In this document: one piece after another, positions 1 to 35,751 of the stretch
Layout of the letters: the number at the start of each line of letters is the position of its first letter
Position numbering within the stretch: the stretch's first letter is position 1
From: Acidobacteriota bacterium
Lineage (GTDB): Bacteria > Acidobacteriota > Terriglobia > UBA7540
Direction of reading: 5' to 3'
NCBI GenBank assembly: GCA_902812415.1
Contig: CADDZJ010000040.1
Coordinates: 1 to 35,751 of the forward strand
DNA: 35,751 nucleotides
Program-made: the position numbers and the translations under genes
Notes under the pieces: generated by a model
What the model was told of the DNA's origin: nothing
Database searches by the model: none
Seen by the model: the letters and a program-made list of their open reading frames with translations, nothing else

Positions 1-993
1 GCGGAGGCTTCCCTTCGCAGCGAAACGAGCCCTGCCGCCCGCCTGGCAGCCGCCTTTATTGCTGTTCAAGAAGGGCATCCAGCGTCATTGACCCTGACTG
101 ACTTTGCAACCAACGGCGCGCCACAGAAAGCCGTTGCCTGCACCGCGTCTAACCTTAAAAGCTGGTTGCAGGAAGGCCATTTCAGCGCCTTGTCAGCCTG
201 CGATCGAAATTCCTTGCAGGGGAATGGGTCTGATTCCATGCAGTTGAGAATAGGTCGCGCGCTCTATGAGGCAGGCAAGCCTGCCGAAGCCCTGGTCGCG
301 CTTGAGACAATCCCTTCCGATGCGATGAAAAATCCTGCCGCCTTCTACTGGCGCGCGCATTGCTACAAGGCGCTCGCTCTTCAAGCCTATCTCAAGCTCT
401 TTGAGGTGGCTCCGGATTCCCACCGCGCACACGAACTCCTGGCTGACCTCGCAAGCCTCCGCCACCAGGATGCGGAGGCCATCCGGGAATATCAGCTCGC
501 ACTGGTCGGAAATCCCACTCTGCCGAACCTTCATTATGAGATTGGGCACTTATATTGGAAATCCTATAAAACATCGGAAGCGCGGCAGGAACTTTCGGCG
601 GAACTGGCGCTCAACCCGCGCCACGTGGGAGCCCTGATCGATATGGGCGCCACTTATCTCTACGAACATCAACCTGCGAAGGCTCTGAATTACCTGACTT
701 CCGCTGAAAGACTGGACCCGGAAAACCATGACGTACACGAGTTTCTGGGTGTTGCTTACCTTCAGCTCGGGCGAAACCGTGAGGCAGAAGCGGAACTTCG
801 GAAAGCAGCCGATAATGACAAGGATGGAAAGGTTCACTATCAACTCGGGAAGGTCTATCAGGCGCTGGGAGAAAAGCAGAAGGCGGAGCAAATGTTCGCC
901 ATCGCAGCCCGGCTGAAGCTCGAATCGGAACATCAGAACGAAAATCGCGTGGCCCAGCTCAACGCGGCGGCCAAGGCTTTGGAACAGAACTGA
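1..993 (+). CDS. TPR-repeat protein, 5' end outside the window
   Basis: The reading frame is open from base 1, so the gene probably starts upstream; the first in-window start-like codon is a TTG at 88. At least five degenerate tetratricopeptide repeats follow, recognisable by the spacing of small and aromatic residues (for example LHYEIGHLYW, ALIDMGATYLYE, VHEFLGVAYLQLGR and VHYQLGKVYQALGE). TPR arrays form helical protein-binding scaffolds; no catalytic domain is seen. The stop codon overlaps the next start by one base (TGATG), which suggests translational coupling with the second TPR gene. Secreted TPR proteins of this style are abundant in Acidobacteriota. Partner and role are unknown. Confidence 0.85.
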   Translation, partial: AEASLRSETSPAARLAAAFIAVQEGHPASLTLTDFATNGAPQKAVACTASNLKSWLQEGHFSALSACDRNSLQGNGSDSMQLRIGRALYEAGKPAEALVALETIPSDAMKNPAAFYWRAHCYKALALQAYLKLFEVAPDSHRAHELLADLASLRHQDAEAIREYQLALVGNPTLPNLHYEIGHLYWKSYKTSEARQELSAELALNPRHVGALIDMGATYLYEHQPAKALNYLTSAERLDPENHDVHEFLGVAYLQLGRNREAEAELRKAADNDKDGKVHYQLGKVYQALGEKQKAEQMFAIAARLKLESEHQNENRVAQLNAAAKALEQN

Positions 994-2585
994 TGCGCAA
1001 CCACAGATTCATTCCAGCGATTCTGTGCGGGACGCTCATCGCGGGTTGGGCATTCTCACAATCTGCGGACCACTTCCGCCGCGGCCTGCTCCTGCTCGAT
1101 CAGCGGCAATTTCACGAGGCCCTGCGGGAATTCACGCTGGCGGAACAAGAGCGCCCATCAGACGCTCGAACGCGCAACTTTCGCGGCATCGCTCTGGCGC
1201 GTTTGGGAATGGCCCGCGAGGCGGCGGCGGAATATCGTGAGGCGATCCGGCTCAATCCTCGACTCACGGAGGCATATCGCAACCTGGGTTTTCTGGAGTG
1301 GTCGCTTGGCCGGCCAGACCAGGCTCAAGAGACTTTTCAGCAGGCGCTAAGAGTCCAGCCCGATGATGCTCTTTCCCACTATTATCTGGGCTGCATAGAA
1401 CTGAATGAGGGGCGCTACGGCAAAGCCTTCAATGATCTCAAAGCTTCCAGGCTTCCTTGGCCGCAAGATCCTGGCTTTCTACTCCATGCAGCAACCGGAT
1501 ACGTCGCACTGAAGCGCGATGAAGACGCGCTGAAAGTGGCTGACGAAATCAACCGGTTGCCTTTGAATGACGCAGACGCGGTGAGTCTCGGGTCGCTCTA
1601 TCTCGGTCTGCATCAACAACAGAAGGCGCAGGCCTTGTTCAAACGCCTTGCCCGAGAGCATCCCAATGATTGGTGGGCCTCCTTCGATCTGGCCCGCGCA
1701 GAATATCTCTGGGGAGGCTCCGGCGAGGCTGCCCGACGCGCTGCTTCGCTGACAGCCCATTACAATCGCTGGGAGGCTTGGACGCTGCTTGGAATCGCGG
1801 ACGCCCATTCAGGCCAGCACAAGGCTTCCGTGCTTGCCTTTCGTCAGGCTGCCCGCCTCGACCCGAATCATGAAGAACGATGGCTGGACCTTACCCGTGA
1901 GTTGATGGCGCAATCACAGTATGCGGAAGCCGTCCAAGCCGCGCAGGAAGGCTTGCACCACAATCCCGCTTCCTATGCGCTGCGGCTGCGGCTGGGCGCA
2001 GCTTATCTGAACGGCGGGCGTTACCAGGAAGCCGAAAAAGTATTTCGTGACTTGATCGGCCACAACGATCCTACCCCTACCGCCGCCATCGGACTTGCTC
2101 AGGTTCTGTTGCGAACAGGCAGGGCTCAGGAGGCCGTATCGACCCTAAGCCAGACCCGGCAACGGTTGGGTGATAGCTTCCTGCTGGCCTACTTCACAGG
2201 TATTGCTCTCGACCGCACTGGTCAGCACAGTGACGCCATACGCGCTTTTAAAGATGCGCTCCGGTTCAATCCTCAAAGCGCCGAAGTCCATCGCTGGCTG
2301 GGCCAGATTGAATTGCAGTCTCGCAACGCCACCGGCGCTATTGACGAGCTTAAGCAGGCGTTGAAGCTTGATCCTAAAAACAGCCAGGCCCGGCTCCTGT
2401 TGAGCCAGGCGTACGCCATGGCTCACAATCCGACGGCTGCAGCCAATGCGACGAGGGACATCAAAAATGAAGAGTTGCCCGGCACTGTGGAAGACGAATC
2501 CAAAGACTTCTTCCTGCCGCCCTGGCAGGCGCCGCCAGTGAATCCCACGAAGAGCGGAAAACCAGCAGCGGGCGCCTTCCCATGA
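993..2585 (+). CDS. Exported TPR-repeat protein
   Basis: A 530-residue protein that begins with a likely Sec signal peptide (hydrophobic run at about residues 7-20, with a cleavage-like site near AFSQS). The rest is a long tetratricopeptide array; repeats such as ARTRNFRGIALARLGMA, AYRNLGFLEWSLGRP and LSHYYLGCIELNEGRY are clear, and about twelve repeats are plausible. The C-terminal 50 residues are Pro/Lys-rich and unstructured. Its ATG overlaps the upstream stop, so the two TPR genes are probably one transcript and may act in one periplasmic complex. It converges with the next gene, leaving only 19 bp between the stops. Specific role is unknown. Confidence 0.88.
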   Translation: MRNHRFIPAILCGTLIAGWAFSQSADHFRRGLLLLDQRQFHEALREFTLAEQERPSDARTRNFRGIALARLGMAREAAAEYREAIRLNPRLTEAYRNLGFLEWSLGRPDQAQETFQQALRVQPDDALSHYYLGCIELNEGRYGKAFNDLKASRLPWPQDPGFLLHAATGYVALKRDEDALKVADEINRLPLNDADAVSLGSLYLGLHQQQKAQALFKRLAREHPNDWWASFDLARAEYLWGGSGEAARRAASLTAHYNRWEAWTLLGIADAHSGQHKASVLAFRQAARLDPNHEERWLDLTRELMAQSQYAEAVQAAQEGLHHNPASYALRLRLGAAYLNGGRYQEAEKVFRDLIGHNDPTPTAAIGLAQVLLRTGRAQEAVSTLSQTRQRLGDSFLLAYFTGIALDRTGQHSDAIRAFKDALRFNPQSAEVHRWLGQIELQSRNATGAIDELKQALKLDPKNSQARLLLSQAYAMAHNPTAAANATRDIKNEELPGTVEDESKDFFLPPWQAPPVNPTKSGKPAAGAFP

Positions 2586-2604
2586 ACGCTCCTGAGGCAG
2601 CGCC

Positions 2605-4845
2605 CTATCCGTAGCATACGACTTTGCCATCAATCAGAACCTTGTTCCCCTGCCGCGTTAACTTCCCGCCAGAAGGAACAACGACCAGCACGACCGCCGT
2701 ATCGGCGGGAATTGCAAAGCTCGCTACGTCTTTTACGTTCTTTCTCAGGAACCGCTGTTGAGCGCTGTCGTAAAGGTCTTTCTCGGGAGCGCCCACATCG
2801 ATCTCAACAGATTTCTCATCGGAATACGGATTGTAATAGAGAAATGTGAGATAAGCCGGGGCGTGATAGTAATCGGTTTTCAGAAGGTCTACCTGGAGGA
2901 TGCCTTCCACGTTGGTCCGGGCGACCAGGCCGCCCAGAATTCCGACGTGCGAGCCTCCATAAAGCGCAAAATCCGTGGTTGCGGAAGCGGGCCGGTAAAG
3001 CACAATCGGAACGGAGTCGTGGTCGATCAGCGCTTCAAATTTCACCCGGTTGTCGCCCTGGGCGTAAGGGCCGATCGTGGTCTGAGAGGTGATGGCCATG
3101 GCATCCACGCTCAGCCGGCCCGGCTTCCCCGCACTCACGGAACGAGGGGCGCTTTGTGCTTTCACGTACACACTCCCGCGCATTCCGGGCGGCAATTCAA
3201 CGAAATGAGCGGCGTCATTTGGAGAAACGCCTATGGTGAAGGCTTGATGATAAGGGCCATCGGGGCTGCCCGCATAGGAAAACTCGAACTCGTGGTTTGG
3301 GCCGCCGACATTAACACTGTGGGCCGAAACTACCAACCAGCGCCGGGCGACTTCGGGAAGCTCAAAATCCCAGATATGCTCCAGGCGCATTGCCCCGCCC
3401 GCTTCCACCTCTTCCAAGACCTCGCTTTGATCCGGAACTTCCTGCACAAAATGAGTTGAGAGATAGCTTCCCGATATGATTCTGCCGGAGACGGTTCTGA
3501 AGTCCGAGCGAGCTTTTGCGGCTCCTCGCTTCCATCGCCGGATTCCTTCGTAACTGAGGGCTGAATGCTTGTCATACGCCGTGGCCCACTCAAAGCTCGA
3601 CTGATGCTCGGAATCCAGTCCATTGGAATAAAACAGCCGAGCGGCGTTGGCCAGATTGAGTATCCATTTTCCGATGTCATGGGCGTAGCCTGCGTCGTAA
3701 CGCGCAATCGGGGCGAGCGCGCCAGCCTGCTGAAACGTGTTCATGGCGAACCCGTATCCCTGGCCGTCGGTAATGCTGCCCACGAGTCCATAAAGATCCA
3801 GACCATTGGCCTGTTCGGCAAGCACGCCCCAGCCATGCCGCCACCGGCTGTTGCCGTCAAAGCACCAATTCAGGAGCTTGCCGGTGTCATATCGCCGCCC
3901 CAGCTCGGCGTTCATTCGGGCAGCAAGGTAGGCCCCGTAGGGAAGCAAGCATTCATAGAAGGGGTTGTAGGAAATTTGATGGAGAAACTGAAGGCCCCAG
4001 TCTGCGGCAGTCAGATATCGAGGGTCTCGAGTTTGGACCCAGGCCATATACTCCAGCCAGGCAATCGCCGCTGCCGCGTCCGGTTCGCGCCAGCGGTGGT
4101 TGTCCACCGGCGCCATGGTCTTGAAGCTGAAAGAAGTGTGGTTGAAGTCAGGAACCTGCGGGGGATTGGTTTTCCCTCCGAGCGCGACTGAAGCCTCATA
4201 ATACCGATCAGCCACGGAGGTGATCTGCTTCGACATATCCCCGCTCTGGGGATAAAGGTCGTTGAGCTGGAAGAACAGAATATTGGGAAGAAGCTCATAC
4301 CAGAATGACCTGCCGGTTTCCCCCGAGGGATCATTCAAGTAAACATTCTCGCCGTTATCGGAGTTAAACCATTTCTGGCACATCAACACAAAGTTGTGGC
4401 CGTTCTGCTTGCTCTTATCGATTCCGGCGAGCGTCGCGCCCACGATAGCGCCCATCGTATTGATCGCCTCCCCGAATGCGCGAGTGATATCCTGGCCCAC
4501 ATAGGAAACCATCGAAAACGATTTTTTCCGATAGTTCAGGGAATGATCATCCCAGGCGATGACGGGCAGGAATTTGCCTTTGGCCTCGAAATCGAAAGCA
4601 AAGGCGTCGTAATCGGCGGCCACCTTCCGCCAATCCCGCATCTGATAGGGCGCAGGCAGGTTCGGCATCAGCTTCACGCGCGCGATAGCTTTCTGTCGAG
4701 GCTGCGTTTTTTGTGAACTCGGTCTCGCGGTTACCGTGTCTTTCCAGGCGGAGATGAATCCGCTGGCCATTGCCGCCTGACCTGCGGAGGCAATAGACTG
4801 CTTCAGGAATTCCCGCCGTGTCTTCTTCGTTTTGGATGGGTTCAT
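2605..4845 (-). CDS. Tat-exported protein, possibly (alpha/alpha)-toroid carbohydrate-active enzyme
   Basis: The frame is open to 4965, but the first 40 codons run through a palindromic repeat. The ATG at 4845 starts with a textbook twin-arginine signal (TRREFLK followed by a small-residue hydrophobic run), so I place the start there: 746 residues. The middle part is rich in W/Y-containing helices (HRWREPDAAAAIAWLEYMAW, LLPYGAYLAARMN) that resemble the helical toroid of several polysaccharide lyase and glycosidase families. The last 300 residues look beta-rich, like an accessory sandwich domain. I do not recognise the family and cannot name catalytic residues. It lies downstream of the GH130-like gene on the same strand, which supports a carbohydrate role. 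Confidence 0.6.
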   Translation of the reverse strand: MNPSKTKKTRREFLKQSIASAGQAAMASGFISAWKDTVTARPSSQKTQPRQKAIARVKLMPNLPAPYQMRDWRKVAADYDAFAFDFEAKGKFLPVIAWDDHSLNYRKKSFSMVSYVGQDITRAFGEAINTMGAIVGATLAGIDKSKQNGHNFVLMCQKWFNSDNGENVYLNDPSGETGRSFWYELLPNILFFQLNDLYPQSGDMSKQITSVADRYYEASVALGGKTNPPQVPDFNHTSFSFKTMAPVDNHRWREPDAAAAIAWLEYMAWVQTRDPRYLTAADWGLQFLHQISYNPFYECLLPYGAYLAARMNAELGRRYDTGKLLNWCFDGNSRWRHGWGVLAEQANGLDLYGLVGSITDGQGYGFAMNTFQQAGALAPIARYDAGYAHDIGKWILNLANAARLFYSNGLDSEHQSSFEWATAYDKHSALSYEGIRRWKRGAAKARSDFRTVSGRIISGSYLSTHFVQEVPDQSEVLEEVEAGGAMRLEHIWDFELPEVARRWLVVSAHSVNVGGPNHEFEFSYAGSPDGPYHQAFTIGVSPNDAAHFVELPPGMRGSVYVKAQSAPRSVSAGKPGRLSVDAMAITSQTTIGPYAQGDNRVKFEALIDHDSVPIVLYRPASATTDFALYGGSHVGILGGLVARTNVEGILQVDLLKTDYYHAPAYLTFLYYNPYSDEKSVEIDVGAPEKDLYDSAQQRFLRKNVKDVASFAIPADTAVVLVVVPSGGKLTRQGNKVLIDGKVVCYG

Positions 4846-4880
4846 CGCTCGGCACAAAAGCGGATTCGCTGCTAATCGTA

Positions 4881-4966
4881 TGTCACATAAATACTTGGAC
4901 TGACCCCGCGGGCGGGACGCCCGCGCCACGGTTGTGGCATGGCCATCCCGGCCATGATCACACATT
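4881..4966. repeat. Palindromic intergenic repeat, copy A
   Basis: An 86-bp block with a second copy at 18629-18714 in the same orientation; by eye about 75 of 86 positions agree with no gap. It contains two short palindromes: GGGCGGGACGCCCG, and a GGCATGGCCATCC-GGCCATG segment. Both copies are intergenic and can fold, as REP-like elements do. This copy sits between the GH130-like gene and its downstream neighbour, where it could act as a transcript hairpin. Confidence 0.8.
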
Positions 4967-4977
4967 GTCCAGAAAAG

Positions 4978-6015
4978 CTAGCGGCTTGGGGCCTCCGCGA
5001 CGCCAACATATTTGTCCGCTCCGCCATAATAAAACAACCAGCGACTGGCAGTCTGCACAAGCCCTTCGACGAAGACGACGTTGGGAGTTTGTCCGATTTT
5101 TTCCCAAGGCAGTTCGGGGGAGAAGATGGGAGCGCTCGCGCGGGCAAGCACACGGGTAGGATCGCGCCGATCAAAAAGCACCCAGCCTGTCCGGTAAACC
5201 AGATGGTCGTCGGCGCCATTGTAAATCAAGAGAATGCCCTGAGGAATGACGACCGGCGGCGGGCCCGGCTCCGCCACTTGCGAATCAAACTGGCCGCGCC
5301 GCGTGGCCACCACAGGATGATCGAGAGCATCCCGCCAGTGCAGGAGGTCTGTGGATTCCGCGATTCCCATCTGACCGGATTTGTCTTTCGCCTCCCCCAG
5401 ATAATACATCCAATACTTCCCGTTGATTTTCAGGGGAACGATAGCGCCCGACTTTGTCCACCCCACGTTCCACGCGCCGCGGTAGGCAGGCAGAATCACT
5501 CCGCGCCTCTCCCAGTGGACGAGATCGTGAGAAACAGCAAGGCAGAGTTGGGCGTCTTTTCCTCCCGGCCCTTTGCCGTCTACATTGTTGTATCCCGTGT
5601 AGGTCAAGTACCAGGTGTGGCCGAAGCGGACGATGCGGGGGTCTTCAACACCACCGCCTTTTTCATAGGGGGCTTCGGCGCGCATCACTGGCGTTGCACG
5701 GCGGACAAAATGAATTCCGTCATGGCTCGCCGCGTACCCGAGCGATGACGCCCCGCGCCGGTCCTGGGCGCGGTAGAGCATCACAAATTGATCGCCCGAC
5801 TTGACGACCGCGGGATTAAACGCGCCCGCCGATTCAAATCCATCTCCCTGCGGAGAAATGATCGGGTGGGTTGAAAGGCGTCTCCAGGGACCAAATGGCG
5901 GCTGGAATCGAACGCCGGCAAATGCTGCGAATGCGATCAGGCAGGTGACAACAAGCTTTAACATGATAGGACGCTGTAGAAAATGGTTTGTGACCTTGAG
6001 CATCCGAGGTTTCAT
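4978..6015 (-). CDS. Exported GH130-like glycoside phosphorylase/hydrolase
   Basis: The sequence matches the GH130 five-bladed beta-propeller pattern: a blade with FNPAVV and VMLYRAQD, then SLGYAASHDGIHF, then the hallmark GGVEDPRI followed by WYLTYTGYN, then GPPPVVIPQGILLIYNG and a C-terminal YYGGADKYVGVAEA. In GH130 the Asp of the EDPR-type motif is the general acid acting on beta-mannosides. The frame is open to 6150. I prefer the ATG at 6015 (345 aa), which follows a G-rich stretch; an ATG at 5964 would also leave a signal peptide (LVVTCLIAFAAFAG). An export signal is notable because mannoside phosphorylases of this family are usually cytoplasmic, whereas some GH130 members are exported hydrolases. 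Substrate is not known. Confidence 0.8.
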   Translation of the reverse strand: MKPRMLKVTNHFLQRPIMLKLVVTCLIAFAAFAGVRFQPPFGPWRRLSTHPIISPQGDGFESAGAFNPAVVKSGDQFVMLYRAQDRRGASSLGYAASHDGIHFVRRATPVMRAEAPYEKGGGVEDPRIVRFGHTWYLTYTGYNNVDGKGPGGKDAQLCLAVSHDLVHWERRGVILPAYRGAWNVGWTKSGAIVPLKINGKYWMYYLGEAKDKSGQMGIAESTDLLHWRDALDHPVVATRRGQFDSQVAEPGPPPVVIPQGILLIYNGADDHLVYRTGWVLFDRRDPTRVLARASAPIFSPELPWEKIGQTPNVVFVEGLVQTASRWLFYYGGADKYVGVAEAPSR

Positions 6016-6199
6016 GCTTGCCCCCCAAGCGTGTTCTCCCGGCTGGTAAAATGACGGCAGAGACGCTCTGCGAGGAATGGGAGCTACACCACGAGCCAGA
6101 ACCCATGAGGCGGCAGAAGGAGAGATGCGCCAGGCAGCCTGCCGGAGCATGCCAACAAGCTGCCGATGGCGTCACCCAGAAGGAGGTTCAGACCACACG

Positions 6200-9100
6200 T
6201 CAATAAGTAATTCTCAACCCGAACTGAATGTTTCGAGGCCCGCTTGCGCTCGTGACCGCGCCAAAGCCGCAGGCGAACGGCCCGGGACAGCCCGGAGACC
6301 CTGCTGGCTGGAACGGGGTGCCGAAGGGCGCTGCAAATCCGCCGGGGGGTTGGTAGATGTGGCGGTTAAAGATGTTGAAGAACTCCGCCCGGAAGTCCAC
6401 GCTGACGCGTTCTCCATAGAGATAGGTTTTTTTGCCAAGCGTGAAATCCTCATTCATCGAGGCAAAGCTTCTGGCGTGCGGCAGCGTGCGCCCTTCGTCT
6501 CCGAACGTGAACGAGGCCGGCAAGGCGAAGGCATTGAGATTATAGAACGGTGTTGTCGCTGGCTGGAAGTTTGAACTCTTGTTGGTTTGGGACATTCCGG
6601 GGATCACGTCCACTCTTGCGAGGCCGGTGAATTCGCATCCGGCAAAGAGAATCTGTTCTGCCGTGCCTCCACAGGACGTATAAACTTCGGTGGGCGTCCC
6701 GGAAGCGTAGCTCCCGATTCCAGCCACATACCAGCCTTTCACAAGCCGGTCTGCGCCCCCCAGGTGATTTGCGAAACGCCGCCCGCTCCCCAGCGGCAGT
6801 TGGTAAACAAAGGAGTAGGTCAGGGCTTGAGGCGTATCGAGTTCGCTCACGGCTTTTTCAGCCGCCCGGTTGTAGGAATTTTGCCCGATGTAGGAGTTGG
6901 CGGCGATGAAGCCGCCCACACCTGGGCCCATGGATTCCGCAGTGGTGATGTCTTTGGAAATGGTATAGGACACCAGGAAGCTGAGCCCTTCCGAGAGCCG
7001 CTTGGTGACGCTCGCCTGCATGGCATGGTAAATCGAACTTCCGGTGCGGTCGGGCGTGAACGAATTGTCCTCCATATTGAAGTCCCCGTACTGAGGAAAG
7101 GGCCGCAGAGCCTGCGCCAGCGTGCCGCTGAACCCGGCATAGGGCGAATGAATTCCGGCGGCAATCGCCGTAGGGCAGGTCCCCGCCGTCAAGCAACTGA
7201 CGTTCATCGTCAGTTCGTCACCGAGCGAGAGATAACTGGGATTCACCTGATTGGGAATGATATTGAGGGCCGGAAGATAGGTCCCCTTTGAGCCCACGTA
7301 GGCGACGCTCACCAGCAGGTTCTTCGAGATCTGGCGCTGCACGTCCAGGTTCCAGTTTTGAATCTGGCCGGGCTTCACATCCGGAGGCACCAGGATGACG
7401 CCGCTGTTCCCGTTCTGTCCCTGCGGAGTCAGCGGGCCGGTCGGCGGAATCGTGTGGGGCACGCCGTTGTCAATCAAGTATGGCGCCCCGTTGCCCACCT
7501 GGAGCGTCTCCTGATTGAAAAATCCCAGGCTGTCCTGATCGGCGAACGAGCCTTCCTTGAGAGGCTCGTAGTAGATGCCATAACCGCCGCGGATTACGGT
7601 CTTGTCGTTGATCCCGTAGGCGAATCCAACCCGCGGGGCGAAATCTTTGGCGTAAACGTCCTGCGGGCGCTTGCGGCCGTTCCGGCCCGGACCGGCCCCA
7701 AAGTAGGTATAGGCGCCCGGAATGTTTCCAGCGCCCGGATTCGCGAGCGTGGGATCGACATCCGAGAAGCGGTTGAAGGCTTCTGTGGCCGGAATGTCGA
7801 GGTCATAACGCAGCCCGTAGTTGAGTGTGAGGTGGGGTCGGACTCTGAAAGAGTCCTGGGCGTAAATGGCATTATTCTTGTAGCGGACTCCGCTGAAAGC
7901 GCCATAGTTCAGCAGACTTTGATGAACCAGGCCGAATAAGGCGCTCGCCACCGCATCGCCGGTGTTTGCGACCGAAGGCAACCCAGTTTCATTGGGCGCA
8001 AAGGTAAAGTTGCCGGACGACGACGTCAATCGCCGCACGTTGAATTGCATTAAAAGCGATTGACCGCCAAACATGACATTGTGACGGCCGTGGATCCAGG
8101 AGACGGCGTCGGCCAACGTAAAGGTGTTGTCCGCGAATTGCGAATCGCCGCAATTGCTGAGAACCTGTCCCACCGGACTACCCTGGAAATTGAAGCAAGG
8201 AAACGTTGTGTTCTGGACGCCGACGAGACCCAGCTTTTGCGGGTAATTGCCGCCGATGCTGTTCGAAAGCTCGCCCCGCCATCGCCGCGTGAACCCAGCC
8301 AGGAACTGGTTGAAAACGTTAGGCGTAAAAACATAGTAGTGAGCAAACCGCGCATAGCGCGTATTCTGCGGGGTTTCCTGGCCAAAGAAAGGCCCGATGG
8401 ATTCGGTGACGCCTGTGTTGGTATTGTCGTAATCGAAGCTTGAAGAGATCCTCTGTTTGTCAGAAATCGCGTGGTCGATTTTCACATCCCACAGGTTGGC
8501 GGTGGTAAAGGAACGCGAGTTCACGAAGGTGTTGTTGGACGGACTGCTGTTGGTCGGAGGCAACAGGTTGAAGAGTTTCGTGATGACGGAACTCGGCTTG
8601 AAGTTCGGGTCATTGGTCAGAACATTGCCCGGAATGGGCAGATGCGTCGTCGGGTCATACAGTTGAATGGCCGGCAGTTCAAAGGAAAAATCCCCCTGCC
8701 GTTCAGCCTCCGTCGGAAAAGTTGCGACCGATGTGCCGCCGGTGTGGAAGCGGAACCCCTCATAGTCGCCGAAGAAGAACGTGCGGTCATGACCATTGTA
8801 AATTCTGGGGATTTCCACCGGCCCACCAATGGAGAAGCCGAAGTCATTTTGGGTATCCTGCGACTTTGGCTGGCCCGCCGTGTTGTTGACCCAACTGTTT
8901 GCGTCCAGAGCCGCGTTGCGGAAATAGTCGTAAACCGATCCGTGCAACCGGTTGGTTCCGGATTTCATGGTGAGGCTGATGATGGCATCCCCCGTGAAGC
9001 CATATTGCGCCGGAAAGTTGTTTTGAAGCGTCTTGAATTCGTCGACTGCCTCAGGTGAAATGCCCTTGTTTTCCTGAGTATTCGGCGAAACGAGAGAAAT

Positions 9101-9700
9101 GGAAACCCCATCCACCAGGATGTCGGCGCCCGTGATCTGCCCTCCGCTCAGCTTGTAATCGTCGGTATTGTTGGAGCCTGGATTATTGGCGACGCTTCCC
9201 TCAAAACCCGGAACCAGGCTGATGAATTGAACGGGATTGCGAATGGTTCCAGAAACTTCGAGAGGCAAAGAGGCGATCAACTCGTTCGGAACCACAGAGC
9301 CCACTTCCGAAGACGATGTCTGAAGCAGCGGCGCTCCGCCCGTTACAGTGACCGTTTGTGTGGTGCCTCCCAGCGTCAGGTGAATATCGAGATCCACCGC
9401 GGTAGCCACGGGAATGACCACGCCGGTCTGCCGAAACTGCTTGAACCCCTGCATTGAAGCAGATACAGAGTAGGAGCCTGGAGGAAGATTGGGAATCACA
9501 TAAAGCCCGGCCGGCGTGCTTTTGGTGCTGACCTCAAGGCCTGTGGCAACATTTTTTGCTGAAATCGTCACTCCAGACACCACGGCCCCGCTTGGGTCGG
9601 TTACAGTTCCCGTGAGCGAGCCAGTGCCTGTCTGACCCAATATCACCCCCTGCGCGAAAAGAAACAACAAAGGAAGAAACAGATAGCATCTCTGCCTCAT
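6200..9700 (-). CDS. Oar-like TonB-dependent outer-membrane receptor
   Basis: The frame opens at 9832, but the ATG at 9700 follows AAGGAGG with good spacing and starts a signal peptide (MRQRCYLFLPLLFLFAQG), giving 1166 residues. After cleavage comes a carboxypeptidase-regulatory-like Ig-fold domain (about residues 26-110, GSLTGTVTDPSGAVVSGV), then a plug domain with ILVDGVSISL and AQYGFTGDAIISLTMKSGTN, then a long beta-barrel with the family features FFFGDYEGFR, RVGFAYGINDKTVIRGGYG and RAEFFNIFNRHIY. It ends in an aromatic residue after alternating hydrophobics (FGLRITY), as expected for a BAM substrate. It probably imports a large substrate, perhaps an oligosaccharide. It is divergent from the winged-helix regulator, and a TonB-like gene lies nearby. 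Confidence 0.93.
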   Translation of the reverse strand: MRQRCYLFLPLLFLFAQGVILGQTGTGSLTGTVTDPSGAVVSGVTISAKNVATGLEVSTKSTPAGLYVIPNLPPGSYSVSASMQGFKQFRQTGVVIPVATAVDLDIHLTLGGTTQTVTVTGGAPLLQTSSSEVGSVVPNELIASLPLEVSGTIRNPVQFISLVPGFEGSVANNPGSNNTDDYKLSGGQITGADILVDGVSISLVSPNTQENKGISPEAVDEFKTLQNNFPAQYGFTGDAIISLTMKSGTNRLHGSVYDYFRNAALDANSWVNNTAGQPKSQDTQNDFGFSIGGPVEIPRIYNGHDRTFFFGDYEGFRFHTGGTSVATFPTEAERQGDFSFELPAIQLYDPTTHLPIPGNVLTNDPNFKPSSVITKLFNLLPPTNSSPSNNTFVNSRSFTTANLWDVKIDHAISDKQRISSSFDYDNTNTGVTESIGPFFGQETPQNTRYARFAHYYVFTPNVFNQFLAGFTRRWRGELSNSIGGNYPQKLGLVGVQNTTFPCFNFQGSPVGQVLSNCGDSQFADNTFTLADAVSWIHGRHNVMFGGQSLLMQFNVRRLTSSSGNFTFAPNETGLPSVANTGDAVASALFGLVHQSLLNYGAFSGVRYKNNAIYAQDSFRVRPHLTLNYGLRYDLDIPATEAFNRFSDVDPTLANPGAGNIPGAYTYFGAGPGRNGRKRPQDVYAKDFAPRVGFAYGINDKTVIRGGYGIYYEPLKEGSFADQDSLGFFNQETLQVGNGAPYLIDNGVPHTIPPTGPLTPQGQNGNSGVILVPPDVKPGQIQNWNLDVQRQISKNLLVSVAYVGSKGTYLPALNIIPNQVNPSYLSLGDELTMNVSCLTAGTCPTAIAAGIHSPYAGFSGTLAQALRPFPQYGDFNMEDNSFTPDRTGSSIYHAMQASVTKRLSEGLSFLVSYTISKDITTAESMGPGVGGFIAANSYIGQNSYNRAAEKAVSELDTPQALTYSFVYQLPLGSGRRFANHLGGADRLVKGWYVAGIGSYASGTPTEVYTSCGGTAEQILFAGCEFTGLARVDVIPGMSQTNKSSNFQPATTPFYNLNAFALPASFTFGDEGRTLPHARSFASMNEDFTLGKKTYLYGERVSVDFRAEFFNIFNRHIYQPPGGFAAPFGTPFQPAGSPGCPGPFACGFGAVTSASGPRNIQFGLRITY

Positions 9701-9927
9701 AATCAAAACCTCCTTAGCGCCCGCTGGGCCCCCTGAAATCACTTGAAAACTGCGCCAGGTTAGAGCCGTTCTATTTTCGACGACTTCCCACACAAGCACA
9801 GTGCGTTTAAGACCCGCCACTTGGCAAGGCAACTCCTCGCCTGATTAAGAATCTTTCTTTGGAGCGATGACAATAAAGCTTATTTTAAGCCCCATCTCTC
9901 CACTAGAAACTCGCTCATTTTCGATTA

Positions 9928-9962
9928 AAGACCTCGCACTGAAAAGGTCTTAACATTGTTAA
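9928..9962. promoter_or_regulatory. Nested inverted repeats, candidate operator
   Basis: Two adjoining dyads lie between the divergent receptor and regulator genes: AAGACCT (9928-9934) with AGGTCTT (9945-9951), and the perfect odd palindrome TTAACATTGTTAA (9950-9962). The surrounding 460 bp (9833-10304) are AT-rich and hold no supported gene. A weak minus-strand -10 candidate (TAAAAT, 9882-9887) lies just downstream of the dyads in the receptor direction, so a bound protein could control the receptor. Function is inferred. Confidence 0.4.
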
Positions 9963-10205
9963 TTTTGACTAACATTTGTGAAATTCGACATCTAAAATGC
10001 GCGTTAATTCAAACCGAAGCGGGAACCGCGCTCTTTGGTCACGGTTTCAATCATTTTTCACGGGGTTAAGTTTTTCTGATGCCAATCCCAATAACAGGTA
10101 AAATGGCTTATAGCCCCGAACATTAAAAGTCAGCTTCAAAAGGCTTGCTGATTTTCTGATTAAATTCGGGACGATTCTTGAAATTTATCGGATCACAAGC
10201 TGGCC

Positions 10206-10211
10206 TATAAT
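10206..10211 (+). promoter_or_regulatory. Sigma-70-like -10 box upstream of the winged-helix regulator
   Basis: A perfect TATAAT lies 93 bp before the regulator's ATG, which allows a leader of about 87 nt. No strong -35 hexamer is visible at 17 bp; the upstream stretch is only AT-rich. This is a prediction from consensus match alone. Confidence 0.4.
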
Positions 10212-10304
10212 GGGAGAGCATTCTTTTCTGCGTGTCATGCTTCATACCAAACCGAGCCTGATCCTGACCGTATCGGCTGTTTAGGCCCATCAAAGCTGGG
10301 GGAA

Positions 10305-11597
10305 ATGGGAATGGCCAGGCAGGAGAATGATTTAGCAAGCGATCAACGCTGGCAATTGGTTGCGCGGATTGTCGCCAGCGCCACGTTTCAAAGGTCGGCT
10401 CGACTTCGTGAGTTGCTCCTGTACCTTACGGAGCAAAGCCTCCTGGGTCATTCCGGCGAGTTAACGGAGCAGAAAATCGGCCATGCCGTTTTTGGCAAGC
10501 CGCCTGATTACAGTCCGTTAGAGGATAGCTGCGTCCGCGTTCATGCGCGCCAGTTGCGCCTGAGACTGCATGAATACTTTGACACCACCGGGCGTTCCGA
10601 AACCCTGGTCGTTGAAATCCCCAAGGGCAGCTATGTGCCTGTCTTTCGCGGGGCGCCTGCTCCAACGGCATCCGTTGAAGCCTCCTCACACAAGGAATCG
10701 CCGAACGGCCTTTCGACGTTTCAGATTGTGCCATGGGTCATCTGCGTGCTGCTGACAGTCACCTGCCTCTTGCTGGCATATCGTTCCCATAAGTCGTCCA
10801 ACAGCGCTGCCGGGTCTGCCGCGGCAGGTTTGCCCTGGCCCCTTTCGCAGGTCTTCGACGCTCATCACCCGACCGAAATCGTCGTTGCGGATGCAAACTA
10901 TGGGATGCTCCGCATCCTCGCCCAGAAGCAGGGTTCACTGGACGACTATTTGAAGCCTGACTTCCCAAGAAGTTTTATTCCCCCTGGCTTCGTCGGAAAA
11001 GAGACGCCCTTTACCGAATATATTTCTGACTCGCTCCTTACTTCGTATGCCGATGTCGTGGTCTTAACTTCATTGCTTGACCTCGCCGGACCTTATCGTT
11101 ACCACACCTTCGTGCGCTCGGCGCGCAACCTGAAGTTGCGGGATCTGAACGACGGCAATTTCATCCTGTTGGGAAGCCCCAGCTCGAATCCCTGGGTCCT
11201 TTTGTTTGAAAATCGCCTGAATTTCCACGAATCGGAAGGCCAGGTGGGAGAAAGCCGCAAGGCGTTTTTGAATGTTCACCCGCTGCATGGAGAGCAGAAA
11301 TACTACCAGGGTCTTCGATGGACGGGAGCGGATGGTGAAGATTATGCTGACATCGCGCTTCTCCCCTACGAAAGCAATGAGGGCAGCATCCTGATTTTGC
11401 AGGGCCTTCAGCAGGAGGGAACCGAAGCGGCAGGAAGGTTTTTGGCAGACCCTGATGGCCGCCGTAAGCTTTCCCAAGCGCTAGGTCTTGCTGGCGAACC
11501 CAAGGATCGGATATGGTTTGAGGCTCTCATTCGCACGAAGGCTATCGCCGGCGCGCCGAGTTCTGAAAGCATTGTCGCCGTTCGACGCATTCATTAA
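10305..11597 (+). CDS. Membrane-anchored winged-helix regulator
   Basis: A 430-residue protein. Residues 17-115 form a winged-helix module of the type widespread in Acidobacteriota: a first helix with FQRSARLRELLLYLTEQ, then TEQKIGHAVFGKPPDYSPLEDSCVRVHARQLRLRL, then the wing strand LVVEIPKGSYVPVF. A single transmembrane helix follows at about 140-160 (VPWVICVLLTVTCLLLAY). The C-terminal 270 residues, probably periplasmic, contain no domain I can name. The architecture suggests a one-component transmembrane regulator resembling CadC/ToxR in layout. It is divergent from the Oar-like receptor gene, its most likely target. Start is ATG at 10305 after GGGGGAA; an ATG two codons later is an alternative. 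Confidence 0.85.
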   Translation: MGMARQENDLASDQRWQLVARIVASATFQRSARLRELLLYLTEQSLLGHSGELTEQKIGHAVFGKPPDYSPLEDSCVRVHARQLRLRLHEYFDTTGRSETLVVEIPKGSYVPVFRGAPAPTASVEASSHKESPNGLSTFQIVPWVICVLLTVTCLLLAYRSHKSSNSAAGSAAAGLPWPLSQVFDAHHPTEIVVADANYGMLRILAQKQGSLDDYLKPDFPRSFIPPGFVGKETPFTEYISDSLLTSYADVVVLTSLLDLAGPYRYHTFVRSARNLKLRDLNDGNFILLGSPSSNPWVLLFENRLNFHESEGQVGESRKAFLNVHPLHGEQKYYQGLRWTGADGEDYADIALLPYESNEGSILILQGLQQEGTEAAGRFLADPDGRRKLSQALGLAGEPKDRIWFEALIRTKAIAGAPSSESIVAVRRIH

Positions 11598-11615
11598 ATA
11601 AGGCATGGGCTGAGA

Positions 11616-12800
11616 TTGTCGAAAAACGTCGTGCAAATACGCCACTGTCGTCACCAATGGCCGTGCTTAGGAAGTCCCGAAGGCTGCCCAACCATATCAC
11701 AACAGGCACGCAGGTTAGCCAGGTTGTTGGGGCTTTTCATTCCCCTCCTGCTTGCTATTTCTCTTTCCGCGCAAAGCTCGGTGGATGAATTCTTACAACA
11801 GGCTCGGGTGTACGAGCGCCAGGTGAATTATGCTGCTGCGGAGCGGGAATACAAACAAGCCCGCAAGCTTGCTCCTCAGAACCTGGAAATACTCAAGCGG
11901 CTGGGCATCCTGTATCAAACCGAGTCAAAGTTTACGCAGTCGGTGGAGATGTTCAAAAAAGTTCTCGCATCTCAGCCGCAATATCCGGAAGTTAATTTCT
12001 ATCTGGGCGTTTCTTACCTGGGCCTCAATGAAAACGCCGAGGCCATTGACAGCTTCCATCGCGAGCTCGCCACGCCTCATCCCTATCCACGTTGCCGCTA
12101 TTATCTCGCCGTCGCTTATGAAGGCCAGGGGCAAATCAATGCCGCTATCGAGCAACTGAATGGCCTGGTCTTGGCCAATCCCAAAGATTTAGACGCCCTC
12201 TACCAACTCGCGCGGCTTTATAAAAACGCCTCGTTTCAGGCGATGGACATGCTGCGCAAAGAAGGGCCGGATTCGTTTCAGCTCCATGCGCTGATGGGAG
12301 AAATCTATGCCGACGAAGAAAGATACGCGGACTCCATTCGCGAATACCGCGCGGCGCTCACGCAACGCCCGGATGCAACAGGAATTCACTACGCTCTCGG
12401 CGTCGATTACTGGGCTCAGCACGATAACGACAGCGCCCGCAAAGAATTCACCCTGGCGCTTAAGGAAGACCCTTCAAATCCCCTGACCCACCTTTACCTC
12501 GGCGACATCGCCCGGCGCGAGGGACATTACGCTGAGGCGCTCAGCGACCTCCAGATTGCAGCATCCGGAGAGCCCATGATGGCCATGGCGCATAAACTCC
12601 TGGGGGAATGTTACGCGAATCTGGGCCGCCTTCAAGAAGCCAAAACGGAATTGATCGCTTCAGAAAAACTCGATTCCAACGACCCGCAGACTCATTATTT
12701 ACTGGCGCGCATCTACCGGCAGTCTCGTGACTTGAGCGCGAGCCAGCAGGAGATGGAACAGTTCAAGAAGCTCTCATCGCCTCAGAAAGCAAAACCGTAG
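11616..12800 (+). CDS. Exported TPR-repeat protein downstream of the regulator
   Basis: There is no good ATG; the first in-frame start is TTG at 11616, with a GTG at 11631 and TTG codons near 11727 as alternatives. A hydrophobic signal (LARLLGLFIPLLLAISLSAQ) lies about 30 residues in, so the true start may be closer to it. After it come eight or more TPR units, such as PEVNFYLGVSYLGLNENAEA, TGIHYALGVDYWAQHDN and PLTHLYLGDIARREGHY. The frame is the same as that of the upstream regulator and no other stop lies between them, so only the regulator's TAA separates the two proteins. The genes are probably cotranscribed. Role is unknown, possibly a periplasmic partner of the regulator or receptor. 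Confidence 0.82.
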   Translation: MSKNVVQIRHCRHQWPCLGSPEGCPTISQQARRLARLLGLFIPLLLAISLSAQSSVDEFLQQARVYERQVNYAAAEREYKQARKLAPQNLEILKRLGILYQTESKFTQSVEMFKKVLASQPQYPEVNFYLGVSYLGLNENAEAIDSFHRELATPHPYPRCRYYLAVAYEGQGQINAAIEQLNGLVLANPKDLDALYQLARLYKNASFQAMDMLRKEGPDSFQLHALMGEIYADEERYADSIREYRAALTQRPDATGIHYALGVDYWAQHDNDSARKEFTLALKEDPSNPLTHLYLGDIARREGHYAEALSDLQIAASGEPMMAMAHKLLGECYANLGRLQEAKTELIASEKLDSNDPQTHYLLARIYRQSRDLSASQQEMEQFKKLSSPQKAKP

Positions 12801-12845
12801 CGCTCAATCCTGAATGTTGCGTCAAAGCCAGCCGCACGGGACGCT

Positions 12846-13943
12846 TCAAGGGGTCATGTTGTAGAAGAAATTGAATTGCAGGACTAAATGATTCCCGGTG
12901 AATTCCTGCGGGAGTGGCGGGAACGGAATGGAGGCGCGAATGCCGGCGATGGCTGCGCGATCAAGCGACATCTTCCCGGAGGAGCCGACCAACCGCAACT
13001 GAGGCACGGAGCCGTCCTTGAGGATTTCAAAGACAATGGCGACGCGCCCCTTCTCACCCAACCGGGCGGCCTCGGGGATAACAGCATACCAGTTCTGCCG
13101 CACAATCATGAGAATCTGAGCGAGGTAAGGGCCGAAATCGACGCCTCGCGTATCGGAAAGAATAATGGGGCCTGAGGTGGTGAAATTGGGGTTGAGGTTA
13201 TTCAGTTGATCCGGAGAAAGCCCTGGCCCTGGCACGGTTCCAACGCTCCGCCCGCGGGCTGCCGCCTGAAGCGACTGCTGAATCATCTGGCTGGGCGTCT
13301 CCATGCCCATGTTGGAGGCGATAGCGCCGTTGGGCGAAGGCGGAGGCGTAACATCCGAAAGTGAGAGTTTGGGCTTGTCAACGGTCTGCTGTTGCTCAGC
13401 CTTAGGTTGCGGCGGATTTGCAGCTTTCGCCATTTGCTGGGGCGCCGCCTGAGTGGAAGGGCTTGGGCGCTGCGCAGGCGCGGGAGGAGGCAGCATCTGC
13501 TTGGGAGGCGGAGGAGGCGAGCCGCCTGCAATCTCCGGCAAATGCGTATTCCCGCGCATGTAAGGCATCCTCAGGCCGTTGGGATTTGTAACAGGCGAGG
13601 GGCCGCGGGCCAGCCGATTCTTGTCAGAAAGAATGTTGGTCTTCGGAGGCTTCTTCAACTCCTTGAGCAGATCGGGGGGCATCACCAGAAACGTGGTTTG
13701 TTGCTGTTGCGGGTGTGTCTGTTCCATTTCATAGCGCACCCACTGTTGGTGGCGCCGAATAAATCCGGAAACCACAAAGAGCAGAGCAATGAAAGCGACT
13801 TCGCCGATGAGCGAGAGCAGAAATAGCGTTCGACGACGCCAACGCTGGACCTCGTTTTCATCGTCCAGGATAAAACGCACCGTAACGTCTTGATTCATCC
13901 CGGAACCCGCCAGCCGCTGATGAGTCGGCCCCGAAACCATCAT
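12846..13943 (-). CDS. TonB-like energy transducer
   Basis: A 365-residue protein with classic TonB layout: a short cytoplasmic N-terminus with WRRR, one transmembrane helix (about 40-61, FLLSLIGEVAFIALLFVVSG), a long Pro/Gln-rich periplasmic spacer (about 75-225) and a C-terminal TonB domain (about 265-362) with PYLAQILMIVRQNWYAVIPE, GRVAIVFEILKDGSVPQLRLVGSSG and LDRAAIAGIRASIPFPPLP. It probably transmits proton-motive force to outer-membrane receptors such as the one at 6200-9700. The start is uncertain: the ATG pair at 13943/13940 and the ATG at 13898 all lack a clear ribosome site. It converges with the TPR gene. Confidence 0.85.
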   Translation of the reverse strand: MMVSGPTHQRLAGSGMNQDVTVRFILDDENEVQRWRRRTLFLLSLIGEVAFIALLFVVSGFIRRHQQWVRYEMEQTHPQQQQTTFLVMPPDLLKELKKPPKTNILSDKNRLARGPSPVTNPNGLRMPYMRGNTHLPEIAGGSPPPPPKQMLPPPAPAQRPSPSTQAAPQQMAKAANPPQPKAEQQQTVDKPKLSLSDVTPPPSPNGAIASNMGMETPSQMIQQSLQAAARGRSVGTVPGPGLSPDQLNNLNPNFTTSGPIILSDTRGVDFGPYLAQILMIVRQNWYAVIPEAARLGEKGRVAIVFEILKDGSVPQLRLVGSSGKMSLDRAAIAGIRASIPFPPLPQEFTGNHLVLQFNFFYNMTP

Positions 13944-14037
13944 ATGTCAATGCATGAAATGAAACACTCGCGCTACGCACAGCACGTAGTTTAGTATTAC
14001 ACAATCGTCGGGAGAAACCTACCGGCTATACCGAGAT

Positions 14038-14066
14038 AAGCTGTTCTCCCGGCAAAAGAACAGCTT
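14038..14066. terminator. Perfect 10-bp hairpin, possible terminator
   Basis: AAGCTGTTCT (14038-14047) and AGAACAGCTT (14057-14066) are perfect inverted repeats with a 9-nt loop. It lies between the oxidoreductase (ending at 14113, minus) and the TonB-like gene. It lacks a real T-run on either strand, so it may be a weak terminator, an mRNA-stabilising hairpin or a protein site. The rest of 13944-14112 holds nothing I recognise. Confidence 0.4.
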
Positions 14067-14112
14067 TCATATTGTCTTCCTGACTACGGATGCCCATAAC
14101 CACCTGTCGTTA

Positions 14113-15102
14113 TTACGATTCACCACTCTGGCCTGGGGGTTGCGTCAATCTGAAATTTACTTTCGCGGCATGAGCTTCAATGCAATCCATCACTTGAACC
14201 GCCAAGGCAAGAGCTTTCGCCCCTTCCGGCCCGCCGACTAGCGGCGGCTTCCGGCTGCGCACCGAATCGAGAAAAGCCTCCAGTTCCGCGCGAAGGGGCT
14301 CGACGGGTTTCGTTTCCAGCTTGCGAAAACCCAACTGGGGAGAGCCGTCAGCATGGCTGGCGCTCACCACCAGGACATCGCGACGGGAAAAATCAATGGA
14401 GATATACTCTCTCGGCTGAAAATAACGGAATTTCCTCACCTTCTCCGTGCTCACCCGGCTGGCCGTGAGGTTGGCGACCGCGCCATCCTCAAATTCCACC
14501 CGAGCATTGGCAATATCGACTTTGTCCGAAAGCACCGGCAGGCCAACCGCGCGAACCTCGCGCACAGGCGACGAGACCATCCAGAGCAGCAGGTCTAAAT
14601 CGTGGATCATGAGGTCAAAAACCACATCCACGTCGAGGCTGCGCGGGCTGAAAACGCCGAGGCGGTGAATTTCAAAGAAAAGCGGATGACGGGTAATGGC
14701 TTTGGCGGCCACAGCGCCCGGATTAAAGCGCTCGATATGGCCTACTTGAAGAATACGGCCCTGCTCCGAAGCAAGCTGAATAATCTCCTGCGCTTCTTCC
14801 AGTGTGCGCGTGATGGGTTTTTCCAGCAGGACGTCCACGCCGTGCTGAAAAGCCTCGCGAGCGACCGCCGCATGAAAAGTGGCCGGAATCACGACGCTTA
14901 CCGCCTGCGCCGATTGCCAGATCTCATCGAGAGACGAAAAAGCGCGCACCCCCAGTTCCGCCGCGGCCTGGGCGCGACGTTCAGGGCGGAGATCATAAAC
15001 CCCTGCCAACTCGGCGCCTGGAATAGCCTTGTATTGGCGGGCATGGTTTCGTCCATGCTCGCCAAGCCCGATCACCGCCGCTTTGATTCTGTCTTTGCTC
15101 AA
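14113..15102 (-). CDS. Gfo/Idh/MocA-family oxidoreductase in the lipid A block
   Basis: A 329-residue NAD(P)-dependent oxidoreductase. The N-terminal Rossmann fold has IGLGEHGRNHARQY (residues 11-24) and the family's EKP motif (residues 94-96, VLLEKPITRT); the C-terminal alpha/beta domain follows, with LQVGHIERFNPG. Members encoded beside lpxA/lpxI are often sugar-nucleotide dehydrogenases; GnnA, which oxidises UDP-GlcNAc at C3 for 2,3-diamino lipid A, is the best-known case. No GnnB-like aminotransferase is seen here, so the substrate is open. The start is TTG at 15102, preceded by GAAGGGG about 9 nt upstream; no better start is visible. A 331-bp repeat-bearing gap separates it from lpxI. 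Confidence 0.85.
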   Translation of the reverse strand: MSKDRIKAAVIGLGEHGRNHARQYKAIPGAELAGVYDLRPERRAQAAAELGVRAFSSLDEIWQSAQAVSVVIPATFHAAVAREAFQHGVDVLLEKPITRTLEEAQEIIQLASEQGRILQVGHIERFNPGAVAAKAITRHPLFFEIHRLGVFSPRSLDVDVVFDLMIHDLDLLLWMVSSPVREVRAVGLPVLSDKVDIANARVEFEDGAVANLTASRVSTEKVRKFRYFQPREYISIDFSRRDVLVVSASHADGSPQLGFRKLETKPVEPLRAELEAFLDSVRSRKPPLVGGPEGAKALALAVQVMDCIEAHAAKVNFRLTQPPGQSGES

Positions 15103-15126
15103 TTCAGGCTACCCCTTCGGGAGTGA

Positions 15127-15340
15127 TGGTGATGAGTGAAAATTGTGGGTTATGAGTGATGAGCGTTGGATAATGTGTGAAGACGATGTGTCGCTGCTTT
15201 GCGCCCGTCAACCTATAACTCAGCACTCATAACTCTTCACTGAGCGCTTGTCACTGACCAGAAGTTTGAAAAAATCTCGTTGTAGCGGCGATTTGCGCTC
15301 GCCGAAAAGAATCAACCGGCGAACATAGTTCGCCGCTACA
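15127..15340. repeat. Two inverted-repeat elements in the lpxI-oxidoreductase gap
   Basis: The 331-bp gap 15103-15433 contains no supported gene. One element (about 15127-15245) carries GTTATGAGTGATGAG-type arms facing CTCAGCACTCATAAC; similar words recur at 32140-32275. A second element has perfect 11-bp arms, TGTAGCGGCGA (15281-15291) and TCGCCGCTACA (15330-15340), with partly matching sequence between; related TAGCGGCG words recur near 24225 and 35388. These look like dispersed, non-coding palindromic elements. Confidence 0.65.
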
Positions 15341-15433
15341 ACTGCGCGGATTAATTGATTCACACCTTCTCACTCGTCACCGCTTCCTGCGGCTGCTCGG
15401 AATGACAGATTGGATGAGTTTTTCAGCAACCCA

Positions 15434-16258
15434 TCAATCCTTCATGCCCACGATGGCGATCCCACAATCATTCGCCTTGCTGAGCAGAAGATCGCGCTCG
15501 AAAAGCAACGTCTTCCCGGCATCCAAGGCCAGCACGCGCGCGTTTGCGCGATCCATCACTTCAATGGTTTTCACCCCGACCACGGGCACATCGAAGCGCA
15601 TATCCTGATCGGGCTTGCTGACTTTGACCACCACCAGCCGCCGTCCATTGCTGAGCCTGGCGGCTCGCTCGATCGCGGCGTCCGTGCCTTCCATCGCTTC
15701 GACGGCAATACACGCGCGGTCTGCCACGACGACGGTCTGGCCAATGTCGAGGCCTGCAATCTTCTTTGCGATTTCCCTTCCGTATTCCACGTCGGCGCGT
15801 TCCGAGGGCTCCGGCTCACGGCGGGTTAGAAGGCCTGTTCCAGCGAGAAGAGGCTTGAGAAAGGTTGTCGAATCGAGCACTTCAATGCCACGCCCCTCCA
15901 GCATCTCGACAAATGCGCCGATGAGAGCGTCTGTATTTCGGCGAGGAAGGCTGGCCAGAGCGCTGCTCATCAGATGATCGGCCTTGATCGGCCTGAAAAG
16001 CTGGACATGCTTCACTTGCCCCGCCAGGACAACCTTGTCGATTCGTTCGCGGCTCAACAAGTCCATCAGCTTGGCAATTTCGCCCAGACTTAACCAATGA
16101 ATCGACTGCGTCTTTTGCGCAAGCTCGGGCCAGGCTTCTTCCTGGATCGCGATCACCACCGGCTCAAGACCCTGTTCGCGCGCCCCCTCAAGAACCAGAA
16201 AGGGAAAGCGACCGTTTCCGGCGATCACGGCATAACGGGGATTTTGAGATTGGGTCAT
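15434..16258 (-). CDS. lpxI: UDP-2,3-diacylglucosamine pyrophosphatase LpxI
   Basis: A 274-residue protein of normal LpxI length (DUF1009 family). It has the N-terminal AVIAGNGRFPFLVLEGAREQG, the central VVLAGQVKHVQLFRP and LMSSALASLPRRNTDAL, and the C-terminal TVVVADRACIAVEAMEGTD with VVKVSKPDQDMRFDVPVVG. LpxI cleaves UDP-2,3-diacylglucosamine to lipid X and UMP in lipid A synthesis, replacing LpxH in many non-gammaproteobacteria. It starts 24 bp after the lpxA stop, in the conserved order fabZ-lpxA-lpxI, so it is almost certainly in that operon. Start is ATG at 16258. Confidence 0.95.
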   Translation of the reverse strand: MTQSQNPRYAVIAGNGRFPFLVLEGAREQGLEPVVIAIQEEAWPELAQKTQSIHWLSLGEIAKLMDLLSRERIDKVVLAGQVKHVQLFRPIKADHLMSSALASLPRRNTDALIGAFVEMLEGRGIEVLDSTTFLKPLLAGTGLLTRREPEPSERADVEYGREIAKKIAGLDIGQTVVVADRACIAVEAMEGTDAAIERAARLSNGRRLVVVKVSKPDQDMRFDVPVVGVKTIEVMDRANARVLALDAGKTLLFERDLLLSKANDCGIAIVGMKD

Positions 16259-16282
16259 GGAGTCGCTGGAATCTGCGGGCTT

Positions 16283-17056
16283 CTACTTCGCCACTCCTCG
16301 CTCGGAACTCCGAATGAAATCCATCAGGGCGCGAACGTGGGGGGAATTTAAATTCTGCGCCTTCATCTCTTCCAGCGCCTGCGTGGTGTTGAGCTTGGAG
16401 CGACAAAGCAGACGGAACGCCTTTTCGAGCTCCGCAATATCCTCGGGGGAAAGTCCCCGGCGCTCCAATCCTAGCTTGTTCGCGCCCAGCACCATCATCG
16501 GCCGTGGGGCGGTGGTTTTGGAATAGGGGAGGATATCCTTGTTCACCACCGTATAAGCGCCAAGAAAGCTGTAGGCGCCAATGCGGGTAAACTGATGGAT
16601 GCCGCAGAAAGGGCCTACCGTGGCGTGGTCACCGATCTCAATGTGACCTGCCAGCGAAGCGCCGTTCGCCATGATGATGTGGTCGCCCAGCCGGCAATCA
16701 TGCGCCACATGAACGTAGGCCATCAGCAGATTATGGTTGCCGATGCGTGTGACGCCCCCCTCCGCCGTGCCGCGATGCACAGTGACGAATTCCCGAAAGG
16801 TATTCCCATCGCCAATTTCGAGGAAAGTCTCCTCACCCTGATATTTCATATCCTGGGGATCAAGACCCATCGAGGCGTACGGGAAAAACCGGTTCTCTTT
16901 GCCCGCTCGGGTCGGGCCTTGGATCACGACGTGACACATCACCTCGCAGCCCTCGCCCAGTTCCACATCCTTGCCAATAATGCTGTAAGGGCCAATCGTC
17001 ACTGAGCAAGCCAGCCGGGCCTGAGGATCAATAATGGCGGTCGGGTGGGCTTTCAT
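16283..17056 (-). CDS. lpxA: UDP-N-acetylglucosamine acyltransferase LpxA
   Basis: A 257-residue left-handed beta-helix protein with hexapeptide repeats, of near-standard length. LpxA adds the 3-hydroxyacyl chain to UDP-GlcNAc, the first step of lipid A synthesis. The catalytic histidine is His119 in YVHVAHD (E. coli His125), and the HQF at 154-156 matches E. coli His160. By that alignment the acyl-chain ruler position (E. coli Gly173) is Ala167 here. The C-terminal helical domain (LERRGLSPEDIAELEKAFRL) is present. Its ATG overlaps the fabZ stop (ATGA), which indicates translational coupling. Confidence 0.96.
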   Translation of the reverse strand: MKAHPTAIIDPQARLACSVTIGPYSIIGKDVELGEGCEVMCHVVIQGPTRAGKENRFFPYASMGLDPQDMKYQGEETFLEIGDGNTFREFVTVHRGTAEGGVTRIGNHNLLMAYVHVAHDCRLGDHIIMANGASLAGHIEIGDHATVGPFCGIHQFTRIGAYSFLGAYTVVNKDILPYSKTTAPRPMMVLGANKLGLERRGLSPEDIAELEKAFRLLCRSKLNTTQALEEMKAQNLNSPHVRALMDFIRSSERGVAK

Positions 17057-17535
17057 TTCGAGGGGCGGTCCACGATGGCAAAGAGGACGACAGCTTCAGC
17101 GACCAGCTTTCCATCCACCGTCGCGCGGCCTGCCATCTTGCCAAAATTGTTCCGGCGGCTGAGGAGCTCCATTTCAACCATGAGCTGATCGCCGGGAACG
17201 ACCGGGCGGCGGAATTTGGCGTTTTCGATTCCTGTAAAATAAATGAGTTTGCTCTCTTTTTCCGGAAGGTCGCGGTAAATCAGCACGCCGGCCACCTGCG
17301 CCATCGACTCAATAATCAGGACGCCGGGCATCACCGGCGCGCCCGGAAAATGGCCCTGGAAAAACTGCTCGTTAAACGTCACATTCTTGAGCCCTACAAT
17401 GCGTTTCTCAGGTTCAAGCGCCAGAATCCGGTCCACCAGCAGAAACGGATAGCGATGCGGCAAGATGTTGAGAATATCCCCGATGTGATAAACGACCTGC
17501 TTTTCCGATTCAGTGGTTACGCTGGGTTCAGCCAC
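17053..17535 (-). CDS. fabZ: 3-hydroxyacyl-ACP dehydratase FabZ
   Basis: A 160-residue hot-dog-fold enzyme. The catalytic histidine lies in LPHRYPFLLVDR (His27) and the catalytic glutamate in GVLIIESMAQ (Glu76); FFQGHFPGAPVMPG is the standard family loop. FabZ dehydrates 3-hydroxyacyl-ACP in fatty acid elongation and competes with LpxA for the same substrate, which explains the frequent pairing of the genes. It is first in the lipid A block. The start is GTG at 17535, shortly after AGGTG. Its stop overlaps the lpxA start. Confidence 0.96.
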   Translation of the reverse strand: MAEPSVTTESEKQVVYHIGDILNILPHRYPFLLVDRILALEPEKRIVGLKNVTFNEQFFQGHFPGAPVMPGVLIIESMAQVAGVLIYRDLPEKESKLIYFTGIENAKFRRPVVPGDQLMVEMELLSRRNNFGKMAGRATVDGKLVAEAVVLFAIVDRPSK

Positions 17536-17615
17536 AATACACCTGCTATCGAACTGATCTAATGCCCGAACACTGTGGATTTCAACTGAAGTGAGTCTTG
17601 CGCGCTAAAAACCTG

Positions 17616-17621
17616 ATTATA
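17616..17621 (-). promoter_or_regulatory. -10 box candidate for fabZ-lpxA-lpxI
   Basis: A perfect TATAAT on the minus strand lies 80 bp upstream of the fabZ GTG. The -35 region shows no clear TTGACA match. It is the best promoter candidate for the lipid A operon by position and sequence. Confidence 0.4.
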
Positions 17622-17718
17622 TCTGGAAATAACATTGCCTTCCACCTGGCCACATTCCTTGACCTCCCCAGTTCAGTTCTGTTGCCCAAGGGAATGAGTT
17701 CAGCCAAACTTCCGGTAC

Positions 17719-18326
17719 TGTCATTCTGACGCCGAGCGCGCCGAGGCGGAAAAATCTGGGTATTTGGAGAATCAGACCAATGCAGGGATTCTTCGCCGCC
17801 TGCGTCCCCTCAGAATGACAAGGTACGCACGTAGGGCGCATGGCATGCGCCCTAGGCGTCAATTTCATGTCACCCAATGACGAACAATTTCCCCTATTTT
17901 GCAGTTAAGCTGTTTCTTTTCTGTTCATTACATGAAAACAAACAAATTAAACCCATAAGTCTTTTATTATCTTTAAGATACAACGAATTTTGGAAATTGT
18001 TGGTAAACAGCTGAGGGACAAGAAGTCAATAACCTTCCTGCTTTCAATGCGATAGATTCTTTTTCACACCCATCAGACCTAAACATTCTCTTTTTCCGCC
18101 ATGCCAGTGGATTTCTGCGTGGTGGCAAAGCCGGTTCCCAGCCGCTTTTCGATAACTCGGTGTTTTCCTCAGAATGCCATCGAAATGCCCCTTTGGGTCT
18201 TAAGGAGTCGATTGCCCGAGAACTTATCCGGTCGATCATCCTGAGGAGCCGCAGGCGACGAAGGATCCCCGTATTTCCCTCAAAACCCAATACGGGGATT
18301 CTTTGCTGTCGCTCAGAATGACAGAA
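17719..18326. repeat. Dispersed inverted repeats and an AT-rich island
   Basis: No gene is supported between 17640 and 18628. Perfect 11-bp arms TGTCATTCTGA (17719-17729) and TCAGAATGACA (17810-17820) bound a 102-bp element. A related element lies at about 18235-18326 and ends in a CTCAGAATGACAG-type arm. Both are of the widespread non-coding 'rights reserved to palindromic' kind seen in acidobacterial intergenic DNA, and their spurious translations read CHSE. Between them, 17880-18000 is much more AT-rich than its surroundings. 18361-18540 holds nothing I recognise. Confidence 0.6.
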
Positions 18327-18628
18327 CGAGAATTCAGAATGACAGGCGTAGGGCAAGGCTGGAGCGGTTTCTGGCTTCTTCAGGAGATATTGCAGGCCCA
18401 TGATCTTCCTCAGTCAGAACAGGATTTTCTCTTAACTCGAGGGGAAAGTTACATCAGGGCGCGTGTTGCGAGGGGAGAACCGCGCAGCTTGATGAAAATG
18501 TTATCATCGCCCTGGCTCCTCGTCAAGCAAGTTATCTAGCCTATTTTAACCCGGCCATGACCAGCCTTAAAGTCCGAGAGGGCAAGGCTACAGCCCTCAG
18601 GCATTCTCGAAATGTGTGGCCAGGCGTA

Positions 18629-18714
18629 TGCCACATCAATACCCGGACTGAACCCACGGGCGGGACGCCCGTGCCACGATGGTGGCATGGCCATCCTGGC
18701 CATGACCACACATT
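18629..18714. repeat. Palindromic intergenic repeat, copy B
   Basis: The second copy of the 86-bp block found at 4881-4966, in the same orientation and without gaps, with about 11 differences by eye. It keeps the GGGCGGGACGCCCG palindrome and the GGCATGGCCATCC-GGCCATG segment. It ends about 25 bp from the stop of a methyltransferase-like gene fragment, so it may sit at an old rearrangement point. Confidence 0.8.
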
Positions 18715-18739
18715 CTGTAGAAGCGTGAGTGACACATGA

Positions 18740-18985
18740 TCAGGCGAACGGTAGGTTTTCGGTTTCAGGCTTGGGTCGCTCAGCCTGGGGCGCTCTCTTG
18801 AAGGTTACATTAACCTGTTTGGAGGGCGGATCGTCAATGCGTTTTCCTTCCAGGAGATCGGCTATGGTGAGGATCTGAAGGTGAGGGGTGTCCCCAAGGG
18901 GACCGATATAATCCGGTATCGGCGGCCGCGCGGGGAAATCCAGCCCCGCAGCGGCGCGCGAATGATGCAGGCCCGATGACAGGAA
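18740..18985 (-). pseudogene. Remnant of the 3' end of a DNA methyltransferase gene
   Basis: On the minus strand an open frame with no usable start ends in TGA at 18740-18742. Its last part reads PHLQILTIADLLEGKRIDDPP followed by QVNVTFKRAPQAE and a short acidic tail. This resembles the C-terminus of N4/N6 site-specific DNA methyltransferases and related DNA-modification proteins, where a QILTI-ELL-GK-I-PP...TFK-AP pattern is common. The catalytic part and the SAM motif are absent, because the frame is closed upstream by the TAA of the small secreted protein gene. I read it as a gene remnant; the family assignment is from memory of the pattern and is moderate at best. Confidence 0.45.
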
Positions 18986-18988
18986 ATC

Positions 18989-19327
18989 TTACGTCGAAGG
19001 CGAAATACTTTTCACTTCGATCGATCCATCCTTGAGAAGACGTCCGGTGACTTGAACTTCTTGCCCTACGTCATCGTTCTTGACCTTGCTTTGATTATGG
19101 ATCGGGTGAACGGCTTTGTCTTCGGTAACCAAGACGAATTTTGCGCCTTTCTGGTGAACGCACGCGAGGGCACAGGCCTTGTGGGAAGCGCTCATGCCCT
19201 TGGCGCCGCAGGCGCTGTCGCTGATCCAACCAGTCCAACTTGCAGATTTCGGGCTACCGATTGCCGGAATGCAAAAAGTCATGAGCAGTATCGCGGCAAT
19301 TCCCGCCATTGAATAGAGCTTCTTCAT
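18989..19327 (-). CDS. Small secreted protein, DUF5818-like
   Basis: A 112-residue protein with a Sec signal peptide (MKKLYSMAGIAAILLMTFCIPAIGS) and a strong AGGAGG site before its ATG. The mature part begins WTGWISDSACGAKGMSASHKACALACVHQKGAKFVLV and continues with a short beta-rich stretch (VGQEVQVTGRLLKDGSIEVKSI). Four cysteines follow the signal, so disulfides or metal binding are possible. It resembles a small-protein family common in Acidobacteriota (I believe DUF5818); function is unknown. It lies downstream of the sigma/anti-sigma pair on the same strand, 276 bp from the anti-sigma stop; that gap contains no supported gene. Confidence 0.8.
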   Translation of the reverse strand: MKKLYSMAGIAAILLMTFCIPAIGSPKSASWTGWISDSACGAKGMSASHKACALACVHQKGAKFVLVTEDKAVHPIHNQSKVKNDDVGQEVQVTGRLLKDGSIEVKSISPST

Positions 19328-19603
19328 TCTATCTTCCTCCTGAATTTAAAGTGCCGCGAAAGCTCGGCGTCCGATTCCGCGGCCCGTTTCTCCAAAAGCC
19401 TCGCTTGGGAAGGCCTGGAGGTTGTTCTTTGCTTCAATGGGAGTACGCCAAGCGGAACATTTCGGATTGCCAGGGGGGAGAGTCTCCACAATAAATTGAT
19501 TTTCAAACCTGTCATCAACGGGTTCTTTTGCGGCACAGGGCAGGATTTGGAAGCGAAACCGGAGATGGCCACAGAGTTCTGACCGCCGAACGCTGCTTCC
19601 TGT

Positions 19604-20389
19604 TCAGGAAACGACACCGATGAGCACTTTTTTGCCAGTAGGCTGTGGCTCCCCGCCAGAGGGTTCAACCGTTACGGCAAACGCCTTCGCGGTGATGCCG
19701 GGAGGCAGCGAGGGAAGCAGGACTTCGCCATTTCCATGCTCATCGGTTGCAAAGATTCCAGCGCTGATGGGCTTGCCTTGCGCGGGCACAAGCCACAGTT
19801 GATAAGTGCGGTCGGAAGGCAAGCGAGGCAGGTTAGCGGCATAAAAGAGCAACCCTTTTTGGGGATTGTAGAAGGCTTTGCCTTGCGGCACTGGATGGGC
19901 GGGGGCGGCAAACAGGGACACCCTCAGCGTGCGAGGAGAGGTGAGAATCTCCAGAACTGTGCCTGCACGAGTCATCTCGGCCGTCTCCCGTTTCTTAATG
20001 AGAACAACTTGCCCTTGCAGATCTTTCAGCCGCTGCTCCATTTCATGGTTTCTTCGGACAAGCAGGACGGTTGCAATGGCCAGCACTATCACCGCCGCGG
20101 CCAACAGCGGAACACCCCAACCCCAAAAGGGTGCGCGCAGACGCACCGGGGGCGCGGGCGGGCGATAAGCCCTCACTCGATCCATCAGCCGCTCCTTAGC
20201 TGCCGGAGAGGGATGGGCTTGCGGCGCGGACAACGCCAGCAGAGCTACGCGCGCCCGGGCCTCACCCAGCTTGGGCGAGCACTCCGGACAGCCTTTGACG
20301 TGAGACTCAAAGGAGCGCTTTTCTTCCCCCTCCAGCACGCCCAGAGCGTACTCGTCAAACATCTCTTCGATTTGTGGGTGTTCACTCAC
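19604..20389 (-). CDS. RskA-type anti-sigma factor
   Basis: A 261-residue membrane protein. The N-terminal anti-sigma domain carries the zinc-finger pattern His30-x3-Cys34-x2-Cys37 (SHVKGCPEC). One transmembrane helix follows at about 92-112 (VPLLAAAVIVLAIATVLLV), then a short coiled coil (about 115-135) and a periplasmic RskA domain (about 140-261) with LPRLPSDRTYQLWLVPAQG and AKAFAVTVEPSGGEPQPTG. It should bind and inhibit the sigma factor encoded just upstream; its GTG overlaps the sigma stop by 4 bp. In the family, regulated proteolysis of the anti-sigma releases sigma. Confidence 0.93.
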   Translation of the reverse strand: MSEHPQIEEMFDEYALGVLEGEEKRSFESHVKGCPECSPKLGEARARVALLALSAPQAHPSPAAKERLMDRVRAYRPPAPPVRLRAPFWGWGVPLLAAAVIVLAIATVLLVRRNHEMEQRLKDLQGQVVLIKKRETAEMTRAGTVLEILTSPRTLRVSLFAAPAHPVPQGKAFYNPQKGLLFYAANLPRLPSDRTYQLWLVPAQGKPISAGIFATDEHGNGEVLLPSLPPGITAKAFAVTVEPSGGEPQPTGKKVLIGVVS

Positions 20390-21009
20390 GGATTCAAAAC
20401 CTGACGCAGCGCTTGCAGCGCGGTGCGCAACCGCGTCTTGACGGTTCCCAGCGGCTCGCCCGTGCGCTGAGAAATCTCTGAATGCGTCATTCCTTCAAAG
20501 TACGCTAATTCCAGGGCCTGGCGCTGCGGCCCAGGAAGTCCGTCCATGGCGGACTTGATTCTGGACATCAACTCGGCTTGCGCCACCTGAGATTCCAGGT
20601 TGAATCCCGAGGGCAAGCTTTCCTCTTCCTTGGGCCCGTCAGACGGTTTTCTTTGCCTCAGGCGGTCGATGGCGCGATTTCGAGCGCTAACAAACAGCCA
20701 CGCTCCCAGCCCACCGCGTGAAGCCTCATAGTTCGAGGCATGGCGCCACAGGTGGTAAAAAATATCCTGCAAAATCTCTTCGGCAACTCCGGCGTCCTTC
20801 ACCACCCGCAGGGCGACAGAATAGACGACTCCCCCATACCGATCGTACAAAGTTGCCAGGGCCGATTCATCGCCCTGAGCGAGTCGTCGTATCAAATCAA
20901 GATCGGACGCACGATCCTCTTGACTGTAAGCAATAGTTGACAAAGCCCGCGCTGCTTTCTCAAAGAAAGTACGGACGCTCAGCGTACCCGGATTTTCCAG
21001 GGGTTGCAA
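20386..21009 (-). CDS. ECF RNA polymerase sigma factor, SigK-like
   Basis: A 207-residue ECF sigma factor. Region 2 (about residues 50-122) has ALATLYDRYGGVVYSVALRV, EEILQDIFYHLWRHA and WLFVSARNRAIDRLR. Region 4 (about 158-205) has LPGPQRQALELAYFEGMTHSEIS and a helix-turn-helix with GEPLGTVKTRLRTAL. It pairs with the downstream RskA-type gene, as SigK does in actinobacteria. The start is TTG at 21009; an in-frame TGA two codons upstream rules out an earlier one. The start lies close to the divergent ferritin-like gene, so that gene's promoter is a likely target. Confidence 0.94.
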   Translation of the reverse strand: MQPLENPGTLSVRTFFEKAARALSTIAYSQEDRASDLDLIRRLAQGDESALATLYDRYGGVVYSVALRVVKDAGVAEEILQDIFYHLWRHASNYEASRGGLGAWLFVSARNRAIDRLRQRKPSDGPKEEESLPSGFNLESQVAQAELMSRIKSAMDGLPGPQRQALELAYFEGMTHSEISQRTGEPLGTVKTRLRTALQALRQVLNP

Positions 21010-21192
21010 GCCTCAAATGGCACTTCGTGCGCTTTCCATGTCTGTCGGTGGCTTATGAAAAAAAATCAGATGCGGCAAATCCGAATTCCTGAAACGGCTC
21101 GTACTACGGGCAGTGACGGAAGCTTCCGACGGCTTTCCGTTCGGGGAGGGGCGATCAAAATCTTGCGAGACAAGGCACAAGGAGGAATGACC

Positions 21193-22065
21193 ATGGAGAA
21201 CCTCACTGAAACAGGCAGGACACTGGGCAGCCTTTTGGACCGGCGCAAGTTCATAAAAGGCGCAGGCATGGCCAGCTTAGGTGCGGCGGCAACGACGTTG
21301 ACCCTGGGGAATGTTTCTACACTCCGCGGGGCAACGACGGCCGACACCGTTCAGGAAATCCTCACCGCGGCGCTCATCGCCGAAGACCTGGCTACCACTT
21401 TTTACTATAACGGACTCATCGGGCCGGTGATTCAGGACCCTAATCTCGCTGGGAGCGGAGGGTCTGCCAACGACGTTTCCTCGAATGGCAACGCCGGTAA
21501 TGTGAACTATCTTCAGGCGGCGTTGAGTGAAGAGATTTCTCATGCTGACCTGCTGCGCGGCTTGCTGGCCGGGCCGCCGGGCAGCCCAGTGCCTCCGGCC
21601 TCTAAGGATCCGGTGCAGACCTTTTACTTTCCAGCGGGGTCTTTTGCCGCTCTGGGACCCTTTCTCCAGTTGCTCGATGCCTTGGAAAGCGCGTTCATTG
21701 GAGCCTACATGACGGCCGTCGAGGAGTTCGCCACGATGGGCGCACAATCCGCGGCCAAGCCGGGGTCGTCGCCTTTCAACCCCAGACAGCTCGCATACTT
21801 CGCCAAGGTTGCATCTTCAATTCTGGGAGTGGAATCCGAACATCGCGTGCTGGGGCGCGTCATCGGCAACGTCAACCCAGCCAACAACCTTTGCTACGAA
21901 CAAACCGACGGATTGACTAGCGTTTATAACGGCCCGCACTCCGCTGTCGTCGCTCTGACCCCTTTCCTGACTTCAAGGACAGGCCCTGCCTATTCCTTTG
22001 CGGAAGCGCTTTCGAACGCCAAGTCGGTATCTTTGCCCTGCTCGGGCGGGCCACCCTCGCCGTAA
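21193..22065 (+). CDS. Tat-exported ferritin-like protein
   Basis: The frame is open from 21004, but the ATG at 21193 follows AAGGAGG with 7-nt spacing and gives a twin-arginine signal (DRRKFIKGAGMASLGAAAT), so I start there: 290 residues. The four-helix diiron pattern of the ferritin-like fold is visible: Glu64; Glu114-x2-His117 (SEEISHADL); Glu165 or Glu178; Glu214-x2-His217 (VESEHRVL). It matches the PF13668-type ferritin-like family, often tied to stress or desiccation. It may store metal or detoxify peroxide outside the cytoplasm. It is divergent from the ECF sigma gene and probably under its control. Confidence 0.85.
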   Translation: MENLTETGRTLGSLLDRRKFIKGAGMASLGAAATTLTLGNVSTLRGATTADTVQEILTAALIAEDLATTFYYNGLIGPVIQDPNLAGSGGSANDVSSNGNAGNVNYLQAALSEEISHADLLRGLLAGPPGSPVPPASKDPVQTFYFPAGSFAALGPFLQLLDALESAFIGAYMTAVEEFATMGAQSAAKPGSSPFNPRQLAYFAKVASSILGVESEHRVLGRVIGNVNPANNLCYEQTDGLTSVYNGPHSAVVALTPFLTSRTGPAYSFAEALSNAKSVSLPCSGGPPSP

Positions 22066-22174
22066 GCTGACGACCAAAGCCATGTTTGGCGCGCTGGTAC
22101 GGCTTCGCTTCAGCTTGAAGTCGTGCGCTTGAGAGGGTGAGCGGTCACTGCTACACAATTCAGAAGGAGGAAAA

Positions 22175-22759
22175 ATGTCTTGCAAAATTAAAACTGCTGG
22201 AATTCTTGCATTGTTGCTCGCACTAGGGAGTGGATACATCTGGGGCGACTCCATCACGGGGAATGGTTCACAAAATAACCCTTTCGTCATTTATGAGGGC
22301 GTTTCTTATACGCTCCCCAGCCTGGTGACCGCAGGCGACGTTGTGATCTGTGAAACCAACAGCCCATGTCTGGATGGCAACGGAAATCTGATCTCCGGCG
22401 CGGATAGCGACGTGATCGACTTCGCTGACACCACCGGCCTCAATGCAGGAAATCAGGTTGAGGCCTATTGCATCTCGAATTGCGACGCCGATGATGTCGC
22501 ATTCCCCGGCGGCGCCCAGGCCCTTTCCATATTTTCGACCATGGTCACTGAAGGCGCTGCGGTGAACGGCGTGCGGGAGACTTCCTTTATGGAGGGCGGG
22601 GCCAGTTACCTGTTTATGGACAGCGCTCCGCCCGCCGCAACCCCGGAACCTGCGAGTGTTCTGCTGCTAGGCACCGGGCTTGTCGTTTTAGGCCTGATCT
22701 TTTACCGGGTGAGAGTAAGAAACGTTGTAGAGCAGAGGGCAAAGCTGCCGGCTTCTTGA
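22175..22759 (+). CDS. PEP-CTERM sorting-domain protein
   Basis: A 194-residue protein preceded by AGAAGGAGG. It has an N-terminal signal (about residues 8-24) and a C-terminal PEP-CTERM tail: PEPASVLLLGTG at 157, a hydrophobic helix, and a basic cluster (RVRVRN). Such tails are cut by exosortase (EpsH/XrtA type), and the proteins are linked to surface polysaccharide. No exosortase is in the window. The extracellular part is acidic and beta-rich with two cysteine pairs (CETNSPC, CISNC). It starts 109 bp after the ferritin-like gene on the same strand and may share its transcript. The final 12 residues beyond the basic cluster are unusually long for this tail. Confidence 0.85.
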   Translation: MSCKIKTAGILALLLALGSGYIWGDSITGNGSQNNPFVIYEGVSYTLPSLVTAGDVVICETNSPCLDGNGNLISGADSDVIDFADTTGLNAGNQVEAYCISNCDADDVAFPGGAQALSIFSTMVTEGAAVNGVRETSFMEGGASYLFMDSAPPAATPEPASVLLLGTGLVVLGLIFYRVRVRNVVEQRAKLPAS

Positions 22760-22792
22760 CAAGACCCATCCAAACACGCAAAGCTTTAAGAC

Positions 22793-24115
22793 GTGCACCA
22801 CGTAAGCCATTCCTGGGTATCCCCGCCAGATCTGGTTTTTCTTTCCCTTCTGCTGCTCATCATCGCCAGCCAGGTTTTCTGGATCGTCAGGATTTGGCGC
22901 TGGAAACAGAAGCTGCTTCAAAATAAGGCTCTGAAGCGCTGGCTCGATGTGATCGGGGCGGTGGTTTACGCCCTCCTGTTCATTCATGGCTTCTTTGGAG
23001 TGCGGCGGACGCCCAGCCCCACGCGGCTGACGCTGGCGGCTGTGTTGCTCGAAGGCCCATTTCTCTGGTGGATTTTTGGGTCCCTCTTTGGCTTTATCTT
23101 TTATCTTCTGATCAAGGCTTGCGGTTTGTTCCTGCACGCGGGCTTATGGCTGGCGCGGCGATTGCGCAGCCGAAAGCCTGCGGTGGCCAGGCTGGAACCG
23201 GCGCCAGCCGAAGGCCTGAACGGAACTGGCAACCCGGAGTCTGTTCATCTCGAACGTCGCTGGTTTCTGGAGCGCGCGGCGACCGTCTTCGAGGCCGCGC
23301 CGTTTGTGATGGGGGCCTATGGCGTCTTCATCGGGCGGCTCAATCTGAAGGTCACTCACCAGCGCATTGCGTTCCCGCACTTGCCGCGATCATTTGAGGG
23401 GTTCCGGATTCTCCAACTCTCAGACCTCCACATCGGCCCTTTTATGACGGCGAGAGAGATTCGCCGGGTGGTCGATATCTCAAATCGGCTTCAGCCGGAG
23501 TTGGTGGCGCTGACCGGAGATTATGTGACGTGGGACGCTTCAACGCAGTATGCCGTGGTCGACGCGCTCTCGGGGCTTCGGGCTCCCTATGGCGTTTTCG
23601 GCTGCCTTGGCAATCATGAGATTTACACGCATACGCAGGACTCCATCACGCGGCTCTTTACGGCTCGGGGCATTCGCATTCTGCGGCAGCAGCAGGCGAC
23701 TATTTCCTGCCGGCAGGATTTCATCAACCTGATCGGAGTGGATTTTCAGACGCGGCTGGGCTTCGGGCGGCATGGGCGCGGTTACGTTCGAGATTACCTG
23801 GAAGGGGTGGATCGTTTGATGATGCCGGGCTGGGTCAATATCCTGCTCAGCCATAATCCCAACACCTTCGATCGCGCCGCCGAATTAGGAATTGATCTGA
23901 GCCTGGCCGGGCATACGCACGGAGGCCAGGTGGCTCTGGAATTTGTCAGTGTGGATATCTCCCCCGCGCGCCTCATCACTCCCTATGTTCGCGGCTGGTT
24001 CCAAAAAGATGGGAAACAGCTCTATGTGAATCGCGGCATCGGAACCATCGCATTCCCCATCCGGTTTGATTCACCGCCCGAGATCACCGTCTATCACCTC
24101 ACGCGCCAGGCCTGA
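22793..24115 (+). CDS. Membrane-bound metallophosphoesterase
   Basis: A 440-residue protein. Three or four N-terminal hydrophobic helices (about 13-32, 53-70, 80-108) precede a calcineurin-like phosphoesterase domain with all metal motifs: LQLSDLHIG (Asp211, His213), TGDY (Asp243), GNHE (273-276), LLSHNP (352-356) and LAGHTHGGQ (371-379). It resembles the YkuE/YaeI branch that acts on membrane phospholipid or UDP-sugar phosphates, but the substrate cannot be read from sequence. The start is GTG at 22793, 33 bp after the PEP-CTERM gene stop; no strong ribosome site is seen. Confidence 0.92.
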   Translation: MHHVSHSWVSPPDLVFLSLLLLIIASQVFWIVRIWRWKQKLLQNKALKRWLDVIGAVVYALLFIHGFFGVRRTPSPTRLTLAAVLLEGPFLWWIFGSLFGFIFYLLIKACGLFLHAGLWLARRLRSRKPAVARLEPAPAEGLNGTGNPESVHLERRWFLERAATVFEAAPFVMGAYGVFIGRLNLKVTHQRIAFPHLPRSFEGFRILQLSDLHIGPFMTAREIRRVVDISNRLQPELVALTGDYVTWDASTQYAVVDALSGLRAPYGVFGCLGNHEIYTHTQDSITRLFTARGIRILRQQQATISCRQDFINLIGVDFQTRLGFGRHGRGYVRDYLEGVDRLMMPGWVNILLSHNPNTFDRAAELGIDLSLAGHTHGGQVALEFVSVDISPARLITPYVRGWFQKDGKQLYVNRGIGTIAFPIRFDSPPEITVYHLTRQA

Positions 24116-24157
24116 AACCATCGGAGAACGAAAACTTACAGCGTCCATTTGCGGTAG

Positions 24158-24240
24158 GGCCGGTGTTCCTTCGCTCCGCTCAGGACAAGCTCTCACCGGC
24201 CTCCCTCGGCGCTGAGGGCAGCGCCGCTACAGCAGATGAC
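24158..24240. repeat. Inverted repeat between convergent genes
   Basis: GGCCGGTG (24158-24165) and CACCGGCC (24194-24201) form an inverted repeat with a 28-nt loop, followed by a GCGCCGCTACAG word shared with the elements near 15330 and 35388. It lies between the convergent phosphoesterase and the gene at 24268. It could help terminate transcripts, but the T-run is missing. Confidence 0.5.
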
Positions 24241-24267
24241 TCCATAGGATAATAGCGCTTCCGCAAT

Positions 24268-25680
24268 CTATTCCCCGCTCAGGTGAACTCTCCCGCCTAC
24301 TCGAAGCCGGGGAACGACGAATTCCGTGAAGCCGTGATCATGAAAGGCTGGTATGGATTGGCAACAGCCGCGTTCAGGAGTCTCATAGCGGATGGTCGAA
24401 AATATTCCCTTCAACCGCACCTGCACCCGCAGCAGCTGTTCGGAATAATTGACCAATTCCAGCACATCCTCAGTTCCTGATTTCTGATCATTATTGGCCA
24501 GTACCGTCAAGGCGTTCCACAAGCTCATCTCCACCTGTTGCGGCTTCAGGAGCCGTCGCACGTCCTGGGCAAACGCCTCAGGATCGACAATTGGTTCGGA
24601 GAGTTCCACGATCCTTCCCGAGCCCTGGGTGTAAATCGCGGCATTCTCATTCTTTTGAATGGGCGGCCTGGATCGCCAGGGGAAATTTCCCTGCCCGCCG
24701 ACCAGCACTGCGGTTCCGCCGCTTGAAGCGAAATCCGCCATCTTCCGCACGCTGGATTCATTCACCGGACTCCATGCAATGATTAACGCCAGAGATTCCA
24801 GAGGACTCGCCGTGAACTCCTGCGGGGTGATGAAACGAAAAGGGATGTTATGCCGCGCCAGCAGATTGACCGCTTCGTAGGAGGCGTCATAATCATGGGT
24901 AACCACACCGATGTTCGCCTGCGGTTTCAAAACCTGCCCGTGGCGCTGAGAGTAGAAGGCGATGTAGCGCCTGATCCTCTGCCAGCTTGCCCAGCTTTCC
25001 TTCTCCCCTTGCGCCAAACCCTGCTGCAATTTTGGATGAAGATTCAGGATGAGATCGGCGTCGAATGCTCCGGCTTCCGCGATGGCGAGCAGGTAATCTT
25101 CGGGCAGCGGTCCCAGTCGCCGCTCAAGATCGTCTGTTAAATTCCAATCGAAGCCGATCAGCGGAGTCTCCGAAGGATCATAGACCCGCTCGAACCGAAT
25201 CAGAGCAACGTTGGAATCAATCCAGGGCTGGCGGGTGGGACTCGATACTTCCAGAATGCCGTTGCGGTTCACGACCATGGTCCCGCGCATTTGCGGCTGC
25301 TTGCCGCCGGGTTCCAGGAGAAGAACGCTGAGCTTCGGATAGGCCGAACGGATTTCCTGAATGAGCTTTTGATGATTCTGAGGAGCCGGGCTGCTTCCGG
25401 TTGCCTTCACAATCATTCCTGCAAGGCCCTCGCGCGCAATCCTGGCGGCCTCAGCGCGCGCCTGCTCAGCGGAAACTTCCGCGTAGATGTGAAACCCCTT
25501 GTTCCTGGCAGCTTCGATCAGAGTTTGCTGCTGAGGCGCCCAGGTGATCACGACATCGCTGACTCCCAAAGCGCGCGAAGAAGGAATCGCAGGCTCTGCC
25601 CAACGAATCAGGACTCTTCCCCAGCCTGGTCGGGGCAGGAGCGTACAGGCAAGAATAAGAATGATCCTGGGAATCCGCAT
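24268..25680 (-). CDS. Exported protein of unknown function, glycosidase-like with amidotransferase-like domain
   Basis: The frame opens at 25776. The ATG at 25680 starts a signal peptide (MRIPRIILILACTLLPRPGWG) and lies 8 bp after the ApbE stop, giving 470 residues. The N-terminal half shows alternating strands and helices like a TIM barrel (VSDVVITWAPQQQTLIEAA, HIYAEVSAEQARAEAAR). The central part (about 255-345) looks like a class I glutamine-amidotransferase-like Rossmann fold without an obvious nucleophile (IGVVTHDYDASYEAVNLL, SPLESLALIIAWSP, SGGTAVLVGG). A beta-rich C-terminus follows. That order recalls beta-galactosidase trimerisation architectures, but I cannot assign a family or active site. 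It is last in the four-gene unit. Confidence 0.7.
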   Translation of the reverse strand: MRIPRIILILACTLLPRPGWGRVLIRWAEPAIPSSRALGVSDVVITWAPQQQTLIEAARNKGFHIYAEVSAEQARAEAARIAREGLAGMIVKATGSSPAPQNHQKLIQEIRSAYPKLSVLLLEPGGKQPQMRGTMVVNRNGILEVSSPTRQPWIDSNVALIRFERVYDPSETPLIGFDWNLTDDLERRLGPLPEDYLLAIAEAGAFDADLILNLHPKLQQGLAQGEKESWASWQRIRRYIAFYSQRHGQVLKPQANIGVVTHDYDASYEAVNLLARHNIPFRFITPQEFTASPLESLALIIAWSPVNESSVRKMADFASSGGTAVLVGGQGNFPWRSRPPIQKNENAAIYTQGSGRIVELSEPIVDPEAFAQDVRRLLKPQQVEMSLWNALTVLANNDQKSGTEDVLELVNYSEQLLRVQVRLKGIFSTIRYETPERGCCQSIPAFHDHGFTEFVVPRLRVGGRVHLSGE

Positions 25681-25688
25681 GGATGAAG

Positions 25689-26717
25689 TCACCACAACGA
25701 ATGAATCGCAGAATGATGCATCATGATCTGCGGCCCGGTAGAGACCAAATTCGATTTCCCTGCGGGCGAAACCCAAAGCGCCGCCACATCGGGCAATCTC
25801 CTCACCAGCCGTCCGCCTTCCTGAGGTCCCAGCAGGAACAGCGTTGTCGAAAGCCCATCGGTTGCGACGGCGGTCTGCGCAACAACGCTCACAGCCAAAG
25901 TCGCATTGACAGGCCGGTCGGTAAACGGATTAATAATGTGGCCGAATCCTTCGGGATCGATCAGGCTGGAACGGCTTTGCTCAGAAGTTGAGACGCTATC
26001 ATCCCGCAGCAGCACGGTTGGGTCCAGGCGGCGTGAGGGGTCTCGCAGATGCACCAGCCACCCGGGCTGGCCTGGAGGAGTCCCCATCGCATAGACGGTG
26101 CTTCCTCCCGCGTTGATGAGCGCGTTGCGGAGTCCGTAAGATCGAAGCGCCTCGGCGGCTCGGTCCACTGCGTAACCTTTTCCAATAGCTCCCAGATCGA
26201 TTCGCAGGCAGGGAGAGTGGAATTCAATGCGGTTCGGAGGAATCAGCTCAATTTGTTGATAGCCCACGCAACGGCGAAGCTTCTCGATGAGGGAAGCCGA
26301 GGGAGGCTTGCCACGAGCCTGCGCCGCTTTCCAGGCATCCACCAATGGGGCGACCGAAATATCAAATTTGCCCTCGGAAAGCCGTGAGTAGACAAGAGAA
26401 TCCTGAATCGCGCGATAAAGGTCTCGCGGAACCGCCTCAGCATGGAAGTGAGCGGAGCGGTTGAGCCGGCTCAAATCGCTGCTCTCGTCGAAGTTGCTCA
26501 TCACGTGATCCAGTTCAATAATTCGCCGGAACGCGGCCTCGATGGCCTTCGAGGCCCGATCGGGAGACGGATCATAGGCCGCAATCTCATAGACCGTCCC
26601 CATCGCGTATTGCTTTTTATAGACAAACTGTTGCGCAGCGCCCAAGGCTGACGCGCAACCCAGGAGCCACAGAAGCGGCGAAAGGCAGGAGCCGCGAGCA
26701 GTTTCAGGCCAGCGCAT
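25689..26717 (-). CDS. apbE: FAD:protein FMN transferase, ApbE family
   Basis: A 342-residue protein with the ApbE core motifs: MGTVYEI (39-45), FDISVAPLVDAW (118-129), IDLGAIGKGYAVDRA (173-187), NAGGSTVYAMG (202-212), SLIDPEGFGHIINPFTDRP (251-269) and TAVATDGLSTTLFLLG (282-297). ApbE uses FAD and Mg2+ to attach FMN covalently to a Ser/Thr of exported or membrane proteins, such as Nqr/Rnf subunits and FMN-binding domain proteins. An N-terminal hydrophobic run with LLWLLGC (around Cys21) suggests a signal peptide or lipoprotein anchor. It overlaps the propeller gene by 14 bp. No acceptor with the usual TGA-type flavinylation motif is recognisable in the window. Confidence 0.94.
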   Translation of the reverse strand: MRWPETARGSCLSPLLWLLGCASALGAAQQFVYKKQYAMGTVYEIAAYDPSPDRASKAIEAAFRRIIELDHVMSNFDESSDLSRLNRSAHFHAEAVPRDLYRAIQDSLVYSRLSEGKFDISVAPLVDAWKAAQARGKPPSASLIEKLRRCVGYQQIELIPPNRIEFHSPCLRIDLGAIGKGYAVDRAAEALRSYGLRNALINAGGSTVYAMGTPPGQPGWLVHLRDPSRRLDPTVLLRDDSVSTSEQSRSSLIDPEGFGHIINPFTDRPVNATLAVSVVAQTAVATDGLSTTLFLLGPQEGGRLVRRLPDVAALWVSPAGKSNLVSTGPQIMMHHSAIHSLW

Positions 26718-27753
26718 AGACCATGCCCTCGGTCGTCGCCAGATAGATGGCGTCTTCGGTCAGCACCGGACTGGATTGGACCGACTCCCCCAGGCCCGCC
26801 GCCCAGATTCTTCGTCCTGACCGGACGTCCAGGGCGTAAACCCCGCCGCCCATGGATTGCCCGCACACCACGTCGCCGCTTGTGACCGGAGGCGCCGTGA
26901 TGACCCAGCCGGCGCGCGTTTTCCAGCGCAACCGGCCATCAGGAATGTTCGCGGCATAGAGATAACCATCCTTGCTGCCTGCGATCACGGTATTGCCGGC
27001 AACGGCGGGTGAGGAAGCGATGCCCAATCCCGTGGCGAGTTTCCAGCGGACGCTTCCGGTGGCGGCGTCGAGCGCGTAGAGATAAAAATCTTCGGAGCCG
27101 ATCAGAACCAGGCCATTTGACAAAGCGGGCGAGGAATCCAGACCGTTTCCAGTCGGCGCGCTCCAGATGACCTGGCCGGAAGCTGTTTCCAGGCTGTAGA
27201 CGTTTCCGTTGCTGCACCCAAAATAGACCTGGCGCTCGGTGGCATAAGCTGTGGAGTAGATGCGAGCGCCCAGATTGCGCATCCAGCGAGTCGTTCCGGT
27301 TGCAACGTCCACTGCATAGAAGCGCCCGTCGGCTGCGCCGAACAACGCCAGGCCGCCAACGGTTACCGGCGAGGTCCATACTTCAGCCTGCGCCGAGGCT
27401 CTCCAAAGCTCGCGCCCCGAGCGACGATCGACGGCGTAGACCTTGCCTGAATCGCAGCCAAAAAGAATCTTGTCGCCGGAAAGCGCTGGAGTTGAATGGA
27501 TGCGGTCTTCGGCTTGAAATTTCCAGACGGGCCGCCCGGTAACCGTTTCGATGGCATAAAGCTTTCCATCCAGCGCGGTGACGTAAAGGATGCCGTCGCG
27601 CAGGACGGGAGCCGAACGCACAGAGCCTTCCAGCCGAAGCTGCCAGCGGGCGCTCTGGGGAGGATGCCTGGGCCAGGGGCCTTGTCCGCCCGCGCGGCTG
27701 TTATCGCAAAGCAAGGCGGCCCAGAAGTCTTCGTGAGTGGGTGCTTCGGTCAT
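26704..27753 (-). CDS. PQQ-type beta-propeller protein without a signal peptide
   Basis: A 349-residue protein built almost entirely of WD-like/PQQ blades of about 38-40 residues. Each follows the pattern SxPal-g-vl-iGs-dG-lYAlda-tG--rW (e.g. DGKLYAIETVTGRPVWKFQ, SGKVYAVDRRSGRELWR, DGYLYAANIPDGRLRWK); about seven or eight blades fit. Such proteins bind PQQ or serve as scaffolds like BamB. It starts with MTEAPTHEDFWAALL and has no Sec or Tat signal, which is unusual given its exported neighbours; it may work in the cytoplasm or be misstarted. Its ATG lies 9 bp after the DUF362 stop, immediately after GAGGAG, and its 3' end overlaps apbE. Confidence 0.9.
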   Translation of the reverse strand: MTEAPTHEDFWAALLCDNSRAGGQGPWPRHPPQSARWQLRLEGSVRSAPVLRDGILYVTALDGKLYAIETVTGRPVWKFQAEDRIHSTPALSGDKILFGCDSGKVYAVDRRSGRELWRASAQAEVWTSPVTVGGLALFGAADGRFYAVDVATGTTRWMRNLGARIYSTAYATERQVYFGCSNGNVYSLETASGQVIWSAPTGNGLDSSPALSNGLVLIGSEDFYLYALDAATGSVRWKLATGLGIASSPAVAGNTVIAGSKDGYLYAANIPDGRLRWKTRAGWVITAPPVTSGDVVCGQSMGGGVYALDVRSGRRIWAAGLGESVQSSPVLTEDAIYLATTEGMVYALA

Positions 27754-27762
27754 CTCCTCACG

Positions 27763-28926
27763 TTATCCCAAATCCAGCCGGCGGTGATCGATTTTGGAAG
27801 GCTCCCAGACGCCCAGGCCCAGTTTTCCGGCTGCTTCAATATGAGCGGGCTGGCGGAAGAACAAGCTCTTATGAGGGTCGCGGAAATACTCGCGCTCGCT
27901 GCGCACGATGTTTGCCGGATTGCGATCCCACAGCGAGAGGGCTCCTTCCTGCTGGCGCTTTTTCTCAATCGTCTGAAGCTCGACCGTATCAACCGCCACA
28001 GGATCAGTGCCCAGAAACAGAGTCCCAGCCTGGTAGATGAAATCCTGCAACTGGGTTAAAGGCCCGCCGTGCCACACTTCCCGCAGGCCGTCCATGATGT
28101 GCAACACGGCCTTCGAGCGCAGCGGCTCGGTCGAGCACATGACGCCGATGAGCGGATCGGTAAAGGTGATGGGCGCGTGATGCGAGCGCGCGACGTTGTT
28201 GAATGAGCCGTATCCGAGGTTTTTCAGGCAGCCGGTCACGCCTGCAGCCGAGTGGTCCTTCAGCGTGGGCACGTTCACAATCTTGGTGATCTGCTGGGTC
28301 ACGACGCGCGCAAGATAGGATCGAGTCTCCCATTCGCCAAAGAAATTGGCCTCGCAATAGACGTTCAAATCATACGCCTCAACGTCTCGTGCCCGATGCT
28401 CAAGCCCAATCACGCGGATGCCGACGGGCAGAAGCGCATGGTAGCTGCCCGCCTGAATCTCCGTGGAATAGCGGTCGTAGATCAGGATGTTGCGCGTGGG
28501 GACGCCTGCCGATTCGATCCCGCGGATAATCTCACGAACCAGTTCGGGAGAAGAATAACAGGCGGGCGCTCCAGAGGGATTGATCTTGATGCCGACGACG
28601 TCGCCGGGATTGAAGAAGCGCTCCCAGGCGGCCCGGGCGGAACTTTCTCCTGTGAGCGATTGCATGCCGTGTTCGAGCATGAGGCGAACAATAGACTGAG
28701 AGACGTGATTTTCGAGGATCGATTTGGAATGGAAAACTTCCACCACCCGGCCTGGAAACAGGCCCGGCATCCCGAATGGTGAGCGCTCGGCCAGCGGCAT
28801 CCCGTGAACGTGTATGGGAGGCGGCGGAGGCAGGTGAACTTCTTCGCCTGCCCTGGAAGACGCTTGGTCGAGAAACAGGCTTGCAGTTCCCAGGCAAGCG
28901 CTTGTAACAAAAGTCCGTCGATTCAT
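27763..28926 (-). CDS. Tat-exported DUF362-family protein
   Basis: A 387-residue protein beginning MNRRTFVTSACLGTASLFL, a twin-arginine signal, followed by a Pro/His-rich linker. The DUF362 core is visible: GDVVGIKINPSG (about 112-123), VPTLKDHSAAGVTGCLKNLGYG (about 225-245) and FLGTDPVAVDTVELQTIE. The DUF362 family is often fused to or encoded near ferredoxin domains; no CxxCxxC cluster is seen here, so an iron-sulfur role is not supported. It is the first gene of the tight DUF362-propeller-apbE-unknown unit. A folded, cofactor-bearing Tat substrate would fit with the ApbE flavin-transfer activity. Biochemical function is unknown. Confidence 0.86.
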   Translation of the reverse strand: MNRRTFVTSACLGTASLFLDQASSRAGEEVHLPPPPPIHVHGMPLAERSPFGMPGLFPGRVVEVFHSKSILENHVSQSIVRLMLEHGMQSLTGESSARAAWERFFNPGDVVGIKINPSGAPACYSSPELVREIIRGIESAGVPTRNILIYDRYSTEIQAGSYHALLPVGIRVIGLEHRARDVEAYDLNVYCEANFFGEWETRSYLARVVTQQITKIVNVPTLKDHSAAGVTGCLKNLGYGSFNNVARSHHAPITFTDPLIGVMCSTEPLRSKAVLHIMDGLREVWHGGPLTQLQDFIYQAGTLFLGTDPVAVDTVELQTIEKKRQQEGALSLWDRNPANIVRSEREYFRDPHKSLFFRQPAHIEAAGKLGLGVWEPSKIDHRRLDLG

Positions 28927-29148
28927 GATCTCGATCCATCGGCGGCGCTGCCGCCCGAAAAGACCGCTTCATGTTACTCCGCCAGCGGACTGCCATTCAA
29001 GAGCGTGTTTGAAAAGGGAGAGGCGACAAGCTAACGCAAGATCAATTCTCTGTTATTCGCGCGCATGCGGGAATCCAGGCATGGTAGAACAATGTGACCA
29101 TTGCCTGTGTTGAGATAACAGACGGAAAGCTGTCCAAAGGAAAGGTCG

Positions 29149-29748
29149 TCAGATTTCCCGACGGCCTTCCATGGCTTTGAGCATGGTAACTTCATCGGCG
29201 AATTCAAGCTCAGAGCCTACAGGAATGCCCATTGCAATGCGGCTGACTTTTACGCCCAGAGGTTTGATCAGTTTGGAAAGGTAAATGGCGGTGGCTTCGC
29301 CTTCGACGTTGGGGTTGGTGGCGACAATGATTTCCTTCACGCTGCCGCTTTTGAGACGCTCCATCAAATTCTTGAGTCTCAATTGCTCCGGGCCTATGCC
29401 CTGCAAGGGTGAAAGCGCCCCGTGCAGCACATGGTAGAGGCCGTGGAATTCGCGCGTGCGTTCGATGCCCACAACGTTATAGGGGGTTTCAACGACGCAG
29501 ATCACGGACTGATCGCGGGTGGGATCGGAACAATATTCGCAGGGATCCTGCTCGGTAAGGTTGTTGCACAGGTTGCAAAGCCGGATCTTATCTTTAACTT
29601 CGAGGATCGCCTGCGACAGGCGTTCGGCATCCTCGCGCGCGGCGCGCTCAATGTGGAACGCGATGCGCTGCGCGGATTTTTGGCCGATTCCGGGAAGCCG
29701 CTTCAACTCGTCAATCAACCTTGAGAGCGGCCCGGCGAATACGCTCAT
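29149..29748 (-). CDS. recR: Recombination mediator RecR
   Basis: A 199-residue protein of normal length. It has the helix-hairpin-helix [19 protein letters not shown], the zinc finger Cys58-x2-Cys61...Cys70-x2-Cys73, and the Toprim domain (about 81-175) with [32 protein letters not shown] and [18 protein letters not shown]. RecR loads RecA with RecO/RecF at gaps. It is downstream of dnaX-ybaB in the order conserved across bacteria; the 200-bp gap (29749-29949) contains no gene but does have a promoter-like pair. Confidence 0.97.
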
Positions 29749-29846
29749 GATGAAACCCTCGATCAGAACGCGGCATTCATTCTTGATTATCGCGCGTGGT
29801 TCTTTGCTGTGCTGGCGCAGACAGCGACGCCGCAGCCCGCTTTGTC

Positions 29847-29876
29847 ACTATATTCTGGAACCCTCAGCAGGCGCAA
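29847..29876 (-). promoter_or_regulatory. Promoter-like pair upstream of recR
   Basis: On the minus strand TTGCGC (29871-29876) and TATAGT (29847-29852) are 18 bp apart, about 100 bp upstream of recR's ATG. This would allow recR its own transcript in addition to read-through from dnaX-ybaB. Consensus-based only. Confidence 0.4.
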
Positions 29877-29949
29877 ACCACGCGCAAGATTCTCAAGTTT
29901 TCGGGGATCTGACGATCTTTGAGGTTTTTGAAGTTCGATCGGAGCCGGA

Positions 29950-30261
29950 TCACATCAGGCCTGGCAGATTCAAGCCGCCGGTCAGATTTCCCACGCGGCT
30001 GGCCAACTGTTCGTCGATCTTGCGCGCCGCCTCGTTCACCGCTGCCAGCACCAGGTCCTGAAGCATCTCGCTATCCTTGGAGGCAAACACTTCCGGGTCA
30101 ATATGGACGGAGATCAACTGCTTCTGGCCGTTCATCTTGACCGTTACCATTCCCCCTCCGGCTGAAGCGTCCACTAACAACTCATCCAGTTGCTTTTGCA
30201 GTTGTTCCTGAAGTTGCTGCACCTGCTTCATGATTTGCTGCATTTGTTGGAGATTTTTCAT
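29950..30261 (-). CDS. ybaB: YbaB/EbfC nucleoid-associated protein
   Basis: A 103-residue protein with the YbaB/EbfC pattern: an N-terminal Met/Gln-rich helix (MKNLQQMQQIMKQVQQLQEQLQ), then GGGMVTVKMNGQKQLISVHIDPEVF and DLVLAAVNEAARKIDEQLAS. It binds DNA as a dimer. It begins 3 bp after the dnaX stop (TGAGCCATG), which suggests coupling, and precedes recR, the classic order. Confidence 0.96.
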   Translation of the reverse strand: MKNLQQMQQIMKQVQQLQEQLQKQLDELLVDASAGGGMVTVKMNGQKQLISVHIDPEVFASKDSEMLQDLVLAAVNEAARKIDEQLASRVGNLTGGLNLPGLM

Positions 30262-30264
30262 GGC

Positions 30265-32127
30265 TCACTCTCCGCTCAGATCTTTAACGTCCATCAAGAC
30301 GCAGTCAAATCGTTTCTGAAATACCTCGACCACCGGATCGCGTTGAGCCCGCTCCTGGGTGCTCGGGCGCGCGGGCGTGGACCGCCCATCATCCGTGCTC
30401 AGTGTAACACAGATTTTTACCGGCTGCCCTAACACCTTCTCGCATGCCGCGCGCAGCTTCTGCTGGTGCTCGCGGCCTTTCAGCAACTCCGCTGCCCAGA
30501 CGCCTTCCCGAGGATAGATGAAGTGGACTTGACCGTCTTCAAACCGCCAGCCCACTACCGGGTTGAGGCAACTGCTCAGGAACTTGGACTGCTCGAAGAG
30601 GAGGGCCTTGATCGCCGCGAGGCGCGCATCCTCGAAAGCAGCAGAAGAAGATGCCAGCGCTTCTTCCGATTCGGCGGAGGAAGCGATAGGTTCTTCCGAT
30701 AGAGCTTGCGCCGGGGCTGCCGACTGGGGGGCTTCAGAAGCGCTTCCGCCAGGATGACCGGGCGCGGCGGCTTCTTGACGGATTGCCGAAGCGCCAGGCG
30801 CTCCTCCCGTCAAGGGCTGCGCAACAGCAGCTTTCAACGCAGAGGAGTTTGCGTCAGGAGTTGGCGCTGAGCGTTTCCAGGGAGGAACCGCGGGACGCTG
30901 CGCAGGCTCACGGGCGGGGGCTCCGGAAGAGCGGCCGGGCTGAACTGCCGCCGCTCCGCCCGAGCCGCTGCCGGAAATCTGGCCGCTGCGCGCACTCTGG
31001 TTCTGAATGGCGGTTAACAGGCTTTCGAGCGCCACGAGCTTGGGAGCCTGCGCCAGTTTCACCAGCGCCAGTTCCAGGTGAAAGCGCGGCTGGAGCGAAT
31101 AGCGCATCTCATTCTGCGCGCGCAGCAACGTCTGGAAGCAGCGCGTCAGGTCTTCCTCGGTGAGCGAAGCGGCAAGCTTTTCAAGGCTGGCTCGCTCGTC
31201 ATCCGGGACTTGAAGCAAGGGGCTTGCAACTCCGCAGCTTTTGGCAATCATCAGATTGCGCGTGTAGCGCGTGAATTCGCCGCAGAAGGTGAGAAGATCA
31301 TAGCCTTCGCCTGTCAGGCGGTTCACCTGCTCCAGCACCCGGCGCGCATCGCCGGCATGAATTGCTTCCATCACCTCGCCGAGCAAAGTGGCTGAGACCA
31401 CGCCCAGCAACTGCCGCACACGTTCCTCTTCGACGCTTTCTCCGGAAGCGGCGATCACTTCATCAAGCAGCGAAAGGGCATCTCGCAAGCTGCCTTCCGC
31501 CCCCTGGGCCACCAGGCTCAAGGCGCCCTCGTCGGCCTTGACGCCTTCGCGTTCGCAGACGGTCTTGAGCCGCTCCAGGATTTCTGAATAATCGAGCAGG
31601 CGGAAGGCAAAGTGCTGGCAGCGCGACTGAATGGTGGCGGGAAGCTTGTGCGCTTCGGTCGTGGCCAGAACAAACAGCGAGCGTTCCGGCGGCTCTTCCA
31701 GGGTCTTCAGCAGAGCGTTGAATGCCTCGGTCGTCAGCATGTGGACTTCGTCGATGATGAAGACCTTGTAATGGTCGCGGGCCGGCAGGTAGCGCGCGTT
31801 TTCGCGTAACTGGCGGATTTCGTCGATGCCGCGGTTGGAGGCGGCGTCGATTTCCAGAACGTCCACGGAATTGCCGGCAGCGATTTCCTGACAGGAGGGA
31901 CATTCACCGCAGGGAGTAATTGTAGGCCCTTTCACGCAATTGAGCGCTTTGGCCAGGATGCGCGCCATCGTGGTCTTGCCTACCCCGCGCGCGCCTGAAA
32001 AGATGTAACCGTGCGCCACGCGGTTGGTGCGAATGGCGTTCTTCAGCGTTTCGCTCACCATGCGCTGGCCGACCACGTCATCGAAAGTTTGCGGCCGGTA
32101 TTTGCGGGCAATGACCTGGTAGGACAT
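30265..32127 (-). CDS. dnaX: DNA polymerase III subunit gamma/tau
   Basis: A 620-residue clamp-loader ATPase. It has Walker A GARGVGKT (45-52), the zinc-binding cysteines 64, 73, 76 and 79, Walker B VFIIDEVHM (122-130), sensor 1 LFVLATTE and the SRC motif (168-170). Domain III is followed by a Pro/Ala/Ser-rich linker (about 385-510) and a C-terminal tau-like domain (about 515-600, FLSSCLNPVVGWRFEDGQVHFIYP). I see no classic A-run slippery site for a gamma frameshift product. Start is ATG at 32127. It precedes ybaB and recR and follows the SRP RNA. Confidence 0.96.
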   Translation of the reverse strand: MSYQVIARKYRPQTFDDVVGQRMVSETLKNAIRTNRVAHGYIFSGARGVGKTTMARILAKALNCVKGPTITPCGECPSCQEIAAGNSVDVLEIDAASNRGIDEIRQLRENARYLPARDHYKVFIIDEVHMLTTEAFNALLKTLEEPPERSLFVLATTEAHKLPATIQSRCQHFAFRLLDYSEILERLKTVCEREGVKADEGALSLVAQGAEGSLRDALSLLDEVIAASGESVEEERVRQLLGVVSATLLGEVMEAIHAGDARRVLEQVNRLTGEGYDLLTFCGEFTRYTRNLMIAKSCGVASPLLQVPDDERASLEKLAASLTEEDLTRCFQTLLRAQNEMRYSLQPRFHLELALVKLAQAPKLVALESLLTAIQNQSARSGQISGSGSGGAAAVQPGRSSGAPAREPAQRPAVPPWKRSAPTPDANSSALKAAVAQPLTGGAPGASAIRQEAAAPGHPGGSASEAPQSAAPAQALSEEPIASSAESEEALASSSAAFEDARLAAIKALLFEQSKFLSSCLNPVVGWRFEDGQVHFIYPREGVWAAELLKGREHQQKLRAACEKVLGQPVKICVTLSTDDGRSTPARPSTQERAQRDPVVEVFQKRFDCVLMDVKDLSGE

Positions 32128-32139
32128 TTTGAAAGAAAG

Positions 32140-32275
32140 TGACGAGTTATGGGTTATGAGTGAAGCGGGAGGAATTTTGCAGTTTCAACCGGCGCAAGCT
32201 GCCCACAAGCTAAGCGTTCTTTGTTGAGGGCTTATCGCTGAATGCTTTTCACTCTTAACTCGTAACTCTGAACTA
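32140..32275. repeat. Inverted repeat between SRP RNA and dnaX
   Basis: GAGTTATGGGTTATGAGTGAA (about 32143-32164) faces TTCACTCTTAACTCGTAACTC (about 32249-32269), an imperfect inverted repeat. The same kind of words recur at 15127-15245. It is probably a dispersed element. It also lies where the dnaX leader would be. Confidence 0.55.
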
Positions 32276-32286
32276 TTTTTGGAGCC

Positions 32287-32387
32287 AGACCTCGGGACAT
32301 CTGCGGCACACGGAGAGGCTCGTTACCGTTGCTTCCTTCCGGACCTGGCGGGGTTCGCGAGCATCCATTGCACAGAGCCCGAAGCCT
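32287..32387 (-). ncRNA. ffs: Signal recognition particle RNA, small bacterial type
   Basis: The apical domain is unmistakable: CCAGGTCCGGAAGGAAGCA on the minus strand, including the GGAA tetraloop and both asymmetric loop sides that bind Ffh (matching CGAGCC and GTGTGCCGCAGATG on the 3' side). The ends pair over 10 bp: AGGCTTCGGG (5') with CCCGAGGTCT (3'), which fixes the boundaries to within a few bases and gives about 101 nt, the usual 4.5S size. It lies just upstream of dnaX, a conserved arrangement. It works with Ffh/FtsY in co-translational targeting. Confidence 0.95.
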
Positions 32388-32389
32388 GA

Positions 32390-32417
32390 CAGATAACTTG
32401 CCAGCGCCGATCTTCAA
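32390..32417 (-). promoter_or_regulatory. Promoter-like pair for the SRP RNA
   Basis: On the minus strand TTGAAG (32412-32417), a 16-bp spacer and TATCTG (32390-32395). The predicted start would fall near 32383, within a few bases of the folded 5' end. Consensus-based only. Confidence 0.4.
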
Positions 32418-33497
32418 ACAGAAGTCCCTACAAGAAAAGCCTTCCGTTAAGAGGCGCGACGTTGAAATAGTATCATGCGCCCTCCCCGGCCGTCGACTTC
32501 TCACTTGGCAGATTGCCGAAAAACCCAAGGCGACGGCACGGGCGCAGCATGCTCGCCGGGCGGACGCCGTCCGTCCCTACGTTGGCTCTGGTGATTCTCC
32601 TCTTGGCGCCTTTGCCTGCCATTCTGCCCTGAAAAATACGCCGATATTTCGGCACACAACCCAAACCACCTGCCAGTCTCGGCGTAATTTTCAGCCTTTG
32701 GGGTGTCGTAAAGCGACATGGCAGACTGAGCGAAAACGCCATGAGCCTTCGGCTCACCACGTGACATGAAAATGTAGGCCAGCGTCTCGCTGGCCCGGAC
32801 GAAGCCCGCAAAGCCTGCCCTCGGCACAGCTAAGGGATGCCGCAGCTACGGGATATTTTCAGGGCAGCGAAGAATCCCTGTATTTCGACCCAGACAAACG
32901 CCGTGAGGCACTTCCGTAGTTGCAGAATCAAACAAATAGGGAGATTCTTCATGATTTTCGGCTCCTCACAATGACAGGGTGGTGCGCTTCGGCTCTATCG
33001 AAAATTACCTGCCAGTTATTCCCGTGTAGGCAAATCCATACGCAGCCCTTTGCCCCCAAGTTCACGGAGGATGAGCAGCTTAGCGGGAGGGTGACTCCAA
33101 GGGCGGTTTTTGTATTCATGGGTGGTCTACCGTGCCTAGGCAGACTCTTTGAAGGGCAGGCTGCGAGAGCCTTTAGCCCCATAGCAAGGTGCCGGTATCG
33201 AGCGATTAATAACATTTTATTGCACTCCGTGACGAGCCGAGCTAAGATGCATAATCGCGCAGGTGGTTTGAATCGAAGCCGATTCAAGAACGTAAGTGGG
33301 CGTGACAGCTTTTGATGTTGTTAAAAGTGAACGGCAGCGCCAGATTTCGAGACTAAGCCGCGCGCCGGGTCATTTCAAATCTCATATCGCGCTTAGGATG
33401 ACATTCTCCGCAATTTCTAGGCAGTGCGGCAAGGGAAAGTCATCTTCGCCATGGGTGATTCCAACTGGAGGGGAATCTCGATGCGAGAGGAAAAATA
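32418..33497. repeat. Non-coding stretch with nested inverted repeats
   Basis: No gene is supported over this 1.1 kb. GAAAAATACGCCGA (32631-32644) faces TCGGCGTAATTTTC (32679-32692) with one mismatch. CTGCCCTGAAAA (32624-32635) faces TTTTCAGGGCAG (32856-32867), enclosing the first. Other repeat words seen elsewhere in the window also occur (near 32870-32990 and 33390). The stretch looks like a mosaic of dispersed elements. Confidence 0.5.
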
Positions 33498-34091
33498 ATG
33501 TCGAAGTGGTGGGAAAAAGAAAGAGAGAAGGATGCGAAGAATCGGTCTCAGCAACGAACGCCTCCGAAACCTCAGACAACCCTCCCTAGAATTGAGGAGA
33601 CTCCACCGGCATTGGAAGGGATAACCCCAGCCGCGCCGGTGACTCCAAATTACTTCACAGAAGAGAGAGTAGAAAAAGTCATGACAGAAACCACATCGAA
33701 ACCCTCCTCCTATAGTTCGAACAGCCAGCACCAAACGTATCTGGGCGGCTCGGTAGTGCTGAAAGGAGAGCTCACCGGCAGCGAGGACCTTACGATTGAC
33801 GGCCAGTTTGAAGGGACGATCAATCTGAAGGATTGCTCTTTGACCATCGGCCAGCACGGCCAGGTGAAGGCGGATATCACCGCCAAGCAGGTGGTGGTGA
33901 GCGGAAAGCTCGACGGGAAGATTAACGCTCGCGAAAAGATCGATATTCGCCGCACAGGGAACGTGGTGGGAGACCTGGTGTCGGCGGGCGTGGCGATTGA
34001 AGACGGCGCCTATTTCAAAGGCAGCATCGAAATCCTTCGCGATGAAGAGAAGGCGCTGCCCCGGGCTGCTGCTTCCGCCTACAGCTCTTAA
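33498..34091 (+). CDS. Bactofilin, polymer-forming cytoskeletal protein
   Basis: A 197-residue protein with the bactofilin beta-helix core at about residues 78-180: VVLKGELTGSEDLTIDGQFEG, LTIGQHGQVKADITAKQVVV, GKLDGKINAREKIDIRRTG, GDLVSAGVAIEDGAYFKGSIE. These are the usual repeats of about ten residues. A charged, Pro-rich N-terminal 65 residues precede it. Bactofilins polymerise without nucleotide and organise the envelope. The ATG at 33498 follows GAGAGG; an internal ATG at 33681 is an alternative but lacks a ribosome site. Confidence 0.93.
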   Translation: MSKWWEKEREKDAKNRSQQRTPPKPQTTLPRIEETPPALEGITPAAPVTPNYFTEERVEKVMTETTSKPSSYSSNSQHQTYLGGSVVLKGELTGSEDLTIDGQFEGTINLKDCSLTIGQHGQVKADITAKQVVVSGKLDGKINAREKIDIRRTGNVVGDLVSAGVAIEDGAYFKGSIEILRDEEKALPRAAASAYSS

Positions 34092-34466
34092 CGAGCAGAG
34101 GGCTTTGTGAGGCTGCGTTAGAAGAGGCAGTGTCTCTTCGCCGCCTTGAGAGTGGCGGCTCGTGGCTTTAAAAATAAAAAAGTTGCGCTGCGTAAGGCTT
34201 TGGCCCGCAAGAGCCGCTTCGCTGTTACCTCCGCGCAAGCAGGTGTGGGAATTCCCGCTTGCGCAGGAATGACGCCGGTGTTTTCATGCAATGTGGTTGG
34301 GCCAAAGGCTCCTGAAGTCTCCTTTAGGGCGGGCTCTCACTGTCGGCCTCGATTTTCAATCGTTCGAGCGCAGGAGACATCGCTCTACCGGCTTTTAGAC
34401 GCAGGCTCCTTTGATACGGCCATCGTCTTGGCAGGCCACCTGTAAGGCTATGTCGGCCACGAAGTA
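34092..34466. other. Gap with repeat-like words and a mini-ORF
   Basis: No real gene is supported. GGGAATTCCCGCTTGCGCAGGAATGAC-type words around 34225-34275 resemble dispersed elements also hinted at near 29060. Just before the next gene a five-codon ORF (34450-34467, MSATK, after AAGG) ends in TAATG, overlapping the next ATG, and could couple its translation. Confidence 0.35.
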
Positions 34467-35105
34467 ATGTTGCGGATTGGCGAAAAGAACGCTTCGGGGA
34501 CCGCCGCGCGGACAGCAAGCGGCGTCCCAACAATCAGCCAGGGGCTCGATTGGTTCTGGCAGCACCTGCGCGATGTGCGCAATCCGCGCATTCTTGATTG
34601 CGGTCCGGTTTCTCCTGGAACGCTTCAGGCGTTGCTGCGGCGCGGGGTCAAGCTTTATGTGGCGGACCTGATGACTCCGGTCTTACAGGGGGACCCGAGG
34701 TTTTGGGACCGGAGCGGCAAAATTCCGGTCTTTTTGACTTCTGATTTTCTCAGCCAACTTCCTGACACTCCTGAGGGCTCGCTGACCGGAATCCTGAGTT
34801 GGAATCTGCTGGACCTGGTTCCGCGCGAGGCGCTTCCAGCGCTGATCGAGCGGCTGTTTTCCCTTCTTGAACCGCTGGGCGTCCTCTTCTGCGCGCTGCG
34901 GGAGCCCAATCATCCGACAGGCGTCGAACGCCGCTGGTGGCTGGAAAGCTTGACCTCTGTGCGGAACGAAATCGACTCGAAACGCTCATACCCGCATCCG
35001 GTCATCACTAACCGGGAAATCGAACGCTTCCTGCCAAACGCCAGCATTAAGACCTTCCTCACCCGCTCTGGCCGCCGCGAAATCCTTGCCATGCGCCGGA
35101 AATAG
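34467..35105 (+). CDS. Degenerate SAM-methyltransferase-like protein
   Basis: A 212-residue protein with a Rossmann-like core: RILDCGPVSPGTLQALLRRGVKLYVADL (41-68) in the place of the SAM-binding motif I, ILSWNLLDLVP (109-119) as the motif II strand, and LLEPLGVLFCALRE (133-146) as motif III. The glycine motif is altered (DCGPVSPG instead of DxGxGxG), so SAM binding is doubtful. Its ATG overlaps the stop of a tiny upstream ORF. It follows bactofilin on the same strand at 375 bp, so a shared role is not clear. Pseudoenzyme status is possible. Confidence 0.65.
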   Translation: MLRIGEKNASGTAARTASGVPTISQGLDWFWQHLRDVRNPRILDCGPVSPGTLQALLRRGVKLYVADLMTPVLQGDPRFWDRSGKIPVFLTSDFLSQLPDTPEGSLTGILSWNLLDLVPREALPALIERLFSLLEPLGVLFCALREPNHPTGVERRWWLESLTSVRNEIDSKRSYPHPVITNREIERFLPNASIKTFLTRSGRREILAMRRK

Positions 35106-35372
35106 AATCGCTGTTACCCGTGTCGATCAACTGCGTGACATCGGCAGCAGCGACCTGCGCTTTTCGGGCGATTGGCTTTTGATTGTGACACAATCCCTCC
35201 TGGCCTCGCGGCTTTTCGCGGGTGCGCTGACGGACTGCTGAGGCAAGAATAGCTTTGGTCAACTGCTAAAGGAAGAAGTGCTCCTAAAAAGCAGGGATAA
35301 CGCAAGCTTCCCGTTACAAAAGCTCCGCGGCATTTTGCTGCGCATGTCAAGCCATCGTAAGAATCCGCTAGG

Positions 35373-35450
35373 GGGTCAGTTTGGGGCGTAGCGGCGGGTT
35401 CATCCTGCCATGCGTGGCGGCATAAAGCCGCCTCTACATCAAACTGACCC
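35373..35450. repeat. Long inverted repeat, MITE-like
   Basis: The gap 35106-35548 contains no supported gene. GGGTCAGTTTG (35373-35383) and CAAACTGACCC (35440-35450) are perfect 11-bp outer arms around an inner hairpin, GGCGGC (35416-35421) with GCCGCC (35427-35432), plus TAGCGGCGG/GCCGCCTCTACA words shared with other elements in the window. It is likely a dispersed palindromic element. Confidence 0.65.
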
Positions 35451-35471
35451 ATTACTCAAAATCCACACCCA

Positions 35472-35501
35472 TTGCCGCCGGTTGGCCTAGCGGGATACAC
35501 T
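35472..35501 (+). promoter_or_regulatory. Promoter-like pair upstream of the last gene
   Basis: TTGCCG (35472-35477) and TACACT (35496-35501) with an 18-bp spacer, 48 bp before the GTG at 35549. Consensus-based only. Confidence 0.35.
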
Positions 35502-35548
35502 ACGGGCGGTCAACACAGAATTAATCGCTGTTCGAAAGGAATCATAAA

Positions 35549-35749
35549 GTGCGCACAGGAACCGGAACGAAAGAAGTCACTGTTTCTGATTTTCAAGCCA
35601 AATGGCTTTACGGCTTGGCGATGGTTACTGTCCTCTACCTCATGTATTCGCCTGTTTTCGTTACCGATTATCTGATGAACGACGAGAACGCCTTTATCGG
35701 GGCGCCGCTTGGCTTAAGATGGAGAGCGAAGACTTTGTTTTTCGGGTAA
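35549..35749 (+). CDS. Start of a probable membrane protein, ends early
   Basis: A GTG start follows AAAGGAATCATAAA, a plausible ribosome site. The 66 residues have a transmembrane helix (LYGLAMVTVLYLMYSPVFV) and then TDYLMNDENAFIGAPLG, which resembles the start of polytopic glycosyltransferase-like membrane proteins with an early acidic loop. The frame ends in TAA at 35747-35749, just after a TTTTT run, two bases from the window end. It may be a frameshifted or truncated large gene, or a short protein; the window is too short to decide. Confidence 0.45.
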   Translation: MRTGTGTKEVTVSDFQAKWLYGLAMVTVLYLMYSPVFVTDYLMNDENAFIGAPLGLRWRAKTLFFG

Positions 35750-35751
35750 TT

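Follow-up and report, generated by a model that had tools for sequence, protein, structure and literature searches.

A conserved Acidobacteriota envelope locus pairs an exported LarA-clan DUF362 protein with a GH42-like partner and has repeatedly recruited ApbE

Four tightly packed genes in the window, the whole 35,751-nucleotide stretch of Acidobacteriota DNA that we analysed, raise the question of which exported protein is served by the FAD:protein FMN transferase (ApbE) encoded among them. The preliminary description had read the four as one envelope redox or flavin-linked unit, composed of a Tat-exported DUF362 protein, a PQQ propeller, ApbE and an exported protein of no recognisable family (g4). 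The open-frame listing bore out its layout of four minus-strand genes with intergenic gaps of 9, -14 and 8 bp, and promoter and terminator scans gave no signal above chance.

To define the conserved part of the locus, we compared neighbourhoods across related genomes. The results showed that the order DUF362-propeller-ApbE-g4 was kept in G001, G013, G031 and G034, a recurrence in the genera of three further genomes, and that propeller-ApbE-g4 kept its order in a genome of another family (G298), where the locus lies at a contig start. The neighbour conservation on which the preliminary description depended was present. A same-strand DUF362 gene, mostly adjacent, was found at 35/35 g4 loci (loci cut by a contig end left out). 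Two branches were distinguished, A and B, with about 20% identity between them in both DUF362 and g4, and the second branch likewise pairs g4 with a Tat-DUF362 protein. The propeller was restricted to branch A loci and one other (L147). ApbE was present at 14 g4 loci and belonged to at least three ApbE lineages, and most branch B loci had no ApbE close by. On the ApbE tree, the ApbEs of g4 loci needed four changes, three of them forced by well-supported branches, and therefore several ApbE lineages have been recruited; a single operon-wide ApbE clade was rejected. Within the window's family, ApbE occurred in all 10 genomes with a strong g4 match versus 12 of 27 without one (Fisher p 0.002), and in 15/15 versus 7/22 genomes when weak g4 matches were added. 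These results indicate that DUF362 and g4 form the conserved core, which ApbE has joined repeatedly and the propeller in one branch only. In soil Acidobacteriota, the exported LarA relative almost always adjoins g4, repeatedly with ApbE, and a conserved envelope system with this core, served by ApbE, is almost certainly real.

The DUF362 protein (27763..28926, minus strand; 387 aa from an MNRR start) matched PF04015 (E 2.4e-18), the identity already assigned to it. Its Tat signal peptide spans residues 1-28 (28843..28926, minus strand; MNRRTFVTSACLGTASLF), a stretch of low confidence in the structural model, and almost every DUF362 relative whose N-terminus is complete retained the RR motif. 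Tat signals occur very often in these bacteria. A PDB sequence search with the DUF362 profile gave nothing useful, and structure comparison was needed. Foldseek with the DUF362 model returned nine matches with E <1e-3, all of them LarA-family, at low TM-scores of 0.29-0.43. HHalign gave no significant match between small DUF362 and LarA profiles; wider profiles gave E 2e-4, at a probability of only 47%, with a register for LarA His174, Lys184 and His200. In this register, H225-x3-G229-x-T231-x3-K235 (28222..28254, minus strand) lies opposite LarA His174 ... Lys184, the latter the nickel-pincer tether, and the H225-K235 spacing of 10 equals that of His174-Lys184. K223, H225, G229, T231 and K235 were each present in 45/45 aligned DUF362 relatives. 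H249 (28180..28182, minus strand) falls opposite LarA His200, and its column held a His in 36/45. In LarA, His174 is catalytic, Lys184 tethers the cofactor and His200 is a nickel ligand (PMC11770544). The stretch that HHalign placed opposite the second catalytic His of LarA, His108, is the YDRYS region and has no His, so that one catalytic His only is kept, as in the single-histidine LarA subfamily (PDB 9q3j, 9q3k; PMC12611868).

By computation, these results identify the DUF362 protein as a LarA-clan protein in which the equivalents of His174 and Lys184, and mostly a candidate equivalent of His200, are kept, and LarA-like catalysis is probable. The two families share one Pfam clan (PMC11770544) and the clan alone, Pfam giving DUF362 and not Lar_N (DUF2088). 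Besides the fold matches and residues, the locus has in common with the LarA superfamily a link to sugar metabolism: LarA enzymes include D-gluconate 2-epimerases, and gluconate/mannonate epimerases belong to the LarA family (PMC11770544). Unlike LarA, the protein is Tat-exported, has g4 as partner and ApbE nearby, and its cofactor here is putative. The DUF362 family has no assigned function, and the kept residues predict a nickel-pincer-type cofactor outside the cytosol. LarC and LarA homologues were found in 17/17 carrier genomes; judged by LarC alone, synthesis of the NPN cofactor appears possible in these genomes, and since LarC was universal in the sample, its presence does not discriminate. 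Neighbours of branch B loci and of the G013 locus included UxuA, enolase-superfamily, RraA and CBM9 proteins.

The fourth gene, g4 (24268..25680, minus strand), encodes 470 aa when the ATG at 25680 is taken as start within the open frame 24268-25776. No Pfam or NCBIfam family was found for g4, none of 10 members matched a glycoside hydrolase Pfam family, and a PDB sequence search was of no use, so that structure comparison was needed here too. Foldseek related g4 to GH42 and similar enzymes with E 1e-9 to 1e-17, and behind a Sec-type signal g4 carries a TIM barrel, a GATase-like middle domain and a beta-sandwich, in the domain order of GH42 beta-galactosidase-type enzymes. The TIM-barrel and amidotransferase-like parts recognised earlier fit this fold; the view that g4 has no family held for Pfam and NCBIfam, but the protein is structurally recognisable as a GH42-like three-domain protein. 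In contrast to GH42-type enzymes, its barrel is shortened, and among 40 g4 sequences no catalytic Glu pair was conserved at the mouth of the barrel, where strands 4 and 7 end; the conserved acids lie at 202, 269, 366, 373 and 453, with no such pair among them. Conservation was strong in the motif S146-S-P-T149-R-Q-P-W153-I-D-S-N157 (25210..25245, minus strand), where position 149 was S/T in 37/39 sequences (95%), the S/T-x-x-P-W loop was almost invariant, and P152, W153 and N157 were among the most conserved residues of g4.

The propeller (26704..27753, minus strand; 349 aa) matched PF13360 (PQQ_2/BamB-type propeller) with E 7.4e-62, and its best NCBIfam match was BamB/YfgL, under the cut-off. 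It shares repeat family and fold with BamB and PQQ-repeat propellers. It differs from them in scoring under the BamB cut-off, in having no signal peptide even in the longest possible reading frame, and in matching no PQQ-dehydrogenase family above cut-off (PQQ_enz_alc_DH 91.8 bits vs a cut-off of 480; NCBIfam). The reading as a PQQ-dependent enzyme was dropped; the propeller is BamB-like and leaderless, and PQQ is not indicated.

ApbE (25689..26717, minus strand; 342 aa) matched PF02424 (E 4.5e-68), as the preliminary description had it, is predicted to be exported, and carries the conserved S (VSTSEQ), H (GHIINP) and D (ATDGLST) motifs. It is the single copy in its genome. A search of the same genome that covered FMN_bind, DUF2271 and DUF3570 proteins found none of them, and an FMN_bind protein was absent in 17/17 carrier genomes. 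The known ApbE motif, D-x-x-[ST]-G-A-[ST] (PMC12052999), occurred in none of the four proteins, and the PW loop of g4 does not fit it. A genome-wide scan for D-x-x-[ST]-G-A-T found no exported protein with the motif; it gave 15 DNA matches versus 14 for a reversed-pattern control, and the long-frame matches, which were rejected, were ArgC, MnmE, a Tat protein (DHAWGAT) and a TonB-type barrel (DRTRGAT). The SGAT-type strings that some relatives of g4 and DUF362 contain lay at unconserved places, the TGAT of one DUF362 protein (L148) excepted.

The locus resembles ApbE flavinylation systems (Nqr, Rnf, DUF2271, DUF3570, Flavodoxin_4, FMN_red; PMC8238504, PMC11334425) in its exported ApbE beside conserved exported proteins and in its orphan apbE in an FMN_bind-free genome; ApbE without an FMN_bind substrate has been reported for about one-sixth (17%) of extracytosolic-flavinylation genomes (PMC8238504). 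The locus differs in lacking FMN_bind, DUF2271, DUF3570 and the canonical motif and in having LarA-clan and GH42-like proteins as partners. It falls outside the named flavinylation systems, in line with the preliminary description. The flavin-linked envelope role proposed there has become likelier because ApbE is the sole copy and none of the substrate families searched for was found in the genome; the core of the proposed system is now the DUF362-g4 pair.

Taken together, the locus looks like an envelope system for sugar-acid oxidation or rearrangement, apparently undescribed; among the papers searched, none treated ApbE and DUF362 together. The conserved system is well supported; its chemistry we infer as follows. 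DUF362 would acquire a nickel-pincer-type nucleotide in the cytosol and for that reason use Tat, folding together with g4 in branch B, where g4 lacks a leader. In the periplasm, a sugar acid held partly by g4 would give up the hydride of its hydroxyl carbon to DUF362. A covalent FMN placed on g4 by ApbE, with the conserved S/T of the [PA]-[TS]-x-x-P-W loop as the likeliest site, would let the hydride leave as electrons and not return to the substrate; the net chemistry would be dehydrogenation, not racemisation. The propeller of branch A, which has no leader, may be an assembly or maturation scaffold. As a whole, a DUF362-g4 envelope system combining a nickel-pincer-type hydroxy-acid enzyme with FMN on g4 is our best explanation, held tentatively. 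Within it, g4 is the likely (unproven) flavin carrier with T149 as candidate site, and covalent FMN on g4 is possible, with doubt prevailing. The fully specified version, a periplasmic hydroxy-acid dehydrogenase in which the Tat-exported enzyme hands sugar-acid hydride to covalent FMN on its GH42-like partner, and in which [PA]-[TS]-x-x-P-W is a target loop new for ApbE, is distinctly unlikely. The DUF362-g4-ApbE loci offer a new candidate substrate class for ApbEs without FMN_bind, and g4 would show a glycosidase-like scaffold repurposed for redox or binding.

The strongest alternative, unlikely but to be taken seriously, is that the exported DUF362 protein works as a nickel-pincer epimerase or racemase of sugar acids and, like LarA, gives the hydride back, with g4 only binding or presenting the sugar and ApbE serving another exported protein or hydrolysing FAD. 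The retained LarA-type residues, the gluconate/mannonate epimerases of the LarA family, the nearby UxuA and enolase-superfamily dehydratases, and the lack of a nearby ApbE at most branch B loci all agree with it. However, ApbE joined g4 loci several times and occurs in every g4 genome of the family, no other ApbE substrate of the known kinds searched for was found in the genome, and an active site without the His108 equivalent is ill-suited to two-base racemisation. It is improbable that g4 is catalytically active, as a glycoside hydrolase from a distant GH42-like family, within an ordinary sugar-utilisation cluster: fold and carbohydrate-related neighbours fit, but the missing Glu pair and glycoside hydrolase matches do not, and the strict pairing with DUF362 would be left unexplained.

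Flavinylation of DUF362 itself at T231, with FMN replacing the nickel-pincer nucleotide in the LarA-type pocket, is very improbable. The invariant T231 does lie between the two active-site residues, the L148 protein has an exact TGAT at this place (KDHGATGATGCLKN), and the LarA cofactor is likewise a mononucleotide. Yet the Thr is kept in DUF362 relatives of ApbE-free genomes (G004, G023, G026), the Lys tether is also kept, and the site should be buried. DUF362 is the less likely covalent-FMN target; its residues fit a LarA-type cofactor site. That unrelated exported genes came together in one operon by accident, to which MAG data and patchy presence might point, has a negligible probability, and for the DUF362-g4 pair this reading is refuted by the same gene order across genera, the invariable pairing and its persistence in two divergent branches.

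The coordinates read from the sequence bear out the four tight minus-strand genes of the preliminary description: DUF362 (27763-28926, minus), propeller (26704-27753, minus), ApbE (25689-26717, minus) and g4 (24268-25680, minus), the last encoding an exported, GH42-like protein of 470 aa, with intergenic distances of 9, -14 and 8 bp. Of these four proteins, DUF362, propeller and ApbE at most could be named with Pfam and NCBIfam, and neither assigned a family to g4. The DUF362 N-terminus (MNRRTFVTSA) is a Tat signal, and ApbE and g4 begin with hydrophobic Sec-type leaders; a leader was sought in the longest possible frame of the propeller and none was found, its relatives being alike. On the 5' side lie recR, a YbaB-like gene and dnaX in the usual order (29149-32127, minus); the genes upstream of the unit differ among other genomes, indicating that it is independent of this group. 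Elsewhere in the window, 21004-22065 (plus) encodes a protein with a Tat-like start (RRKFIKGAGMASLGAAATTL), which we take to resemble a ferritin-like exported protein, and 22175-22759 (plus) an exported protein whose end resembles PEP-CTERM (Pfam E 7e-4, just under the cut-off).

Three of the proteins served as queries against 61 genomes, and the neighbourhoods were then fetched. The gene order, for which a comparison across relatives had been proposed, proved to be the same in G001, which belongs to the window's genus, in G013 and G031, which share another genus, and in G034, from a third. The DUF362 gene of G012 sits at a contig end, and in G298, from another family, propeller-ApbE-g4 lies at a contig start (found by a phylum search and a GTDB contig search). 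All confirmed matches of a GTDB scan with one short peptide pattern as query (24/24) were Acidobacteriota. A conserved envelope system is well supported, and it is apparently undescribed so far.

The core of this system is the DUF362-g4 pair. A same-strand DUF362 gene, mostly only a few bases away, accompanied 35 of 35 g4 genes in loci uncut by contig ends, a count that leaves out four distant long g4-like proteins. Next to divergent g4 proteins (20-25% identity) lies a divergent Tat-DUF362 (branch B, 18-23% identity), and the short g4 versions of loci L148 and L149 are partnered by a DUF362 of the window-like type A. At most branch B loci a leaderless g4 adjoins a DUF362 with a Tat signal, and in G034 g4 itself carries a Tat signal resembling the one on its DUF362, which suggests that the two proteins are exported together as a folded complex. 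At L084 (6418-7917, minus) the g4 Tat signal is near-identical to that of the same-locus DUF362, as if copied. Type A Tat-DUF362 relatives (~40% identity) without g4 were seen at L095, L096, L097, L099 and L101, and some g4-less relatives of this type occur in genomes without detected ApbE (G004, G023, G026). The window's genome also encodes a distant long g4-like protein of 757 aa (G000:C183:4150-4323; L138, L151); the long forms in relatives (L152, L155, L156) had no DUF362 neighbour.

DUF362 and DUF2088 (LarA, the nickel-pincer lactate racemase family) belong to the same Pfam clan, and in LarA Lys184 tethers the nickel-pincer nucleotide and His200 is a nickel ligand (PMC11770544). Profile-profile comparison of 45 DUF362 with 29 LarA sequences from these genomes gave one colinear register (E 2e-4, probability 47%), in which H225 corresponds to His174, K235 to Lys184 and H249 to His200, and the equivalent of LarA His108 is not kept. 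K223, H225, G229, T231 and K235 were present in 45/45 DUF362 relatives and H249 in 36/45; LarC and LarA homologues occurred in 17/17 genomes. From these features we read DUF362 as a LarA-like enzyme, exported pre-loaded because Tat serves the export of proteins already loaded. In the DUF362 at L148 (8456-9598, minus) the conserved GVT position reads exactly TGAT (KDHGATGATGCLKN), and in its L149 relative VGAT.

FMN_bind was not found in the window's genome, and neither were DUF2271 and DUF3570. FMN_bind was found in 0/17 carrier genomes, and control genomes confirmed that the search works. A DNA scan of the window's genome (~4% missing) for D-x-x-[ST]-G-A-T, a pattern outside which Ser-ending and Asp-less motifs fall, gave 15 matches versus 14 when the pattern was reversed. 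Of the 15, the ones that fall in long open frames, named by eye from sequence, were ArgC, MnmE and two exported proteins with W or R replacing S/T. As neither these domains nor an exported motif protein was found, the ApbE target here is probably not a known one. The g4 model (pLDDT 80) matches GH42-type and similar three-domain glycosidases, and no Glu pair stands at the expected places across 40 g4 sequences. The best-conserved stretch of g4, in the segment that the model places between strands 5 and 6, is the loop [SGA]-[SGA]-[PA]-[TS]-x-x-P-W-[VI]-x-x-N, and position 149 is S or T in 37/39 sequences. ApbE tolerates Asp loss in its target motif, and single Gly or Ala changes lower flavinylation to about half (PMC12052999). 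Given this tolerance, the PW loop is a possible but unproven candidate flavin site.

ApbE was present at 14 g4 loci, including L149, where it lies almost 5 kb off, and L148, where it is on the opposite strand. Within the window's family, ApbE occurred in 10/10 genomes with a clear g4 versus 12/27 lacking one (Fisher p 0.002, in a comparison affected by shared ancestry and some incomplete genomes). The g4-locus ApbEs were spread over several lineages of the ApbE tree, its starred branches forcing at least three changes, so the association with g4 arose more than once. The window's genome has one ApbE copy. At L148 (4796-6802, plus) an ApbE fused to CBM9_1 (carbohydrate-binding) lies next to the DUF362-g4 pair.

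Among the neighbouring genes in branch B and G013/G031 are those for UxuA, for enolase-superfamily and RraA-like proteins, for amidohydrolases, and for CBM9 and TonB-type barrel proteins; several of the products carry Tat signals. Gluconate/mannonate epimerases belong to the LarA enzymes (PMC11770544), and LarA enzymes with a single His likewise occur near sugar genes (PMC12611868). These neighbours and LarA contexts point to sugar acids as candidate substrates. The exported DUF362, together with g4, would most likely act on a sugar acid by hydride chemistry of the LarA type, and ApbE would supply a covalently attached flavin, with g4 as its most likely carrier. UxuA-like (F4) and enolase-superfamily (F8) proteins, several of them Tat-signalled, lie near the pair at L083, L112, L114, L143 and other loci, and such neighbours possibly form an exported sugar-acid pathway.
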